Source: an uncultured Sphingosinicella sp. (GTDB taxonomy: Bacteria; Pseudomonadota; Alphaproteobacteria; Sphingomonadales; Sphingomonadaceae). From it: 64,000 nucleotides of DNA. Below the pieces are notes generated by a model that ran no database searches, had not been told where the DNA came from, and saw nothing but the letters and a program-made list of their open reading frames with translations. This document shows positions 1 through 64,000 of the stretch, piece after piece (position 1 is the first letter of the stretch; every line of letters starts with the position of its first letter). A program made the position numbers and the translations under genes. Location: contig NZ_CADCWD010000041.1 in the NCBI RefSeq assembly GCF_902806315.1, forward strand, positions 1 through 64,000, in the 5' to 3' direction.

Positions 1-40
1 ATGTGCGGCTCCCAATAGCGGTGGGGCGCCACAGATGCAA

Positions 41-60
41 ATATAAAGATATCTTTATAT
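41..60. promoter_or_regulatory. 20-bp perfect palindrome, probable operator
   Basis: ATATAAAGATATCTTTATAT equals its own reverse complement and is strongly AT-rich in a GC-rich region. It lies just past the stop of the leftward yqgE-like gene. On the minus strand, GGGAG sits 6 bases before a possible start codon at the very window edge, so the site probably controls a leftward gene outside the window. From memory it resembles inverted repeats bound by ArsR-type winged-helix regulators of methionine/SAM recycling genes; that identity is inference. Confidence 0.55.
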
Positions 61-66
61 GTGGTC

Positions 67-627
67 TCAGGCAGTGCCGGAGTCGGCGGTGAGAAGCCGT
101 GTGTCGATGCCCGCGCTCTTGAACGCGGCGGCCCAGCGCGAGTTGACGTCGCACTCGTAAAGAAGCGCGTCGTCTCCCGGCGTCGCGAACCAACCGTTGC
201 CGCACATTTCCTGCTCGAGCTGACCCGCGCCCCAGCCGGCATAGCCCAATGCCGCGATCCAGCGGGTCGGCCCCTTCCCTTCCGCTATGGCCCGCAGGAT
301 GTCGAGCGTCGCGGTCAGCGCCCAGCGGTTGCTCACCTGCAGGCTCTCTTGCCCGCCCCAATCGAGCGAGTGCAGAAGGAAGCCGCGCTGCGGCTCGACC
401 GGTCCGCCGAGGTGGATCGGCACGTCGGGCGCAACGCCGGGATCGATGTCGAGCTGACGCAGCAGATCGTGAAAATGGATGCGAGGGATGATGCGGCCGA
501 GCCCGATCCCGAGCGCGCCATCCTCGTCATGCGAACACATCGCGATCACCGCCCGCTCAAAGCGGGGATCGCCAATACCGGGCATTGCAAGCAGCAGCTG
601 GCCGGTCAGGAACTTGGGGCTTTTCAT
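67..627 (-). CDS. YqgE/AlgH family protein (UPF0301)
   Basis: The 186-residue protein matches the YqgE/AlgH family in length and pattern. The N-terminal stretch around LTGQLLLAMPGIGD is the usual opening, followed by a segment resembling the family's GGPV/GFLLHS core. The biochemical role of the family is unsettled; an early link to alginate regulation gave the AlgH name. I start at the ATG at 627 because it gives the normal MKSPKFL opening, although no clear Shine-Dalgarno sequence precedes it. An in-frame start at 672 would add 15 poorly conserved-looking residues. It is probably a cytoplasmic single-domain protein. Confidence 0.9.
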   Translation of the reverse strand: MKSPKFLTGQLLLAMPGIGDPRFERAVIAMCSHDEDGALGIGLGRIIPRIHFHDLLRQLDIDPGVAPDVPIHLGGPVEPQRGFLLHSLDWGGQESLQVSNRWALTATLDILRAIAEGKGPTRWIAALGYAGWGAGQLEQEMCGNGWFATPGDDALLYECDVNSRWAAAFKSAGIDTRLLTADSGTA

Positions 628-736
628 CGGGGGAGGCCATAGGCCCGGCGTCGGCTCCACCGCAACCGGCAAGCCCCTTTTCCGCGCCGGACGGCCTTGC
701 TAGAGCGCCCGCAATCCACTCAGACGAGGAACAGAC

Positions 737-1219
737 ATGGCCATCAGCGTCGGCGACCGCATTCCGCAGACCACTTTCCTCAGGGCGACGGCAGACGGGC
801 CCCAGCCGGTGGACAGCGACAGCTTCTTCGCGGGACGGCGGGTCGCCCTCTTCTCGGTGCCCGGCGCTTTCACCCCCACGTGCTCGGCGCGACACCTGCC
901 GGGCTTTGTCGAGAAGGCCGATCAGCTCAAGGCCAAGGGGATCGACGAGATCGCCTGCACGGCCGTCAACGACGCCTTCGTGATGGGCGCGTGGGGGCAG
1001 AGCGGCGAAGCGGACGGTAAGGTCACCATGCTCGCCGACGGCAATGGCGATTTCGCCCGGGCAGTCGGACTGGAGATGGACGGCAGTAAGTTCGGCATGG
1101 GCCGGCGAGGCCAGCGTTACTCGATGGTCGTCAACGACGGTGTCGTCGAGCAGGTCAACGTCGAGGAGCCCGGCGCCTTCAACGTTTCCAGCGCGGATTA
1201 CCTGCTCGAACGGCTCTAG
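737..1219 (+). CDS. peroxiredoxin, Prx5/glutaredoxin-like type
   Basis: A 160-residue thiol peroxidase that reduces H2O2 and organic peroxides. The peroxidatic motif PGAFTPTCS places the catalytic Cys at residue 49, and a second Cys is at 74. Length, the CTAVNDAFVM segment and the following G-rich strand fit the Prx5 subfamily, which is usually recycled by glutathione or glutaredoxin. GAGGA lies upstream of the ATG at suitable spacing. The gene stands alone between the leftward yqgE gene and the rightward SDR gene, with about 110-120 bases of non-coding DNA on either side. No stress-regulator site was recognised upstream. Confidence 0.93.
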   Translation: MAISVGDRIPQTTFLRATADGPQPVDSDSFFAGRRVALFSVPGAFTPTCSARHLPGFVEKADQLKAKGIDEIACTAVNDAFVMGAWGQSGEADGKVTMLADGNGDFARAVGLEMDGSKFGMGRRGQRYSMVVNDGVVEQVNVEEPGAFNVSSADYLLERL

Positions 1220-1338
1220 CCGTCGCGGGCGGGATTCGTCCTGCCCCTTGTCCACAACTTCCTGACGGCCAGCGTGAAACAAGCGCCACTCTCCTGCATT
1301 GACTGGAAAAATCCCCGTCCATCAGGAGATCCGGACAC

Positions 1339-2478
1339 ATGGCGCTTTCCCTCAAGCCGCTCAACGATCAGCGCATCGTCATCACCGGCGCATCGAGCGG
1401 CATCGGCCTTGCCACGGCCAAGATGGCTGCGGCAGGCGGCGCGGCCGTGGTCCTTGCTGCCCGCAACGACGAGGCCCTGCGGCAAGTGGTGCGCGAGATC
1501 GAACAGGAAGGCGGCTATGCGGCTTATGTCGCCGTCGACATCGCAGATGAGGACGCGCCCGCCCGGATCGGAGCGGAGGCCTCGCGCGCATTCGGCGGGT
1601 TCGACACCTGGGTGAACGATGCGGCGGTGACCGCCTATGCCCGAATGCGCGAGCTCAGCATGGAGGAGCATCGCCGCATCTTCGACGTCAACTATTTCGG
1701 GATGGCGAACGCCTCGCTCTACGCCGCCGAGCAGCTCCGTTCCACTGGCGGCGCGATCGTCAACGTCGGTTCCGTACTGTCAGACCGGGCGGTGCCCGTG
1801 CAGGGGCCCTACTCCGCCGCCAAGCATGCGGTGAAGGGCTTCACCGACGCGCTTCGGATGGAGCTGGAGATGGACGAGGCGCCGATTTCGGTCACGCTGA
1901 TCAAGCCGACCTCGATCGATACGCCCTATCCCGAGCATGCCCGCAACAAAATGGACGAACCGGCGGGCGTGCCGCCCGTGGTCTACGACCCTCGGCTCGT
2001 GGCCGAGGCGATCCTGTTTTGCGCGAGCCATCCGAAGCGCGAGATGACAGTGGGCGGCGGCGGCTTCATGATCAGCTCCGGGAACATGATGGCGCGTGCG
2101 ACCGACAAGGTGATGGAGACCTTCTTCGGCGAGAACGGCCAATCGGCCGCGCAGCCGCCCGAGCCTGGAGCCGAGGACAATCTGTTCGAGCCGCGCGAGG
2201 ACGGGCGGATCGACTCCAACCAGGATCAATATGTCCGGCGAACCAGCGTCACGCTGAAGGCGCAGATGCACCCGGTCGCGACGGCCGCCATCATCGGCGG
2301 CGCCGCCGCGGCCGCGGCAGGCGCGTTCTTCGGCCCGCGCGCGCTTGCGGCGAGGAGGCGTGAAGGCAAGCCGCTCAACTCGGTGATGATGACCGCGATC
2401 ACCGCCTGCGACCTGGCCGCCAGTCAGGCGCTGGCCGAGCCGCACCCGCCGACCGAGCCGCAGCTCAAGGCGACCTGA
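1339..2478 (+). CDS. SDR family oxidoreductase with C-terminal membrane segment
   Basis: A 379-residue short-chain dehydrogenase/reductase. The NAD(P) site TGASSGIG is at about residues 16-23, and the active site shows a Ser in VNVGSV followed by YSAAK. Classical SDRs are about 250 residues; this one carries about 120 extra. The extra part ends with an Ala/Gly-rich hydrophobic stretch starting at ATAAIIGGAAAAAAGAFFG, then a basic segment, so the protein may be tethered to the inner membrane. The substrate cannot be told from sequence. The stop abuts the stop of the leftward YbjN-like gene directly, so the two genes converge with no spacer. Confidence 0.9.
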   Translation: MALSLKPLNDQRIVITGASSGIGLATAKMAAAGGAAVVLAARNDEALRQVVREIEQEGGYAAYVAVDIADEDAPARIGAEASRAFGGFDTWVNDAAVTAYARMRELSMEEHRRIFDVNYFGMANASLYAAEQLRSTGGAIVNVGSVLSDRAVPVQGPYSAAKHAVKGFTDALRMELEMDEAPISVTLIKPTSIDTPYPEHARNKMDEPAGVPPVVYDPRLVAEAILFCASHPKREMTVGGGGFMISSGNMMARATDKVMETFFGENGQSAAQPPEPGAEDNLFEPREDGRIDSNQDQYVRRTSVTLKAQMHPVATAAIIGGAAAAAAGAFFGPRALAARRREGKPLNSVMMTAITACDLAASQALAEPHPPTEPQLKAT

Positions 2479-3006
2479 TCAGCGAGCGGCCGTCTCGAGC
2501 GGCCGCAGCACCTGCGTGGCGAACTGGTCCGCCTGGCGCGAGAAAACGAGCAGGTTCACCGCCAGATTGCCACGGATGAAGCCGTAATCGGCAGTGAGGT
2601 AGCGCTGCAGCGCCGGTCGCCCGTCGTCGGCAATGTAGGCCTTCGCGAAAGCGTAACGCTGGTTGAAGCTTGCGATCGCATCTGTGGTCCGCGCAGCCGG
2701 CGAGTTGGCGATCTTGGTCCAGTAGGACTGGATGCTGAGGCCCTTGCAGGCGGCCCCCTGTGCATCGCAGGCGCTCAGCGTCAGCACCGCCTTGCGATTG
2801 TTGGCGAAGCTGACGAGCAGCTGCGGCTTGCCCGGCGCGCCGGCGCGCTGATGGCGTGCGCCAATCGCGGCCAGCACCGGCTCCAGCGTGGCATAGCTGA
2901 ACGAAGGAAGCGCCTGCCCGTTTTCAGGAGCCTTGGGGTTCCAGCGAGGGGCGGGAACAGCGGCGGTGGAAGCCAGAATCAGGATAGAAAGCGCGGCGGC
3001 GGTCAC
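2479..3006 (-). CDS. YbjN domain-like exported protein
   Basis: A protein of 175 residues beginning at a GTG at 3006. The start is set by GAGGAG six bases upstream; an upstream extension in the same frame would run over the neighbouring SIMPL gene. The first 20 residues (TAAALSILILASTAAVPA) look like a signal peptide. The C-terminal part, around LTADYGFIRGNLAVNLLVF and the following amphipathic helix, resembles the YbjN fold, which is related to type III secretion chaperones. Function is unknown; an export or envelope role is inferred. It lies downstream of the SIMPL and M2 peptidase genes on the same strand, 88 bases after SIMPL. Confidence 0.65.
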   Translation of the reverse strand: MTAAALSILILASTAAVPAPRWNPKAPENGQALPSFSYATLEPVLAAIGARHQRAGAPGKPQLLVSFANNRKAVLTLSACDAQGAACKGLSIQSYWTKIANSPAARTTDAIASFNQRYAFAKAYIADDGRPALQRYLTADYGFIRGNLAVNLLVFSRQADQFATQVLRPLETAAR

Positions 3007-3094
3007 CTGCGGCTCCTCATTTCGTAAGTTCAGGAAAGTGCCGGGCTGCCCCGGCGTTGAGCCGCCTAAACCGTCCGCCCGCGCATTCCAAGAG

Positions 3095-3835
3095 TCAGCG
3101 CGGCAGCAGGGCGTAATCCACCCACATCCGGACGCGCGTCCCAATCTCGCCCGGCTCGATAGGGGTCCTCGTGATCCGGCTACCCGTGACGATGATCTCG
3201 TTTGTGCCTTCCCCTTCGAAGCTGCCGCGCTGGCTGACCCGAAGCACACGGCCGACCCGCATTCCTAGCGCATCGGCATAAGCGGCGGCCTCCGCCTGAG
3301 CGTTCGCGACGGCATTGCGGCGTGCCCGGTCCTGGGCCGGCTTTGGATCCGAGTGGGAGAAGATCGGCCCCCTCACCTGGTTCGCCCCGGCATTAAAAAG
3401 GTCGCTGACGATCTCGCCGGCGCGTGCGAGATCGCGTAGCCGGATCTCGAGTTCGTTGCGAGCGATGTAGCCGGTGATCCGCGGCCTGCGCCCCTCGGTC
3501 TCCGCGCGCTCGTCGTCGCCGGGGTTGAAGCGAGGCGTCACCGACAGACCGACCGTTCGAACGTCGCGCGGCTGCACCCCGCTTGCGCGAGCAGCTTCGG
3601 TCAGCCGGGCGGCAAGGCTATTGTTCGCCTGGAGCGCATCGCGAGCGGTCGTGCCAGCCGTGACGGCTCCGGCAACGACTGTCATGACGTCAGGGCGGGA
3701 AAGGTCTTCTCCTTCCGCCTCGACCTTGAGCAGGACCTCGCCCGGCCGTAGCTCGATCGGGATCGCCTGGGCCAGGGAGGCCGCTGGCGCGACGAAGCCG
3801 CTCAGTGCCAGCGCGGCGGCGACTACCAGCCGCAC
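3095..3835 (-). CDS. SIMPL (DUF541) domain periplasmic protein
   Basis: A 246-residue protein with a signal peptide that probably ends at about SLAQA, followed by a SIMPL/DUF541 domain. Family-typical features are the GEVLLKVEAEGE opening, the repeated-helix segment starting VQPRDVRTVGLSV, the GYIARNELEIRL strand and the closing YADALGMRVGRVL region. SIMPL proteins are periplasmic or outer-membrane-associated and generally lack an assigned reaction. Translation starts at GTG 3835 with AAGG upstream. The start overlaps the end of the M2 peptidase gene by 13 bases, which suggests co-transcription and coupled translation. Confidence 0.85.
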   Translation of the reverse strand: MRLVVAAALALSGFVAPAASLAQAIPIELRPGEVLLKVEAEGEDLSRPDVMTVVAGAVTAGTTARDALQANNSLAARLTEAARASGVQPRDVRTVGLSVTPRFNPGDDERAETEGRRPRITGYIARNELEIRLRDLARAGEIVSDLFNAGANQVRGPIFSHSDPKPAQDRARRNAVANAQAEAAAYADALGMRVGRVLRVSQRGSFEGEGTNEIIVTGSRITRTPIEPGEIGTRVRMWVDYALLPR

Positions 3836-5700
3836 CGGCGGCCTTGATTCTGCTGCTGCAGCCAGGTGATGAGCGGCCGGAAATATTCGAGCATCGGCTC
3901 GCCCGAAATCTCGCGGCTGCCGGTGAAAGCTTCCAACGCGTCGGGCCAGGGCCGGGAGGCGCCCATCGCGAGCATCGCATTCAGACGCTGGCCGACCTCC
4001 TTATTGCCGTAGAAGGAGCAGCGGTGAAGCGGCCCTTTCCAGCCAGCCTGATCGCACGCCGCCTTATAGAACTGGAACTGGAGGATGCGGGCCAGGAAGT
4101 AGCGGGTGTAAGGCGTGTTGCCCGGGATGTGGTACTTCGCGCCCGGGTCGAACTGCGCTTCGGTGCGCTCCACCGGCGGGGTAATGCCCTGATATTGGAG
4201 CCGGAGCTGGTTCCAGGACTGGTTGTAGTTTGCGGGCGTGATCTCCCCGTTGAACACGCCCCAGCGCCAGCGGTCGACGAGCAGACCGAACGGCAGGAAC
4301 GCGACCTTGTCCATCGCCTGGTTGAGCAGCAGGCCGATATCCTTCTGCGCCGAGGGCACCCTCGATTTATCGAGGAGGCCCGTCTGGACGAGATATTCCG
4401 GCGTCACCGACAAGGCGATCATGTCGCCGATCGCCTCGTGAAAACCGTCGTTGGCGCTGTCGAGGTAAAGGAAGGGCTGCTGGTTGTAGGCGCGCTGGTA
4501 GTAATTGTGACCAAGCTCGTGGTGGACGGTGACGAAATCGTCGGCGTTCACCTTGGTGCACATCTTGATGCGCAGATCCTCGACATTGTCGACGTCCCAG
4601 GCCGAAGCGTGGCAAACGACCTCGCGATCGGCCGGCTTGGTGATCATCGAGCGGGTCCAGAAGCTCGCAGGCAGCGGCGCGAAGCCCAGCGAGCTGAAGA
4701 ACTGCTCGCCCGTGCGAACGATCTTCTCCGGTGTGTACTTCTTCTGGTTGAGGAGGTCGGTTAGGTTGTAGCCGATGTCGCCGGCGCCCTTCGGCGCGAC
4801 CACGTCGTAGATATTGCCCCATTCCTGCGCCCACATATTGCCGAGCAGGTCGGCGCGAATGGGGCCGCTCTCAGGCTGCACCTGATCGCCATATTTGTCG
4901 TTCAGCTTGGCGCGCGTGTAGCAGTGGAGCTGGTCGTAGAGCGGCTTCACCTGCGCCCAAAGCTTGTCGTTCAGCGCAGCGAACTCGTCGGGCGACATGT
5001 CATATTTGGAGCGCCAGAGCGCGCCCACGTCCGAATAGCCGAGCTCCTTCGCGCCCTGGTTGGCGATCTCGACCATGCGGGCATAATCCTGCCGCATCGG
5101 CGTGCCGACATTGCTGTGCCAGCTCGTCCACATCTCCTTGAGTTCGGCGGGATTGCGGTTCGTGCCCATGGCCGCTTCGATGTCGCTGCCGGAGACAGGC
5201 TGGCCACGCAGAGTGCCCTTGCCCTTGCCGTAGGTGGACTGGAGGCGGGTCGTGATCTGGCTGAGCTCGGCAGCGGCGCCCGGCGTGGTCGGCGCCGGCA
5301 GGACGAGGCCGCCGCGCAGCATGTCGAGCTTGCGCTTGGTGTCGTAGCTCAGGCCCGGCGCTTCGGCGAACCTGGCGGCTTCCGTGGCGAAGCGGACGCG
5401 CATTTCGGTGCCCTGCGCTCCGAAATGGGCGGCGAGCGCGTCGGTATCGTCGGTGATGTAGGTCGAGTTCACCCAGTCGGCGCGCGACTGAAGCACCGTG
5501 AACTCGGCCAGCTCCTTCTCGGCGCGGGCAACGAACTCGTCGGCCGCCTGCGCGGTGGCCGGCGGCTCGCCTGCACTGGCAGTTTCGGTAGCGAGAGCGG
5601 CCGACGCGGTGGTCGCCGCCATCTGCTGGTCCGCCGGGGCGGTGGCGCAGGCGGCGAGGGAGAAAGCGAGCGCAAGAGCGGAGACTGTGGCCTTCATCAT
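3823..5700 (-). CDS. M2 family zinc metallopeptidase lipoprotein (peptidyl-dipeptidase A-like)
   Basis: About 625 residues, the usual size for a single-domain bacterial relative of angiotensin-converting enzyme, which removes C-terminal dipeptides. The zinc site HELGH is at about residues 394-398 and the third-ligand segment NDGFHEAIGDM follows about 25 residues later. The N-terminus is a lipoprotein signal with lipobox LAAC, so the enzyme is probably membrane-anchored in the periplasm or outer membrane. Four candidate start codons lie within a few codons; I prefer 5700 because AAGGA is 5 bases upstream. A 13-base overlap with the downstream SIMPL gene points to an operon. Confidence 0.93.
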   Translation of the reverse strand: MMKATVSALALAFSLAACATAPADQQMAATTASAALATETASAGEPPATAQAADEFVARAEKELAEFTVLQSRADWVNSTYITDDTDALAAHFGAQGTEMRVRFATEAARFAEAPGLSYDTKRKLDMLRGGLVLPAPTTPGAAAELSQITTRLQSTYGKGKGTLRGQPVSGSDIEAAMGTNRNPAELKEMWTSWHSNVGTPMRQDYARMVEIANQGAKELGYSDVGALWRSKYDMSPDEFAALNDKLWAQVKPLYDQLHCYTRAKLNDKYGDQVQPESGPIRADLLGNMWAQEWGNIYDVVAPKGAGDIGYNLTDLLNQKKYTPEKIVRTGEQFFSSLGFAPLPASFWTRSMITKPADREVVCHASAWDVDNVEDLRIKMCTKVNADDFVTVHHELGHNYYQRAYNQQPFLYLDSANDGFHEAIGDMIALSVTPEYLVQTGLLDKSRVPSAQKDIGLLLNQAMDKVAFLPFGLLVDRWRWGVFNGEITPANYNQSWNQLRLQYQGITPPVERTEAQFDPGAKYHIPGNTPYTRYFLARILQFQFYKAACDQAGWKGPLHRCSFYGNKEVGQRLNAMLAMGASRPWPDALEAFTGSREISGEPMLEYFRPLITWLQQQNQGRRCGW

Positions 5701-5760
5701 GAGCATCCTTGGTTCTGGTTTTTTGCTTTTAGATAGGCGGCGGAGCTGAACGCAAGCTGT

Positions 5761-6519
5761 TCACATAGCGAGGAAATCGGCGATCGCACGGCCTAGTTCA
5801 GGCTTGGTGACCGCGCTCATGTGATTGCCCGGAATTTCGACGAAACGACCATTGGGGAGCGCGTTCGCAAGCGCCTCTGAGGAACCGTTGTCATGGTCTT
5901 CGGCGCCGGAGAGGATCAGGGTCGGTTGCGCGATCGCGCCGATCTCGCCGATGCTCGTGTCGACGAAGCTGCCGAGCAGCGGCAGCAACGCATCCGGGTC
6001 GCCCTTCGTGGTCTTGAGGAAAGCTTCGGCCATCCATTCCGGCGAGCCGCGCTCGAACGTGCCGAGGCCGGTCAGGATCTTGCGAAAATGCGCCGCCCGG
6101 CGGCCGGTCTCGAGCAGGCCCTGCAGACCCATGCCGCTGACGATCAGCTTGGCCGGGGTGGCGCCCAGCACGACCATGCGCACTGCCGTGCGGCCGCCGA
6201 GCGAATAGCCGCCGAGATCATAGTCGGTGAGCCCGAGATGCTCGATGAGTTCAAGCGCGTCGCGGGCGAGGATGTCCCGCGGGTAGGAGGCTTTATCGTG
6301 CGGCTTGGCGCTTCGCCCATGCCCGCGAAGATCCGGCATGATCACCCGCCGCCCTCGACCCACCAGCTCCGCGGCGTGCCCGAACTTAATCCAATTCGTG
6401 TCTGCGTCGGAGAAGAGGCCGTGGAGGAGCAGCAGCGGCCGCCCCTCGCCCGCCTCGTACCAGGCGAGTTCGACACCGTCCGACGCGGCGAAGCGGCGCT
6501 CAGTCGGGGAGCTTGCCAA
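5761..6519 (-). CDS. alpha/beta hydrolase
   Basis: A 252-residue alpha/beta-fold hydrolase. The nucleophile elbow is GYSLGG with Ser at 106, the oxyanion region is LLHGLFSD, the likely acid is Asp in the GAEDHD segment and the catalytic His is at about 233 in IPGNHMS. The substrate is unknown; the family includes esterases, lipases and C-C hydrolases. The start is a TTG at 6519 lying inside the end of the upstream GFA gene (20-base overlap) with GAAGAG close before it, so translation is probably coupled. It is the last gene of the asd - GFA - hydrolase run. Confidence 0.87.
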   Translation of the reverse strand: MASSPTERRFAASDGVELAWYEAGEGRPLLLLHGLFSDADTNWIKFGHAAELVGRGRRVIMPDLRGHGRSAKPHDKASYPRDILARDALELIEHLGLTDYDLGGYSLGGRTAVRMVVLGATPAKLIVSGMGLQGLLETGRRAAHFRKILTGLGTFERGSPEWMAEAFLKTTKGDPDALLPLLGSFVDTSIGEIGAIAQPTLILSGAEDHDNGSSEALANALPNGRFVEIPGNHMSAVTKPELGRAIADFLAM

Positions 6520-6946
6520 CGCTCTTCATCCAGCGGTCGACCAGCGGTTGATAGTCGTCGGAGCGCCTTTCCGGCAGCCCTTCCGTGTTGAGCCAGGCGC
6601 GGTGCATGCTCTCGGCTCCGAAGTGATGCTTCGGCTTGAAGCCGGAAGGGTCATCGAACGTACCGAGGATCAGGTCCATGTGTCCGCTGCCTTGGGCGGT
6701 GTATTCGAAGGTCAGCGAAGTGCCACAGGAGGAGCAGAAGCCGCGGCGAGCAAAGGGTGAAGACTGGTAATATGTGGGCTCGCCGTCCCAGCGGACGTCG
6801 CTCTCCTTCACGCTCTTCATTGCCAGGCTGATGTTGCCGCTCGAGCGCTGGCACATCCGGCAATGGCAAAGATAGGCGTCATCATCCTCGAGGACGGCGG
6901 TGTAGCGCACCTTGCCGCACATGCAGCCGCCGGTCACCTCGGGCAT
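6500..6946 (-). CDS. GFA (CENP-V/GFA domain) zinc protein
   Basis: A 148-residue protein of the glutathione-dependent formaldehyde-activating (GFA) family. Visible zinc ligands are CMC at residues 8-10, CHCRMC at 27-32 and CSSC in the second half. Members bind zinc and often glutathione, but most have no proven reaction and the family name should not be read as one. The ATG overlaps the TGA of the upstream asd gene by one base (TGATG), so translation is probably coupled to asd. The 3' end overlaps the start of the alpha/beta hydrolase gene. Confidence 0.9.
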   Translation of the reverse strand: MPEVTGGCMCGKVRYTAVLEDDDAYLCHCRMCQRSSGNISLAMKSVKESDVRWDGEPTYYQSSPFARRGFCSSCGTSLTFEYTAQGSGHMDLILGTFDDPSGFKPKHHFGAESMHRAWLNTEGLPERRSDDYQPLVDRWMKSVGKLPD

Positions 6947-7974
6947 CAGGCCGCTTTCTGGAGGTGCTTGCGGCCGAGCAGCTCGGCGATCTGCACGGCA
7001 TTGAGCGCCGCGCCCTTGCGCAGGTTGTCCGACACGCACCAGAGAGAAAGGCCGTTCTCAACGGTCGGGTCCTCGCGAACGCGGCTGACATAAGTGGCAT
7101 ATTCGCCGACCGACTCGACCGGGGTGACGTAGCCGCCATCCTCCCGCTTATCGACGAGCATCACGCCGGGTGCCTCGCGCAGGATACGCTGCGCGTCCTT
7201 GGCCGAGATCTCGTTCTCGAATTCGATGTTGATCGCTTCCGAATGGCCGACGAAGACCGGGACGCGCACGCAGGTGGCGGTCACCTTGATCTTCGGGTCC
7301 AGGATCTTTTTCGTCTCCACCACCATCTTCCATTCCTCCTTGGTGGAGCCGTCGTCGAGGAAGGCATCGATGTGCGGAATGACGTTGAATGCAATTTGTT
7401 TGGTGAACTTCACGGGCGCGTTGGCATCGCCGACGAAGATGTTGCGGCTCTGCTCGAACAGCTCGTCCATGCCCGCCTTTCCGGCGCCGGAGACGGACTG
7501 GTAGGTGGCGACCACCACCCGCTTGATCTTCGCGAAGTCGTGCAGCGGCTTCAGCGCGACCACCATCTGCGCGGTCGAGCAATTGGGGTTGGCGATGATG
7601 TTCCTGCGCCGATATCCCGCGATCGCCTCGGGGTTCACCTCTGGCACGATCAGCGGCACGTCCGGGTCCATGCGGTAGAAGGAGCTGTTGTCGATCACCG
7701 TGCATCCCGCGGCGGCCGCTCTGGGCGCATGAGCTTTCGACACGTCCGACCCAGCGGCGAAGAGGGCCATGTCCCAGCCTGCGAAATCGAAGTGATCGAT
7801 GTTGCGGACCTTGAGCTCCTCGCCGCTGTCGCCGAAGTCGATGATGTCGCCCGTGGAGCGCGGGCTCGCCACCGCCGCAACCTCATCGAGCGGGAATTGC
7901 CGCTCGGCAAGTATGTTCAGCATCTCGCGCCCGACATTCCCCGTCGCGCCAACCACGGCCACCCGGTAACCCAT
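6946..7974 (-). CDS. asd: aspartate-semialdehyde dehydrogenase
   Basis: A 342-residue cytoplasmic enzyme that reduces L-aspartyl-4-phosphate to aspartate semialdehyde with NADPH, the branch point to lysine/diaminopimelate, methionine and threonine. The N-terminal VVGATGNVG is the NADPH-binding loop, the catalytic Cys is at about residue 132 in NPNCSTAQ, and SVSGAGKAG plus the HSEAINIEFE segment are typical. ATG 7974 is preferred over GTG 7980 because GGAGAG lies 5 bases before it. It leads the asd - GFA - hydrolase run. The pathway continues in this window at dapF (21.9 kb), but the two genes are unlinked. Confidence 0.97.
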   Translation of the reverse strand: MGYRVAVVGATGNVGREMLNILAERQFPLDEVAAVASPRSTGDIIDFGDSGEELKVRNIDHFDFAGWDMALFAAGSDVSKAHAPRAAAAGCTVIDNSSFYRMDPDVPLIVPEVNPEAIAGYRRRNIIANPNCSTAQMVVALKPLHDFAKIKRVVVATYQSVSGAGKAGMDELFEQSRNIFVGDANAPVKFTKQIAFNVIPHIDAFLDDGSTKEEWKMVVETKKILDPKIKVTATCVRVPVFVGHSEAINIEFENEISAKDAQRILREAPGVMLVDKREDGGYVTPVESVGEYATYVSRVREDPTVENGLSLWCVSDNLRKGAALNAVQIAELLGRKHLQKAA

Positions 7975-8001
7975 ATGCACTCTCCGTTGGAACTTGGCCC
8001 C

Positions 8002-8826
8002 TCACTTAGGCGCGGGCGGCAGCTTTGCAACGTAGATGTCCGCCATCCCCTCGGCCTGTCCTTCTCTCTTGACCGTGCTTGCGAAGCGGAGCCGCTTGCC
8101 GTCCCGGGTAAAGCTCGGGGTGAAGTTGAACGGACCCATGTTGATGGATCCCGGCAGCGGGATGGGCGCGGTCCAGCCCTGCGATTGACGATAGGCGATA
8201 TGGATGACGCCATTGCCCCGCCAGAAAGCGGCCATCCCGCCGCCCCCGCTGAGCGTGAAGTCGCTGTCGCTTTCCTTCGTATTGAACGGGCCAGAGATCG
8301 GCTGCGGAGGTTCGAAGCCGGCAAGTCCCAGACGCGCCGAATAGATGTCGAGACCGCCTCGTCCGCCTTTCCGGGCCGAGGCGAAATAGAGGATGCCCCT
8401 GTGGAACTCGACTCCAAGCTCCGGTCCCGGGGAGTTCACCACATCGCCCAAATGCTCGGGCGCGGACCAATTCCGTCCGACCTTGCGCGAGCGCCAGATG
8501 TCGAGGTCCTTCTTGGCCGGTTCCGCGGCCGTCGGCCGGGTGGAGATGAAGTAGAGCGTCTTTCCGTCCGGTGTCAGCCAGGGATCGGTGTCGCTGTAGC
8601 GTTCATCCGTGAAGGAGATCGGCGCGGGCCGCGTCCAGCCGAGGCCGTTCCTCTCCGAATAGAAGATGCGCGCCTTCTGGAACTCGGCTTCCGAGCGCGC
8701 GAAGACGAGTGAACGCTCCGCATCGTCGTAGCTGAGGTTGTAGTCGTTCATCGGCGACGAGAAAGACGCCACGAGCATTGCGGGCGCCGCCGCGGCAGCG
8801 GCTGCCGCCACCAGAAACTTGATCAT
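8002..8826 (-). CDS. PD40/TolB-like beta-propeller exported protein
   Basis: A 274-residue protein with an Ala-rich signal peptide (first 20 residues) and several WD40-like PD40 beat repeats. These are recognisable as DPWLTPDGKTLYFIS, GVEFHRGILYFAS and FTPSFTRDGKRLRFAS, each an 'S.DG..L.F.S' blade. Such propellers occur in TolB and in OmpA-linked lipoproteins, so a periplasmic binding role is likely, but the partner is unknown. The gene lies between asd and the S9 peptidase on the same strand, with only 22-27 bases on either side, so the three may share a transcript. Confidence 0.8.
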   Translation of the reverse strand: MIKFLVAAAAAAAAPAMLVASFSSPMNDYNLSYDDAERSLVFARSEAEFQKARIFYSERNGLGWTRPAPISFTDERYSDTDPWLTPDGKTLYFISTRPTAAEPAKKDLDIWRSRKVGRNWSAPEHLGDVVNSPGPELGVEFHRGILYFASARKGGRGGLDIYSARLGLAGFEPPQPISGPFNTKESDSDFTLSGGGGMAAFWRGNGVIHIAYRQSQGWTAPIPLPGSINMGPFNFTPSFTRDGKRLRFASTVKREGQAEGMADIYVAKLPPAPK

Positions 8827-8848
8827 GCTTCCCCTCCCCCCGGAGACC

Positions 8849-11047
8849 CTACTTAGAAGCGCCCCTTACCGTCCGCTCAAGGAAATTCTCGATCGTCAGC
8901 CATTGGTGGGTCTGCCGACCCTCGCCCGTGATGGCGTGCGTCGCGCCCGGATAGACCATGAGCTCGAAGGGGCGCTTCTGTTCCTGAAGCTTGGCGATGA
9001 CAGCGGTCGAATTCTCGAACACCACATTGTCGTCCGCCATGCCGTGCATCAGCAGCAAAGGATCCGAAATCTTGCCCGCATTCTGAATGACGTCGGCGAA
9101 CTGGTAGGGCTTCGGGTCCGTGGTAGGATTGCCGAGATAGCGCTCGGTATAATGCGTGTCGTAGAGTTCCCAGCGCGTGACCGGCGCCCCCGAGATGCCG
9201 GCCGCGTAAGCGCCCGGCGCCTGCTCGAGCAGCTTCAGCACCGTGAAGCCCCCGTAAGACCAGCCGTAGACGGCGACCCGCTCCGGATCGACGAAATCCT
9301 GGCGCTTCAGCCAATCGAGCCCGGCGAGCTGGTCGGCAACTTCGACGCCGCCAAGCTTCAGGTGAAGCTGATCCGCAAAGGCGCGGCCGCGCCGCGGCGT
9401 GCCGCGATTGTCGACCGAGAAGACGATCCAGCCGCGATCCACCAGATATTGCTGGAGTGGGTTCTGCCAGCTCTGAACCACCTGCCCGCCGGACGGGCCG
9501 CCATAGACCTGCACGAACACCGGGTAGCGCTTGCCCGGTTCGCGTTTGGGCGAGAGCATCTTGTAGGGTATCGGCGTTCCGTCAGCCGCGGGCAGCGTTC
9601 CAAAGACAGGCACTTCATGACTGTCGAGGAACGGCGCATAGGGATGGCTGGCATCGAGCCGGTTCTCTTCGATCCAGGCGAGGCGCTTGCCGGCCGCGTC
9701 GGCCAGATAGACTTGCGCCGGCTGGCTGGGGTTCGAGCGGAAAATCAGCGCCCGAGTGGCGCCTGCATCCATCTTGATCTCATTGTTGTGCCAACCAGTT
9801 TCGGTGACCCGCACCGGCTTGCCGGGCTTGGCATAGCTCACCCAGTACAGCTGCTGTGCGTCAGGATTGTCGAGCGTGCCGGTGAAATAGACGCGGCGTG
9901 CCTGCTCGTCCACGCCGGCGACATCGTTCACTTCCCAATTGCCGCGGGTCAGCTGGCGCCACTTGCCTGCCTTCCAATGGTAAAGGTGCGAAAAGCCGGA
10001 CCGTTCGGACGACCAGATCAGGCTGCCGTCCTTCAGCGGCTTCAGATTGTCATGGAGGTTGATCCAGGTTCCCGAGGTCTCCGTGAACAGCAGGCTCGAC
10101 CTGCCTGTCTCCGGATCGACGCGGAGCAGGTCGAGCCGCTTCTGATCGCGGCTCTGCCGCTGGACGAGAAGCGCCTTTCCGTCCGCGGTCCAGTCGACGC
10201 GGGCGAGGTAGATGTCGGGATTCTTCCCCAGATCGGCCTTCACACGCCGGCTGCCGTCGGAGCTCAGGATGTGAAGCTCGACGAGCGCATTCGCGCTGCC
10301 CGCAACCGGATAACGCTGCTCGTAGAGCTTCGTCCCTTCCGCACCGATCGCAGCGCGGGTCACCACCTTCACGGGGCTTTCGTCCACGCGCGCTACCGCG
10401 AGGAAGCGGTCATCGGGCGACCACCAGTGACCGGTCCTGCGGCCCATTTCCTCCTGCGCGACGAATTCGGCCGAACCCCAGCTCAACGTGCCCCCGCCAT
10501 CGCTGGTGAGTTGCCGCTCCACGCCGGACGCCGCGTCGGCGACGAACAGATTATGGTTTCGCACGAATGAGAGGAAGCGGCCGTTCTTGGAGACCTGCGC
10601 GTCCAGCTCAGTCTCGGCCGTCCGGGTCAGCCGCCGAGTGTTCCCGTCGAGCGTGGCGACATAGAGGTCACCTTCCAGCGGCACGAGGATCGAGCGGCCG
10701 TCGGGCGCCCATTCATAGGCAGTGATGCCCTTGGTGCCGGCGATGCGCAGCCGCTCGCGGCGCATCTTCTCTTCTTCGGAAACCTCCGCGCCCGTCCCGA
10801 GCTTCAGCGAGTCCACCAGCATCCGCGCCTGGCCGCTGGTGGTGTCGACCGCCCAGAGGTCGAAGCGGTCCTTGTCCTCCGCCCGGTTTCGCAGCAGCGT
10901 CGCGTATCGCCCGTCCGGCGACAGCTTCAGCGATCGCGGAGTGGGTCCGGAGAGCGAGGGGCTCTGGAACAACCGCTCGAGCGTCAGATCGGCGGCGGTT
11001 GCGGGAGTGGCGGTGAGGAAAAGCAGCAGTGGCAGGAACTTACGCAT
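8849..11047 (-). CDS. S9 family serine peptidase (dipeptidyl-peptidase IV-like)
   Basis: A 732-residue exported peptidase with an N-terminal beta-propeller (DPPIV_N) and a C-terminal alpha/beta-hydrolase peptidase domain. A signal peptide covers about the first 18 residues (MRKFLPLLLFLTATPATA). The catalytic Ser is at about residue 597 in GWSYGGF, the Asp is in MADDNVVF and the His in GATHAITG. DPP IV relatives cleave X-Pro or X-Ala dipeptides from the N-terminus. ATG 11047 is chosen over GTG 11056 because a GAGGG element precedes it. A strong terminator just upstream (11074-11110) separates the gene from rplS. Confidence 0.93.
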   Translation of the reverse strand: MRKFLPLLLFLTATPATAADLTLERLFQSPSLSGPTPRSLKLSPDGRYATLLRNRAEDKDRFDLWAVDTTSGQARMLVDSLKLGTGAEVSEEEKMRRERLRIAGTKGITAYEWAPDGRSILVPLEGDLYVATLDGNTRRLTRTAETELDAQVSKNGRFLSFVRNHNLFVADAASGVERQLTSDGGGTLSWGSAEFVAQEEMGRRTGHWWSPDDRFLAVARVDESPVKVVTRAAIGAEGTKLYEQRYPVAGSANALVELHILSSDGSRRVKADLGKNPDIYLARVDWTADGKALLVQRQSRDQKRLDLLRVDPETGRSSLLFTETSGTWINLHDNLKPLKDGSLIWSSERSGFSHLYHWKAGKWRQLTRGNWEVNDVAGVDEQARRVYFTGTLDNPDAQQLYWVSYAKPGKPVRVTETGWHNNEIKMDAGATRALIFRSNPSQPAQVYLADAAGKRLAWIEENRLDASHPYAPFLDSHEVPVFGTLPAADGTPIPYKMLSPKREPGKRYPVFVQVYGGPSGGQVVQSWQNPLQQYLVDRGWIVFSVDNRGTPRRGRAFADQLHLKLGGVEVADQLAGLDWLKRQDFVDPERVAVYGWSYGGFTVLKLLEQAPGAYAAGISGAPVTRWELYDTHYTERYLGNPTTDPKPYQFADVIQNAGKISDPLLLMHGMADDNVVFENSTAVIAKLQEQKRPFELMVYPGATHAITGEGRQTHQWLTIENFLERTVRGASK

Positions 11048-11073
11048 GGCCCTCACCCTAGAGGCAGAAGCGC

Positions 11074-11110
11074 AAAAGAAAAGGCGGGGAAAGCCAATGC
11101 CCTCCCCGCC
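11074..11110 (-). terminator. rho-independent terminator after rplS
   Basis: Read on the minus strand, an 8-bp perfect stem GGCGGGGA/TCCCCGCC (11103-11110 with 11083-11090) encloses a 12-base loop and runs directly into TTTTCTTTT. It lies 24 bases past the rplS stop and before the S9 peptidase start, ending the trmD-rplS transcript. Confidence 0.88.
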
Positions 11111-11133
11111 TGTCTTTGCTCGGAAGCGAGAGC

Positions 11134-11556
11134 TCAGCCCTCGGCGGTTTCCGTTTCCGGAGTGGCCGTGGCGGCCACGGGCTTGTTCTTGGCCATGTCG
11201 ACGCGGCGCTCGGCGATACGGGCCGACTTGCCGGTGCGGCCGCGCAGATAATAGAGCTTGGCGCGGCGAACGGCGCCGTGGCGCACGACCTCGATGGAAT
11301 CGATGTTCGGCGAATAAAGCGGGAAGACGCGCTCGACGCCCTCGCCGAAGCTGATCTTGCGGACGGTAAAGCTACTGCCGAGGCCGCGATTGGCGCGGGC
11401 AATGCAGACGCCCTCGTAATTCTGAACGCGGGTGCGGTCGCCTTCGACGACGCGGACGCCGACGCGGACGGTGTCGCCCGGACGGAATTCCGGGATCTGC
11501 TTGGTGGACGTGAACTGCTCGATGGCCTCGGCCTCGAGCGTCTGGATGAGGTTCAT
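11134..11556 (-). CDS. rplS: 50S ribosomal protein L19
   Basis: A 140-residue L19, located at the 30S-50S interface. The [16 protein letters not shown] opening, [23 protein letters not shown] and the [16 protein letters not shown] block are the standard L19 core; the last 20 or so residues are a Thr/Glu/Ala-rich tail. The gene starts 5 bases after the trmD stop and is followed by a clear terminator, so it ends the trmD-rplS unit. In many bacteria rplS closes the rpsP-rimM-trmD-rplS operon; here trmD-rplS is separated from rpsP-rimM by four unrelated genes. Confidence 0.97.
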
Positions 11557-11561
11557 TTCTT

Positions 11562-12299
11562 CTAACCTTCGTCTTCGTGCCGCGCACCAGAGGGCGGTGG
11601 CCTTCGCGCGCCCCCGTGGCGCTCGATCAGGTCCGGCCGCCTTAGCCGTGTATCCGTCTCCGCCTGAGCCTTACGCCAGGCGGCGATCTTCGCATGATCC
11701 CCCGATCGCAGCACTTCGGGGATCGTGCGTCCTTCCCATTCAAATGGTCGGGTATAATGAGGGTATTCGAGAAGGCCCGCTTCGAAGCTTTCCTCTTCAC
11801 CGCTCAGAGCCGCGCCCATTACGCCAGGAAGCAGGCGAACGCAAGCATCGAGCAGGACCAGAGCGGCCGTCTCCCCGCCGGAAAGCACATAGTCGCCAAC
11901 CGATATGGGAAGGATCGGGCGCGCTTCGAACAGCCGCTCGTCAATGCCTTCGAAACGGCCGCAGAGGATCGAAACTCCAGGACCGGCGGCGAGCTCGCGC
12001 ACCAGATCCTGAGTGAGTGGCTTTCCCCGCGGCGTCATCGCCAGCATCGGGGCATGCGGGTTCCGTTCGAACGCGTGATCGACGGCCCGGGCGAGCACGT
12101 CAGCCCGCATCACCATCCCTGCCCCACCCCCCGCCGGAGTATCGTCGACGGACCGGTGCTTGTCGGTCGCAAAATCCCGGATGTGCACCGCGGCCATCGA
12201 CCACAACCCCTCCGCTAACGCCCGTCCGGCCAGGCTCTGGCCGAGCGGCCCGGGGAACATCTCAGGGTATAGCGTAAGGACCGTCGCGTCCCAGCTCAT
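11562..12299 (-). CDS. trmD: tRNA (guanine-N1-)-methyltransferase
   Basis: A 245-residue SPOUT-class methyltransferase that makes m1G37 in tRNAs reading CNN codons, preventing +1 frameshifting. The [19 protein letters not shown] opening, the GGGAGMVM segment, [12 protein letters not shown] and the trefoil-knot stretch [12 protein letters not shown] are diagnostic. The start is ATG 12299, whose ATGA overlaps the stop of the upstream serine hydrolase gene, so longer readings of this frame that run back into that gene are wrong. The overlap means trmD expression is now linked to a beta-lactamase-fold gene rather than to rimM. Confidence 0.96.
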
Positions 12300-13825
12300 T
12301 GCCTCGGCACGGGATTGAGACGCAGCGCCTGGATGCCGGGCGTATGCGTCGGGGCAAGGAGGAGGTTGCCCTGGATCTCGCCCTTGTCGCACGACCACGT
12401 GAAGCGACCCGCGAGCGCTCCCGTCGCGGTAATGGGGGCGTCGGTGCGGCACTCGCCGACATCGGTCTTCAGGCGGGCGAACTCGCGAGACCAATTCTCG
12501 GTCGAGCGGTCCATCAGGAAGTTCATCGCGAGGAGTTGGCGGCCGGGTGCGAGGCTGCCGGCCGAATACATGGCTCCGGCCGCGCGGTAGGTGCTGGCGA
12601 GCGCCGCGCTGACGGGAAGCGCGCGGGGCGTGAGCTTGCCGCCCTGCCTCAAAGCGACTGCCGTATCCCAAACCGGTGCCGTCGGGCCGGCATAGGTGCG
12701 GTTGGTGAGCGCGAAAATGCCGACGCCATATTCCGGAAGCAGCAGGAGATAGGAACCGTAGCCGGGATAGCCGCCGCCATGCGCCAGGGTGAGGCCGAAG
12801 TCGCAATCCTGCGCGACGCGGAAGCCCATGGCGTAAGCCGCCGCCTGCGGGCAGGCCCCCTCCCCGCTTGCGCCGGGGCGGCGCGCCACCTGGACGAAGT
12901 TCAGTCCCTGCGCGAGCTCCCGGACGGTGGCGCGGCGCACCGGCCCTGCCTCGGCACCCCCGCGCGGTGGCCAGGCGGAGAGCAGGAAGGCTACCCAGCG
13001 GGCATAATCGTTGGCGCTCGTTTGAACGCCGCCCATTGCCCCGAACGCGCCGTGAGGCATGGTCGGCTCTTCGGCCCAGGCACCGTTCTCCCAGCGATAG
13101 CCGATCGCGCGGCGCTGCTGCGGGGCATCGCGCACCTCGTAGCCGGTCGAGTTCATGCCGAGCGGCCGCATGATCTCGCGCTGGATATACTGGCTATAGT
13201 TCACCCCGCTGACGTTCGTCACGATCCGCCCGAGCAGCGCATAGCCGAAGTTGGAATATTCCATCGCCGTGCCCGGAGTGCGGGTGAACGGCACGCCGGC
13301 AGCGATCATGCGGCTGAACTCGGCCTCCGGGAGCGGCTGCTGCCGATCGCCCCAGGGATCGTCGGTGACGAAGCCGCCGGTGTGGCTGAGCAGATCGCGC
13401 ACCCGGATGCGCGGAGCGTCGGCGGTCGGGTAGCGCCAGTTCCGCATCTCCGGCACGTAGGTTTCCGCTAATGCGTCGAGCGAGAGCTTGCCCTCGTCGC
13501 GGAGCTTGAGAACGGCCAGCGCGGTGAACGCCTTGGACATCGAAGCGATGCGGAACAACGTCTCCGGATTCACCGGCCGCTTCGCCTTCAGCTCCTGAAC
13601 GCCCGCATGATTGACGTAGGCGAGCTGCCCGTTGGCGACGATGCCCCAGGTGAGACCCGGAACGTGCGACTGCTCTTGAAACCGCCGAAATAGTGCATCG
13701 ACTGCGGGAGCGAGTTGCGCGACGTTGGCAGGCACCTGCTGACCGACCGGCGCTGCCGATTGCGCCATAGCCGTTCCGCCGACCCCCATCAGCAGCCCCG
13801 CAGCCGCACACGCGATTTTTCGCAT
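12296..13825 (-). CDS. serine hydrolase, class C beta-lactamase-like
   Basis: A 509-residue exported protein of the beta-lactamase/penicillin-binding superfamily (esterase B/AmpC-like group). The first 22 residues form a signal peptide ending at AMAQ. The catalytic S-x-x-K is SMSK at residues 95-98, the Tyr motif is in [12 protein letters not shown] and an HGGG motif stands where KTG is found in AmpC, as in many esterases of the group. The length exceeds plain AmpC (about 380), with an extra C-terminal domain. GAGGGAGGA four bases upstream fixes ATG 13825. It shares a start/stop overlap with trmD. Antibiotic hydrolysis cannot be assumed. Confidence 0.88.
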
Positions 13826-13932
13826 CCCGTCCTCCCTCGTCTTCTTTGCTGCAGCCATATCGGGCCGCCGCCGCCCGCGCCAGCGGCGCGAAAGTCTTTG
13901 GAACCAAGGCGCTTCGACCGCGCTCAGGGAAG

Positions 13933-14877
13933 ATGAGCGAAATGGATTATGACTGCCTGGTGATCGGCGGCGGCCCGGCGGGGCTTACCGCGGCGATCTA
14001 CCTCGTGCGCTATCACCTTTCCCTTAAGGTGGTGGACGCGGGAAACAGCCGGGCGAGCTGGATTCCCTGCACCCACAATCATGCCGGCTTCCCCGGCGGC
14101 GTTTCCGGCAACGACCTGCTCGCGAAGATGCGCGAACAGGCGCAAATGTATGGCGCGTCGATCGAGACGGCCCGGGTAACCAGGCTCGATCGGATCGATG
14201 GCGGCTTCAAGGCCGAGTGGGGCGCGGGGTCGGTCACGGCGAAGAAGGTGCTGATCGCGACCGGCGTCACCAACCGCCGCCCGCCGATGGACGAGGACCT
14301 GCATGACGAGGCCCTCTCAAAAGGGCTGATCCGCTATTGCCCCGTCTGCGACGGCTTCGAAGTCACGGACAAGAAAGTGGGTGTCATCGGTAGCGGTTCG
14401 AAAGGGGTGGCGGAGGCGGTGTTCCTGCGGGGCTTCACCGAAGATATCACCCTGATCGCGCCGGACCGGGCGCACGATCTGGGTGCGGACGATATCGCCA
14501 GGCTGCGCGAGTTCGGCATCGCTTCGGTCGACGGCCCGTGCCAGGCGGTGGCGACCGCCGACAAGTGCATCACCGTTGCGACGCCTTACGGCGAATATGT
14601 GTTCGACAGCGTCTACCCTGCGCTCGGCTCCGACACCCACAGCGAGCTTGCCAAGCAGATCGGATGCGACCTCGCCGACGACGAGACCGTGATCGTCGAC
14701 GACCACCAGCGCACGAGCGTGCCCGGCGTCTATGCGGCGGGCGACATCGTCATCGGCCTCGACCAGATCAGCCATGCGATGGGCGAAGGCGGGGTGGCAG
14801 CCACCACCATCCGCAACGATCTCGCCAAGGAGAAGCCCATTATTCGCGAGCGGCTCCGGGGCAACTCGATCCGCTAG
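13933..14877 (+). CDS. NAD(P)/FAD-dependent oxidoreductase, thioredoxin reductase-like
   Basis: A 314-residue two-dinucleotide-domain flavoprotein. The FAD loop is VIGGGPAGLTAA near the N-terminus, the NAD(P) loop is VGVIGSGSKG in the middle, and the second FAD signature is GVYAAGDIV near the end. A redox pair CPVC (in IRYCPVCDGFE) sits where thioredoxin reductase has its active disulfide. Overall it looks like a thioredoxin-reductase relative, but the partner is not evident. ATG 13933 follows AGGGA closely. It is divergent from the serine hydrolase (about 107 bases between starts) and the small lipoprotein gene follows 7 bases later. Confidence 0.88.
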   Translation: MSEMDYDCLVIGGGPAGLTAAIYLVRYHLSLKVVDAGNSRASWIPCTHNHAGFPGGVSGNDLLAKMREQAQMYGASIETARVTRLDRIDGGFKAEWGAGSVTAKKVLIATGVTNRRPPMDEDLHDEALSKGLIRYCPVCDGFEVTDKKVGVIGSGSKGVAEAVFLRGFTEDITLIAPDRAHDLGADDIARLREFGIASVDGPCQAVATADKCITVATPYGEYVFDSVYPALGSDTHSELAKQIGCDLADDETVIVDDHQRTSVPGVYAAGDIVIGLDQISHAMGEGGVAATTIRNDLAKEKPIIRERLRGNSIR

Positions 14878-14884
14878 GCTCCAG

Positions 14885-15286
14885 TTGCGACTCCTCCTGC
14901 CAGCGGCGGCGCTCCTCACCGCCTGCGGCGAAATGGCGGATCGCGAAGCCGCGGCGTCGGGCCAGCATGACGGCTTGTGGGACGTTGTCGAGATAAGCGG
15001 CGATCCCGCACCTCCCGGCAAGTTCCTCATACGCCTCCGGAGCGGACGCGTGACGGGCGGCCGGGACGACTGCAACAGCTGGGGCTTCGACGAGACTCGG
15101 CCGCCCGCTCCCGACGGCACTCGGACCATCCTGTCCGATCTTCGGGCCTGTGGCCAAACAGCCCAGCGGCGTTCCTATTGGCGAGCGATCGGCAACGGCA
15201 ATGTGGTGCCGAGGCTGACCGCAGGCGGCGAGCTCAAGCTCGAGGCAGGCGGAGATGAGATTGTGGCACGTCGAAGGCCGTATTAA
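14885..15286 (+). CDS. small lipoprotein with META/HslJ-like domain
   Basis: About 133 residues. The N-terminus (RLLLPAAALLTACGE) is a lipoprotein signal with the lipobox LTAC and Cys at about residue 14. The rest resembles the META domain of HslJ: a GLWDVVEISG opening, a G..DDCNSWG segment matching the domain's 'G.CN' motif and an LRACGQTAQRR stretch like its 'MAC...E' helix. The only workable start after the preceding gene is TTG at 14885, with a weak ribosome site, so translation may be coupled to the oxidoreductase gene 7 bases upstream. Function unknown; envelope stress is a family-level guess. Confidence 0.6.
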   Translation: MRLLLPAAALLTACGEMADREAAASGQHDGLWDVVEISGDPAPPGKFLIRLRSGRVTGGRDDCNSWGFDETRPPAPDGTRTILSDLRACGQTAQRRSYWRAIGNGNVVPRLTAGGELKLEAGGDEIVARRRPY

Positions 15287-15451
15287 CCGCTAAGATCCGC
15301 CTGAATTTCCGATACGGCGACGTTCCGACGCTAGGTTTCGCTCGTCCCGTAGCCGCTAGGTCACTGACTCTGCTAAACTAATCCCGGAAGCGGGGATTGC
15401 GGGCTCTCCCGGAACATGAAAGTCTCACCCTCAAACAACAAGGGATGAGAG

Positions 15452-17425
15452 ATGACCAGATACAGGGAATTCTATCTTCAAGAGCTGTCCGGCGAGGACA
15501 TGAACCACGCCGTGCAAGCCCCCGCAGCTCCCGCCCCATCGGGGCTGAAGAACCATGTGCCCGGCGAGCTGCTCGTCCAGTTCAGCCCCGGCGCCAGCGC
15601 CGCGGCCAAGCAAGCGGCACTCGCCAGCGTCGGCGGACGCGCGGCCGAAGTGATCCGCGGCCAGATCGACGGCGAAGGGGAATTGGTGAGGATCACCTTC
15701 GGCGCCGGGCTCGACACCGAAAAGGCCATGGAGATCATTTCCAGGCGCCCGGGCGTCAGCTTCGCTGAGCCCAATTACATCGTTTCGGTCGATGCGGTCA
15801 GCAACGACACGGCTTATGCCGGCGGTCAGCTCTGGGGCATGTATGGCGACCAGACGAGCCCGGCCAACCAATATGGCAGCCAGGCCGGCGAAGCCTGGGC
15901 CGCCGGCCACACAGGCTCATCCAGGGTCGCGGTGGGCGTGATCGACAGCGGCATCGATTACACGCATCCCGACCTGTATTTGAACGTCTGGCTGAATCAG
16001 AACGAGATATCTTCGACGTTGCGCGCCTCGCTGACGGATGTCGATGGCGACGGACTGATCAGTTTCCGCGACCTCAATGCCTCGGCCAATGCGAGCCTCG
16101 TCACCGACCTCAACGGCAATGGCCGCATCGACGCCGGCGACCTCCTGAGCGACGTACGCTGGGAGAACGGCACCGACCAGGACGGCAACGGCTATGTCGA
16201 CGACCTGATCGGCTGGGATTTCGTCAACGCCGACAACGATCCGTACGACGACAACGAGCATGGCACGCACGTCTCCGGCACCATCGCCGGCATGGGCGGC
16301 AACGGGATCGGCGTCGCGGGCGTCACCTGGTCCACGCAGGTGATCGGCCTCAAGTTCCTGTCCGCGACAGGCTCGGGCGCGACCTCCAACGCGGTGCTCG
16401 CGATCGACTATTACACCAAGGCCGCCCAGCTCGGCGCCCGCCAGGACTTCGCGTTGACCAACAACAGCTGGGGCGGCGGCGGCTATTCGCAAGCTGTGCT
16501 CGACGCGATCGTGCGCGGGGCGAAGCAGGACATCCTGTTCGTCGCCGCAGCGGGCAATGGCGGGCGCGATCAGGTCGGCGACAATAACGACACCACCGCC
16601 AACTACCCGTCCAACTACAGCACCAAAGCGGGCGCAGGCTATGAGGCGGTGATCGCAGTGGCCTCGATCACCAGCTCCGGTTCGATCTCCTCATTCTCGA
16701 ACTACGGCGCCTCTACAGTCGATCTCGGGGCTCCGGGCTCCGGCATCTACTCGACGATCCCGGGCGGCGGCTATGCCGCGTTCAGCGGCACGTCGATGGC
16801 GACGCCGCACGTCGCGGGCGCGATCGCGCTTTACTCGTCGCTCAGCACGCAAAGCGCGGCGGATATCGCAGGCAACTTGCTGCTGTCGACGGCCGCCACC
16901 GCTTCCCTGAGCGGGAAGACGGCGACCGGCGGACGGCTCGACGTAACGAACTTCCTGTCGAAGGTCGGAACGGCGCCGCCGCCGGTGGAGACCGTGAACG
17001 AGGTCTACGGTACGACCGCCAGTGAGACGATCACCGGGACGACCGGGGCCGACAAGATCTGGGGCGTACCCGGGAGCGGCACCAGCCTCGGCGCAGGTAC
17101 GATCGACTCTCTGGTCGGCAATGGCGGGGCGGACACGTTCGTCCTTGGCGACAGCCGCGGCCGTTTTTACGACGACGGTCGCAGCCGCTCGGCGGGCACC
17201 GGCGATTATGGAGTGATCCGCGATTTCGGCGCCGACGACAAGATCCAGCTCAAGGGGTCGGCGGCCAACTACATCCAGCAGGCCACCAGCGTGAACGGCG
17301 TGTCGGGCATGGGTATTTTCGTCGACACGAACGGCAATGGCGCATTCGACTCCCGAGACGAGCTTATCGGCATCGCTCAGGGCGTGACCGCGCCGATCGA
17401 CTCGACGCAGCTCGTCTTCGTCTAA
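15452..17425 (+). CDS. subtilisin-like S8 peptidase with EF-hand-type inserts and RTX-like C-terminus
   Basis: 657 residues. Residues 25-110 resemble a fervidolysin-type inhibitor propeptide (PGELLVQFSPG to FAEPNYIVS). The catalytic triad is Asp165 in VIDSGID, His270 in EHGTHVSG and Ser448 in GTSMATPH. Three calcium-loop motifs (DVDGDGLISFRD at 196, DLNGNGRIDAGD at 219, DQDGNGYVDD at 242) lie between Asp and His, and a fourth-like loop DTNGNGAFD is near the C-terminus. The last 120 residues resemble an RTX/serralysin C-terminal module (GTTGADKIWG, GGADTFVLG, IRDFGADDKIQL). No signal peptide is seen, which fits type I secretion. AAGGGA is 6 bases upstream. No secretion genes are adjacent. Confidence 0.92.
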   Translation: MTRYREFYLQELSGEDMNHAVQAPAAPAPSGLKNHVPGELLVQFSPGASAAAKQAALASVGGRAAEVIRGQIDGEGELVRITFGAGLDTEKAMEIISRRPGVSFAEPNYIVSVDAVSNDTAYAGGQLWGMYGDQTSPANQYGSQAGEAWAAGHTGSSRVAVGVIDSGIDYTHPDLYLNVWLNQNEISSTLRASLTDVDGDGLISFRDLNASANASLVTDLNGNGRIDAGDLLSDVRWENGTDQDGNGYVDDLIGWDFVNADNDPYDDNEHGTHVSGTIAGMGGNGIGVAGVTWSTQVIGLKFLSATGSGATSNAVLAIDYYTKAAQLGARQDFALTNNSWGGGGYSQAVLDAIVRGAKQDILFVAAAGNGGRDQVGDNNDTTANYPSNYSTKAGAGYEAVIAVASITSSGSISSFSNYGASTVDLGAPGSGIYSTIPGGGYAAFSGTSMATPHVAGAIALYSSLSTQSAADIAGNLLLSTAATASLSGKTATGGRLDVTNFLSKVGTAPPPVETVNEVYGTTASETITGTTGADKIWGVPGSGTSLGAGTIDSLVGNGGADTFVLGDSRGRFYDDGRSRSAGTGDYGVIRDFGADDKIQLKGSAANYIQQATSVNGVSGMGIFVDTNGNGAFDSRDELIGIAQGVTAPIDSTQLVFV

Positions 17426-17443
17426 GCCCCTTAGTTACCTACG

Positions 17444-17468
17444 CCTGGCGCGGGAGCCCCGCGTCAGG
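17444..17468. terminator. hairpin between convergent genes, possible bidirectional terminator
   Basis: An 11-bp stem (CCTGGCGCGGG with CCCGCGTCAGG, one G-T wobble) with a 3-base loop lies between the subtilase stop and the rimM stop, overlapping the latter. There is no T tract on either strand, so intrinsic termination is plausible rather than certain. Confidence 0.5.
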
Positions 17469-17949
17469 CTAGGAATGCGGGGTCCACCCTGATCCGGCCC
17501 TCTTCCAAATCCGCGACGCCGGGGCGGAAGGGGACCATGCTCCGCTTCCCGTCCGGCTTCTCGATTTCCAGAATGTCGCCCGCGCCGAAATTCTCGACGG
17601 CGAGGACCGTCCCGAGCGGCTCGCCTTCCGCGCTCTCGCACGGCAAGCCGAGCAGGTCGGCATGGTAATATTCGCCCTCCTCTAGCGGCGGGAGCGCAGA
17701 CCGAGGGATGGTGATCAGCTGGCCGCGAAGCGCCTCGGCGGCATTGCGGTCCTGCACTTCGGCAAAGCGCGCGATTGCGCCGCCTCCGCCGGGCTTGACG
17801 GACTTGAGCGTCAACTGCCGCTCGCCGACCTGAACCGCCTCGTGGCGGCCCAGGCTTTCGGCGCTCTCGGCGAACAGTTTCAGCCGAACCTCGCCGCTTA
17901 TGCCATGCGCTCCGGCAATGGCGGCGAGGGTGACTTGCGTATCGGACAA
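17464..17949 (-). CDS. rimM: ribosome maturation factor RimM
   Basis: A 161-residue RimM that binds S19 and helps mature the 3' domain of 16S rRNA. The N-terminal barrel opens with VTLAAIAGAHGISGEVRLKLF (the AHGI.GEV signature), and the C-terminal PRC barrel holds EGEYYHADLLGL, LGTVLAVENFGAGDILEI and the closing RIRVDP.. segment. The start is a TTG three bases after the rpsP stop; no better start is available in frame, so coupling to rpsP is likely. In the usual order trmD would follow; here a convergent subtilase gene and a hairpin close the unit instead. Confidence 0.94.
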   Translation of the reverse strand: MSDTQVTLAAIAGAHGISGEVRLKLFAESAESLGRHEAVQVGERQLTLKSVKPGGGGAIARFAEVQDRNAAEALRGQLITIPRSALPPLEEGEYYHADLLGLPCESAEGEPLGTVLAVENFGAGDILEIEKPDGKRSMVPFRPGVADLEEGRIRVDPAFLA

Positions 17950-17952
17950 GGC

Positions 17953-18507
17953 TTATTCGGCCTTGTCGGCTCCGTCGGCCGGAGCGTTCTCGGGAGCGCC
18001 TTCGGCGGGCTCGCTGGTCGATTGGCCTTCGTTGGAAGCCTCGTCGGCCGGAGTGGCCTCGCCTTCGCCGCCGCTGGCAGTTTCCACGGCCGGAGCCTCC
18101 TCGGGTGCAGCCTCTTCAGCAGGAGCAGGAGCAGGAGCAGCGGCGGCTGCAGCAGCCGCTTCAGCGGCCTCGGCATCGCGCGTGGCACGCTCTTCGGCGC
18201 GCTCCTTGGCCTTCTCGCCCGGCTGGCCCTTGTTCGGGTTGCTGCGGGCCGAGCGCTCCTTGACGCCGGCGGCATCAAGGAAGCGGGCGACGCGGTCCGA
18301 CGGCTGCGCGCCGACCGAGAGCCAGTGGCGGGCGCGGTCGGCGTCGAGCTTCACGCGCTCCGGGCTGTCCTTGGGGAGCAGCGGATTGTAGCTGCCGATG
18401 CGCTCGATGAACTTGCCGTCGCGCGAATTGCGGGCGTCGGTGACAATGATCTTGTAGTAAGGACGCTTCTTCGCACCGCCGCGTGCGAGCCTGATTGCAA
18501 CTGCCAT
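17953..18507 (-). CDS. rpsP: 30S ribosomal protein S16 with long C-terminal extension
   Basis: The first 85 or so residues are a normal S16 ([49 protein letters not shown]). S16 is normally 80-100 residues; this protein has 184. The extra 95 are low-complexity: a charged [16 protein letters not shown] helix, a poly-Ala/Pro run, then an acidic Glu/Ala/Ser/Thr tail. Such tails occur in sphingomonad S16 genes; their role is unknown. It lies between ffh (26 bases upstream) and rimM (3 bases downstream), matching the classical ffh-rpsP-rimM order. Confidence 0.96.
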
Positions 18508-18533
18508 TTTGATTTCCTTTCTGGTGGTTCGTT

Positions 18534-20027
18534 TTATTTCTTCATGAACTTGTCGAAGCCGGGCGGCAGGTTGAACGGCTGGTTGCCGCCCATCCCTCCG
18601 CCGGGAAGCCCCGGCAGGCCCGCAGGGGGAGCGGCGCCGGGCCCGGGCGGTCCGCCAATGCCGCCGAGCATCCCGCCAAGGCCGCCGCCTCCGCCGCCGC
18701 CGAACAGGGCGCCGAGCTTGCCGAGGCCGCCCATCTTCCTGATCTTCTTCATGGCATTTGCCATTTCCTGATGCATCTTGAGGAGGCGATTGACCTCCTG
18801 CACCGTCGTTCCAGATCCCTTGGCAACACGGATCTTGCGCTTGGCGTTCAGCAGTTCCGGCTTCAGCCGCTCCTTGGACGTCATCGACCCAATGATCGCG
18901 TCGAGCCGCGGGAGCGTCTTGTCGTCGGTCGCGGCCTGCGCGGCGCCGGCCATCTTCTTCATGCCGGGCATCATGCCCGCGAGCGCGCCGAGGCCGCCCA
19001 TGCGCTGCATCTGCATCAGCTGCGAACGGAGGTCATTCAGGTCGAACTGACCCTTCGCCATCTTGTTGGCGAGCGCTTCGGCCTCGTCCATCTTGATGGT
19101 CTCGGCGGCGCGCTCGACGAGGCTGACGACGTCGCCCATGCCGAGAATTCGGCCGGCGACCCGCTCGGGATGGAAAGCCTCGATCTTGTCGATGCCCTCA
19201 CCGACACCGGCGAACTTGATCGGCTTGCCGGTAACGGCGCGCATCGACAGAGCGGCGCCCCCACGCGCATCGCCGTCCATGCGGGTCAGCACGACGCCCG
19301 TGAGGTCCACCTGCTCGGAGAAGTTGCGCGCGACGTTGACCGCGTCCTGACCGGTCAGCGAGTCGACGACGAGCAGCACTTCGTTCGGGTTGGAGACGGA
19401 GGCGACGGCCTTCATCTCGTCCATCAGCGCCTGATCGACGTGGAGCCGGCCCGCGGTGTCGAGCAGCAGCACGTCGAAGCCCTGCAGCTTGGACGCCTGC
19501 ACCGCGCGGCGGGCGATATCGACCGGCTGCTGGCCCGGCACGATCGGCAAGGTCGCCACGTTGGCTTGGCGGCCCAGGACGGCAAGCTGCTCCTGCGCCG
19601 CGGGGCGCGCGACGTCGAGCGACGCCATCATCACCTTCTTGCGGCCCTTCTCGGACAGCCGCTTGGCGAGCTTGGCCGTCGTCGTCGTCTTGCCGGAGCC
19701 CTGGAGGCCGACCATCATCACGATCGCGGGCGGCGTCACGTCCATGTTGAGCTCGGACACCTCGGCGCCGAGCATCTCGACCAGCGCGTCGTGGACGATC
19801 TTGACGACCTGCTGGCCGGGCGTGACCGACTTCAGCACCTGGTGGCCCACCGCCTGCTCGGTCGCCTTGTCGACGAATTCGCGCACAACCGGCAGCGCCA
19901 CGTCCGCTTCGAGCAGGGCGATCCGAACCTCGCGCATCGCTGCGCGCACGTCCGCTTCCGTCAGCGCTCCGCGGCCGCGGAGGCGATCGAAGACGCCGCT
20001 CAGGCGATCGCTCAAACTGTCGAACAC
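18534..20027 (-). CDS. ffh: signal recognition particle protein Ffh (SRP54)
   Basis: A 497-residue GTPase that binds 4.5S RNA and signal sequences and delivers nascent membrane proteins to FtsY. The N-domain is followed by the G-domain with [10 protein letters not shown] (P-loop), DTAGRLHVD and the [17 protein letters not shown] region. The M-domain is Met-rich ([19 protein letters not shown]) and ends in a Gly/Pro-rich tail. Start: GTG 20027 with AAGGAGGA six bases upstream; the frame remains open another 24 codons but lacks support there. Its receptor gene ftsY is in this window at 24 kb. It heads the ffh-rpsP-rimM unit. Confidence 0.97.
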
Positions 20028-20065
20028 TCTTGTTCCTCCTTGGCAGAGCCGCCAAACGCAAAAGC

Positions 20066-20089
20066 GCCGGCGGGCGAAACCTCGCCGGC
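20066..20089 (-). other. leader hairpin upstream of ffh
   Basis: In the 223-base gap between the divergent ffh and GGDEF-EAL genes, GCCGGCG (20066-20072) pairs perfectly with CGCCGGC (20083-20089). Read toward ffh it is followed by GCTTTTGCGTTT. It sits about 40 bases before the ffh start and could be an attenuator or simply an mRNA leader structure. Confidence 0.4.
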
Positions 20090-20250
20090 CAGCGCGCATC
20101 CGCGGATGCTCTCAGTTCACCTAGAAGGTGATGTGGGCGCGCATAGCCGCGGCGGCAAGCCAAGGCAAGCCGAGGCTGGGCTTAACATGATTTTCACTCC
20201 CTCAGGGATAGGTCCGGAGGCTCGCGGATCCGGGGGGACGAAGGACGATA

Positions 20251-21888
20251 ATGGCGAGCATGTTCTCCAAAGACAGGCGGGGCGCGCGTTCGGCACATGA
20301 CGACTTCGTCATCATCGGCATCGCGGTGTCCGTGCTGCTCGTCATGGCGGCGATGGGCAACGGCTATTTCGAGATCGCGCGCGGGCAGCTCGTGCGCCTC
20401 GGCGCCGATAATAGCAGCGTAGTCACCGCCATGTTCCTCCTCAACGTGGCGCTCACCATCTACGGTTGGCGCCGCTACCGCGACGTCAAGCATGAGGTGG
20501 TCGAGCGCACGGCGGCCGAGAAGCGAGCCCAGTCGCTCGCTTCCACCGATCCGCTGACGGGTTTCCTCAATCGTCGCTCGCTGGGTTCCGCGGTAAACGA
20601 GCTGCTCGCGAGCGCCGGCAAGCGCAACCGCGCGGTCGCCATGCTGATCGTCGACCTCGACGGCTTCAAGACGATCAACGACGTCCACGGCCACATGACC
20701 GGCGACAATCTCCTGCGCACCACCGCCGAAGTGATTCAAAAGGCGCTTCCGCTCGGCTCCATCGCCGCCCGGCTCGGCGGCGACGAATTCGCAGCCGCAT
20801 TTGTCTTCGATCCCTCGAACGTCGGCAGCGTCGATGCGACCGCCAACTATATCGTCGACCGGCTCGGCAAACCGTTCGACCTTGCCGGCGTCCACACCCA
20901 TATCAGCGCCTCGGTCGGCGTCTCCCGCTCGGACACGGACTGCACCCATGTCGACGCGCTGCTCCGCCGCGCGGACATTGCAATGTATGCGGCCAAGAAG
21001 CTCGGCCGCGGCCGCTGCGTCTGGTTCGACGCGAGCATGGAGCGCGAGCTTCAGAACCGCAACGCGATCGAGGCGGGCCTCAGGACCGGCATCCCGGATG
21101 GCGAGTTCGTGCCCTTCTTCGAGCAGCAGATCGATCTCGCGACCGGAAGCCTCCACGGATTCGAGATGCTCGCCCGCTGGAAGCATCCGGAGCGCGGCAT
21201 CGTGCCGCCTGATGAGTTCATCAGCATCGCCGAGGATTGCGGCCTAATCAGCGACTTGTCGCTTTCGGTGATGCGCCAGGCGTTCGAGGAAGCGCGCGGC
21301 TGGGACCCGGCGCTCACCCTCTCGGTCAACATCTCGCCCTCGCAGCTCAAGGATCCCTGGCTCGCCCAGCGCATCGTCAAATTGCTGGTCGAAACGGGCT
21401 TCCCGGCCGAGCGGCTGGAAGTGGAGATCACCGAAAGCTCGCTATTCGAGAATCTCGGCCTCGCCCAGTCGATCGTTGGATCCCTGAAGAACCAGGGCAT
21501 CCGCCTCGCGCTCGACGATTTCGGCACCGGCTATTCCTCGCTCGCCCACCTTCGCGCGCTGCCCTTCGATCGCATCAAGATCGACCGCAGCTTCGTCACC
21601 TCGATCAACGACAATCCGGAAAGCGCCGCGATCGTCAACGCCATCACTCGCCTCGCGGACAGCCTCAACCTCGCCGTCACGGCAGAGGGCATCGAGGACG
21701 AAATGGTGGAATCGCGGCTGCGCTCGATCGGCAAGTATAAGGGTCAGGGCTGGCTCTTCGGCCGCCCGATGCCGATCCCGGAGGTCCGCACCCTGCTGGC
21801 CGAAAAAGGCCTCCTCGCCGTCGCCCGCGACGTGGAGGAGCCGCGCCGCCGCCTCAACAACCGCGACCGGGCGGTGCGGAGCAGCTGA
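20251..21888 (+). CDS. GGDEF-EAL cyclic-di-GMP signalling protein with N-terminal membrane segments
   Basis: A 545-residue inner-membrane protein. Two hydrophobic segments (about residues 14-34 and 52-70) precede a diguanylate cyclase domain with an intact GGDEF at 176-180, but no RxxD inhibitory site just before it. The C-terminal EAL domain has EML (305-307) in place of EAL; the other metal and catalytic residues are present: NISPSQL, VEITESS, LDDFGTGYSS, IKIDRSF, AEGIED and GQGWLF. Since the motif Glu is kept, phosphodiesterase activity remains plausible. AAGGA precedes the ATG. It stands alone between ffh and dapF and has no recognised sensory domain beyond the membrane part. Confidence 0.93.
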   Translation: MASMFSKDRRGARSAHDDFVIIGIAVSVLLVMAAMGNGYFEIARGQLVRLGADNSSVVTAMFLLNVALTIYGWRRYRDVKHEVVERTAAEKRAQSLASTDPLTGFLNRRSLGSAVNELLASAGKRNRAVAMLIVDLDGFKTINDVHGHMTGDNLLRTTAEVIQKALPLGSIAARLGGDEFAAAFVFDPSNVGSVDATANYIVDRLGKPFDLAGVHTHISASVGVSRSDTDCTHVDALLRRADIAMYAAKKLGRGRCVWFDASMERELQNRNAIEAGLRTGIPDGEFVPFFEQQIDLATGSLHGFEMLARWKHPERGIVPPDEFISIAEDCGLISDLSLSVMRQAFEEARGWDPALTLSVNISPSQLKDPWLAQRIVKLLVETGFPAERLEVEITESSLFENLGLAQSIVGSLKNQGIRLALDDFGTGYSSLAHLRALPFDRIKIDRSFVTSINDNPESAAIVNAITRLADSLNLAVTAEGIEDEMVESRLRSIGKYKGQGWLFGRPMPIPEVRTLLAEKGLLAVARDVEEPRRRLNNRDRAVRSS

Positions 21889-21937
21889 GGCGCCGAAGGT
21901 GGACTTGCCCCCCGCCGCACCCTAGATCGCGGCGGCA

Positions 21938-22741
21938 ATGAAGCGCCGCTTTCACAAGATGCACGGCCTCGGCAACGACTTCGTCGTGATCGACGCGCGC
22001 GACGAGCCGGTGGCGCTGGATGCCGCGACGGCACGCGCCGTCGCCGATCGCCGCACCGGGGTCGGATGCGACCAGCTCATCCTGCTCGAGACTTCGCAAG
22101 TCGCCGACCTCAAGATGCGCATCTTCAATTCCGACGGGGGAGAGGTCCAGGCCTGCGGCAATGCCGCCCGGTGCATCACCCTGCTCCAGGGCGGCGAGCC
22201 GCGGATCGAGACTTTGGGGGGCGTGATCGCCGGCGTCGCGAACGGGACAAGCGCCAGCATCGACATGGGCGAACCGCGCTTCAGCTGGGACGAGATCCCG
22301 CTCGCCTACCCGATGGACACGCGCTCGATGCCGGTCGGCTGGGAAGAACTCCAGTCGCCCTTCTCAGTCAATGTGGGCAATCCGCACGTGGTGTTCTTCG
22401 TGGAGGATGCGAATGCGGCGGAGCTGGACCGGCTCGGCCCGCTCATCGAGGCGGACCCGCTCTTCCCGGAGCGGATCAACGTCAACGTCGCGTCTGAGGA
22501 AGATGGCGCCATCCGGCTGCGTGTCTGGGAACGCGGCGCCGGCCTGACGCAAGCCTGCGGCACCGGGGCCTGCGCCACCGCTGTAGCCGCGATCAGCCTC
22601 GGCCGCGCAAGGTCGCCCGTCGATATACGCCTGCCCGGCGGCACACTCACCATCGCCTGGGAACGCGGCGGTGCGATCCAGATGAGCGGTCCCGCCACCC
22701 ACGTCTTCACCGGCGAGATCGACCTTGAGGCGTTCGCATGA
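21938..22741 (+). CDS. dapF: diaminopimelate epimerase
   Basis: A 267-residue cofactor-independent epimerase converting LL- to meso-diaminopimelate for lysine and peptidoglycan synthesis. The two catalytic thiols are Cys73 in QACGNAARC and about Cys207 in QACGTGACA; FHKMHGLGNDFVV is the standard N-terminus. The ribosome site is weak (GGCGGC). The last bases ATGA overlap the start of mtaB, beginning a chain of six genes with 4-base overlaps to 27.2 kb. The order dapF-mtaB-ftsY is common in Alphaproteobacteria. Confidence 0.97.
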   Translation: MKRRFHKMHGLGNDFVVIDARDEPVALDAATARAVADRRTGVGCDQLILLETSQVADLKMRIFNSDGGEVQACGNAARCITLLQGGEPRIETLGGVIAGVANGTSASIDMGEPRFSWDEIPLAYPMDTRSMPVGWEELQSPFSVNVGNPHVVFFVEDANAAELDRLGPLIEADPLFPERINVNVASEEDGAIRLRVWERGAGLTQACGTGACATAVAAISLGRARSPVDIRLPGGTLTIAWERGGAIQMSGPATHVFTGEIDLEAFA

Positions 22742-23991
22742 GCGTGGACGTCATCACCCTCGGCTGCCGGCTCAACGCCGCCGAGAGCGAGGCCATGCGG
22801 CGCCTCGCCGCGGGCGAGGACGATCTCGTCATCGTCAATAGCTGCGCGGTCACTTCGGAAGCGGTCGTGCGCACGCGCCAGGCCATCCGCCGCGCCAAGC
22901 GCGGCCGCCCGGACGCCCGCGTGATCGTCACCGGCTGCGCCGCGCAGGTGGAGCCTCAGCGCTTCGCCGAGATGCCGGAGGTGAGCCGCGTTGTCGGCAA
23001 TCGCGACAAGCTCCTTGCCACCTCGTTCGAGTTTGGGTTGCCCGCTCCGGCCGAGGTCCGCGTCTCCGACATCTTCGCGGTCGAGGAACATGCCCCTCAC
23101 CTCGCCGCCTCCTTCTGCGAACGCTCCCGCGCATTCGTAGAGGTGCAGAATGGCTGCGATCATCGCTGCACCTTCTGCATCATCCCTTATGGTCGCGGGA
23201 ACAGCCGCTCGGTTCCGGCCGGTATCGTGGTCGACCGGATCAAGGCGCTGGTGGACGACGGCGTGCAGGAGGTCGTGCTGACCGGCGTCGACGTCACCAG
23301 CTACGGACCGGACCTGCCGGGTGCGCCGACGCTCGGCCAGCTCGTCGAGCGCATCCTTCGCCACGTGCCCGCCCTCGCCCGCCTCCGCCTCTCCTCGATC
23401 GACAGCGTCGAGATCGACGAGCGCCTCGAAGAGATCGTCTGCTCCGAGCCGCGCTTCATGCCGCACCTCCACATGAGCTTCCAGGCGGGCGACGACATGA
23501 TCCTGAAGCGCATGAAGCGCCGCCACAGCCGCGCCCAGGCGATCGAAACGGTGCAGCGCCTGAAGGCGAAGCGGCCCGACATCGCCATCGGCGCCGACCT
23601 CATCGCCGGTTTCCCGACGGAAACCGAAGAGATGCACGAGAACAGCGTGCGCTTTGTCGAGGAGTGCGACATCGTCATGGGTCACATCTTCCCCTTCTCC
23701 CCGCGCGAGGGCACGCCCGCCGCGAGGATGCCGCAGGTTCCGGGCCCGGTCGTGAAGGAGCGTGCGCGACGGCTCCGGGAAGCAACGGCGCGACGCAAGG
23801 CGCTGTGGCTTCAAGGCATGATTGGCAGCACGCAAAAGGTCCTGGTCGAGCGCGGCGGAACCGGACATGCCGAGAACTTCGCACCCGTCCTGACCCGTCA
23901 TTCCCGCAACAGCGCGGCTGACGTTGGAACGGTTAGGACAATGCGCATAACAGGCGTCGAGAATGGCGCACTCATCGGAGACTTTGTTTGA
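22738..23991 (+). CDS. mtaB: tRNA t6A37 methylthiotransferase MtaB
   Basis: A 417-residue radical-SAM methylthiotransferase that converts t6A to ms2t6A at position 37 of tRNAs reading ANN codons. The N-terminal UPF0004 domain carries three cluster Cys (TLGCRLN at 10, NSCAVT, VTGCAAQ) and the radical-SAM Cys are C140, C144 and C147 in CDHRCTFC. The ITLGCRLN opening and the PYGRGNSRS stretch favour MtaB over MiaB or RimO. The C-terminal TRAM-like region is short. Start ATGA overlaps dapF; the stop overlaps the TTG start of ftsY. Confidence 0.94.
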   Translation: MSVDVITLGCRLNAAESEAMRRLAAGEDDLVIVNSCAVTSEAVVRTRQAIRRAKRGRPDARVIVTGCAAQVEPQRFAEMPEVSRVVGNRDKLLATSFEFGLPAPAEVRVSDIFAVEEHAPHLAASFCERSRAFVEVQNGCDHRCTFCIIPYGRGNSRSVPAGIVVDRIKALVDDGVQEVVLTGVDVTSYGPDLPGAPTLGQLVERILRHVPALARLRLSSIDSVEIDERLEEIVCSEPRFMPHLHMSFQAGDDMILKRMKRRHSRAQAIETVQRLKAKRPDIAIGADLIAGFPTETEEMHENSVRFVEECDIVMGHIFPFSPREGTPAARMPQVPGPVVKERARRLREATARRKALWLQGMIGSTQKVLVERGGTGHAENFAPVLTRHSRNSAADVGTVRTMRITGVENGALIGDFV

Positions 23992-24923
23992 GCGACGCGG
24001 GATGGTTCGATCGGCTGAGCGCGGGGTTCCGCAAGACCTCGGACCGGCTCGGCGACAATCTGGCCGGCCTGATCACGAAGGCGCAGCTGGACGAGCGCGT
24101 GCTCGACCAGATCGAGGAGGCGCTGATCGCGTCCGACCTCGGCCCCGAGACAGCGGCCAAGGTCCGCGCCCGGCTGGCCGAAGAACGATTCGAGATCGAC
24201 CTCACCGAGGCGCGTGTCCGCGCGATCGTCGCCGAGGAGCTTGAGAAGATCCTCGCTCCGGTCGCACTCCCGCTGGAGATCGAGGCCTTTCCCCGTCCGC
24301 AGGTGATCCTCGTCGTGGGCGTCAACGGTTCGGGCAAGACCACCACCATTGCAAAGCTCGCCCACCTCTTCCTCGAGCAGGATTATGGCGTGCTCCTCGC
24401 CGCAGGCGACACCTTCCGCGCCGCCGCGATCGAGCAGCTCAAGGTCTGGGCCGACCGCATCGGCGTGCCGATCATCACCGGTCCCGAAGGCGGCGATCCG
24501 TCCGCCATCGTCTTCGACGGGGTGAAGAAAGCCACCGCCGAAGGCATCGACGTTTTGATCGTCGACACGGCCGGACGCCTCCAGAACAAGAAAGGTCTGA
24601 TGGACGAACTCGCCAAGATCCGCCGCGTGCTCGGCCGCCTCAACCCCGCCGCGCCGCACGACGTGGTGCTCGTGCTCGACGCCACCACCGGGCAGAATGC
24701 GCTCGGCCAGATCGAGGTGTTCAAGGAAGTGGCGGGCGTCACCGGCCTTGTCATGACCAAGCTCGACGGCACTGCCCGCGGCGGCGTCCTCGTCGCTGCG
24801 GCGGAGCGCTACGGCATCCCCATCCATGCGATCGGCATCGGCGAAGGCATCGATGATCTGCGTCCCTTCAATCCTGGGCACGCCGCCCGCGCAATCGCCG
24901 GCGTCAGCGGGGCCGCATCTTGA
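23988..24923 (+). CDS. ftsY: signal recognition particle receptor FtsY
   Basis: A 311-residue NG-domain GTPase that docks ribosome-SRP complexes at the inner membrane. The four-helix N-domain ([21 protein letters not shown]) leads into the G-domain with [42 protein letters not shown] and the [10 protein letters not shown] segment. The acidic A-domain of E. coli FtsY is absent, as in many Alphaproteobacteria. Translation starts at TTG, sharing TTGA with the mtaB stop, and its own stop shares TTGA with the next gene, so expression is probably coupled. Its partner Ffh is encoded about 4 kb upstream on the other strand. Confidence 0.96.
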
Positions 24924-25537
24924 GCACCGCCCCGGAGCAGCACTCCGAGCAGCAGGGCCCCACAGCCGGCGCGCGCCTTGCGATCGACCTCGGGCCCCTC
25001 GTCGTTTTCTTCGCAGTCAACGCCTGGCGCGGCATCTTCTCGGCCACCATCGCTTTCATGGTCGCGATCACCGCGGCGATGCTGGTCTCGAAGATCAAGT
25101 ACAAGCACATCTCGCCCTTGCTGTGGTTCTCGGGCGCGATGGTGCTGATTCTCGGCAGCATCACCATCTGGCTGCACGACGAAACCTTCATCAAGATCAA
25201 GCCGACCATCTACTATGTGATGGTCGCGGGCCTGCTTCTGTTCGGCATGTATACCGGACGAAACTTGCTGAAGCTGGTGCTCGGCAGCGCCTATCCGGGA
25301 CTCTCGGATCATGGCTGGAAGATCCTCACCCGCAACTGGGCACTGTTCTTCATCGCCATGGCGCTGGTGAACGAAGCGGTGTGGCGGACGACCAGCACCG
25401 ATTTCTGGGTCGGCTTCAAACTGTGGGGCGCCCTTCCCGCCACCTTCCTGTTCGCGCTCGCCAACGTGCCCATGCTGATGCGCCACGGCATGCAGCTGGA
25501 AACCAAGGAAGAAACTCCGATGCCGCCAAGCCAATGA
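24920..25537 (+). CDS. yciB: YciB/IspZ family inner-membrane protein (septation protein A)
   Basis: A 205-residue integral membrane protein with about five hydrophobic segments, matching the YciB/IspZ (intracellular septation protein A) family in length and pattern: [37 protein letters not shown], the [16 protein letters not shown] helix and [13 protein letters not shown]. The family is linked to cell-envelope synthesis and septation but has no assigned reaction. The start is TTG 24920, overlapping ftsY (TTGA); the stop overlaps the ATG of the ABC ATPase gene (ATGA). FtsY-YciB adjacency is common in Alphaproteobacteria. Confidence 0.93.
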
Positions 25538-26472
25538 CGCCCGCACCCGTTCTCTCCATCCGCGGTCTCACCAAGACCTATGCCTCCGGGCTGCAGGCGC
25601 TGAAGAGCGTCGATCTCGACATCGGCCGGGGCGAGATCTTCGCGCTGCTGGGGCCGAACGGCGCCGGCAAGACGACATTGATCAGCATCGTCTGTGGTCT
25701 GGTCACGCCCAGCACGGGCGAGATCCAGGCGGCCGGCCACGACATCGTTCGCGATTACCGCCGCGCCCGGTCCAAAATCGGCCTCGTTCCGCAGGAGCTC
25801 TACACCGACGCGTTCGAGCGGGTGATCGACACCGTCACCTTCAGCCGCGGTGTCTTCGGCCGCAGCCGCAACCCGGCTTATGTCGAAAAGGTGCTGCGCG
25901 ACCTTTCGCTCTGGGACAAGCGCAACGAGAAGATCAAGGAACTGTCCGGCGGCATGAAGCGCCGCGTGATGATCGCCAAGGCGCTCAGCCACGAGCCGGA
26001 GATCCTGTTCCTCGACGAACCGACCGCCGGCGTCGACGTCGAGCTGCGCCGCGACATGTGGAACCTGGTCCGGCAGCTGCGCGAGAGCGGCGTCACCATC
26101 ATCCTCACCACCCATTATATTGAGGAAGCGGAGGAGATGGCCGATCGCGTCGGCGTCATCCGCAAGGGCGAGCTGATCCTGGTCGAGGAAAAGACGAAGC
26201 TGATGCAGAAGCTCGGCAAGAAGCAGCTGACGCTCAACCTCTCCGATCCGATGACTGCGATCCCGGCCGAATTGGCCGAATGGAAGCTGGCGATCCAGGC
26301 GGACGGCAACGAGCTTCTCTACACGTTCGACGCCACGGCCGAGCGCACCGGCATCCCCTCGCTGCTGCGTCGCATGAGCGACCTCGGCATCGGCTTCAAG
26401 GACCTCCACACGCGCGAAAGCTCGCTGGAAGACATCTTCGTGGATCTGGTCACCGAAAGGAATGCAGCATGA
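25534..26472 (+). CDS. ABC transporter ATP-binding protein (ABC-2 type export)
   Basis: A 312-residue ABC ATPase: Walker [11 protein letters not shown]-loop LVPQEL, signature LSGGMKRR, Walker [14 protein letters not shown], and the switch His in [11 protein letters not shown]. The DrrA/CcmA-type layout with a C-terminal regulatory extension of about 80 residues indicates an exporter of the ABC-2 class. ATG 25534 overlaps the yciB stop, and the 3' end overlaps the permease gene, so both subunits are probably made in step. The substrate is unknown; the family exports drugs, lipids or polysaccharides. Confidence 0.94.
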
Positions 26473-27245
26473 GCGCGTCCGTGTTCAACGCGCATGGCGT
26501 GTGGGCGATCTACAAATTCGAGATGCACCGCTTCAAGCGGACGCTCTGGACCGGCCTTGCGGTGCCGGTGATCACCACCTCGCTTTACTTCGTCGTGTTC
26601 GGCTCCGCGATCGGCAGCCGCATGACGGAGATCAACGGCATCCCTTATGGCAGCTTCATCGTGCCCGGACTGATGATGCTGTCGCTGTTCACCGAGAGCA
26701 TCTTCAACGCCTCCTTCGGCATCCACATGCCGCGATTTACCGGGACCATCTACGAGATCCTCTCCGCGCCTTTGTCGGCGCTGGAGACGGTGCTCGGCTA
26801 TGTCGGTGCGGCCGCAACCAAGTCGATGACGGTGGCGCTGGTGATCCTCCTCACCGCCAACCTCTTCGTCGACGTGCATGTCGAGCATCCCTTCCTGATG
26901 CTCCTCTTCCTGATCCTGATCGCCGCGACCTTCTGCCTCTTCGGCTTCATCGTCGGCATCTGGGCCAAGGGGTTCGAGCAGCTCCAGGTCATACCGCTGC
27001 TGGTCGTGACCCCCCTCACCTTCCTGGGCGGCAGCTTCTACTCGATCGAGATGCTGCCGGAGCCTTGGCGGACGATCACGCTCTTCAATCCGATCGTCTA
27101 CCTGATCAACGGCTTCCGCTGGACCTTCTTCGGCACGAGCGACGTCCCCGTGCTGTGGAGCCTGCTGGCGACGAGCGCCTTCTTCCTCATCTGCCTCGCC
27201 GTCGTCTTCTGGATTTTCCGCACCGGCTACCGATTGAAGAGCTGA
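26469..27245 (+). CDS. ABC-2 type transporter permease
   Basis: A 258-residue membrane protein with six hydrophobic segments, typical of the ABC-2 membrane family (DrrB/YadH-like). Recognisable features are the N-terminal [13 protein letters not shown] amphipathic helix, [14 protein letters not shown], the conserved [10 protein letters not shown] motif, and the [13 protein letters not shown] loop before [12 protein letters not shown]. It pairs with the ATPase whose gene overlaps it by ATGA. It is the last gene of the dapF-to-permease run and converges with the halogenase gene, only 6 bases from its stop. Confidence 0.95.
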
Positions 27246-27251
27246 CGCGCC

Positions 27252-28757
27252 TCAGGCGGCCTCCGCCCGCACCGCCCCGCAGTAGCGCTCTACATAGGAC
27301 GCGTGTTCTGGAAGCCCGGCCACCGTTCGGGACACATTCTCCCGAAGCGTGGCGAGCAAGCGTGCAAGCTCGTCGTCGCGCAGCTTCTCGGCAATCGGGT
27401 GGTAGGCCTGCGGAGTGATGCCCTGGCCCATCATCACCTGCACCCAGCTATTCTCCGCGAACAATTCCTCATTCTTGCGGAACACCCGCCCGGTCTCGCG
27501 GAACAGCTCGATCTTCTGAGCGAGCGTGTCCGGGATTTCCATGCTCTGGCAATAGCGCCAGAAGGCGCTGTCTCGCCGGTCGGTCGCCTTGTAGTGCAGG
27601 ATCAGGAAGTCCCGGATCTGCAGCATGTCGGTATGCTGCTGCTCGTTGAACTCGGCGATGTCGCGCTCGCTGATCTCGTTGAGCGGCATCATCCGGATGA
27701 GCCGCAGGATTGCGCGCTGAATGAGGTGGATGGCGGTCGATTCCAGCGGCTCCATGAACCCGCCCGACAGGCCGATCGCCACGCAGTTGCGGTGCCACTG
27801 CCGCCGCCGCGCCCCGGCCGCGAACTTGAGGAAGTTGGGCTGGACGAGCGTCTGCCCCTCGATATTGCCGAGCAGCCGCTCGAGCGCGGCCTCGCGACCC
27901 AGATAACGGCTGCAATAGACGATGCCGTTGCCGGTGCGGTGCTGCAGCGGAATGCGCCACTGCCAACCAGCATCGTGCGCCATCGCCCGGGTGTAGGGAA
28001 CCGCGGGGCCGACATTCTCGGTCTGGATCGCGATGGCGGAGTCGCAGGGCAGGTAGTGCGTCCAGTCGTCGAAGCCGGCGTGCAGGCTCTGCTCGATCAG
28101 CAGCGCGCGAAAGCCGGTGCAGTCGAGGAACAGGTCGCCCTCGATCCGGGTGCCGCCTTCCAGCTCCAATGCGGCGATGTCGCCGCTCTCGCCGTCCATC
28201 TCGACCCGCGCGATCTTGCCCTCGATCCGCTTGGTGCCGTCCTTCTCGGCCATCGCCCGCAGGAACTTCGCGTACAGCCCTGAATCGAGCTGGTAGGCGT
28301 AGTTCATCGCGTCGTCCGGCAGGTGCGCGAACCGGTTCTGGAGCGCGGCCTTCAACTCGAGGCAATATTCGTCATAGGCCTCTTCATGGCCCTTCTCGCG
28401 CCCGTAGAGCCAGAAATGCTGGAAGCCGGCGGACCAATGATCCTTTCCAGTCACGCCGAAGGAATGGAAGTAGCGGTGCCCCGGCTCCTTCCAATTGTCG
28501 AACAGAATGCCGAGCTTGAACGTCGCCTGCGTCGCCCGCATGAATTCGGCTTCGTTGATGCCGAGTAGCCGGTTGAAGGTGACCAGCGGCGGGATGGTGG
28601 ATTCGCCGACGCCGATCGTCCCGATCGCATCGGATTCGATCAACGTCACGTCGACAGCGCGCCCCATCGTGCGTGCGATCGCCGCCGCGGACATCCAGCC
28701 GGCCGTGCCGCCGCCCGCGATGACGATGCGGCGGCGCGGTTGCTCCGCGCTCCTCAC
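27252..28757 (-). CDS. flavin-dependent halogenase (tryptophan halogenase family), copy 1
   Basis: A 501-residue FADH2-dependent halogenase-family protein. The FAD loop is IAGGGTAGW at the N-terminus, the halogenase signature WxWxIP is present as WQWRIP, and the Lys-containing active-site segment reads FKLGILFDNWK. These enzymes make HOCl or HOBr in the active site and halogenate an aromatic substrate; the substrate here is unknown. The start is GTG 28757, sharing GTGA with the stop of the cupin gene. It is the last gene of the leftward block, behind the TonB receptor, halogenase 2, SapC and the cupin. Confidence 0.92.
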   Translation of the reverse strand: MRSAEQPRRRIVIAGGGTAGWMSAAAIARTMGRAVDVTLIESDAIGTIGVGESTIPPLVTFNRLLGINEAEFMRATQATFKLGILFDNWKEPGHRYFHSFGVTGKDHWSAGFQHFWLYGREKGHEEAYDEYCLELKAALQNRFAHLPDDAMNYAYQLDSGLYAKFLRAMAEKDGTKRIEGKIARVEMDGESGDIAALELEGGTRIEGDLFLDCTGFRALLIEQSLHAGFDDWTHYLPCDSAIAIQTENVGPAVPYTRAMAHDAGWQWRIPLQHRTGNGIVYCSRYLGREAALERLLGNIEGQTLVQPNFLKFAAGARRRQWHRNCVAIGLSGGFMEPLESTAIHLIQRAILRLIRMMPLNEISERDIAEFNEQQHTDMLQIRDFLILHYKATDRRDSAFWRYCQSMEIPDTLAQKIELFRETGRVFRKNEELFAENSWVQVMMGQGITPQAYHPIAEKLRDDELARLLATLRENVSRTVAGLPEHASYVERYCGAVRAEAA

Positions 28758-29785
28758 CGGCTGAGCGCCCTCAAGAGGAAGGCCCGGATGCGACCGGCGC
28801 TTTCGGAAGTGAGCGGCGCAAGCACGCTGCGCGCTTCGGGCGGGATATGGTCCACCACCTCTTCTCCATTCTCGAATACGTAATAATCGAACATGTCGCG
28901 CCAGTGGCGCTTCTGGTCCTCGGGCAAATCGCGGATCGCCATCATTGCGTGGTTGAGCGCGTCCTGCGGCTGGCCGAGCCAGCGCGGGCTGTCGCGCCAC
29001 CAATAGTTCACCAGCACGTTGAAGGGGTCGAGGCCCTCGACATGGTGCCACCACATGGCGGGAATGTAGAGCGCGTCCCCGGCTTCGAGGTCCGCGACCT
29101 GCGCATGGCGCAGCGCCTCGGCGAAGCGGGGATGCGCGGCAAAGTCAGGCGCATGGAAATCGACCATGCTGACCGCGCGGCCGGCGGGCGTGTTGTCGAC
29201 CGGGCCAAGATAGAGATTGCGGAACTGCTCGCGGGGAAAGAGCGTGAAGCGGCGCCGGCCGACCGCGACGCAGGCGAGATTGTTGGGCGTATCGTTATGC
29301 GCCGCGATCCGCGTCCTCGTGCCGATCCAGATGCTCGCGAGGCACGAACGGTCGCCGAGATCGACATGGTTCGCCTCGTGCAAGCCGTTGAAAAATTCGT
29401 GCATGTCGATGGACGCGAGATAGATTGCCGGCGCGTCGGGCTTGCCTTCGGTCGCGTCGATCTGCGCGAACACGTCCTGCAGCTTGGCGTTCAGCGTGCG
29501 GAAGTTCATCGCCATGGCGTCGTCGTAGAAGAGCCGCGCGCCACTGCCGGGCTGCCCCACCGATACCACGAACGGGCGGTCGCGGCGGCGGCGCAACAGA
29601 TAGTCGCGTGCGTCCCGAGCCGATTGCCGCCCCGCCGCCACCAGCGGCCAGTCCGCTACCAGGTTGCGGACGATGAACGGGCGGTCCGCGCCCCTGAGGC
29701 GCGCGTCGAGCTCCTCGGCTGTTCTCACCGCGACCTCCGGAACCCGGGCAAGCCCGCCGAAAATGCCGGGATCCGCTTCAGCCAT
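28754..29785 (-). CDS. cupin-like (JmjC/cupin_8) Fe(II)-dioxygenase-like protein
   Basis: A 343-residue protein with the cupin_8/JmjC fold. The metal motif H-x-D is in IAAHNDTPNN, and the distal His lies in IPAMWWHHVEG, preceded by the GDALYIP strand. N-terminal RPFIVRNLVADWP is typical of the family. Relatives hydroxylate proteins or small molecules using Fe(II) and 2-oxoglutarate, but no substrate is known for TonB-receptor-linked members. It overlaps SapC by 8 bases and halogenase 1 by 4, so the three are translationally linked. Confidence 0.9.
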   Translation of the reverse strand: MAEADPGIFGGLARVPEVAVRTAEELDARLRGADRPFIVRNLVADWPLVAAGRQSARDARDYLLRRRRDRPFVVSVGQPGSGARLFYDDAMAMNFRTLNAKLQDVFAQIDATEGKPDAPAIYLASIDMHEFFNGLHEANHVDLGDRSCLASIWIGTRTRIAAHNDTPNNLACVAVGRRRFTLFPREQFRNLYLGPVDNTPAGRAVSMVDFHAPDFAAHPRFAEALRHAQVADLEAGDALYIPAMWWHHVEGLDPFNVLVNYWWRDSPRWLGQPQDALNHAMMAIRDLPEDQKRHWRDMFDYYVFENGEEVVDHIPPEARSVLAPLTSESAGRIRAFLLRALSR

Positions 29786-30491
29786 GAACCACGCGCCGGT
29801 TCTTGCGCTCGATCAGCGCGGAGAGATTGGCGAGCGAGGCGACCGCCATGAAGATATGCAGGAGATGGTCCTCGGCATGGAGCTCGCCCAGCGCGGCGGC
29901 ATCGAGCGCCTGGAGGCGCTGCTCGTCAATGATGTGGAAGCCGACCAGACGGTTCTTGGACCCGTCGTCGAGCTCCACTTCCAGCGTCAGCGGCTCGAGC
30001 AGATCGTGCCGGCGCAGCGCGCCGAAGAAGTCGCCGGATGTCTGGTAACCGGCATCCAGCGCACCGAGCTGGTCCGCGATCGTCTCCAGATACGGCGTTG
30101 GCCGGCCATCCTCGTCGAACAGGCGCACGCCTTCGCTTCCGCCGACGCGCGGGCTGGCCATGTCGATATGCACCTGCTTTTCGCCGACGCCGTCGGGCAT
30201 GCCGATCAGGAACGGCTGAATGTCGATCGCAAGCGGACGGTAGCGAGCGTCCCAGCGACCGTTTTCGAGGAACAGATTCTCACCGGTTTCGAAGCCGAAC
30301 ATGGCGAGCGCGGTGAAGCTGTCGCGCTCCGCGTTGAGGCGGAAGAGGATCGGATATTCGTTCTGCACCTGCCGGAACTCGGCGGGCACCACGATGGAGC
30401 ACATGACGGCGTCGCCGAGATCTGCACCGCGTTCGGTGCGAACCCGCAGGTCCCGGTGCGCTTCGGCGGTAAGGATTGCGTGATCGGTCAC
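29778..30491 (-). CDS. SapC family protein
   Basis: A 237-residue protein of the SapC family, named after a Campylobacter S-layer-associated protein; the name does not give a function. The AHRDLRV.. opening, EFRQVQNEYPILFRL, the LFLENGRWDARYRPLAI segment and the C-terminal HIIDEQRLQAL domain are typical. No signal peptide is seen. The start is GTG 30491, sharing GTGA with the halogenase 2 stop. In sphingomonads and caulobacters SapC genes recur beside TonB receptors and halogenase/cupin genes, so it likely works with them. Confidence 0.92.
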   Translation of the reverse strand: MTDHAILTAEAHRDLRVRTERGADLGDAVMCSIVVPAEFRQVQNEYPILFRLNAERDSFTALAMFGFETGENLFLENGRWDARYRPLAIDIQPFLIGMPDGVGEKQVHIDMASPRVGGSEGVRLFDEDGRPTPYLETIADQLGALDAGYQTSGDFFGALRRHDLLEPLTLEVELDDGSKNRLVGFHIIDEQRLQALDAAALGELHAEDHLLHIFMAVASLANLSALIERKNRRVVHG

Positions 30492-32056
30492 TGGACCTGT
30501 TCCATGGGGGTAGCAAACTGGCGCTCGGCACGGAGCGCGTCCAGATAGGTGCGGTTGGTCGGCAGGCTGGCCGCCAGCGCGCGGCCGCGTTGCTCGACCT
30601 GTCGGATGAGGTTCGTGACGTTGCCGCGCGTCTCCGTCCGAACCGGTGCCTGGTCGGGTGCGGCAAAGCCCATGCCGTAGAGCACATATTGGTAGCTTGC
30701 CGCGGGAAAGACCTCGTCAATGTCTGGAAAGTCCGCGCGCGAGGGCGGCTGGTGGCGCCAGATCTGCAGCAGATCCGCCAATCGCGGCGGGATCGATCCA
30801 GCCTCGCGGTGCGCACGCCAATAGGGTTCTTCCCGTCGGCTCAGCACATAATGCAGCTTCAGGAACTCGACGATCCGGTCCCAGCGATAACGGAACAGCG
30901 CGTTGAAGCGCCCGGCATGGATGTCCATCACCTCGCGCGTGACCGGGAAATTGTCGAGCAGGGCGTCGAGCGAGAGCTCGATCAGCACGATCGCCGAAGC
31001 CTCCAGCGGCTCGAGGAAGCCCGCCGACAACCCGATGGCGAGGCAGTTGCGTTCCCAGAAGCGCTCGCGGTGCCCGGAGCGGAAGGTCAGCCGGCGAAAG
31101 GCCAGTTCATCCGTGTCGATCCCCGGCGCGGTGCGACCGAGATAGGCCTGGAGCGTCTCGGCCGCCTGCTCGTCGGTGGCGAATTGCGAGGCATAGAGGC
31201 AGCCGACGCCGCGGCGGGTCGGCAGCCCGATGTCCCAGATCCAGCCGGCGGCATGCGCTGTGGCGTTGGTCTGCGAGGCGATCGGGCTGTCGGGCGCGAC
31301 CGGCAGCTGGACCGCCAGGGCCCGGTCATTGAACAGCTCGCCGCTGCGGTCGATGAAGTGCACGCCAAACTGCTCGCCGATCAGCAGGGCGGCATGGCCG
31401 GTGCAGTCGAGGAACAGGTCGCCTTCGATCGTTCCGCTCGCGCGGGTGCGGACCGCTTCGATGTCGCCGCCTTCGGCCAGGTCGACGGAGACGACATGGT
31501 CGCGCACGTGGCGCACACCCAACCGCTCCGTTGCGTGCCGGGTCAGCAAGGCCGCCAGCTTTCCGGCGTCGAGGTGATAGGCGTAATTGAGCGCACCGGC
31601 ATAATCCGGCATCGCCCGCTGCCGTGGCGCCAGGTTGAGCGCGCAGGCGCGCGGCTGTGCGCTCACCGTTTCGGCAAAGCGGCGGTCGGAAGCGCCCTCC
31701 TGCCAGGCCGATACGATCTCGCGCGGCTCGCCGTCGATCGGCGCAACGAACGGGTGATAGTAGAGATCGCCCGCCTCGCCCGTGCGCCAGCCGTCGAAGC
31801 GTGAGCCCTGCTTGAAGGACGCATCGCAGGCGAGGAGGAAGTCGGCCTCCGATAGGCCTATCCTCTCCAGCGTGCGGCGCATCGTCGGCCAGGTTCCTTC
31901 GCCGACACCGATGGTGGGAATGTCGGGCGATTCTACCAAAGTCACCTGGAGCGGGGTAGCCGCGGACCGATTGGCTCGCGCGGCGATCAGGCAGGCGGCG
32001 AGCCAGCCCGCGGTGCCGCCGCCGACGATCACGATCCTGCTGACTGTCCGTTCCAT
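30488..32056 (-). CDS. flavin-dependent halogenase (tryptophan halogenase family), copy 2
   Basis: A 522-residue relative of copy 1 but clearly divergent. The FAD loop is IVGGGTAGWLAA and the active-site Lys segment is FKQGSRFDGW. The signature region reads GWIWDIGLPTRRG, that is WxWxIxLP, with two extra residues compared with WxWxIP. This variant is characteristic of TonB-receptor-linked members as far as I recall, and whether it supports halogenation is not established. The gene lies 108 bases behind the TonB receptor, with a possible attenuator hairpin between, and overlaps SapC by GTGA. Confidence 0.9.
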   Translation of the reverse strand: MERTVSRIVIVGGGTAGWLAACLIAARANRSAATPLQVTLVESPDIPTIGVGEGTWPTMRRTLERIGLSEADFLLACDASFKQGSRFDGWRTGEAGDLYYHPFVAPIDGEPREIVSAWQEGASDRRFAETVSAQPRACALNLAPRQRAMPDYAGALNYAYHLDAGKLAALLTRHATERLGVRHVRDHVVSVDLAEGGDIEAVRTRASGTIEGDLFLDCTGHAALLIGEQFGVHFIDRSGELFNDRALAVQLPVAPDSPIASQTNATAHAAGWIWDIGLPTRRGVGCLYASQFATDEQAAETLQAYLGRTAPGIDTDELAFRRLTFRSGHRERFWERNCLAIGLSAGFLEPLEASAIVLIELSLDALLDNFPVTREVMDIHAGRFNALFRYRWDRIVEFLKLHYVLSRREEPYWRAHREAGSIPPRLADLLQIWRHQPPSRADFPDIDEVFPAASYQYVLYGMGFAAPDQAPVRTETRGNVTNLIRQVEQRGRALAASLPTNRTYLDALRAERQFATPMEQVQ

Positions 32057-32109
32057 CGTCAGGTTTTCAACGCCTTATGCCAGGCCACGATTGTGCCGCC
32101 CGGAAGCGG

Positions 32110-32137
32110 AAAAGGCCACCCTCCTTCGAAGATGGCC
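32110..32137 (-). terminator. hairpin with T tract between TonB receptor and halogenase 2
   Basis: Minus strand: GGCCATC (32137-32131) pairs with GGTGGCC (32120-32114) with one G-T wobble, followed by TTTT. Located 28 bases past the receptor stop and 54 before halogenase 2, it may partly terminate transcription so that the receptor is made in excess over the downstream enzymes. Confidence 0.5.
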
Positions 32138-32164
32138 TCCTCCCATGACGCAAGTCGAACCCCG

Positions 32165-35100
32165 TCAGAGCGTGAACCGAAGCCCCGCCGAGTAGCGCGC
32201 GAAACCGGGCGAAGCGAAGAACACGTTCCGATCCGAACGCCGATGACCGCGCCGGCTCTCACCGGTCAGGTTGATGACCTCGCCGAACACGGTCAGGCCA
32301 GGCATGAACTCGTAGCTCGCGCTGGCATCGATCTGGCCGTACGCCTCGACGTAGAACGGATTGGGCCCCGTTCCGGCGAGGAACTCGTCGCGCCAATTAT
32401 ATGCCACGCGGCCCTGGAGCCCCGCTTTGTCGTAGAAGAGGACGGCGTTGGCGCTGTCGCTCAGGCCCGTCAGCGCGAACTGCGTCACGCTTGCAGGCTG
32501 CGTCCTGTCGTACGTCACGTCGCCCTTGACGATCGTGTAGTTCAGGATGGCGCCGAACCCTGTGTCCCAGAAGTTATGCTGGATCGCGAACTCGAAGCCG
32601 TAAATGTTTGCGGTCTCGTCACTATTCACCGGCGTCGCGATCTGGAAGATCACGGGATCGTCGCCGGGCTGGCCCTGCACGATCACCTGCCCCTGCGCGT
32701 TCCGGAAGGCGGTTCCCGGGAAGTTGGCCAGGATATACTCGCGGATTTCCACTCCGCTCGCAGTCGGCCCGAGCGCGGCGCGCGCCGCCCTCACCCGCGG
32801 ACCCGATCCTGGATTGGTGAGCCCGAATGCCGTCTGGTTGATCCGTTCCGACGAGATGAAGTTCTCGACGTCCTTGTTGAAGTAACCGACGGATAGGTAG
32901 CTTTCGCGACCGTAATACCACTCGGCCGACAGGTCGATGTTCTTCGATTTGAATGGAAGCAGACCCGGGTTGCCGACGCTTCCGAAGCCGTTGCCGATGC
33001 GGAACAGCGTATCGATCGTCTGCCCGCCTTGCAGGCTGGCATAATCCGAGCGCGTGATGGTGTGGCTGTAGGAAGCGCGTAGCTTGAAGTCCTCGAACGG
33101 CTCGATGTCGAAATCCACCGAAGGCAACAGGTTGCGATATTTACCCTTGAACGAGGTAAAGTCCCGCTCCGGCCCGAACAACACGCTGAATTCGTTGTCT
33201 GAATTCTGCTGCGTTCCGACCGGGATCGGCACCAGCGCGGCGGAATCGACCTCGGTATATTCGTAGCGCAGGCCTGCGATGAGGTTCGCCGGCCGCGAGA
33301 ACAGGTCGAACCGGTTGTTGAACTGCACGAACGGCGCGATGACCCGTTCCTTGATCCGGCGATCGGTCGTGTAGTCGGCGAGACAGTTGCCGTCGCCGCC
33401 GCAGATCCCTCTGAGCTTGTCGAGGAAGTCGACGAGGGTCGGAACGTCGAAGGTGTAGAAGCTGGCAGGAATCTTGTCAGCGCCTGCGAGGCCCTTGAAC
33501 TTGTCGGGCAGCGTTTCGAGTGCGAAGAGGTCGTCGGGCACCTCGGCCGCCGTGGTGGAACCGCCCCAGGTGTCGTTCTGGAGGAAACCGAAAGCCGACC
33601 GGACCTTGTTCTCCGTATAGGTGATGCCGAAGTCCAGGCTGTCGAGGAAACCGCCTTCGTGATCATACCGGGTGCGCAGCTGGCCCTGGTTGATCTCGTC
33701 CCGGAAATACGCGTTGCGGAACGCATTGCCCGTCGTCCGGATGTTGCCCGCGTTCAGCGGGTCGATGCCGGGATACATGGTGTAGCCGAAGACCGGCAGG
33801 CCCTTGGTGTCGAAATCGATCCTCTGGCTCTGGACGCCGAAGATCGCGTTTCCGAACGACATGCTGCTGCCAAACCGGTTGGTCGGCTTGGACTCGGCGG
33901 TGGAGTGGGCTGCGTCGAGCGTGACAGTAACGCCGCTGGCCGCTTCCCAGGTCAGATTGCCGCCGAAAACCTGCGTCAGCGTGCGGTTCGCCGTCAGCGC
34001 GCCGCTGTAGGACAAGTCCTTGCCGGGGTCGCTTCCCGCCGGGGGACCGAAGCGTTCGGCATAGAAAACGGGGCCGGCGACCGGGCCATCGGTCCACTCG
34101 CTCGACGTGTCATTGTGGTTGAACCAGATGCCGACGTTGCTGTTGCGGACCTCGACGGTGTTGCGGGCGTAAAGGTAATCCGCCGTGAAGGTCAGGTTTT
34201 CGGTGGGGCGCCACTGCAGAACCAGTTGGCCGTTGATGCGCTCGCGATCGACATCGTTGAGGTCGTAGGACGCGTTCTGCGGCACCTCGTAGACATCATT
34301 GGCTTCGGGCCGGTTGATGATGTTGGCGAAGCGCGGATCGCCCGGCTGCGCAAGCGAGCCCCAGTTGTTCTCGGAACCGAGATAACCGTCGCGATAGCCG
34401 ACGTTTGCGACGTTGTTGCTGGACTTGCGCCGCTGGTAGATGCCGGTCAGCGTGACGCCGAACTGGTCGTCCGCGCCGAAGGTGCTGCTGACGATGCCCG
34501 AAAATTCGGGCGTGATCGAAGTGGAGTCGTTTTCCGACGTGTCGTACACACCCTTGGCCGAGAGGCTGGCACGGAAGCCCGGCCGATCGAGCGGACGCGG
34601 TGTGCGGATATTGATGGTGGAGCCGATGCCGCCGGAGAAGACCGAGGCGCGGCCAGTCTTGTAGACCTCGACGGCCGCAACGCCTTCGGACGCGAGGTTG
34701 GCGAAATCAAACGAGCGGCTCGAGGGAGGGCTGCCGCCGTCGCCGAGCGACGCTGTCGCGATCTGCCGGCCGTTGAGGGTGACGAGGTTATATTCGGGGC
34801 CGAAGCCGCGGACGGTGACGGTTGAACCCTCGCCGTTCGAGCGGTCGATCGACACGCCGGTGATGCGCTGCAGCGATTCAGCAAGGTTCGTGTCCGGGAA
34901 CTTGCCAATATCCTCGGCCGAGATCGCATCGACGACGCCTTGTGCGTTGCGCTTGATATCGACCGCCTGACGCAAGCTGGCGCGGATGCCGGTGACGACG
35001 ATCTCGTCACCCGCTTCGGTGACCCCGGTGTCGGTTGCCTGTGCGGGGATTTCGGAATCGCCGGGCTGACCGACAGTGGAGGCCGCATCCTGCGCCCAAG

Positions 35101-35182
35101 CCACGCCCGGGGCAGTGGCGAGCGCCACGGCCGAAGCTCCAACAACATAACGCGTAAGCGAACGAGCGGTGAAGCCGCGCAT
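32165..35182 (-). CDS. TonB-dependent outer-membrane receptor, oligosaccharide-type
   Basis: About 1005 residues: a signal peptide ending at WAQ, a TonB-box-like EIVVTG, a plug domain (VDAISAEDIGKFPDTNLAESL, RGFGPEYNLVTLNGR) and a large beta-barrel ending in an aromatic-terminated strand (ARYSAGLRFTL). This long IRASLRQAVDIKRNA class is widespread in sphingomonads and caulobacters and usually lies in carbohydrate loci. ATG 35182 is fixed by GGGGGAGGA five bases upstream. A TTGACA -35-like element overlaps the operator at 35253-35268. The neighbouring GH16 and GH55 genes suggest beta-glucan oligosaccharides as cargo. Confidence 0.95.
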   Translation of the reverse strand: MRGFTARSLTRYVVGASAVALATAPGVAWAQDAASTVGQPGDSEIPAQATDTGVTEAGDEIVVTGIRASLRQAVDIKRNAQGVVDAISAEDIGKFPDTNLAESLQRITGVSIDRSNGEGSTVTVRGFGPEYNLVTLNGRQIATASLGDGGSPPSSRSFDFANLASEGVAAVEVYKTGRASVFSGGIGSTINIRTPRPLDRPGFRASLSAKGVYDTSENDSTSITPEFSGIVSSTFGADDQFGVTLTGIYQRRKSSNNVANVGYRDGYLGSENNWGSLAQPGDPRFANIINRPEANDVYEVPQNASYDLNDVDRERINGQLVLQWRPTENLTFTADYLYARNTVEVRNSNVGIWFNHNDTSSEWTDGPVAGPVFYAERFGPPAGSDPGKDLSYSGALTANRTLTQVFGGNLTWEAASGVTVTLDAAHSTAESKPTNRFGSSMSFGNAIFGVQSQRIDFDTKGLPVFGYTMYPGIDPLNAGNIRTTGNAFRNAYFRDEINQGQLRTRYDHEGGFLDSLDFGITYTENKVRSAFGFLQNDTWGGSTTAAEVPDDLFALETLPDKFKGLAGADKIPASFYTFDVPTLVDFLDKLRGICGGDGNCLADYTTDRRIKERVIAPFVQFNNRFDLFSRPANLIAGLRYEYTEVDSAALVPIPVGTQQNSDNEFSVLFGPERDFTSFKGKYRNLLPSVDFDIEPFEDFKLRASYSHTITRSDYASLQGGQTIDTLFRIGNGFGSVGNPGLLPFKSKNIDLSAEWYYGRESYLSVGYFNKDVENFISSERINQTAFGLTNPGSGPRVRAARAALGPTASGVEIREYILANFPGTAFRNAQGQVIVQGQPGDDPVIFQIATPVNSDETANIYGFEFAIQHNFWDTGFGAILNYTIVKGDVTYDRTQPASVTQFALTGLSDSANAVLFYDKAGLQGRVAYNWRDEFLAGTGPNPFYVEAYGQIDASASYEFMPGLTVFGEVINLTGESRRGHRRSDRNVFFASPGFARYSAGLRFTL

Positions 35183-35228
35183 CAGATTCCTCCCCCAAAC
35201 CTCGGCGCCATATCGGCCAGCGCTCTCA

Positions 35229-35240
35229 TTGAGAACGATC
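35229..35240 (-). promoter_or_regulatory. second operator half-site ahead of the TonB receptor
   Basis: Minus strand GATCGTTCTCAA repeats the CGTTCTCAA core of the palindrome at 35253-35268, with about one and a half helical turns between the two sites. It could help a LacI-type dimer or tetramer bind, but on its own it is only a half-site. Confidence 0.4.
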
Positions 35241-35252
35241 ACTCACAAAATT

Positions 35253-35268
35253 TTGAGAACGTTGTCAA
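35253..35268. promoter_or_regulatory. LacI-type operator ahead of the TonB receptor
   Basis: TTGAGAACGTTGTCAA is a near-perfect 16-bp palindrome with AACGTT at its centre; only the inner G/G pair breaks symmetry. LacI-family operators typically have a central CG, as here. It lies about 70 bases upstream of the receptor start and overlaps a TTGACA element. Its CGTTCTCA half recurs at 38109-38124 and 40505-40520, all near the LacI-type gene at 38.2 kb. Confidence 0.7.
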
Positions 35269-35348
35269 GAGTGCTTCGCGTCCTGAATGTCACCCTTTTG
35301 CAAAAGCAATCTGCTATGATCCGGTGCGAATGATAGGAATGGGCCCGA

Positions 35349-36170
35349 TCAGCCCTGAGGCGCCCAATAGCGAACGTAATCGACGCTCATCCGCTGCGGG
35401 AACGCCGCGTTGTCGATGCCCTTCTGCCCTCCCCAATCGCCGCCGACCGCCAGATTGAGGATCAGCTCGTAAGGTCGCGTGAACGGCCAGGCCGCCGCCC
35501 CGCCTGGCTGGTCGTTCGCCACCCGCATGTGCGCGCGGCCGTCGATGCCGATGGTGATCGATTCCGGCCGCCAGTCGAGCTGGTAGCGGTGGAAGGCGGT
35601 GCAACTGGTCGGGATCCGCTTCTGCGCGCCGCGCTGCGTGCCCTTGGCGTGGTTGAAGGCGCCGCTGTGAAGCGTGGCGTGGATGACGTTCGGGTCCCAG
35701 CCGACCATCTCCATGATGTCGATCTCGCCGGCATCGGGCCATTTGCCGTCGGGCGGCAGCATCCAGATCGCCGGCCAGGCACCGCGCCCGCACGGCAGCT
35801 TCGCGCGGATTTCGTAAACGCCGTAGCCGAGCCGCCTGCGCGAGACGAGCCTGGTGGACGTATAAGCCTGCCCGCCCCAATCCGCGAAGCGCGCTTTGGA
35901 AAGCGTCTCGCGACGGGCTTCGATCACCAAGGCGCCCCGCTCGATGCGGGCATTCTCCTGCCGCGCGGCTGAATAATATTGCCGCTCGTTATTGTACCAG
36001 CCGGCTGCGTTGCGCGCCGTATCGTAGCGCCATTTCGCGCGATCGACCCCCCTCCCCTCGAACTCGTCGGCGAAAGCAGGCGCGCTCGCCGGCACGCTCA
36101 TCGGCTCGTCGACCGTGTAGTTCGTGGCGCCGAGGGTGACGGCCTGCGCGAAGACAAGGAAAGGTGTCAT
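35349..36170 (-). CDS. glycoside hydrolase family 16 (laminarinase-type beta-glucanase)
   Basis: A 273-residue GH16 enzyme. The active site GEIDIMEM supplies the nucleophile (about Glu149) and acid/base (about Glu154) of a retaining endo-glucanase; the ExDxxE spacing with an inserted Met is the laminarinase form that cuts beta-1,3-glucans. FADEFEG, NNERQYY and WPAIWMLP are further family marks. The N-terminus (MTPFLVFAQAVTLGA) is a weak signal-like stretch, so export is probable but unproven. AGGAA is 8 bases upstream of the ATG. It lies between GH55 (34 bases upstream) and the receptor on the same strand. Confidence 0.93.
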   Translation of the reverse strand: MTPFLVFAQAVTLGATNYTVDEPMSVPASAPAFADEFEGRGVDRAKWRYDTARNAAGWYNNERQYYSAARQENARIERGALVIEARRETLSKARFADWGGQAYTSTRLVSRRRLGYGVYEIRAKLPCGRGAWPAIWMLPPDGKWPDAGEIDIMEMVGWDPNVIHATLHSGAFNHAKGTQRGAQKRIPTSCTAFHRYQLDWRPESITIGIDGRAHMRVANDQPGGAAAWPFTRPYELILNLAVGGDWGGQKGIDNAAFPQRMSVDYVRYWAPQG

Positions 36171-36204
36171 GACGTCGGTTCCTGATCTGGTGAGGACGGG
36201 AAAG

Positions 36205-37998
36205 TCAGAGCGCCGGGTAGCGGACCAGGGTCTGGCGGATGGCGCCGGGCCGGGCCGCCGCGCCCGCCTCGTTCACCAGATGCGCGATCGGGCCCTTGCC
36301 GCCGCCGAGCGAGATGGTGGTGACGTGCTCGAAGCGAACGCCGGGCTTGCGCGGCGCCTCGATCGCGCTCTCCAGGACGATGCTCGGATCGGCGGTGAAG
36401 TTCGAATAGACGCCAAGCGCGATCGCCTGGTGGTTCTCGACGTGATCGGCGACTTTGTATGCGGCCCAGCCGCGAGTGTTCCCGGCCATGTAGGCAGCCT
36501 GGCTCGGCGGGTCATAGGGGAGCTCGTTCTGGTAGAAATAAGTGCGGCCGCGCTCGCCGTTCCAGACTGTCTGGTATTTCTGAAAATGCTCGACGAACAG
36601 GGCGTAGAGAGTGACGTCGTTGCCGTTCACGACTAGTCCCTGGTCGCCCGTCGTCTCGGCCCAGCCGACATGGACGCGTCCGCTCGCCCGGTCGCCATGA
36701 TCGGCGCGCCAGATCCAGAGATGGTCGCCGACCACATGGTGGCTGTTGATTTCCAGGCAGGTCGTGGCCTTGCCGACGGTGGCGCCGCCGACGCGGAAGA
36801 AGAGGTCGGAGAGCGCGATTGGATTGCCGCGGTGGTCGCGGGCGGCGCCCCGCGGCCCGACTTCCATCAGCACGGGTGAGTTGACCGGCCCCGCATCGAA
36901 CAGCAGCCCCGCGACGACCACGCCGGGCATGTCCGCGACCGTTAGCGCCTTGCTCCCTCCCTCTGCCAGCAGTGTCGCAAGCCCCAGCCCCAGCACGATG
37001 GTGTTCGCGCGCCCGATGCGTAGCGGTTCGGTCAGCCGGTAGATGCCGGGCGTCAGCAACAGGTGCATTCCACGGGCAAGCGCGGCGTTGATCCTCCGGG
37101 CCGGCATTTCGGGCCGAGCGATGAAGAAGCGGGACAGCGGCACCGCGTCGCCTTTGGGCATCCCCGCCGCCCAGCTCACGCCGCGCGACTTGGCCCGAAA
37201 AGCGGGCACGAACACACGCCATTCGCCAGCGCCGTCGACGAAGAGGAAGGGCTTCTCGCGCACCATCGGCACAATTGCCAGGTTGGTGACCGGAGGTTCG
37301 GGAAAGCTGGTCGGCGGGGCCCCGTCCACGCCCATGTAGGTCATGTTCCAGTTGGCGCCGTGCCAGGCCCGCATGGCGCTGTTGCGCGTGAACCATTGCT
37401 GCTGCGATCCCGACCGCACGACGCCCTCGATCCGGCTGTCGGCGATGAACCCGCCGCTCGACCAGCCGCCATCGTCCAGCGCGAGATCGCCGTGCAGGTG
37501 CATCCGCCGATAAGGCGCCGCTTGCGACACGGCCCAACGATCGGCGCCGTCGGGGGGGCGAACGGCCATGTTCTCCACTCCGCGCCAGAAATTCACCAGC
37601 GCCATGCCCTTGTTCCAGTCGGCCTCTACATGGACATGGCCGTCGATCGTGACGCCGCCTGGAAGCGCCCCAAGGCCAGCGACATGGGTGAAGAAGCCGA
37701 CATGGACGTCCACGGCATAACGCCCGGGCTTGAACAGGATGGCATAGCGCGCATCGGTGAAATGCGCCCGCTCCTGCTGCCGGAACACGGCATCGAGCCG
37801 GCGCTGGATCGCCGCAGGCGGCATGGATGGATCGAAGATCAGAACTTTTGGTCCCAGATCGGGATCGCGTCTCCGCATGGCATGCGTCGCGCGAGGGCGG
37901 GCACCGGCCACCCTTCCGATCGCGGCAACACCCGCGGCGGCCAGCCCGACCAACACCAAGCGCCGCTTCGGCCGAAGCGGCTGTTGCGGTTGATCCAT
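36205..37998 (-). CDS. GH55-like beta-1,3-glucanase (double beta-helix protein)
   Basis: A protein of 597 residues. The N-terminus has KRRLVLVGLAAAGVAAIG, a possible Tat-like signal. The body fits two beta-helix halves: the first begins KVLIFDPSMP, and the second holds the GIYRLTEPLRI and FVEHFQKYQTVWNG segments, then YFYQNELPYDPP. The latter block resembles what I recall of family 55 exo-beta-1,3-glucanases, sometimes annotated as 'adenylyl cyclase' or 'coagulation factor 5/8' proteins. Catalytic residues were not assigned. GGGGAGGA five bases before ATG 37998 fixes the start. It is the first gene of the leftward block and is divergent from the LacI gene. Confidence 0.72.
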   Translation of the reverse strand: MDQPQQPLRPKRRLVLVGLAAAGVAAIGRVAGARPRATHAMRRRDPDLGPKVLIFDPSMPPAAIQRRLDAVFRQQERAHFTDARYAILFKPGRYAVDVHVGFFTHVAGLGALPGGVTIDGHVHVEADWNKGMALVNFWRGVENMAVRPPDGADRWAVSQAAPYRRMHLHGDLALDDGGWSSGGFIADSRIEGVVRSGSQQQWFTRNSAMRAWHGANWNMTYMGVDGAPPTSFPEPPVTNLAIVPMVREKPFLFVDGAGEWRVFVPAFRAKSRGVSWAAGMPKGDAVPLSRFFIARPEMPARRINAALARGMHLLLTPGIYRLTEPLRIGRANTIVLGLGLATLLAEGGSKALTVADMPGVVVAGLLFDAGPVNSPVLMEVGPRGAARDHRGNPIALSDLFFRVGGATVGKATTCLEINSHHVVGDHLWIWRADHGDRASGRVHVGWAETTGDQGLVVNGNDVTLYALFVEHFQKYQTVWNGERGRTYFYQNELPYDPPSQAAYMAGNTRGWAAYKVADHVENHQAIALGVYSNFTADPSIVLESAIEAPRKPGVRFEHVTTISLGGGKGPIAHLVNEAGAAARPGAIRQTLVRYPAL

Positions 37999-38108
37999 AA
38001 GCTTCCTCCCCCGACACCCTGCCCGATGACTTTCCGCCATTTCGGCACCGCGAGTAACCGGTGGCTTGCTGGCGGACCCAACCTATCCAAGCTGCCATTC
38101 CCGCTCAA

Positions 38109-38124
38109 CTGCTAACGTTCTCAA
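38109..38124. promoter_or_regulatory. LacI-type operator in the GH55 / lacI divergent gap
   Basis: CTGCTAACGTTCTCAA shares AACGTTCTCAA exactly with the operator ahead of the TonB receptor; the left half is degenerate. It lies 111 bases upstream of the GH55 start and 100 upstream of the LacI-type gene, so it could control both, including autoregulation. The rest of this 225-base gap shows no other feature. Confidence 0.6.
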
Positions 38125-38223
38125 CGACGCCCGCCAGAACGCCGGGAGCGCTCGGCGCCTCGGAGCAGCCCGTCTTGCCATGCGCGCGGCCTTGGTGGCA
38201 TGAACCCGTCGAACGGAGAGAGA

Positions 38224-39282
38224 ATGCAGACGACCCGGCCCCGTCCCGTCACCATCAAGCATGTCGCGGCCGAAGCGGGGGTTTCGCTGCAGACGGTCTC
38301 GCGCGTCATTAACAACGAACCCAATGTTCGCGATGTCGTGAAGGCCCGGGTGAAGGATGCCGTCGCCAAGCTCGGCTACGTTCCGAACCTGGCGGCGCGG
38401 CGCCTGGGCGGTTCGCGCTCCTACCTGATCCTCGCGCTCAACGATCGCGACCGCACCGTCGAAGGCTGGCGGTTGGGTGAAGGCACCGACTGGGTCGATC
38501 AGATGCTGCTCGGCGGCATGCTCAAATGCGCGGAGCATGGCTACCGGATGCTCTTCGAACTGGTCGACACGCATAGCGAGCATGTCGAGCGCGAGATTTT
38601 CGCCGCGCTATCGGCCCTTAATCCGGACGGCGTGATCCTGACGCCGCCGCATTCCGACAACCCGATCATCATCGGCCTTCTGACGGCGCAGGCCGTCCCC
38701 TTCGCGCGGATCGGGTCCGTTGAAGACGGCGCCGGCTTCTCAATCGCCATGGACGATGCCCGTGCGGCGCAAGTCGCGACCGAGCATCTGATCGGGCTCG
38801 GGCACCGCCGCATCGGCTTCATCAGCGGCAGCGACGAATATGCGCTGAGCGGCGCGCGTGTGGAGGGTTATCAGGCCGCCATGGGAGCGGCAGGCCTCGG
38901 CAACGATCCTCGTCTGGTTGGTCGCGGCGACTTCAGCTTCGACTCCGGCCTTGCCGCCGCCGAAGCCCTGTGTGCCTTGGACGATCCGCCGACCGGCATC
39001 ATCGTCAGCAACGACCAGATGACGCTCGCCACGCTGCAAGTGGCGAAGGCGCGCAACCTCGCCGTGCCCGAGGACCTTTCGGTGATCAGTTTCGACGACA
39101 CGCCGGTGGTTCGGTTCAGCGTGCCGCCGCTGACCGCGATCAATCAGCCGATCGCGGCCATGACGGCGCGGGCGGCCGAATTGCTGATCCAGGCGAAATC
39201 GGGTGCGACGGAGCCCCAGCCGCCGAGTATCGTGCCGTTCGAGCTGGTGGTGCGCGGCTCCACCGGCCCGCGTGGCGGCTGA
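38224..39282 (+). CDS. LacI family transcriptional regulator
   Basis: A 352-residue regulator. The N-terminal helix-turn-helix (TIKHVAAEAGVSLQTVSRVIN) and hinge helix (LGYVPNLAARRLGG) are typical, followed by a periplasmic-binding-protein-like sugar domain ending with DTPVVRFSVPPLTAINQP. GGAGAG three bases upstream supports ATG 38224; an in-frame ATG at 38200 lacks a ribosome site. It probably represses the surrounding glucan genes through the CGTTCTCA operators and is released by glucose or a glucan-derived sugar; the effector is inferred. Its 3' end overlaps the MFS gene. Confidence 0.94.
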   Translation: MQTTRPRPVTIKHVAAEAGVSLQTVSRVINNEPNVRDVVKARVKDAVAKLGYVPNLAARRLGGSRSYLILALNDRDRTVEGWRLGEGTDWVDQMLLGGMLKCAEHGYRMLFELVDTHSEHVEREIFAALSALNPDGVILTPPHSDNPIIIGLLTAQAVPFARIGSVEDGAGFSIAMDDARAAQVATEHLIGLGHRRIGFISGSDEYALSGARVEGYQAAMGAAGLGNDPRLVGRGDFSFDSGLAAAEALCALDDPPTGIIVSNDQMTLATLQVAKARNLAVPEDLSVISFDDTPVVRFSVPPLTAINQPIAAMTARAAELLIQAKSGATEPQPPSIVPFELVVRGSTGPRGG

Positions 39283-40474
39283 CGCCCGGGGCGCACCCGG
39301 CCGGCAAAGCACGAAATTCCTGCTGCTCTACGCGCTTGCCAATGCAGGCGGAGTCGCTGCCTATTTGCCGCTGCTGACGCTGCTTCTTCCCAGCAAGATC
39401 GCGGCCGTGGCGGGCGGCGCACATGTCCAATGGCTGAGCGCGGCGACGCTTGCCGGGGCGGTTTCGGCCAGCCTCGCAAATATCGGCTTCGGCTGGGCGA
39501 GCGATCTCAAGGGCAGTCGCCGAACATGGGTGGCCTTGGGGCTCGCCCTGACCCTCGCCAGTTACGCGCTGCTCCATGCGGCTGCGACACTGGCAACCAT
39601 CGTTGGAGCAGTGATCCTCTACCAGGCTGCGCTCAACATGATGCTGAGCCCGCTCGCCGCCTGGGCCGCGGACACGGTGCCCGACGATCAGAAGGGTGTG
39701 CTCGGCGGCCTCCTCGCCGTCGGTCACCCGATCGGCGCTCTCGCGGGAGTCCTGATGACCTTGCCCTTCGTGCGCGGTCAGGGGGCGCAGCTCGCTTTGC
39801 TCTGCGCAATTATCGCGGGATTGACGCTCCCGCTCCTTCTCTCGGCCGCACCGCCCAAGGCTCAGGTTCAGCCGAACGCCCCGGCACCCGCCCAGCGGAA
39901 CATGCGCCGCATCGATCTTTCAATGCTCTGGATAGCGCGGCTGCTCGTCCAGATCGCAGGCAGCGTGCTGTTCGCCTTCCTGCTCTACTATTTCCAGTCA
40001 TTGCCCGGCCGCCCGGCGAGCGAAGCTGACGTGGCGCGACTGAGCGGAATCACCCTTGCCGCCGCGATGCCGCTGGCCTTGCTGCTCGGGCGTGCGTCCG
40101 ACCGGCTCGGCGCGCGTCGTCCCTTCTTGTTCGGCACTGCGGTGGCGATGAGCCTTGGCCTGACGGTGATGGGGCTGCGACCCGGCTTTGGCGCAGCCGT
40201 GGCGGGCTACGCCCTGTTCGGCTGCAGTCTGGCAATCTACCTGTCGCTCCACTCGGTTTATGCGATGCAGCTGCTCCCCTCCCCTCATCGCCGCGGCCGC
40301 GACTTGGGGCTGTTCAACCTCACCAATACCTTGCCCGCTTTGCTGTCGCCGCTTCTCGCCGTGGCCTTGGCGCCCACTTACGGCTTCGAAGGCCTGATGA
40401 TCGCGCTGGCGCTGCTCGTCGCCACGGCCGCCCTGCTGATCCTCGTCATCCGGAGCGACAGCAAAACGCCTTGA
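39272..40474 (+). CDS. MFS transporter, probable sugar carrier
   Basis: About 400 residues with twelve hydrophobic segments and the major-facilitator loop GFGWASDLKGSRR between helices 2 and 3, repeated as LLGRASDRLGARRPF in the second half. It resembles the sugar-family MFS proteins found beside LacI regulators and glycosidases. The start is uncertain: GTG 39272, overlapping lacI by 11 bases, gives a sensible cytoplasmic N-terminus, but the ribosome site is poor and coupling to lacI is likely. Substrate inferred to be glucose or a short glucan. Confidence 0.85.
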   Translation: MAADARGAPGRQSTKFLLLYALANAGGVAAYLPLLTLLLPSKIAAVAGGAHVQWLSAATLAGAVSASLANIGFGWASDLKGSRRTWVALGLALTLASYALLHAAATLATIVGAVILYQAALNMMLSPLAAWAADTVPDDQKGVLGGLLAVGHPIGALAGVLMTLPFVRGQGAQLALLCAIIAGLTLPLLLSAAPPKAQVQPNAPAPAQRNMRRIDLSMLWIARLLVQIAGSVLFAFLLYYFQSLPGRPASEADVARLSGITLAAAMPLALLLGRASDRLGARRPFLFGTAVAMSLGLTVMGLRPGFGAAVAGYALFGCSLAIYLSLHSVYAMQLLPSPHRRGRDLGLFNLTNTLPALLSPLLAVALAPTYGFEGLMIALALLVATAALLILVIRSDSKTP

Positions 40475-40504
40475 AACCGGAGAATTTAGTCGGCTATGTC
40501 ACTC

Positions 40505-40520
40505 TTGATAGCGTTCTCAT
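40505..40520. promoter_or_regulatory. LacI-type operator ahead of the GH3 gene
   Basis: TTGATAGCGTTCTCAT matches the receptor-proximal operator (TTGACAACGTTCTCAA on the minus strand) at 13 of 16 positions, including CGTTCTCA and the outer TTGA. It lies 26 bases upstream of the GH3 start, between the MFS stop and the GH3 ribosome site, so the GH3 gene probably has its own regulated promoter. Confidence 0.68.
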
Positions 40521-40545
40521 AAGAAGAACATCTCGGGGGAGTGAC

Positions 40546-43056
40546 ATGATTCTGCGTGCCAGCCTGTTTGCGATTGCCGTGGCTCTTGCCGCTCCCTCGG
40601 CCAGCCAACCCACGCCCGCCAACGCAACTGCTGATTCCGCGGTCTGGCCGCGCGTCAAAAGCCGCGTCGCGCGCGATCCGGCCTTGGAGGCACGCATCGA
40701 TCGCCTGATGGCGGGGATGACCCTTGAGGAGAAGGTCGCGCAAACAATCCAGGCGGAGGCGACGATCGCCCCCGCCGATTCCGCGCGCTACAAGCTCGGC
40801 TCCGTGCTCACCGGCGGCAATGGCGGGCCCGGCGGCAACGAGAAAGCGCCCGCGCTAGAATGGCTGAAGCTCGCCGACGCCTATTGGGAGGCGTCGCGCG
40901 CCGCCGTGCCGGCGGACAAGTGGATCCCGATCGTCTGGGGCATCGACGCCGTCCATGGCCACGCCAATATCGTCGGCGCGACGATTTTCCCGCACAATAT
41001 CGGCCTCGGCGCAATGCGCAATCCGAAGCTCATGCGCCGCATCGGCGAAGTGACGGCGCGCGAGATGGCCGTCACCGGCATCGATTGGACCTTCGCCCCC
41101 ACGCTCGCCGTCGTGCGCGACGACCGCTGGGGCCGAACCTATGAAGGCTTTTCGGAGGATCCGGAGATCGTCGCCTCTTATGCCGGCGCGCTGGTGGAGG
41201 GGCTGCAGGGCCGCCCGGGCACAGCCGGGTTTCTGGGCCCGGGCCGCGTGTTCGCCACCGCCAAGCATTTCGTCGGCGACGGCGGCACCGCAGGGGGCAA
41301 GGACCAGGGCGACAATCCGTCCAGTCCGGTCGAGATCGCGCGCATTCACGGTGCCGGATACCCGCCCGCGATCGAGGCGGGCGTTCAATCCGTCATGATC
41401 TCATTCTCCTCCATTCGCGGCGAGAAGACGACCGGCGACCGCGACCTGATCACCGGCGCGCTCAAGGAGAGGATGGGCTTTGACGGCCTGGTGGTGGGCG
41501 ACTGGAACGCGCACGGCCAGGTACCGGGCTGCACCGTCCAGTCCTGCGCGGCGGCGATCAACGCCGGTCTCGACATGTTCATGGTGCCCTCTGACTGGAA
41601 GCCGCTTTACGAGAACACGCTGGCCCAGGCGCGGTCCGGCGAGATTCCGGCCGCGCGGATCGACGATGCGGTGCGCCGCATCCTGCGCGTCAAGATCAGG
41701 TCCGGCCTGTTCGAAAAACCCAAGCCGTCGCAACGGCCGCTCGCCGGGCGCGTCGAATTGCTCGGCGCGCCCGATCATCGCGCCGTGGCGCGGCAGGCGG
41801 TGCGGGAGTCGCTGGTCCTGCTCAAAAACGCCGGCAAGGCACTCCCGATCCGTGCGACCGCCAACGTGCTCGTCGCCGGCGACGGTGCCGACAATATCGG
41901 CAAACAATCGGGTGGCTGGACGTTGAACTGGCAAGGCACCGGCAACGTCAACGCCGATTTTCCCAACGGCCAGTCGATCTTCGCCGGCATCCGCGACGCG
42001 CTGAGCGCGTCTGGCGGGCGAGCCACGCTCAGCGTCGATGGCCGCTACACGACCAAGCCCGACGTCGCCGTCGTCGTGTTCGGTGAAGATCCCTACGCGG
42101 AATTCGTGGGCGACCGGCAGACGGTGGAATTCAGTCCCGCCGATAAGAAAGATCTGGAGCTGATGCGCCGGTTCAAGGCGGCAGGCATTCCAGTCGTGTC
42201 CGTGTTCCTGTCCGGCCGCCCGATGTGGGTCAATCCCGAGCTCAACGCCTCGGACGCCTTCGTCGCCGCCTTCCTGCCGGGCAGCGAAGGCGGCGGCATC
42301 GCCGATGTCCTGGTGGGCGACCGCAAGGGCCGCGCGCGCCACAACTTCCGGGGGCGCCTGTCTTATTCCTGGCCCAAGCGCGGTGATCAGACGCCGCTCA
42401 ATCGGGGCGACCGCAACTACGATCCCCTGTTCGCCTACGGCTACGGCTTGACCTATGCCAGCGCGGGCGACCTGCCCCGCCTCTCGGAAGAGCGGCCCGC
42501 CGGCGTCGCGGCCGGTGCGGACGGCATCCTCTTTGGTCGCGGGCGTCTACCGGCCGGCTGGTCGCTCGATCTTGCCCAGGAAGGCGGGCCCACCGTGGTC
42601 ATCACTGGCCCGACCGGGGCAACGGGCGACAACCGGGTGCGCGTCTCCGGCGTGGACCGCCGCGCACAGGAGGATAGCCGCCTGTTCGCCTTTGACGGCT
42701 CCGGCCCGGGCATCGCCCGTATCACCGCGCCGCAGGCGCTCGATCTCACGCGCGAATCGAACGGCGAGCTCCACCTCATCCTCGAATATCGTCTGGACGA
42801 GGCGCCGACCGGGGAGGTGCTGCTCGGCGTCAATGACGCTACGGTGCCGATCACCGGCCACCTCCGCGCGGCGCAGCCCGGGCAATGGTCGAGCTTGAGC
42901 GTGCCGCTGCAATGCTTTGCGCGCGGCGGAGCAGACTTCCAGCGCGTTACCGCGCCATTCGTCCTGCGCACGGGCGGACGGTTAAAGGTGGCCGTGTCGG
43001 ATATCCGCCTGGCTCATCCGGGCGGGTCGCTGTCCATGCAATGCGGTCGCCCCTGA
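40546..43056 (+). CDS. glycoside hydrolase family 3 exo-beta-glucosidase
   Basis: An 836-residue exported enzyme: signal peptide (about 20 residues), GH3 N-domain, GH3 C-domain and a C-terminal ExoP-type galactose-binding domain (ending around VAVSDIRLA). The likely nucleophile is Asp319 in GLVVGDWNAH, and AKHFVGDGGT is the substrate-binding Lys-His motif. It should release glucose from the non-reducing ends of beta-glucan oligosaccharides in the periplasm. GGGGGAG four bases before ATG 40546 fixes the start; the frame is open further upstream but would run over the operator. Confidence 0.95.
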   Translation: MILRASLFAIAVALAAPSASQPTPANATADSAVWPRVKSRVARDPALEARIDRLMAGMTLEEKVAQTIQAEATIAPADSARYKLGSVLTGGNGGPGGNEKAPALEWLKLADAYWEASRAAVPADKWIPIVWGIDAVHGHANIVGATIFPHNIGLGAMRNPKLMRRIGEVTAREMAVTGIDWTFAPTLAVVRDDRWGRTYEGFSEDPEIVASYAGALVEGLQGRPGTAGFLGPGRVFATAKHFVGDGGTAGGKDQGDNPSSPVEIARIHGAGYPPAIEAGVQSVMISFSSIRGEKTTGDRDLITGALKERMGFDGLVVGDWNAHGQVPGCTVQSCAAAINAGLDMFMVPSDWKPLYENTLAQARSGEIPAARIDDAVRRILRVKIRSGLFEKPKPSQRPLAGRVELLGAPDHRAVARQAVRESLVLLKNAGKALPIRATANVLVAGDGADNIGKQSGGWTLNWQGTGNVNADFPNGQSIFAGIRDALSASGGRATLSVDGRYTTKPDVAVVVFGEDPYAEFVGDRQTVEFSPADKKDLELMRRFKAAGIPVVSVFLSGRPMWVNPELNASDAFVAAFLPGSEGGGIADVLVGDRKGRARHNFRGRLSYSWPKRGDQTPLNRGDRNYDPLFAYGYGLTYASAGDLPRLSEERPAGVAAGADGILFGRGRLPAGWSLDLAQEGGPTVVITGPTGATGDNRVRVSGVDRRAQEDSRLFAFDGSGPGIARITAPQALDLTRESNGELHLILEYRLDEAPTGEVLLGVNDATVPITGHLRAAQPGQWSSLSVPLQCFARGGADFQRVTAPFVLRTGGRLKVAVSDIRLAHPGGSLSMQCGRP

Positions 43057-43117
43057 GCCTGGGTTGCGCCGGGCCGCCCCCGGCCTGATAACGAAGCAAA
43101 AGGGAGGAAATAAGACG

Positions 43118-44437
43118 ATGGCCATGGCCCCCACCAGCGCCCCCGCCGCTGCGAGCGAACTCTCCTCGACCGACCCGATGCCGGGCAGTGTCGAGGATCG
43201 CGGCGTCAACGCGCCCGACCTCCAGGTCTTCGTCTTCGCGCTTTTCTTCATCTTCGGCGGGATCACGAGCCTCAACGACGTGATCATCCCCAAGCTCAAG
43301 GAGCTGTTCACGCTCAATTATACCCAGGCGATGCTGATCCAGTTCTGCTTCTTCACCGCCTATCTGGTGATCGGCATTCCGGGAGCGAAGCTGGTCAAGC
43401 GGATCGGCTATATGCGCGGCGCGGTCGCGGGACTGATCATCATGATGATCGGCTGCCTCCTCTTCATCCCGGCTTCGCAGACCGCCGTCTACGGCCTCTT
43501 CCTCCTCGCCCTGTTCGTGCTGGCGAGCGGCGTGGTGATCGTCCAGGTGGTCGCCAACCCGCTCATCTCGCTGCTCGGTCCGCCTCGAACCGCCCATAGC
43601 CGCCTCACCTTCGCCCAGGCCTTCAATTCGCTCGGCACGACGGTGTTTCCGATCGTCGGTTCGATCCTCATCCTCGGCAGCCTGGCGACCGTCAGCGCCG
43701 ACCAGCTTTCCGGCCCCGCGCTCGACGCCTATCGCACGGCGGAAAGCCAGGCGATCGTTCAGGGCTATCTCGGGCTTGCCGTCGCGCTGGCCATCGTCGC
43801 GGCGGCGGTGTGGATGTTCCGGCACCGGCTGAAGGGTGAGCGCCACGAAGCGAGCTCGGGCCTTGCCGGCTTCGACCTGCTTGGGCGCCGCCGTTTCGGA
43901 TGGGGCGCGCTGTGCATCTTCCTTTATGTCGGCGCGGAAGTGTCGATCGGGTCGCTGATCGTGAACTACCTGATGCAGCCCGGCGTGCTCGCGCTTGAGG
44001 AACAGGCGGCCGGCAAGCTGATCGGCCTTTATTGGGGCGGTGCCATGGTCGGCCGCTTCATCGGCTCCGCGATCCTGCGCGTGATCAGCCCGGGCAAGGT
44101 GCTGGCCTTCGCCGCCGCCGGCGCGGTCGCGCTCATCCTGGTCTCGACGGGCACGTCCGGCGCGGTTTCCGGATACAGCCTGCTCGCCGTCGGCCTGATG
44201 AACTCGATCATGTTCCCGACCATCTTCACGCTCGCTTCCGAAGGCCTGGGCAGCCGCGCGGCGGACGGATCGGGCATCATCAACGTCGCGATCTTCGGCG
44301 GCGCGGTCGTGCCGCTCGCCACCGGCGCCCTCGCCGACATGACGGCAAGCCTGGGGCTGGCAATGCTGCTGCCCGCCGCCTGCTACCTCGTGATCGTCGC
44401 CTACGGCATCTACGCTCGGCGTCCGCTGACGGCCTGA
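43118..44437 (+). CDS. FucP/GluP-type sugar MFS transporter
   Basis: A 439-residue inner-membrane carrier with about twelve helices, similar to the fucose and glucose/galactose H+ symporters (FucP, GluP, HexB). Marks include FALFFIFGGITSLNDVIIPKL in helix 1, the PGAKLVKRIGYMRG loop, VVANPLISLLGP and FAQAFNSLGTTVFPI. It probably takes up the glucose freed by GH3. GGGAGG lies about 11 bases before ATG 43118; an ATG two codons later is also possible. The stop overlaps the next gene by one base (TGATG). Confidence 0.92.
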   Translation: MAMAPTSAPAAASELSSTDPMPGSVEDRGVNAPDLQVFVFALFFIFGGITSLNDVIIPKLKELFTLNYTQAMLIQFCFFTAYLVIGIPGAKLVKRIGYMRGAVAGLIIMMIGCLLFIPASQTAVYGLFLLALFVLASGVVIVQVVANPLISLLGPPRTAHSRLTFAQAFNSLGTTVFPIVGSILILGSLATVSADQLSGPALDAYRTAESQAIVQGYLGLAVALAIVAAAVWMFRHRLKGERHEASSGLAGFDLLGRRRFGWGALCIFLYVGAEVSIGSLIVNYLMQPGVLALEEQAAGKLIGLYWGGAMVGRFIGSAILRVISPGKVLAFAAAGAVALILVSTGTSGAVSGYSLLAVGLMNSIMFPTIFTLASEGLGSRAADGSGIINVAIFGGAVVPLATGALADMTASLGLAMLLPAACYLVIVAYGIYARRPLTA

Positions 44438-45789
44438 TGACTCCGGCCGAACTCAGCGTCCGCTTCTTCCTCCAGCTGGCGGTGATCGTTGCGGCGTGCC
44501 GCGGCGTCGGCTGGCTGGTGCGGCGCTGGCTCGGCCAGCCGCAGGTGGTGGGCGAGATGATCGCCGGCGTGGTGCTCGGCCCGTCTCTGCTCGGCGCCCT
44601 CGCTCCCGACCTGCAGGCCGCCTTGTTCCCGCCGGAGAGCAAGGCGATCCTGTTCGCGGGCGCGCAGCTCGGCGTCGGCCTCTACATGTTCATCGTCGGC
44701 CTGGGCTTCGATCGGAATGAGTTCTCCAGCAACGTCCGCGGCGCCGCGTCGGTGTCGCTGGCGGGAATGGCCGCGCCTTTCCTGGTGGCGATCGCGATCA
44801 CGCCCTGGTTGATGACCCTGCCCGGGTTGTTCACGCCCCGGGTCACGACGCTGGAAGCGACCTTGTTCATGGGCGCGGCAATCGCGATCACCGCCTTTCC
44901 GATGCTGGCCCGCATCATCCACGAGCGCGGCCTGTCCGGCACTCCGATGGGCACGCTCTCGCTCTCGGCCGGCGCGATCGACGACGCCGCCGCCTGGATG
45001 CTGATCGCACTCGTGCTGGCAAGCTTCGGCGACGGCCCCTCGGTAGCGATTCTGGCGCTTGGCGGCGGCGTCGCATTCGCCTTGTTCGCGGTGCTGCTCG
45101 CCCCTCGCCTGCTCGCCCCGCTCGGACGCGCCGGCGAGATCGGCGAAGGCCGCCTCGCCATTGCGCTGCTTCTCTTCCTGCTCGCCGCCTTCACCATGGA
45201 CGCGATCGGCATCCATGCGGTGTTCGGCGGCTTCCTGCTCGGCACCGCGATGCCGAGGGGTGAATTCGCCGATGGGCTGCGCCGCAAGCTGGAGCCGATC
45301 ACGGTCGTGCTGCTGCTGCCGATGTTCTTCACCTTCTCCGGGCTCCATACCGAGCTTTTGATCCTCGGCGATCCGTCGCTTGCGCTGGTGGCGGCCTTGA
45401 TCCTGATCGGCTCCATCGTGGCGAAGGGCGGCGCCTGCTACGTTGCCGCGCGCTGGAGCGGGCAGCCGCACGCCACCGCCATGGGCATCGGGGCGCTGAT
45501 GAACGCGCGCGGGCTCATGGAGCTGATCGTCATCAACATCGGCCTGCAGCGCGGCATTATTGGGCCGGCCTTGTTCGCGATCCTGGTCCTGATGGCGATC
45601 GCCACCACCCTGATGGCCTCGCCCCTCTTCGAAGCTCTTTACGCCCGCCCGGCCCGCCGCCGCGGCGAGACGGTGGGCGGCCTCGAAGCGCGTCCCGGCG
45701 AGGGTGCGGCAGGCCCCGGCCTGCGAAAAGGTGCCACGGGACCGGATAGCCTGTCCGAGCACAGCGGACCCGCTTCCCAGCTCCCTTGA
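44437..45789 (+). CDS. CPA2 family cation:proton antiporter
   Basis: A 450-residue membrane protein with about twelve helices, of the Na+/H+ exchanger fold. The QPQVVGEMIAGVVLGPSLLG opening, the ITAFPMLARIIHERGL segment, SAGAIDDAAAWML (the paired Asp that carry ions) and ALMNARGLMELIVINIGL are typical of CPA2. The last 40 residues are an unstructured tail. It starts within the stop of the sugar-carrier gene (TGATG). Whether it offsets proton uptake by the symporter or is only a co-transcribed housekeeping gene cannot be told from sequence. Confidence 0.92.
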   Translation: MTPAELSVRFFLQLAVIVAACRGVGWLVRRWLGQPQVVGEMIAGVVLGPSLLGALAPDLQAALFPPESKAILFAGAQLGVGLYMFIVGLGFDRNEFSSNVRGAASVSLAGMAAPFLVAIAITPWLMTLPGLFTPRVTTLEATLFMGAAIAITAFPMLARIIHERGLSGTPMGTLSLSAGAIDDAAAWMLIALVLASFGDGPSVAILALGGGVAFALFAVLLAPRLLAPLGRAGEIGEGRLAIALLLFLLAAFTMDAIGIHAVFGGFLLGTAMPRGEFADGLRRKLEPITVVLLLPMFFTFSGLHTELLILGDPSLALVAALILIGSIVAKGGACYVAARWSGQPHATAMGIGALMNARGLMELIVINIGLQRGIIGPALFAILVLMAIATTLMASPLFEALYARPARRRGETVGGLEARPGEGAAGPGLRKGATGPDSLSEHSGPASQLP

Positions 45790-45889
45790 AGCTTGCAACC
45801 GGATCACAGCCGAACTCGTTGCACGGCTGGAACAAGAGAATTGCCCGCGCATTTTGAATACGAACGTGCGGGCGGAGTTTCCAGACAAG

Positions 45890-46852
45890 ATGAACATGAT
45901 GAAGGCGGCGGTTCTTGCCGGGCCCGGTAAGATCCGTGTCGACGATGTGGCGCTGCCCGAGCCCGGGCCGGGGCAAGTGCGTGTCCGGCTGGAGGGCTGC
46001 GGCGTGTGCGCTTCGAACCTGACGCCCTGGGCGGGGCCGGAATGGATGCAGTTTCCCACCGAGCCCGGCTCGCTCGGGCATGAAGGTTGGGGTCTAATCG
46101 ATGCCGTCGGCGAAGGCGTGCAGGCGCTGGTCCTCGGCGACCGCGTTGCCGCGCTTTCCTACAAAAGCTATGCGCAATACGACATTGCGGAAGCCGACGC
46201 GGTCGTGAAGCTGCCGGAAAGCCTTTCCGACCAGCCCTTTCCAGGCGAGCCGCTCGGCTGCGCGATGAACATCTTCCGAAGGGCGGATATCCAGGCCGGG
46301 CAGACGGTCGCGATCGTCGGCATCGGCTTCCTGGGCGCGATCCTCTGCCGGCTCGCGACCGACGCCGGCGCCCGCGTGATCGCCATTTCGCGCCGTCCCT
46401 TCTCGCTCGATCTCGCACGCCGCTTCGGGGCGGCCGAGACGATCCCGATGGACGATCATAACCGGATCATCGAACGCGTAAAGGAACTGACCGGCGGCCG
46501 CTTTTGCGAGCGGGTGATTGAGGCGGTGGGCAAGCAGTGGCCGCTCGACCTTGCCGCCGAGTTCACCGCCGAGCGCGGCAAGCTGATCGTGGCCGGCTAT
46601 CATCAGGACGGGCCGCGGCAGGTGAATATGTGGCTGTGGAACTGGCGCGGCATCGACGTCATCAACGCCCATGAGCGCGATCCGAAAATCTATGCCGAAG
46701 GCATCAGGGAAGCCGTCGAGGCGGTCGCTTCCGGGCGGCTGGACCCTTCGCCGCTCTACACGCACAGCTTTCCGCTCGAGCGGCTGGGCGAGGCGCTCGA
46801 CGCCACCCGCGACCGCCCAGACGGCTTCCTGAAGGCGCTGGTGACGCTTTGA
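45890..46852 (+). CDS. MDR family (zinc-type) alcohol dehydrogenase
   Basis: A 320-residue medium-chain dehydrogenase/reductase. The N-terminal GroES-like part has GCGVCASNL and GHEGWG at the positions of the zinc ligands, and the Rossmann part has VGIGFLGAILC. The four-Cys structural zinc lobe is absent, as in sorbitol- or quinone-type relatives. The frame is open far upstream; I chose ATG 45890 because the dehydrogenase core begins there (MMKAAVLAGPGKI). The 100-base gap before it holds a GC hairpin (45843-45848 with 45868-45873) but no recognised operator. It overlaps the Gfo/Idh gene. Confidence 0.88.
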   Translation: MNMMKAAVLAGPGKIRVDDVALPEPGPGQVRVRLEGCGVCASNLTPWAGPEWMQFPTEPGSLGHEGWGLIDAVGEGVQALVLGDRVAALSYKSYAQYDIAEADAVVKLPESLSDQPFPGEPLGCAMNIFRRADIQAGQTVAIVGIGFLGAILCRLATDAGARVIAISRRPFSLDLARRFGAAETIPMDDHNRIIERVKELTGGRFCERVIEAVGKQWPLDLAAEFTAERGKLIVAGYHQDGPRQVNMWLWNWRGIDVINAHERDPKIYAEGIREAVEAVASGRLDPSPLYTHSFPLERLGEALDATRDRPDGFLKALVTL

Positions 46853-47838
46853 GCGCCCGGCCAAGGGTGGGCTTTCTCGGCGTCGGCTGGATCGGCCGGC
46901 ACCGCATGGAAGCGATGATCGCCACCGGCGCTATCGAAGCGGCGGCAATCGCCGAGCCGTCGCCGGACATGGCGGCCGAAGCCGCGCGGCTCGCGCCGGA
47001 AGCCGAGATCGTGCCCGATCTGCCGGCGCTGCTCGGCCTGGGTCTCGACGGATTGGTGATCGCAACCCCAAGCGCATTGCACGCGGAACAGTCGGTCGCC
47101 GCTCTGGAAGCGGGCGCCGCCGTCTTCTGTCAGAAACCTCTGGGGCGCACTGCGGATGAGGTGCGGCGGGTCGTCGACGCCGCGCGCTCGGCGGATCGCT
47201 TGCTCGCCGTCGACCTCTCCTATCGCTTCACCGAAGGCATGCGCCGCATCCGGGAGCTGATCCAGGGCGGTGAACTCGGCCGCATTTACGCGGCGGACCT
47301 CGTCTTCCACAACGCTTATGGGCCGGACAAAGCCTGGTTCTACGACCCGGCTCAGTCAGGCGGCGGCTGCGTGATGGATCTGGGCGTGCATCTCGTCGAT
47401 CTCGCGCTCTGGACCTTGGACTTTCCACAGCTTAGCGGCGCAACTTCCAAACTCTTCTCATCCGGCGAGCAGCTCGGGAACCGAACGGATGCGGTCGAGG
47501 ATTACGCCCTCGCGACGCTAGAACTCGACACCGGCGCGGCGGTGCAGCTCTCCTGTTCGTGGCGGCTCCAGGCCGGCACCGACGCGATCATCTCCGCCTC
47601 CTTCTACGGAACCGAGGGCGGCGCTTCGCTCAGCAACGTCGGCGGCTCCTTCTACGACTTCACCGCCGAGCGCTTCCGCGGCACGGCGCGGGAAACGCTG
47701 GCAAGCCCGCCGGACGAATGGGGCGGGCGCGCCGCGGCGGACTGGACGCGTCGCCTGGCCGCGGGCGAGCGCTTCGATCCCGCGTCCGAACGGCTCGTCG
47801 ACGTGGCCGAAGCCCTCGACCGGATCTACGACCGCTAG
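46849..47838 (+). CDS. Gfo/Idh/MocA family oxidoreductase
   Basis: A 329-residue NAD(P)-dependent oxidoreductase. The N-terminal Rossmann loop is VGFLGVGWIGRHR, the conserved Lys-Pro motif is CQKPLG, and the C-terminal sheet domain includes GGGCVMDLGVHLVDLALW, with the usual Asp and His of the active site. Relatives oxidise sugars, inositols or sugar acids. The start is TTG 46849, sharing TTGA with the upstream dehydrogenase, so the pair is co-translated and probably acts on successive steps of one sugar-derived substrate; the pathway is not identifiable. Confidence 0.92.
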   Translation: MSARPRVGFLGVGWIGRHRMEAMIATGAIEAAAIAEPSPDMAAEAARLAPEAEIVPDLPALLGLGLDGLVIATPSALHAEQSVAALEAGAAVFCQKPLGRTADEVRRVVDAARSADRLLAVDLSYRFTEGMRRIRELIQGGELGRIYAADLVFHNAYGPDKAWFYDPAQSGGGCVMDLGVHLVDLALWTLDFPQLSGATSKLFSSGEQLGNRTDAVEDYALATLELDTGAAVQLSCSWRLQAGTDAIISASFYGTEGGASLSNVGGSFYDFTAERFRGTARETLASPPDEWGGRAAADWTRRLAAGERFDPASERLVDVAEALDRIYDR

Positions 47839-47942
47839 GCGACAAGAGCTCTAGGCGCGCATCTCCCGTTTTCCAGAGCAGGCGCTTCTATAACGTTACG
47901 CCTCCGCTTTGACGCCACAGGCCCTCAAGCTAAGGAAGGGTG

Positions 47943-48911
47943 ATGACCCTCCCCGCCCCCCTCACCCGCCTTCGCCTTCCCGTCATCGCCGCGCCGCTCT
48001 TCATCGTCTCCAATCCGGATCTGGTGATCGCCCAGTGCAATGCCGGCATCGTCGGTTCCTTCCCGGCGCTGAACGCGCGCCCGCAGGCGCAGCTCGACGA
48101 ATGGCTGCACCGCATCACCGAGGAACTGGCCGCATGGGACCGCGACCATCCCGACACGCCCGCGGCGCCGTTCGCGGTCAATCAGATCGTGCATCGTTCG
48201 AACGACCGGCTCCAGCAGGACATGGCGACCTGCGCCAAGTGGAAGGTGCCGATCGTCATCACCTCGCTTGGTGCATTGGTCGAGGTGAACGAGGCGGTGC
48301 ATGGCTGGGGCGGCATCACGCTCCACGACATCATCAACGATCGCTTCGCGCGCAAAGCCGTAGAGAAGGGCGCCGACGGCCTGATCGCGGTGGCGAGCGG
48401 AGCCGGCGGGCACGCAGGGCGCCTCTCACCTTTCGCGCTAGTGCAGGAAATCAGGGACTGGTTCGATGGCCCGCTGATCCTGTCAGGCGCGATCGCCACG
48501 GGCCGCGCCGTTCTGGCGGCGCAGGCGATGGGCGCGGACTTCGCCTATATCGGCTCGCCTTTCATCGCCACTGAAGAAGCCAATGCAAGCCACGGATATA
48601 AGGAAGGAATAGTCGAGGGCCGCGCCTCCGACATCGTTTATTCCAGCCTCTTCACGGGCGTTCACGGAAACTATCTGCGCAAGTCGATCGAGGCCGCCGG
48701 GCTGGACCCGGACGCGCTTCCCGAAGGTGACGTCAAGACGATGGATTTCGGGTCGGCCACGGGTGCAAAAGCGTGGCGGGACATCTGGGGCTCGGGCCAG
48801 GGCATCGGCGCCGTCCGCGAGATCCTGCCGGCCGGCGGCTATGTCGAGCGCATAGCGCGGGAATATGCCGAGGCGAAGAGCCTGATTTGCAGGGAGCCAC
48901 TTGCAAAATAG
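47943..48911 (+). CDS. nitronate monooxygenase-like FMN protein
   Basis: A 322-residue TIM-barrel flavoprotein of the nitronate monooxygenase / 2-nitropropane dioxygenase family, which oxidises nitronates with O2. Characteristic stretches are RLPVIAAPLFIVSNPDLVIAQ, the ASGAGGHAG phosphate-binding loop with its catalytic-type His, and GAIATGRAVLAAQAMGADFAYIGSPF. Class II members of this family often have other substrates, so the reaction is not certain. AAGGAAGG precedes ATG 47943. It lies alone between the glucan locus and lexA; 104 bases upstream and 226 downstream are non-coding. Confidence 0.9.
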   Translation: MTLPAPLTRLRLPVIAAPLFIVSNPDLVIAQCNAGIVGSFPALNARPQAQLDEWLHRITEELAAWDRDHPDTPAAPFAVNQIVHRSNDRLQQDMATCAKWKVPIVITSLGALVEVNEAVHGWGGITLHDIINDRFARKAVEKGADGLIAVASGAGGHAGRLSPFALVQEIRDWFDGPLILSGAIATGRAVLAAQAMGADFAYIGSPFIATEEANASHGYKEGIVEGRASDIVYSSLFTGVHGNYLRKSIEAAGLDPDALPEGDVKTMDFGSATGAKAWRDIWGSGQGIGAVREILPAGGYVERIAREYAEAKSLICREPLAK

Positions 48912-49105
48912 AACCTGTCTGGTTCATCTTGTGCGATGAGCCGAAGCGACCATCTCCTGAACCGCCGCTACGGCGCCCTGGCGAACTCCCCCCCCCCGCG
49001 ATTCCATGTGGAAGTCGTCCCAGTCGTGCCAGTCTGAACTTGGCGCGATCCCGCCCGGCAACCGCTATGAGGCCGCTTGACAAGCACCCGTAACGTTTCC
49101 TACAC

Positions 49106-49120
49106 GTTCCATATTCGTTC
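49106..49120 (+). promoter_or_regulatory. SOS (LexA) box ahead of lexA
   Basis: GTTCCATATTCGTTC is an exact GTTC-N7-GTTC direct repeat, the LexA site of Alphaproteobacteria. It ends 17 bases before the lexA start, so it predicts autorepression. The rest of the 48912-49137 gap holds only a run of ten C at 48987-48996. Confidence 0.9.
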
Positions 49121-49137
49121 CAACAGGGGCACCGGGC

Positions 49138-49803
49138 ATGCTTACGCGCAAGCAACATGAGCTACTAAGCTTCATCAACGAACGGCTTGGGGAGACCGGC
49201 GTCTCGCCCTCGTTCGAGGAGATGAAGGAGGCGTTGGACCTCAAGTCCAAGTCAGGCGTGCATCGCCTGATCTCGGCGCTCGAGGAGCGTGGTTTCATCC
49301 GCAGGCTCCCCAACCGCGCCCGCGCTCTCGAAGTTCTGAAGATGCCCGAGAAAGCAGGCGGCGGAAACGTGGTGCCGCTGCGCGCCCCCGCTGCCAGTCC
49401 GCTGGTCGCCGCCAATTCCAACGACATCGTCGAACTCCCCCTCCACGGCCGGATCGCGGCCGGCACGCCGATCGAGGCTCTGCAGGGGACCGAGAGCCTG
49501 GCCGTCCCCGCCGCCCTGCTCGGCCCCGGCGAGCATTACGCGCTTGAGGTCGCCGGCGACTCGATGGTCGAGGAAGGCATTCTCGACGGCGACTATGCGC
49601 TGATCCGCAAGACCGACACCGCCCGCGACGGCGAGATCGTGGTCGCCCTCATCAACAATGAGGAAGCGACGCTCAAGACCTTCCGCCGTGAAGGCCAGAT
49701 GATCCGCCTCGACCCGGCCAACCGCCGCTACGACCCGCAGCGCTACCGGCCCGAGCAAGTCGTCATCCAGGGGAAGCTTTCGGGCCTGCTGCGCCGCTAC
49801 TGA
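49138..49803 (+). CDS. lexA: SOS repressor LexA
   Basis: A 221-residue repressor and latent protease. The N-terminal winged helix ([37 protein letters not shown]) binds the SOS box; the Ala-Gly cleavage bond is about 108-109 in RIAAGTP, and the catalytic dyad is Ser142 (GDSM) and about Lys180 (ATLKTF). RecA filaments on single-stranded DNA trigger self-cleavage. A canonical SOS box lies directly upstream. The 3' end overlaps the converging comEC remnant by 7 bases. Confidence 0.97.
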
Positions 49804-51929
49804 AGCCGCGACGCCCATGGGTGGCTGCCGACGCGCTCGGAGACGCTGCTCACCTGGGACCGGTCGCCAAGGACGATGGATAGGCCACCCGTACGCTGGA
49901 GAAAACCCCGGTCGGCTCTCAGCCAGCGCGGCGTGCAGCCGCGCGGCAGCCGGCGGTCGGAGATGACGATGTCTGCCTCGGCACAGGCGCGGATCATCTC
50001 GGGCCACGGGACATGGTGCGGCGATTGCGTCGCGAGGATGCGCCACACGCGGCCGTCCCTCGCCACCTCGGCCCGGCAAAGATCTGGGCTGCACGGGACC
50101 GCATCTTCGAGGGCGCCGAGCTCGCCATCTTCGCCCGCGCTTTCGCCGAGGATGTCCCGCACATAATCGCCGGCGCGGGAGCGAAGAATGGCGAGCTTGC
50201 CGGAAGAGGTGCGAAGCGCAAGATGCTTGCCTTCGCCCGTGACGATGAGGTCCGGCGCCGGGGTGGCGAGGGCCCAGACCACCCCCGCCGCGATCGGAAG
50301 CAGCCCGAGGCAGCGCCAGCGGGTGCGCCACAGAGCGAGCCACAGACCGCCTCCGACGATCAGCGCAAAGGCGGCTCTCGGCATGGTCGGCAGGGTCGCC
50401 ACGGCACCAGGGGCGCTCGCGACGAGGTTCGCCAGGCCGAGCAGGAAATCGAGCGCGACACCCGTCAGCCACCAGACCGGAGCACCGGCACCGACCAGAT
50501 CGAAAAGCAGCGCCAGCGCCTCTAGCGGCATAATGACGAACGTGGTCAGCGGGATCGCGACCACGTTGGCCAGCGCTCCGTAGAAGCCCGCCTTGTGGAA
50601 ATGGTAGAGCGCGATCGGCATCAGCGCCGCCTCCACCACGAGCCCGGTCAGAATCAGGGCGAGCAGCCCCCGCCCAAGCTTCTGGATCGCCCCCTCCTCG
50701 CGCCGGGCGAGCAGTGCCTTGATCCACGGATGTTCGTGCAAGGCGACGATCGCCGTAATGGCCGCGAAGCTCAGCTGGAAGCTGGGGCCGGCGAGCGACT
50801 CAGGCCAGAAGAGCAGCACGATCAGCGCGCCGACCGCGAGCAGGCGAAGCGTCAGCGCGTCTCGGCCGAGCGCCAAGGCAAGAAGGACCAAGAGCGCCGC
50901 CACGCAGGCGCGGATCGTCGGCACTTCGGCGCCGGTGAGGAGCGTGTAAGCCACGCCTGCCAAAGCGCCGACACCCGCAGCGATGGGCACCAGCGGGAGG
51001 CGAAGCGCCAGCGTGGGACTCAGCGCGAGAAGCTTCATTGTCAGGAGCATGACGGCGCCCACCACTGCGGTCAGGTGAAGGCCGCTGACCGAGAGGAGGT
51101 GAGCGAGCCCCGAGGCCCGCATCGCCTCCGCATCCTTCTCCGAAATCGCGGATTGATCGCCGGTGGCCAATGCCGCTGCGATCGCCCCTGGGCCACCTGC
51201 GAGCCGGGAGCGGACATGATCCGCAAGGCGCTGGCGCACCGAGGATAGACGGGCGCGCCAACCCTGCTCGGCGGACGGTGCCACCAGCTCGATCCGGCTC
51301 GCCCGGCCCGTCCCGCCGATCCCCTGGAACCAGGCCGCCTGCGCGAAGTTGAACGCTCCCGGCACGGCCATCGGCGCGGGCGGCATCAACCAAGCCTTGA
51401 GACGCACCGTGGCGCCGGGTTCGAGCGAGGCCTTGGCATCTTCATCGTCGATGTTGATCCGCAGCCGCGGCGGCAGGTTGGTGGAGCCGGTTGGTGCCAC
51501 GACGAGCCGCACGACTTCGCGAGCGGGCAGCTTCTGGACGCTTTCGATGCGGGCAGTGAACTCCGCCATTCGGGCGCGCTCCAGCCGTGGTGCGGAGGCA
51601 CGCTCCGCCTACGACCAGATCAGGCCGCAGCCGAACGCCCCGAAGAGGCTGAAGATGGCAATGGCACGGCCCCAGCGGCTGTTCAATCCGGCCGCAGCCG
51701 CGCCGACGGCAGCAGCAAGCGCGGTGAGCAAGAACGCCGTCCAGGCGCCCTGGTCCGGCAACGCGAACCAGGCGGCAATCCCGAGCCCGAGCCCGACCGG
51801 AAGCCACAGCGGAAGCTGCTCGCGCTCGGCCTCGGCGACACGCTCCATCCGTTCGCGGAGCCCCGCCATGAGCCCGGTTTGTAGCGGCCATCCCGCTATG
51901 CTAGGGGCGCGCCAGTTCTTGGTGGCCAT
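49797..51929 (-). pseudogene. comEC: comEC/rec2 DNA-uptake channel gene interrupted by an in-frame TAG
   Basis: ComEC forms the inner-membrane channel for single-stranded DNA in transformation. The N-terminal part (from about 51929; SD AAGGA 8 bases before) encodes REQLPLWLPVGLGLGIAAWF and ends at a TAG at 51611-51609. The same frame then continues without shift through AERASAPRLERAR into the rest: DUF4131-like region, competence domain (HLLSVSGLHLTAVVGA) and a degenerate C-terminus. The downstream part could restart at ATG 51569. A single substitution (for example TGG or CAG to TAG) explains it. It may be a true pseudogene, a two-piece gene, or a sequencing error. An alternative start is ATG 51869. 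Confidence 0.75.
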
Positions 51930-51955
51930 GGGCCGCATCCTTGGAGAATCCGCGC

Positions 51956-53401
51956 GTGAGCGCAAGCACAGAGCCCCGCGCGCAAGACGCCGCCGTCGTT
52001 ACCCGTTTCGCCCCCTCACCTACCGGCTTCCTGCATATCGGCGGCGCGCGCACGGCGCTCTTCAACTGGCTCTTCGCTCGCCATCATGGCGGCAAGTTCC
52101 TGCTGCGCATCGAGGATACCGACAAGGCGCGCTCCACCCAGGCCGCGATCGAGGCGATCATCGAGGGCATGCGCTGGCTGGAGCTCGACTGGGATGACGA
52201 AACGGTCTTTCAGTCCACCCGCGCCGCGCGCCACGCCGAGGTCGCACATGCGATGCTCGCGTCGGGACATGCCTATCGCTGCTACATGACGCAGGAGGAG
52301 CTTGCTGCCGCCCGGGCTGAGGCCGAGCGCGAGCGCCGGCCCTTCCGTCTCAACAGCGCATGGCGCGATTGCTCTCCGGACACGGCCGCGCCCGCCGCGC
52401 CGTTCGTCGTCCGCCTCAAGGCGCCTCGCGAAGGCGAAACCGTGATTGAGGACCACGTTCAGGGCCGCGTCGTCGTGCAGAACAGTGAACTGGACGACAT
52501 GGTCCTGCTCCGATCGGACGGCACACCCACCTACATGCTCGCAGTGGTGGTCGACGATCAAGACATGGGCGTCACCCACGTGATCCGCGGCGACGACCAT
52601 CTCAACAACGCCTTCCGGCAGCTCGGCATCATCAAGGCGATGGGCTGGCCCGAGCCCGTCTATGCCCACGTCCCGCTGATCCACGGCCAGGACGGCGCCA
52701 AGATGTCGAAGCGCCACGGCGCCACCGGGGTGATGGATTATCACGGACTGGGCTTTCTCCCAGAGGCGCTCGGCAATTACCTCCTCCGGCTCGGTTGGGG
52801 CCACGGCGATGAGGAGATCATCAGCCGCGAGGACGCCACACGCTGGTTCGACCTCGACGGCGTCGGCCGCTCCCCTTCTCGCTTCGACACCAAGAAGCTC
52901 GAGAACCTCAACGGCCACTATATCCGCGAAGCCTCCGACGGGCGGCTCGCCGGCCTCACGGCACCGCGGATCGAGACGATGCTCGGGCGAATGCTTTCGA
53001 ACGAGGAGATCGCCCTGCTCGCTCGCGCGATGGAGGGGCTGAAGCCGCGCGCCAAGACGCTCAACGAACTGGCCGAAAGCGGGGCATTTCTTTTCAAGTC
53101 GCGGCCGCTGGACGTGGACGAGCGCGCCGCCTCCTTGCTAGAGGGTCAGGCCTCGGACCTGCTCGCCCTCGTCCATGCGGCGCTTAGCCAATTGCCCGAA
53201 TGGACCGCCGAGGCGACAGAGCAGGCCGTTCGTGAGGTGTCTGATGCAGCCGGTGTGAAGCTCGGCCAGGTGGCGCAGCCGTTGCGGGCGGCGCTGACCG
53301 GGCGGGCGACCTCGCCGGGAATTTTCGATGTACTCGTCCTGCTCGGGCGCCAGGAGAGCCTGGCGCGGATCGCCGACAGGATGGTTAAAAGGGAACAATA
53401 A
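51956..53401 (+). CDS. gltX: glutamate--tRNA ligase
   Basis: A 481-residue class I aminoacyl-tRNA synthetase charging tRNA-Glu. The HIGH-type motif is [11 protein letters not shown], the KMSKS-type loop is KMSKRHG, and [12 protein letters not shown] and [10 protein letters not shown] are typical of bacterial GluRS. GTG 51956 is preferred because GGAG lies 9 bases before it; a TTG at 51941 is also in frame. Many Alphaproteobacteria have two GluRS-like enzymes, so a non-discriminating or tRNA-Gln-misacylating form cannot be excluded. One base separates its stop from the gltA start. Confidence 0.95.
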
Positions 53402-53402
53402 G

Positions 53403-54689
53403 ATGGCCGACACCAACGCCCGCCTGACACTTGGCGAAAAGAGCTTCGATTTGCCGGTGCTGTCGGGATCGGTCGGACCGGACGTGATCGACATCCGCAA
53501 GCTCTACGCGCAGACCGGCGCCTTCACCTACGATCCCGGCTACACGTCCACCGGCAGCTGCGAATCCGAGATCACCTATATCGACGGCGATCAGGGCATC
53601 CTCCTCCACCGCGGCTATCCGATCGACCAGCTCGCCGAGCATTCGACCTTCATGGAGGTCGCCTATCTGCTGCTGAACGGCGACCTGCCAAGCCAGGACG
53701 AGCTCAACAATTTCACCTACACGATCAGCCGTCACACGATGCTGCACGAGCAGCTTTCGACCTTCTACCGCGGCTTTCGGCGCGACGCGCACCCGATGGC
53801 GATCATGTGCGGCGTGGTCGGCGCGCTCTCCGCTTTCTACCACGATTCGACCGACATCACCGATCCCAAGCAGCGGATGATCGCTTCGCACCGGCTGATC
53901 GCGAAAATGCCCACGATCGCGGCGATGGCCTACAAATATTCGGTCGGGCAGCCGTTCCTCTACCCGCAGAACAACCTGTCCTACACGGGCAACTTCCTGC
54001 GCATGACCTTCGGCGTGCCGGCCGAGCCCTATGAAGTGAACCCGGTCATCGAGAATGCGATGCGCCGCATCTTCATCCTCCATGCCGATCACGAGCAGAA
54101 CGCGTCCACCTCCACAGTCCGGCTGGCGGGTTCTTCGGGCGCCAATCCCTTCGCCTGCATCGCGGCGGGCATCGCCTGCCTCTGGGGCCCTGCCCATGGC
54201 GGCGCCAACGAGGCTGCGCTCAACATGCTGCGCGAGATCGGGCGGCCGGAGCGCATCCCCGAATATATCGCTCGCGCCAAGGACAAGGAGGATCCGTTCC
54301 GCCTGATGGGCTTCGGTCACCGCGTGTACAAGAATTTCGACCCGCGCGCGAAGGTGATGCAGCGCACCGCGGAGGAGGTGCTGAACGAGCTCGGCATCTC
54401 CGACCCTATCTTCGACGTGGCCCGCGAGCTCGAGCAGATCGCGCTCAAGGACGATTACTTCATCGAGAAGAAACTCTACCCGAACGTCGACTTCTATTCG
54501 GGCGTGATCCTCTCGGCGATCGGCTTCCCGACCTCGATGTTCACCGCCCTCTTCGCCCTGGCCCGCACGGTGGGCTGGGTCGCTCAGTGGAACGAGATGA
54601 TCTCCGACCCCGACCAGAAGATCGGCCGTCCGCGGCAGCTCTACACCGGACCGACGCAGCGCGACTACGTGCCGGTCGAGCGGCGCTGA
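53403..54689 (+). CDS. gltA: citrate synthase, type II
   Basis: A 428-residue TCA-cycle enzyme condensing oxaloacetate and acetyl-CoA. The family signature [17 protein letters not shown] carries an active-site His; the earlier catalytic His is in [13 protein letters not shown] and the Asp in the VDFYSG region. The N-terminal beta domain ([25 protein letters not shown]) marks the NADH-sensitive type II found in Gram-negatives. It starts one base after the gltX stop with AAAGGGA upstream, suggesting joint transcription. It converges with the receiver-protein gene, 3 bases apart. Confidence 0.97.
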
Positions 54690-54692
54690 GGA

Positions 54693-55067
54693 TCAGCAGC
54701 CGACGCAGTCCCTCACGATCGTGAGGAGCGCGCCGGGCGCGTAGGGCTTGGTGAAGAAGATCGCGTCCTTCGGGTACGCGTCGCCCGAGGGGCGGACCGC
54801 GCCCGAGACGATCAGGATGCGGACGTGCGGGAAGCGCTCGGCCACAAGCCTGGCGAGCTGCACACCGTCGCCGTCCTCGCCGATGCTGATGTCGGTGACG
54901 AGCACGGCCGTCTCCGGCTGCGACTCCAGGGTGGCAACGGCGTCCGAATAGCAGCTCGCGCCCAGGACGTTGTAACCGTCATGCTCCAGCAGGTCAGCGG
55001 TCGCGCGCATCACGAGCGGCTCGTCCTCCACCACGAGGACGGTCTTGGCGGCGATAGCAGTCGACAT
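54693..55067 (-). CDS. single-domain response regulator
   Basis: A 124-residue protein consisting only of a receiver domain. The acidic pair Glu14-Asp15 (VVEDEP), the phospho-acceptor Asp59 (VLVTDIS) and Lys107 (FFTKPYAPG) are in place. Without an output domain it probably works as a phosphate shuttle, or by binding a kinase. It lies 133 bases downstream of a histidine-kinase-like gene on the same strand, and an Hpt protein is encoded nearby, so a phosphorelay link is plausible. Confidence 0.9.
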   Translation of the reverse strand: MSTAIAAKTVLVVEDEPLVMRATADLLEHDGYNVLGASCYSDAVATLESQPETAVLVTDISIGEDGDGVQLARLVAERFPHVRILIVSGAVRPSGDAYPKDAIFFTKPYAPGALLTIVRDCVGC

Positions 55068-55200
55068 GTGATGAGCACCCCTTGGTCACAGGCATGCCGC
55101 AAGCGCGACAGCCGGGGTAAAACTCTGAGATGCCCTGCGGCGTTCCCGAACGACTACAATTCCATCGTCGCTCTGCGACGATACGGTCCCCAGCCGGGAC

Positions 55201-56595
55201 TCAGCGCGCCGGAAGCGTGAAGGTGAAACGGGCGCCTTGCCCGGGGGCACTGTCCACCTTGATGTCGCCTCCCATCGCGCGCGCCAGCCGGCGGGCGATG
55301 TAGAGGCCCAGGCCGGTGGTGCCGGCTTCGGTGGTATCGACGCGCTCGAACTTCTCGAAGATGCGCTCCTGATCCTCGGCGGCGATGCCCTTGCCCTGGT
55401 CCGCGATGCAGACGGAGGCCGAGCCGCCCTCATTGTCGAGGCGAACCCAGACCTGTCCTCCTTCCGGCGAATAGCGGATCGCGTTGGTCAGCAGGTTCAT
55501 CAGGATTTGCAGCACGCGCTTGAACTCGCCCGTGGCGGGCAGCGTCTCGTCCTCGGCGGGACGATCGAGCTTCACCTTGCGGTCCGCGGCACGAACCGAC
55601 AGCAGGCCGGCCGCGCCCCGGGCAAGGTCGGCGAGGTCGATCTCGTCGGCTTCGGGCCGGAAATCCGGACGCTCAATCGCCTGCAGGTCGACGAGGTCGT
55701 CGACGAGCGCGAGGAGGTGGCGCCCCGCAGTGGCAATGTCCTGCGCGTAGCCGGCATAATCGCGGCGGATCGGCCCATCGGGCTGCGCACCGATCGCCTC
55801 AGCATTGGCGATGATGTGGTCGAGCGGCGCGCGAAGGGCCTTGTCGAGCCGCTCGCCGAATGCGGGCACGTCCGAAAGCTTGGGAAGCTCCTTCGGCTCG
55901 GGCGCGGTCGCCACCGGCGTCAGCCAGTTGGGAATGCTGCTCGCATGGCCGTGAAAGCCGGAAAAGCGGCCGGCGCCGTCAATCAGCGGCACGCCGCCCA
56001 ATCGAAAGCGGCCGCGCGATCCACCGCGCAACTCGGCGAACTGGTCATCAAAGCGGCGTTGCTCCGCGAGCGCGTCGAGGATCGCGAGCGAACCATCCTC
56101 CGCTTCCACGAAGCGGAACAGGCGCGTCAGCTGCTTGCCAATCAGCTCGGCCGGCGTGCGGCCGACCGCCGAGGCGGCGGCGGGCGAGACCGAGGTGAAG
56201 CGAAGCGAATCATCGGTTTCCCAGACCCAGTCGGCGGCGGCACGCAGGAAGTCGGCCTCGCGCTGGTCCTCCGGCTCAGCGAAGGGCGAGCGGGCGGCGC
56301 GCTCGGTCCAGCCGCTGATCGCGAGGTCGATCTCGGCATCGCGCGGCTCGGCGCGGACCCAGAGGTCGAGGTCGCGCTCGCCATCGGCCGCGGTGACGGG
56401 GCGCGAGACGACAATGCCAAGGCGGCGAGCGAGCCGTGCAAGGGCGGCAACCTGCGGAACGGCGAGCGGACCGCCCTCCTCGCCCCCCGCGCGCCGATGA
56501 AGACCGGCAAGCTTCGGGTCGGCCGCGATCAGTCGGCCGTCCTGATCGAGGCGGCCGCGGACGACGGGCAAATCGGGCGCCCTCTGCTCGCTCAT
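55201..56595 (-). CDS. PAS-HATPase sensor kinase lacking the canonical phospho-histidine
   Basis: A protein of 464 residues: a PAS domain at about 115-220 (ADWVWETDDSLRFTSVSPAA), a HisKA-like dimer region at about 245-310, and a complete HATPase (LMNLLTNAIRYSPEGG, VCIADQGKGIA, GTTGLGLYIARR). In the HisKA region the expected 'SHELRTPLN' reads DKALRAPLD, so the phospho-acceptor His is replaced by Lys252; His260 lies one turn later. It may be a pseudokinase, use another residue, or act through ATP binding. No transmembrane segment is seen. ATGA overlap with the DUF2336 gene implies joint translation. Confidence 0.88.
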   Translation of the reverse strand: MSEQRAPDLPVVRGRLDQDGRLIAADPKLAGLHRRAGGEEGGPLAVPQVAALARLARRLGIVVSRPVTAADGERDLDLWVRAEPRDAEIDLAISGWTERAARSPFAEPEDQREADFLRAAADWVWETDDSLRFTSVSPAAASAVGRTPAELIGKQLTRLFRFVEAEDGSLAILDALAEQRRFDDQFAELRGGSRGRFRLGGVPLIDGAGRFSGFHGHASSIPNWLTPVATAPEPKELPKLSDVPAFGERLDKALRAPLDHIIANAEAIGAQPDGPIRRDYAGYAQDIATAGRHLLALVDDLVDLQAIERPDFRPEADEIDLADLARGAAGLLSVRAADRKVKLDRPAEDETLPATGEFKRVLQILMNLLTNAIRYSPEGGQVWVRLDNEGGSASVCIADQGKGIAAEDQERIFEKFERVDTTEAGTTGLGLYIARRLARAMGGDIKVDSAPGQGARFTFTLPAR

Positions 56596-57638
56596 GCCGC
56601 GCCGCGCGGCTCGCCGATGCGGATCAAAGCGGCGCGATACGCGGGATCAAGCGACCAGAGGCTGAGCGCGCGACGTGCGGCGGCTTCGTTGGTGACATCG
56701 AAAAGATCGACTGCGGAGGCGAGGCCCGCCTCGTCCGTGATGGAGCCCAAGGCGATCAGAATGGCGGCGGCTTCCTGGCGCGGAATGCCCGCGGCGCGAA
56801 GAAGATAGACGAGCCCGCGGCCGGCGGGGTCGGAGAGCACGTCCCACACCGAGGCGTATGAGAGGCCCGTGCGGACGGAGAGCCCGGCGAGGAAAAGCGT
56901 CAGGGTGCCGCCTGTTAGGAAGGACAGGAAAGCCGCTCCGTCGAGCCGCTCCGCTTCGCCGAGCCGCTGGGCGAGGCGTACGCTTCGGGCATCGAGAGTG
57001 TCGCCTTCGTCATAGGCGCTCAGGAGCGTTCCGGCGGCGGAGGCGAGCGCGGAGTCGGCTGCGGCCGGGTCGATGCCGTGCTGGTCCGCCATGTAGCGGC
57101 GAAGGGCGGCGGCGATCGTCCAGACCAGGCGGTGCTGCACATCGGCGGGAAGCTCGGTGCGGGCGAGGACGGGATCGTGGAAGCGATCGAGGCGGCGGCT
57201 GCGGCCGGTGAGCACGGCCATGGCCGTGGCGGCGATCGCGGCGTCGCGGTCGGCGATCAGCGTCTGGAGCGCGTCGTCGGCCCGGGACGCGCCCCGGTAG
57301 ATGCGGTGCTCCTCGACGCGGCGGAGCAGAATCGCCACCAGTTCGGGATCGTGCAGCGCCTCCGAGCGCGCGAGCAAAGGCACAACGATCTGCACGTGAG
57401 CCGATGCGAGCGCGGCCTGAAGCGCGGCTTCGCCAGCGAATGTCTCGGCCAGGCTGGCGCGCAGCTCGTCCTCGATGGCGCGGACCAGCTTGTCGAGCAA
57501 AGTGCGAACGGTCGCGCGCTGCCTGTCGCTCAGCCGGAGCGTCTCCGTGAGGAAGAGATCGGTCGTCGCGACCGCACGGCGATGCGAGGCGGCAAGCAGC
57601 AGCCGCGCGGCATCATCCTGTCGAGCAGTCTCGGCCAT
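56592..57638 (-). CDS. DUF2336 domain protein
   Basis: A 348-residue, mostly alpha-helical, Ala/Leu/Arg-rich protein of the DUF2336 type, which is common in Alphaproteobacteria and has no assigned role. Repeated helix pairs such as DPELVAILLRRVEE and DADLLAAIAR-like segments suggest a HEAT-like array. No catalytic motif or membrane segment is visible. The frame is open farther upstream; ATG 57638 gives the likely natural start (MAETARQDDAARLLL). The stop overlaps the kinase ATG (ATGA), so the two products are probably made in fixed ratio and may form a complex. Confidence 0.75.
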   Translation of the reverse strand: MAETARQDDAARLLLAASHRRAVATTDLFLTETLRLSDRQRATVRTLLDKLVRAIEDELRASLAETFAGEAALQAALASAHVQIVVPLLARSEALHDPELVAILLRRVEEHRIYRGASRADDALQTLIADRDAAIAATAMAVLTGRSRRLDRFHDPVLARTELPADVQHRLVWTIAAALRRYMADQHGIDPAAADSALASAAGTLLSAYDEGDTLDARSVRLAQRLGEAERLDGAAFLSFLTGGTLTLFLAGLSVRTGLSYASVWDVLSDPAGRGLVYLLRAAGIPRQEAAAILIALGSITDEAGLASAVDLFDVTNEAAARRALSLWSLDPAYRAALIRIGEPRGAA

Positions 57639-57672
57639 GCCATTGCATAGCGTGTCCAAGGTTAAGCCCGCG

Positions 57673-58905
57673 CTAATCCTGAGGCCCTGCCGTGGGTGGG
57701 CGATGCACTTCCCGCTGCGCCCAGAAGAAGGAGCCCGCCGCATAAACTGCGAGCGCGCCGAGACCCGTCACCCAGGCCCCGGTGATCGCGAAGGGCAGCA
57801 GGAGCCAGCTCATCCCCTTGCGCTCCGCGAAGAAGAGCCGTTCAGGCAAGCGCCGCGCGCGAGTTTCGAACTGAAGCGCCACCAGAAACGCGATCGTCGC
57901 CGCGGCGATCGCGACGCACCCCCAGCCGCGCGTTTCGGAAAGGCTGTAGCTCAAGGTGCCGAGCGCGGCGCCTGCAATCCAGGGCAGGACACGGGCGGCG
58001 AGGCTCCCCTCCCCACCCGGTTGCAGCCGCATGGCGGCAAGCCGCTCCGCAATCCCGTCGAGCGGCGTTGCGAGCAGGAGCGTCACGAGACCGACCAGCA
58101 GCCAGCCTTGAAGAAAGAGCAAGGCGGCGAGTCCGGTCAGCGCGCCGGCGCCGACATAAAGCATGCCCGGCGTGATCGAGGTCGGCATCAGCGGCCGGCT
58201 GGCACTCGCCTCGAGAGGAGCGAGCAGGTAGCGCGACACCCAATCCTCGCGCGCGACGCCGGCGCCGGAGACAATCCGGGCATGGGCGGCCGCAAGATCC
58301 GATATACGCTCGGCGATCACCACCGGCTGGTCGGCGGCATCGCCCCGCACGGCGACCTGGCGGGCGCCTTCCTGGACGGCGCGGCGAAGCAGAGTGGACT
58401 GGAGATCCCAATCCTGCAGCGTCGCGGCGGTGCGGCGAAGCGTGTCTCCGTCCAGCAGCGCCAGGCCCGCCCAGCGCGTGTCGGCGTCGATCCGTTCGAA
58501 GCGGTCGTCTGCGCCGGCTTCCGGAAGCGTCAGGACGGCAGGGCCGCGCGCTCCGGCAAAGCGGGAAACGTGGGTATCCTGGGCCAGCACGCCATCGGCG
58601 AAGACCAGCAACCCATCCTCCGCCCGTATCGCCTCGGCGGCATCCTCCACGCTGCGTACGACGACAGCGCTGACGCCTTCGGAGCGCATGCGATCGATGG
58701 CGGCGATGAGCTCGGCCGGGAGGCGCTCGACGAGGATGACGATGGGAGTTGCACCCGCCACCGCTGCAAGCCGCGCCTGCCGTTCGACGAGCGTGCGGCC
58801 GGCCAGCGGCAGCGTCGCACGAAGGCCACCCGGGGCGTCCGCGGCATCATGATAGGCACAGATGAGAGCAGCCAGGCCCAACGCGAACAATCCCTCCGGA
58901 GGCAA
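57673..58905 (-). CDS. nucleotidyltransferase-like protein fused to a membrane domain
   Basis: A 410-residue protein I cannot assign firmly. The N-terminal half resembles a sugar-phosphate nucleotidyltransferase fold (LRATLPLAGRTLVERQARLAA, then EDGLLVFADGVLA), but without a clear GxGTRxxP loop. The C-terminal half has about five hydrophobic segments and a degenerate DG..A-R stretch (TPLDGIAERLAAMR), recalling CDP-alcohol phosphatidyltransferases fused to cytidylyltransferases in inositol-phosphate lipid synthesis. Key Asp residues of that motif are missing, so the activity may be lost. It is between the DUF2336 and Hpt genes on the same strand. Confidence 0.55.
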   Translation of the reverse strand: MPPEGLFALGLAALICAYHDAADAPGGLRATLPLAGRTLVERQARLAAVAGATPIVILVERLPAELIAAIDRMRSEGVSAVVVRSVEDAAEAIRAEDGLLVFADGVLAQDTHVSRFAGARGPAVLTLPEAGADDRFERIDADTRWAGLALLDGDTLRRTAATLQDWDLQSTLLRRAVQEGARQVAVRGDAADQPVVIAERISDLAAAHARIVSGAGVAREDWVSRYLLAPLEASASRPLMPTSITPGMLYVGAGALTGLAALLFLQGWLLVGLVTLLLATPLDGIAERLAAMRLQPGGEGSLAARVLPWIAGAALGTLSYSLSETRGWGCVAIAAATIAFLVALQFETRARRLPERLFFAERKGMSWLLLPFAITGAWVTGLGALAVYAAGSFFWAQREVHRPPTAGPQD

Positions 58906-58952
58906 GCCGACAGGGATAGGCGGCCCTCATGCCGCCCGCAATTCGGTTCGGC

Positions 58953-59255
58953 TTATCGTACGGCGAAATCGTCGATTGCGGCATCGATGCGGCGCAGGAC
59001 CGACGGGTCCCCGGGTGCGCCGTCAAGCGCGTCCTGGGCAAGCGCCTGAAGGTTCACGGCGCCGAAGCTCGCGGCCAGGCTATGGAGCCTGGAGGCGGCA
59101 ACGTGCCAGTTCGCATCGCAGCGCGAGCGGCCCATCAGGTCCGACTGGCGAAGCGCGCTTTCGATGAAGGCGGCGCGCAATTCGGCCATCAGATCGCCGT
59201 CGCTGCCGACAGCGGCGGCGAGTGAGGCGTTCAAAGCTCCGGGATCGTAGACCAT
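58953..59255 (-). CDS. Hpt domain protein
   Basis: A 100-residue, all-helical protein with a histidine-phosphotransfer pattern. The candidate phospho-His58 lies in RLHSLAASFGA, matching 'HxLKGSSxxxGA' except that Lys-Gly are both Ala. Hpt proteins relay phosphate between receiver domains. The lone receiver protein and the atypical kinase encoded 2-4 kb away on the same strand are candidate partners. It leads the leftward series of this region. Confidence 0.7.
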   Translation of the reverse strand: MVYDPGALNASLAAAVGSDGDLMAELRAAFIESALRQSDLMGRSRCDANWHVAASRLHSLAASFGAVNLQALAQDALDGAPGDPSVLRRIDAAIDDFAVR

Positions 59256-59337
59256 CCGTTCGCCCTAGCCGACAGGGGGTTAAGTTCTCCTTTCCGGAGC
59301 GTCTTTGCAGCGGGCCATTTCGTGTTAAACATACGTC

Positions 59338-61641
59338 ATGAGTATGGGGGCGTCGCGCGCCGAAGCGCATCAGCCGGATGACGGCATTGGGGTTGACCAT
59401 GATGAAGATTGGGCAGCCATTCCCTTGAGCGGAAACAATGCGCCGCATATCGCCTGGAGCCGCGCCGCGGACGAACCGGAGCCCGAACCAGAGAAAAGGC
59501 TGCTTGGTCCTATCCTGATCGGGGCGGCGGTGATTTGGGCCGCGCTTGCGACCTGGGTGGCAATGGCGGGCAGTGCGGCCGGTGCGCTCCCCAACCTGAT
59601 GCAATGGTTTGCGCTGATGAGCGCGCCGCTGGCCGTGCTGGGGCTCGCCTGGGTGCTGTTCGGCGGCACGACTCGCCGCGACGCGGAAGGCTATACCCGC
59701 GCGGTCACCGAGATGCGGAAAGAGAGCCAAGCGCTCGAGGGGCTGCTTGCGGCCGTGACGGCAAGGCTCGACGAGAATCACGGAAAGATCACAAACGAGG
59801 CGACCAAGCTGATGGCGCTCGGCGACGAAGCGTCGGACCGGCTCGGCCGCGTGGCGCATTATCTGTCGAAGGAAAGCGCCAAGCTCGACTCCAAATCGGA
59901 GGCGCTGGAGAAGGCCGCCGAGAAGGCGCGCAACGAGTTTGGCGCGCTTATGAGCGATTTGCCCAAGGCCGAGGAGCAGGCGCTCCAGGTCGCGGAGCGG
60001 ATGAAGGAAGCGGGCCTCACGGCTCATTCGCAAGCGGGCGCACTCGAGGGACAGCTCTCCGCGCTGATCGCCCGCGGCCGCGAGGCGGACGAAGTGGTCG
60101 GGGGTGCGGCCCAGCGGCTCGGCGCGCATCTCTCGCGGGTCGAAAGCACCTCGGGCGCGGCGACCACGCGCATGCAGGAAGCTGCCAGCGCAATGGCGGA
60201 AACTGTCGACAGCACGATGGCGCGGGCGGCCGAAGCGGTCGATGCGGCGCGGATCGGGCTGGAAGCCCAAGGCTCCGCTATGATGGCGATGATCGAGCAG
60301 AGCCGGGCCGCGCTCGATCGCGCCGGCGAAGATGCGACGCGCAATCTCGGGCAGCGGCTCGAAGCAATTGGCAGCAAGATCGAGGGGTTCGCCGCGCATC
60401 TGGCGGCCCAGGACGCGGCGAGCCAGACGCTCGTTACCAGCCTCGGCAAGGATCTGCGCGAGCTCGACGAGCGCTTCCTTGCGCTCCGCGAAACTGGCGC
60501 GGGCACCTCCGACAGCCTCGGCGGCGCGATCGAGACGGTCCGGTCGTCGATGCGGCAGCTGACCGAGGAAATCGGCGGAAGCAACGAACGTGCGACCTCG
60601 CTGATCGAGCGGGCGCGCGAAATGGCGGGTGCGATGAGCTCGGTCACCGAGCAGCTCACGGCCGATGTGCCGGCGGCGCTGGACCGCATTGAGGAGCAGG
60701 CCGAGCGGGCACGCTCTTCGGTCTCTTCGATCGCTCCGAATGTCGAGGCTGTTGCCGGATCAGCGGATGCGGCGGCGGCACGGCTTGCGGAAGCGGAGGC
60801 CACCTTGCTGCGCCAGCAGGAGGCGCTCGAGGCCATGCTGTCGCGGCTCCAGCAAGGGGTCGGGACGGCGGAGGAGCAAATCCGGGCGCTTTCCACCGCG
60901 GTCACCGAAGCCGACCAGGCAACCGGCAAGATCGTCAACGACACCGGGCCGGAGCTGATCGAATCGCTGGTCCGAGTGCGCGAAGCCGCAGCTCAGGCGG
61001 CCGAGCGGGCACGCGAAGCGATCGCCGCAGTCATCCCGCAGAGCGCCGCCGCGATTGGGGCGGCGAGCCGGGAAGCCATTGGTCAAGCGGTCGGCGACGC
61101 AGTCGGCCACCAGATGGAGGAACTCTCGGCCTTGGCCGAGCGGACGCTTGAAACGGCGCGCAAGGCCTCGGAAGGGCTGACGCGCCAGATGCTGACGATC
61201 GGCAAGACGACGGCTGCCGTCGAGGAGCGGATCGACGAAGTGCAGAAGGAACGGGAGGCGCGCGACAGCGAGAACTTCTCGCGGCGTGTGGCGCTGCTGA
61301 TCGAATCGCTCAACTCGACCGCGATAGATGTCACCAAGATCCTGTCGAACGAGGTCACCGACAGCGCCTGGGCCGCTTACATGAAGGGAGACCGCGGCGT
61401 TTTCACGCGGCGTGCAGTGCGGCTGCTCGACACCAACGAAGCGCGCGAGATCATGCAGCATTACGAGGCGGAGCCGGAATTCCGGGAGCAGGTGAACCGC
61501 TACATCCACGACTTCGAGTCGATGCTGCGGCGGATCCTGGCCGACCGCGACAGCTCGGCGCTGGGCGTGACGGTGCTGAGCAGCGACATGGGCAAGCTCT
61601 ACGTCGCGCTCGCCCAAGCGATCGAGCGGATCCGCGCCTAG
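59338..61641 (+). CDS. membrane-anchored long coiled-coil protein of unknown function
   Basis: A 767-residue protein. An acidic N-terminal tail of about 50 residues is followed by two transmembrane segments (about 56-78 and 87-109), then about 500 residues of heptad-rich, Ala/Glu/Arg-dominated helix. The helix resembles methyl-accepting or apolipoprotein-type coiled coils, but no HAMP or chemotaxis signalling hairpin was recognised. The last 120 residues, from about SRRVALLIESLNSTAIDVTKILS, look globular and better conserved in style. Similar proteins are called 'ATPase' or 'kinesin-like' in databases, but no P-loop is visible. A structural or septum/envelope role is a guess. No good ribosome site is seen. 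Confidence 0.8.
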   Translation: MSMGASRAEAHQPDDGIGVDHDEDWAAIPLSGNNAPHIAWSRAADEPEPEPEKRLLGPILIGAAVIWAALATWVAMAGSAAGALPNLMQWFALMSAPLAVLGLAWVLFGGTTRRDAEGYTRAVTEMRKESQALEGLLAAVTARLDENHGKITNEATKLMALGDEASDRLGRVAHYLSKESAKLDSKSEALEKAAEKARNEFGALMSDLPKAEEQALQVAERMKEAGLTAHSQAGALEGQLSALIARGREADEVVGGAAQRLGAHLSRVESTSGAATTRMQEAASAMAETVDSTMARAAEAVDAARIGLEAQGSAMMAMIEQSRAALDRAGEDATRNLGQRLEAIGSKIEGFAAHLAAQDAASQTLVTSLGKDLRELDERFLALRETGAGTSDSLGGAIETVRSSMRQLTEEIGGSNERATSLIERAREMAGAMSSVTEQLTADVPAALDRIEEQAERARSSVSSIAPNVEAVAGSADAAAARLAEAEATLLRQQEALEAMLSRLQQGVGTAEEQIRALSTAVTEADQATGKIVNDTGPELIESLVRVREAAAQAAERAREAIAAVIPQSAAAIGAASREAIGQAVGDAVGHQMEELSALAERTLETARKASEGLTRQMLTIGKTTAAVEERIDEVQKEREARDSENFSRRVALLIESLNSTAIDVTKILSNEVTDSAWAAYMKGDRGVFTRRAVRLLDTNEAREIMQHYEAEPEFREQVNRYIHDFESMLRRILADRDSSALGVTVLSSDMGKLYVALAQAIERIRA

Positions 61642-61898
61642 CGCGTCCAGTCGAGCTGGTTTGGGCCTATCCAGCCGTAGACGTAATTGAGGTAGAAAAG
61701 GCCGAACAGCACGGCCGAGAGGATCGTCGCGCGTAGCGCCGCTCGCGGGAAGCTGAAGCCGTGCGGCGCGCTTTCGGCATGGCCGGTCTGCCGCGCGACT
61801 CCGGCTTCCTCATCGGTGCGCACGCCGAGCGGCAGGACGACGAACAGGCTCATCGTCCAGAACAGCGCATAGATTGCGAGGATCGAGCCGAGCTTCAT
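61638..61898 (-). CDS. DUF1467 family small membrane protein
   Basis: An 86-residue protein with two transmembrane helices (about residues 5-25 and 56-76) joined by a loop holding the family's VVLPLGVRTDEEAG motif. DUF1467 is largely alphaproteobacterial and uncharacterised; the gene typically lies beside the RNase J gene, as here (20 bases away). Its stop codon overlaps that of the converging coiled-coil gene by 4 bases. It probably resides in the inner membrane; nothing further can be said. Confidence 0.9.
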   Translation of the reverse strand: MKLGSILAIYALFWTMSLFVVLPLGVRTDEEAGVARQTGHAESAPHGFSFPRAALRATILSAVLFGLFYLNYVYGWIGPNQLDWTR

Positions 61899-61918
61899 GG
61901 CCCTGCCCTAGCCGATCC

Positions 61919-63553
61919 TCAGATCCGCACCAGCAGCACGTCGACGATCGGCTTCTTGCCGGTCCAGTCGGTGGCGCAGCGGCGGACGGCGAGGCGGATC
62001 GCTTCGCGCAGCTTGTCGTCCGGGCCGCCCTTGCGCGCGGCTTCTGCCGCGGCGGCACGCGCTTCCTCCAGGAAGGCGTCGCGATCCTCCTCGACCGGAA
62101 TGCCCTGGAGGCTCATCTCGACATCGCCGCGAACACGGCCGTTCCCGTCCACCACCACCGCGACCGAGACGAGGCCGTTGACGCCGAGCTTGCGGCGCTG
62201 GTTCATGGTCGTGCCGTCGGCGGTGAGGATCACGTCGCCGTCCAGGATCAATCGGCCGACACGCTCGTCTCCGAGCTTGGCGGGGCCGTTCGGCGCCAGA
62301 CGCACGATCTCGCCATTCTCCTGAACCAGGCTTTGCGGAACCCCCTGCTCCAGCGCGAAGCGGCGATGTTCGTGGAGGTGGCGGCTCTCGCCGTGCACCG
62401 GAATTACCATCTGCGGCTTCAGCCAGCCATACATGGCCGCGAGTTCGGGCCGCGCCGGATGGCCGGAGACATGGACGTGGGCCTGGCGCTCGGTGACGGT
62501 CTTCACGTCCGAGCGTGCGAGCGCGTTCATGATGCGGCCGATGGCGAGCTCGTTGCCGGGGATCTGGCGGGAGGAGAACACGACGGTGTCGCCTTCCTCC
62601 AGCTTGATCGTGTGCTCGCCGAACGCAATGCGGCCGAGCGCGGCGCGCGGCTCGCCCTGCCCGCCCGTGCCGACGATCAGCACCTGGCGGCGCGGCAGCG
62701 TCATGGCCGTGTCGAAGTCGACGGTCTCCGGAAAGTCGCGAAGATAGCCGTTGCTGCGCGCGGCCTTCAGGATGCGGTCAAGCGAGCGGCCGGCGACGCA
62801 GAGCGTGCGACCGGTCGCCTTTGCGACTTCGCCGATGGTGTGAAGCCGGGCGGCGTTGGAGGCGAAGGTGGTGACGAGCACCCTCCCTTCCGCGGCTGCG
62901 ACGACCTTCTCCATGCCTTCGCGTACGCTCGCTTCCGAGCCCGCGGCCTCACGGTTGAACACGTTGGTTGAATCGCAGACCAGCGCGAGGACTCCCTCGT
63001 CACCGATCGCGGCGAGATCCTCGCCGCTGGTCGGGTGGCCGATCTGGGGTGCGTCGTCGAGCTTCCAATCGCCGCTGTGAAAGACGCGGCCGTGGGGCGT
63101 GTCGATCACGAGACCGTTGGCTTCGGGAATGGAGTGGGCGAGCGGCACGTAGCGGATGCCGAAGGGTCCGAGCTGCATGCCCGAGCCGATGTCGATCGTG
63201 TTCAATTCGATCTCGCCGTTCAGCCCTTCCTCCTCGAGCTTGCCGAGGATCAGACTGGCGGTGAAGGGCGTCGCGTAGAGCGGCACGCCGAGATCGGCAG
63301 CGAGATAGGGAATGGCGCCGATATGGTCCTCATGGCCGTGGGTGAGGACGATGCCGAGCAGGTCCTCGCGGCGCTTCTCGATGAAGCTGAGGTCAGGGAG
63401 GATTAGGTCGATGCCGGGATAGCCCGAATCGGCGAAGGTCATGCCGAGATCGACCATGATCCACTTGCCGTTGCAGCCATAGAGATTGACGTTCATGCCG
63501 ATCTCACCCGAGCCGCCGAGCGCGAGGAAGAGAAGTTCGTTGCCGGGTTTCAT
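61919..63553 (-). CDS. rnj: ribonuclease J
   Basis: A 544-residue metallo-beta-lactamase/beta-CASP nuclease with 5'-3' exonuclease and endonuclease activity on RNA. The zinc motif THGHEDH has His72, His74, Asp76 and His77; the GDWKLDD, TFASNAARL and HVSGHP segments are the remaining metal and beta-CASP motifs. The GSGEIGMN opening is typical of RNase J. GAAGGA four bases upstream favours ATG 63553 over the ATG five codons earlier. RNase J is common in Alphaproteobacteria and acts in rRNA and mRNA processing. It follows coaX on the same strand. Confidence 0.95.
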   Translation of the reverse strand: MKPGNELLFLALGGSGEIGMNVNLYGCNGKWIMVDLGMTFADSGYPGIDLILPDLSFIEKRREDLLGIVLTHGHEDHIGAIPYLAADLGVPLYATPFTASLILGKLEEEGLNGEIELNTIDIGSGMQLGPFGIRYVPLAHSIPEANGLVIDTPHGRVFHSGDWKLDDAPQIGHPTSGEDLAAIGDEGVLALVCDSTNVFNREAAGSEASVREGMEKVVAAAEGRVLVTTFASNAARLHTIGEVAKATGRTLCVAGRSLDRILKAARSNGYLRDFPETVDFDTAMTLPRRQVLIVGTGGQGEPRAALGRIAFGEHTIKLEEGDTVVFSSRQIPGNELAIGRIMNALARSDVKTVTERQAHVHVSGHPARPELAAMYGWLKPQMVIPVHGESRHLHEHRRFALEQGVPQSLVQENGEIVRLAPNGPAKLGDERVGRLILDGDVILTADGTTMNQRRKLGVNGLVSVAVVVDGNGRVRGDVEMSLQGIPVEEDRDAFLEEARAAAAEAARKGGPDDKLREAIRLAVRRCATDWTGKKPIVDVLLVRI

Positions 63554-63644
63554 ACTATCCTTCGTCATCCCCGCAGAGCCGAGGATCGATATTGCTTGGG
63601 TGGCGGGCGGAGAAATCGTCTCGTCCCGCTTTCGCGGGTCAGGG

Positions 63645-64000
63645 TTAAGTGGTGGGGAGAGTGCGTTTGTAAAGGAGCGCGAGGCCCTGGATGGTGAGGT
63701 CCGGCTCGATCGCGTCGAAAGCTTCGGTATGCTGGTCGAACAGGATGGCGAGGCCGCCGGTCGCGATGACCTTCACGGGGCGGCCGATCTCGGCCTTGAG
63801 CCGGGCGACCAGGCCCTCGATCATCGTGACATAGCCCCAGTAGATGCCGATCTGCATCTGGCTCTCGGTGGTGCGGCCGATTACCGACGTGCCCTTTGGA
63901 GCTTCGATGGCGATGCGCGGCAGCTTGGCCGCCGCGGTGACAAGAGCGTCGAGGGAAAGATTGATGCCCGGCGCGATGATGCCGCCCTTGTAGGCGCCGG
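63645..64000 (-). CDS. coaX: type III pantothenate kinase (3' part, cut by window end)
   Basis: The C-terminal 117 residues of CoaX, which phosphorylates pantothenate in the first step of CoA synthesis. Reading in from the window edge, [17 protein letters not shown] is the family's GG.I.PG segment, then [19 protein letters not shown] and the [16 protein letters not shown] strand, ending at a TAA-side TLPTT. The protein is normally about 255 residues, so about half lies beyond the window. The coaX-rnj-DUF1467 order is common in Alphaproteobacteria, usually downstream of birA and the nuo genes. Confidence 0.93.

Follow-up and report, generated by a model that had tools for sequence, protein, structure and literature searches.

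Conserved loss of the phospho-acceptor histidine from a kinase and an Hpt protein in Sphingomonadaceae, and a possible split PdhS-type kinase

The window analysed here is a 64,000-nucleotide stretch of DNA from an uncultured Sphingosinicella sp. of the Sphingomonadaceae, a large family whose members live in soil and water. A preliminary description had reported a signalling cluster made up of an atypical histidine kinase (here HK-A), a receiver, a DUF2336 protein and an Hpt protein. The cluster is real, and all four reading frames are present at the positions in Table 1. A fifth gene, encoding an NTP-transferase-like protein, also belongs to the locus and had been left out of that description.

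Table 1. Features of the locus (positions are those of the window)
Feature	Position	Strand	Remarks
Single receiver domain, accessory	54693..55067	-	Pfam Response_reg 49.4 bits
HK-A	55201..56595	-	464 aa; PAS, degenerate HisKA/DHp without phospho-His, intact HATPase_c
Lys252 codon, phospho-His place of HK-A	55840..55842	-	Alignment
DUF2336 protein, distant SpbR relative	56592..57638	-	Pfam PF10098 105.7 bits, cut-off 34.6
NTP-transferase-like protein with membrane part (by eye)	57673..58905	-	PF12804 16.5 bits, below cut-off 27
Pseudo-Hpt, without phospho-His	58953..59255	-	100 aa; Pfam Hpt 17.2 bits, below cut-off 24.6
His58 codon, Lys place of H-x-L-K-G	59082..59084	-	Alignment with relatives
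Ser55 codon, phospho-His place of Hpt	59091..59093	-	Alignment with relatives
Divergent promoter region with TTAA elements	59256..59337	.	
Divergent neighbour, N-terminal hydrophobic segments (by eye) and long coiled coil	59338..61641	+	

The gene order Hpt, NTP-transferase-like, DUF2336, kinase was found again in 17 of 20 stretches from the same genus, which argues that it reflects more than chance. The three exceptions were L045, without Hpt, L035, without Hpt and the NTP-transferase-like gene, and L030, which is cut by a contig end. The same order also occurred in many stretches from further genera of the family, and the NTP-transferase-like gene is conserved in the locus by synteny. In Erythrobacter-like loci an extra gene, with no Pfam match in the four of four scanned, sits between the NTP-transferase-like gene and the kinase gene. 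The locus is missing from some genomes.

With its stop, the DUF2336 gene runs 4 bases into the start of the kinase gene (56592-56595), which fits the translational coupling claimed earlier, and this gene pair is also present in sister families. SpbR, a Caulobacter cell-pole protein, is of the same DUF2336 family, but the window protein scored only 74.9 bits against the SpbR profile NF052659 (cut-off 400), and no relative of solved structure was found for it by sequence. The receiver, previously described as looking functional, does so by eye, but it is not a conserved member of the locus: phmmer found no counterpart in 140 related stretches, which overlap in that some genomes are in twice and some stretches end before the receiver place, and the one weak match (38%) lay on the opposite strand in L038, 1 of the 20 same-genus loci. 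On the other side, the coiled-coil neighbour adjoins Hpt in 37 of 40 stretches from other genera, with no match in L107, L111 and L114. Its layout may resemble that of TipN; no family match above cut-off was found for this reading. A search for full CtrA boxes 5' of Hpt usually found just one TTAA element.

As the preliminary description had it, HK-A has Lys252 where the phospho-His should be (L-D-K-A-L-R-A-P-L aligned to M-S-H-E-L-R-T-P-L) and keeps an intact ATP domain, with 107.8 bits for Pfam HATPase_c against a cut-off of 26.4. The HisKA score was 15.9 bits, below the Pfam cut-off of 26.9. Among the HK-A orthologues of the family, position 252 was Pro in 57, Gln in 13, Arg in 11, Lys in 9 and Ala in 6, with others besides. 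Two further residues, the one following the His and the one at H+4, are gone as well, position 253 being Ala or Val in 94 of 103 and position 256 Gln in 64. N371, D399, G401, G428 and G430 were invariant in 102 of 102 scorable HK-A sequences. HK-A lacks the phospho-acceptor His of an autophosphorylating HisKA kinase and keeps the N, G1 and G2 motifs of HATPase_c. These residues were read at the sampled loci rather than in each of the 121 HK-A genomes, and the counts exclude identical sequences and rows gapped at the site; seven kinase matches below 150 bits (five HK-B, introduced below, one contig-cut fragment and one other kinase) were also excluded.

The preliminary description had named a His at 252 in homologues as evidence against its view. 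Such a His does occur, but outside the derived clade only, in early-branching orthologues (6 genomes) and sister families (4 loci); within the derived clade it was found in 0 of 103 distinct sequences. The outside group shows that the Lys stands where a His was lost.

The Hpt protein had been described as having a His without the usual Lys-Gly after it, which proved to be a misreading. In a gapless alignment of AASRLHSLAASFGA with its relatives (xRLKGLAASF), His58 occupies the Lys position of H-x-L-K-G, and Ser55 takes the place of the phospho-His. Position 58 is Lys in 102 and His in 3 of 115 distinct relatives, and position 55 is His in 1 of 115, being otherwise Trp, Leu, Ser, Ala, Met and more. 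Homology to Hpt proteins is apparent from the family profile, which finds His-bearing Hpts at the same place, and both of those scanned exceed the Pfam cut-off (36.6 and 30.7). The AlphaFold model (pLDDT 82.1) consists of helices only, and Hpt chains rank among its best structure matches; Foldseek gave 0 matches at E<=0.001, engineered four-helix bundles tie with Hpt in Z, and comparison with the sequences of solved structures found nothing useful. Pseudo-HPt proteins of the AHP6 type, which lack the phospho-His, are found in plants. The window protein shares that loss but is bacterial and shares its locus with a His-less kinase.

Taken together, the alignments show a kinase and an Hpt that have both lost the phospho-acceptor His across the family and yet stay conserved. 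Of the two readings first offered, a pseudokinase sensor complex fits this pattern, whereas a phosphorelay with unusual chemistry at the Lys is not supported, given the free variation of position 252. Because that position varies among the family orthologues and is His in none of the 103 distinct sequences, lysine phospho-chemistry is very unlikely and was set aside. The wider idea, a relay of novel chemistry in which Lys252, Ser55 or His58 accepts phosphate from HK-A, on the pseudo-Hpt or on HK-A itself, is extremely improbable: all three residues are present in the window proteins, but all three positions vary without pattern in relatives.

The HK-A clade (SH-aLRT 88) is nested among kinases with HEL(R/K)TPL, and its closest relatives are the canonical PdhS-type kinases (DivJ, PleC, PdhS), which keep this motif while HK-A does not. 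Since early-branching relatives keep His in both kinase and Hpt, one of them (G124) in the same locus, we conclude that HK-A arose from an ordinary kinase of the DivJ/PleC type (PdhS), and that both His residues were lost from His-bearing ancestors, with the ATP motifs conserved. The PdhS label presumably holds, resting on the motif and on NCBIfam DivJ and PdhS matches of HK-A that are far below their cut-offs. HK-A was rejected as a DivL orthologue: it has Lys rather than Tyr, and another protein of its own genome, L203 (SYELRTPL), best matches DivL 4q20 and lies outside the HK-A clade in the tree.

The same genome encodes a paralogue, HK-B (G000:C7:1355-2995, not adjacent to HK-A), which is the mirror image of HK-A in that its His motif is intact and its ATP motifs are gone; it lay beyond the view of the preliminary description. 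The two are homologous from PAS through the ATP domain (318 columns, 99.1%). Among 52 HK-B sequences read, His-Glu/Asp was present in 49, the N-box Asn in 1 (G157) and an aligned D-x-G-x-G in 0, and the Pfam pattern was the reverse of that of HK-A (sub-threshold HisKA with HATPase_c) in 3 of 3 scanned. Compared with canonical kinases (G047 left out for a misplaced trimmed stretch), retention in HK-A and HK-B was 37% and 66% for the phospho-helix, 64 and 26 for the second helix, and 63 and 23 for the ATP domain. One genome thus holds an ATP half without the His and a His half without the ATP site, the pattern expected in sequence of a split kinase. HK-B lies 2.2 kb from Hpt in G082, G161, G084 and G163, with HK-A distant or on another contig, and HK-B beside Hpt was seen in five named loci; its recurrence in two genera links HK-B to the locus. 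A by-eye impression that the HK-B N-terminus is a fused DUF2336 was dropped (profile comparison E 0.29).

HK-A and HK-B mostly occur together. Of 149 genomes, with kinship ignored, 119 had both, 2 HK-A only, 8 HK-B only and 20 neither. G062 and G085, whose matches were generic kinases, were scored as without HK-A, and G121 (66% complete) and G156 (87%), scored as HK-B only, may simply be incomplete. G063 has a His-less HK-A and no HK-B at E<=1e-25. With a threshold of E<=1e-28, DivK turned up in 124 of the 129 genomes that have HK-A, HK-B or both, and in 3 of the 20 that have neither, so that 17 of the 20 lack it too. His-Glu survives in the HK-B of all 46 genomes that were read and carry HK-A (this HK-A being taken by default as His-less in 41 and canonical in 5), versus 1 of 4 complete genomes without HK-A. 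That one is G045, whose stretch gave no match to the HK-A profile. The three with a broken His-Glu form one clade, so the correlation amounts to a single event, and the retention of HK-B there implies that it does more than phosphotransfer.

A literature search of open-licence PMC papers found no description of the locus or of a split PdhS kinase. An excerpt of Brilli et al. 2010 (PMC2877005) reports the DivJ-PleC-DivK system to be degenerate or completely lost in Sphingomonadales. The locus might accordingly be vestigial, a remnant of that degenerating system, given its absence from some genomes and a DivK that in derived genomes shares only 45-59% identity with that of Caulobacter. We consider this highly unlikely, as Hpt identity to the window protein is 70-79% within the genus, the ATP motifs are invariant, the gene order recurs in other genera, and most genomes have either all or none of HK-A, HK-B and DivK.

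The reading we prefer, with a probability of roughly 0.5, is that a PdhS-type kinase has been split, with HK-A as the half that uses ATP and HK-B as the His half, which feeds a divergent DivK. The catalytic domain of HK-A would bind ATP with no His of its own to phosphorylate, HK-A would phosphorylate the His of HK-B, and HK-B would hand the phosphate to DivK. The pseudo-Hpt and DUF2336 proteins, made with HK-A, may be docking or control subunits, and the pseudo-Hpt could bind a receiver without accepting phosphate; the loss of the Hpt His falls outside what the split-kinase model accounts for. The own genome encodes both DivL and DivK; of its 32 ATPase-domain matches, 30 were compared and none came near a whole PdhS kinase. 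More tentatively, at somewhat less than even odds, in most sampled Sphingomonadaceae the cell-cycle kinase acting on DivK would be divided between two full-length paralogues acting as an obligate pair, HK-A keeping ATP and HK-B the His, with a non-phosphorylatable Hpt adaptor.

A precedent is CheA3/CheA4 of Rhodobacter sphaeroides, described in an excerpt of PMC3591291 as a split kinase of an ATP-domain protein without phospho-His and a phospho-His protein without ATP domain. As in HK-A/HK-B, the halves are on separate proteins; CheA3/CheA4, a CheA of chemotaxis, has a P1 domain, whereas HK-A and HK-B, judged from their sequences, both keep the HisKA-type layout, have lost motifs alone and are encoded apart in the window's genome.

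RetS/GacS is a pair of different kinases in contact (PDB title 7n0e), as we propose for HK-A/HK-B. RetS is among the best kinase matches of HK-B, but the similarity is of fold only, with no sign of RetS ancestry.

The main competitor, a real possibility although we favour it less, is that HK-A is a non-catalytic, DivL-like pseudokinase that forms a scaffold with the pseudo-Hpt and DUF2336 proteins, reading or sequestering a receiver such as DivK~P. ATP binding would then only set the shape of HK-A, and HK-B would be a separate, ChpT-like phosphotransferase. As far as an excerpt of PMC4211667 goes, Caulobacter DivL (PDB 4q20) is likewise kinase-like, without phospho-His and tied to DivK signalling: with Tyr for His, it binds DivK~P and has no kinase or phosphatase activity. 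Its binding of ATP, or of an ATP analogue, is weak according to the same excerpt, whereas HK-A has no fixed residue at the site and invariant ATP motifs (102/102). The loss of the residue after the His and of the H+4 residue from HK-A and the dead Hpt of the same locus fit a scaffold. So does the age of HK-B: it was ATP-dead already in genomes with a whole HK-A (5 of 5 read) and, by eye, in two genomes of family f4, that is, before HK-A lost its His, and may therefore have a role of its own, for example as a ChpT-like phosphotransferase. HK-B also persists without HK-A in G045, G067, G068 and G086. Against a scaffold stand the invariant ATP motifs and the strong change (37%) in the HK-A phospho-helix, which usually contributes to the receiver interface. 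The genome also has a DivL of its own, and the HK-B His-Glu decays in the clade without HK-A.

If the split-kinase reading is true, much of a bacterial family would share a HisKA-type split kinase as a fixed trait, which would account for the apparent loss of DivJ/PleC in Sphingomonadaceae. The data suggest that the system reported degenerate or missing in Sphingomonadales (excerpt of PMC2877005) was not simply lost, and may have been rebuilt from two complementary pseudoenzymes and a dead Hpt. Split kinases have been modelled as giving switch-like, bistable responses (excerpt of PMC3591291), and such a response would fit a cell-cycle decision.

The early-branching His-bearing genomes make the order of losses testable. 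Mixed states were seen in G138, where a short kinase lacks the HE motif (by eye) but the Hpt is His-bearing, and in L191, with an Hpt with His and an HK-A with Pro; both count against a strictly concerted loss of His from HK-A and Hpt.

The kinase of the signalling locus, HK-A, carries Lys252 at the phospho-His place, and the neighbouring Hpt-like protein (Hpt) has Ser55 there. We compared the locus with other genomes (G numbers) and with single loci or stretches (L numbers). The DUF2336 and HK-A genes overlap by 4 bases. The large coiled-coil protein encoded next to Hpt has a layout that may be TipN-like. Also kept within this signalling locus is an NTP-transferase-like domain fused to a membrane part (NTP-like gene).

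Coordinates and domain scores of the locus, its neighbour and the paralogue HK-B
Feature	Position	Strand	Remarks
Hpt-like gene	58953-59255	minus	first in transcription order; Pfam Hpt 17.2 bits, below cut-off 24.6
NTP-transferase-like membrane protein gene	57673-58905	minus	second
DUF2336 gene	56592-57638	minus	third; Pfam DUF2336 105.7 bits
HK-A histidine kinase	55201-56595	minus	fourth; Pfam HATPase_c 107.8 bits, HisKA 15.9 (cut-off 26.9)
Single receiver	54693-55067	minus	fifth; Pfam Response_reg 49.4 bits
Coiled-coil gene	59338-61641		large product, N-terminal hydrophobic segments; steadiest Hpt neighbour
HK-B of own genome	G000:C7:1355-2995		kinase-like

By tblastn, HK-A and DUF2336 were present in 20/20 same-genus stretches, and Hpt, NTP-like, DUF2336 and HK-A together in 17; the exceptions lack Hpt (L045), lack both Hpt and NTP-like (L035) or reach the contig end (L030). 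One flank holds gltA/gltX, the other RNase J and the coiled-coil gene. The preliminary description had counted the receiver as part of the cluster, but the 20 stretches gave a single weak match to it, on the opposite strand (L038), and phmmer found no counterpart in 140 partly overlapping stretches. A genus profile detected Hpt in 161 of 249 family genomes, and a broader profile did so in 99 of 149; stretches were retrieved for 40 of the 161 Hpt genomes and 80 of 252 named loci. Named relatives belong to Sphingosinicella, Sphingomonas, Sphingobium, Blastomonas, Erythrobacter and kin, which marks the own genome as that of a sphingomonad. We found no description of the HK-A/Hpt locus in the open-licence PMC papers searched. 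At the DUF2336 place, between NTP-like and HK-A, four loci carry a gene that is about 325 codons long and has no Pfam match (L088:3149-4144, L096:3110-4078, L102:5224-6195, L168:9607-10575). DUF2336 is missing from L098, L115 and L143, since hardly any gap separates NTP-like from HK-A.

The preliminary description proposed aligning homologues at residues 250-262. At position 252, 103 distinct sequences have Pro (57), Gln (13), Arg (11), Lys (9), Ala (6), Ser (2), Thr (2), Glu (1) or others (2), and His is also missing from all 120 rows of a fuller tally. At the following position, where canonical kinases have Glu, 94/103 have Ala or Val. The ATP motifs (N371, D399, G401, G428, G430) are present in 102/102 scorable rows, which together with the HATPase_c score agrees with the earlier view of a Lys252 kinase with an intact ATP domain. 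At the Hpt phospho-site, 115 distinct sequences have Trp (35), Leu (29), Ser (15), Ala (9), Met (9), Gln (8), Glu (4), Val (2) and Arg (2); the remaining two are Tyr and His, as judged from a 138-row tally. Arg56 is kept in 114/115 and Lys58 in 102/115. In the window, the conserved Lys58 has been replaced locally by His; this His58 is not the Hpt His without a following Lys-Gly described before. Judged from both tallies, the phosphate-carrying residue is absent from the two proteins, not from the kinase alone.

The best HK-A relatives in other families of the order (four loci) are complete kinases in which both HEL(R/K)TPL and the ATP motifs are present; the two scanned pass both Pfam cut-offs, and the gene directly upstream encodes DUF2336 in 3/3 stretches long enough to show it. 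Canonical HK-A, with the phospho-His still present, also occurs in six early-branching family genomes (G047, G052, G080, G092, G095, G124). Hence His at 252, which had been named as evidence against an atypical kinase, is found in these genomes and the four other-family loci but not in derived HK-A. In a tree of 56 rows and 205 columns, with the phospho-site left out, a single branch (SH-aLRT 88) sets apart the 41 His-less HK-A, which are nested within canonical kinases; DivL falls outside. His-bearing Hpt relatives occupy this position, transcribed divergently from the coiled-coil gene, in G045, G080, G095, G124 and G138; the two scanned are both over the Pfam cut-off, and the sole His-bearing derived Hpt (L191) is below it. 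G124 holds the entire locus with both His residues on a single 14-kb stretch, about 3.4 kb of other sequence separating DUF2336 from NTP-like. The two His losses are imperfectly tied: G138 has an Hpt with His and a short kinase that, by eye, lacks the HE motif, and L191 has HK-A Pro alongside Hpt His.

HK-B, a mirror-image paralogue of HK-A, was found in 12 of 13 same-genus genomes searched, own included (G008 lacks it). The three family members scanned all passed the HisKA cut-off (35-38 bits) and gave no HATPase_c match at E<=1; one early-branching HK-B scored 14.4 bits for HATPase_c, below cut-off. Among 52 HK-B read, 49 have His-Glu/Asp, one the N-box Asn (G157) and none an aligned D-x-G-x-G. 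Profile comparison aligned 318 columns of HK-A and HK-B (99.1%). In the predicted HK-B model (mean pLDDT 74.5), a PAS-like part and a DHp pair lie between a helical N-terminus and an alpha/beta C-terminal part; the model matches kinases, RetS and DivL among them. At residues conserved in nine canonical kinases, 28 HK-A and 42 HK-B sequences retain 37% and 66% of the phospho-helix, 64 vs 26% of the second helix and 63 vs 23% of the ATP domain, respectively. HK-B lies about 2 kb from Hpt in four Sphingopyxis loci (L160, L181, L182, L190) and one Sphingomonadales record (L150). In G082, G161, G084 and G163 it is 2.2 kb from Hpt, with HK-A at least 135 kb away or on another contig, which ties HK-B to the locus. 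Its ATP site is already dead in the five canonical-HK-A genomes read and, as judged by eye, in two from another family (f4), which places HK-B first and the His loss of HK-A later.

Among 149 family genomes, 119 carry both proteins, two HK-A alone (G063, and G092 with canonical HK-A), eight HK-B alone and 20 neither (Fisher p 2e-16, kinship ignored; thresholds E<=1e-45 for HK-A, minus two generic matches, and E<=1e-25 for HK-B). The HK-B His-Glu is kept in 46/46 genomes read that have HK-A (canonical in 5 of them, taken as His-less in 41), in 2/2 incomplete genomes (G121, G156) and in 1/4 complete genomes without HK-A (kept in G045; lost in G067, G068 and G086). Because the latter three form one clade (support 99), this decay counts as one event; the broken motifs differ among them. 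HK-B persists there with its His-Glu broken and no HK-A (L305, L306, L307), so a further, non-phosphotransfer role is possible.

Most likely, HK-A and HK-B act as a split kinase for DivK, where we infer pairing, transfer and target from sequence. HK-A would bind ATP and phosphorylate the His of HK-B, which would hand the phosphate to DivK. Hpt mostly keeps its basic R-x-K motif and may serve to dock a receiver while taking no phosphate, and DUF2336 may place the complex; SpbR, a DUF2336 relative, is a cell-pole protein in Caulobacter. A DivL-like scaffold is the strongest rival; it suits the loss of residues next to the His in HK-A, the dead Hpt, the earlier origin of HK-B and the genomes with HK-B alone, but fits less well with the invariant ATP site of HK-A and the decayed HK-B His-Glu in the clade without HK-A. 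Passages of PMC3591291 present CheA3/CheA4 as a known split kinase and a survey in which 1556 of 42417 HisKA proteins have no detectable ATPase domain; DivL is a known His-less relative (excerpts of PMC4211667).

Of the 129 genomes that have HK-A, HK-B or both, 124 have DivK (E<=1e-28), as do 3 of the 20 that have neither; DivK is the likely target of the putative split kinase. It is 66-74% identical to its Caulobacter counterpart in five of the six canonical-HK-A genomes (G047 over 95 residues; none in G095 at E<=1e-28), 68 and 73% in G045 and G138, 45-59% in derived-HK-A genomes and mostly 66-82% in other families of the order. In the own genome, DivK matches PDB DivK best, and a separate DivL (SYELRTPL) matches PDB DivL best. 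Of the 32 ATPase-domain matches in the own genome, 30 were examined, and none of these loci encodes a close whole PdhS (DivJ/PleC-type) kinase; the next best reach 114-115 bits with the HK-A profile, compared with 183-249 for canonical kinases of sister families. Brilli et al. 2010, in excerpts of PMC2877005, describe DivJ-PleC-DivK as degenerate or completely lost in Sphingomonadales.

A TTAA element, mostly (G/C)TTAAC, is present in 48/48 distinct Hpt/coiled-coil upstream regions (window 59256-59337 and relatives), and may be a CtrA half-site. TTAA-N7-TTAA with at most 2 mismatches occurs in 46/51 Hpt/coiled-coil upstream regions and in 20% of shuffled sequence; elsewhere it was found upstream of RNase J in 11/55, of NTP-like in 14/106 and of HK-A in 2/38.
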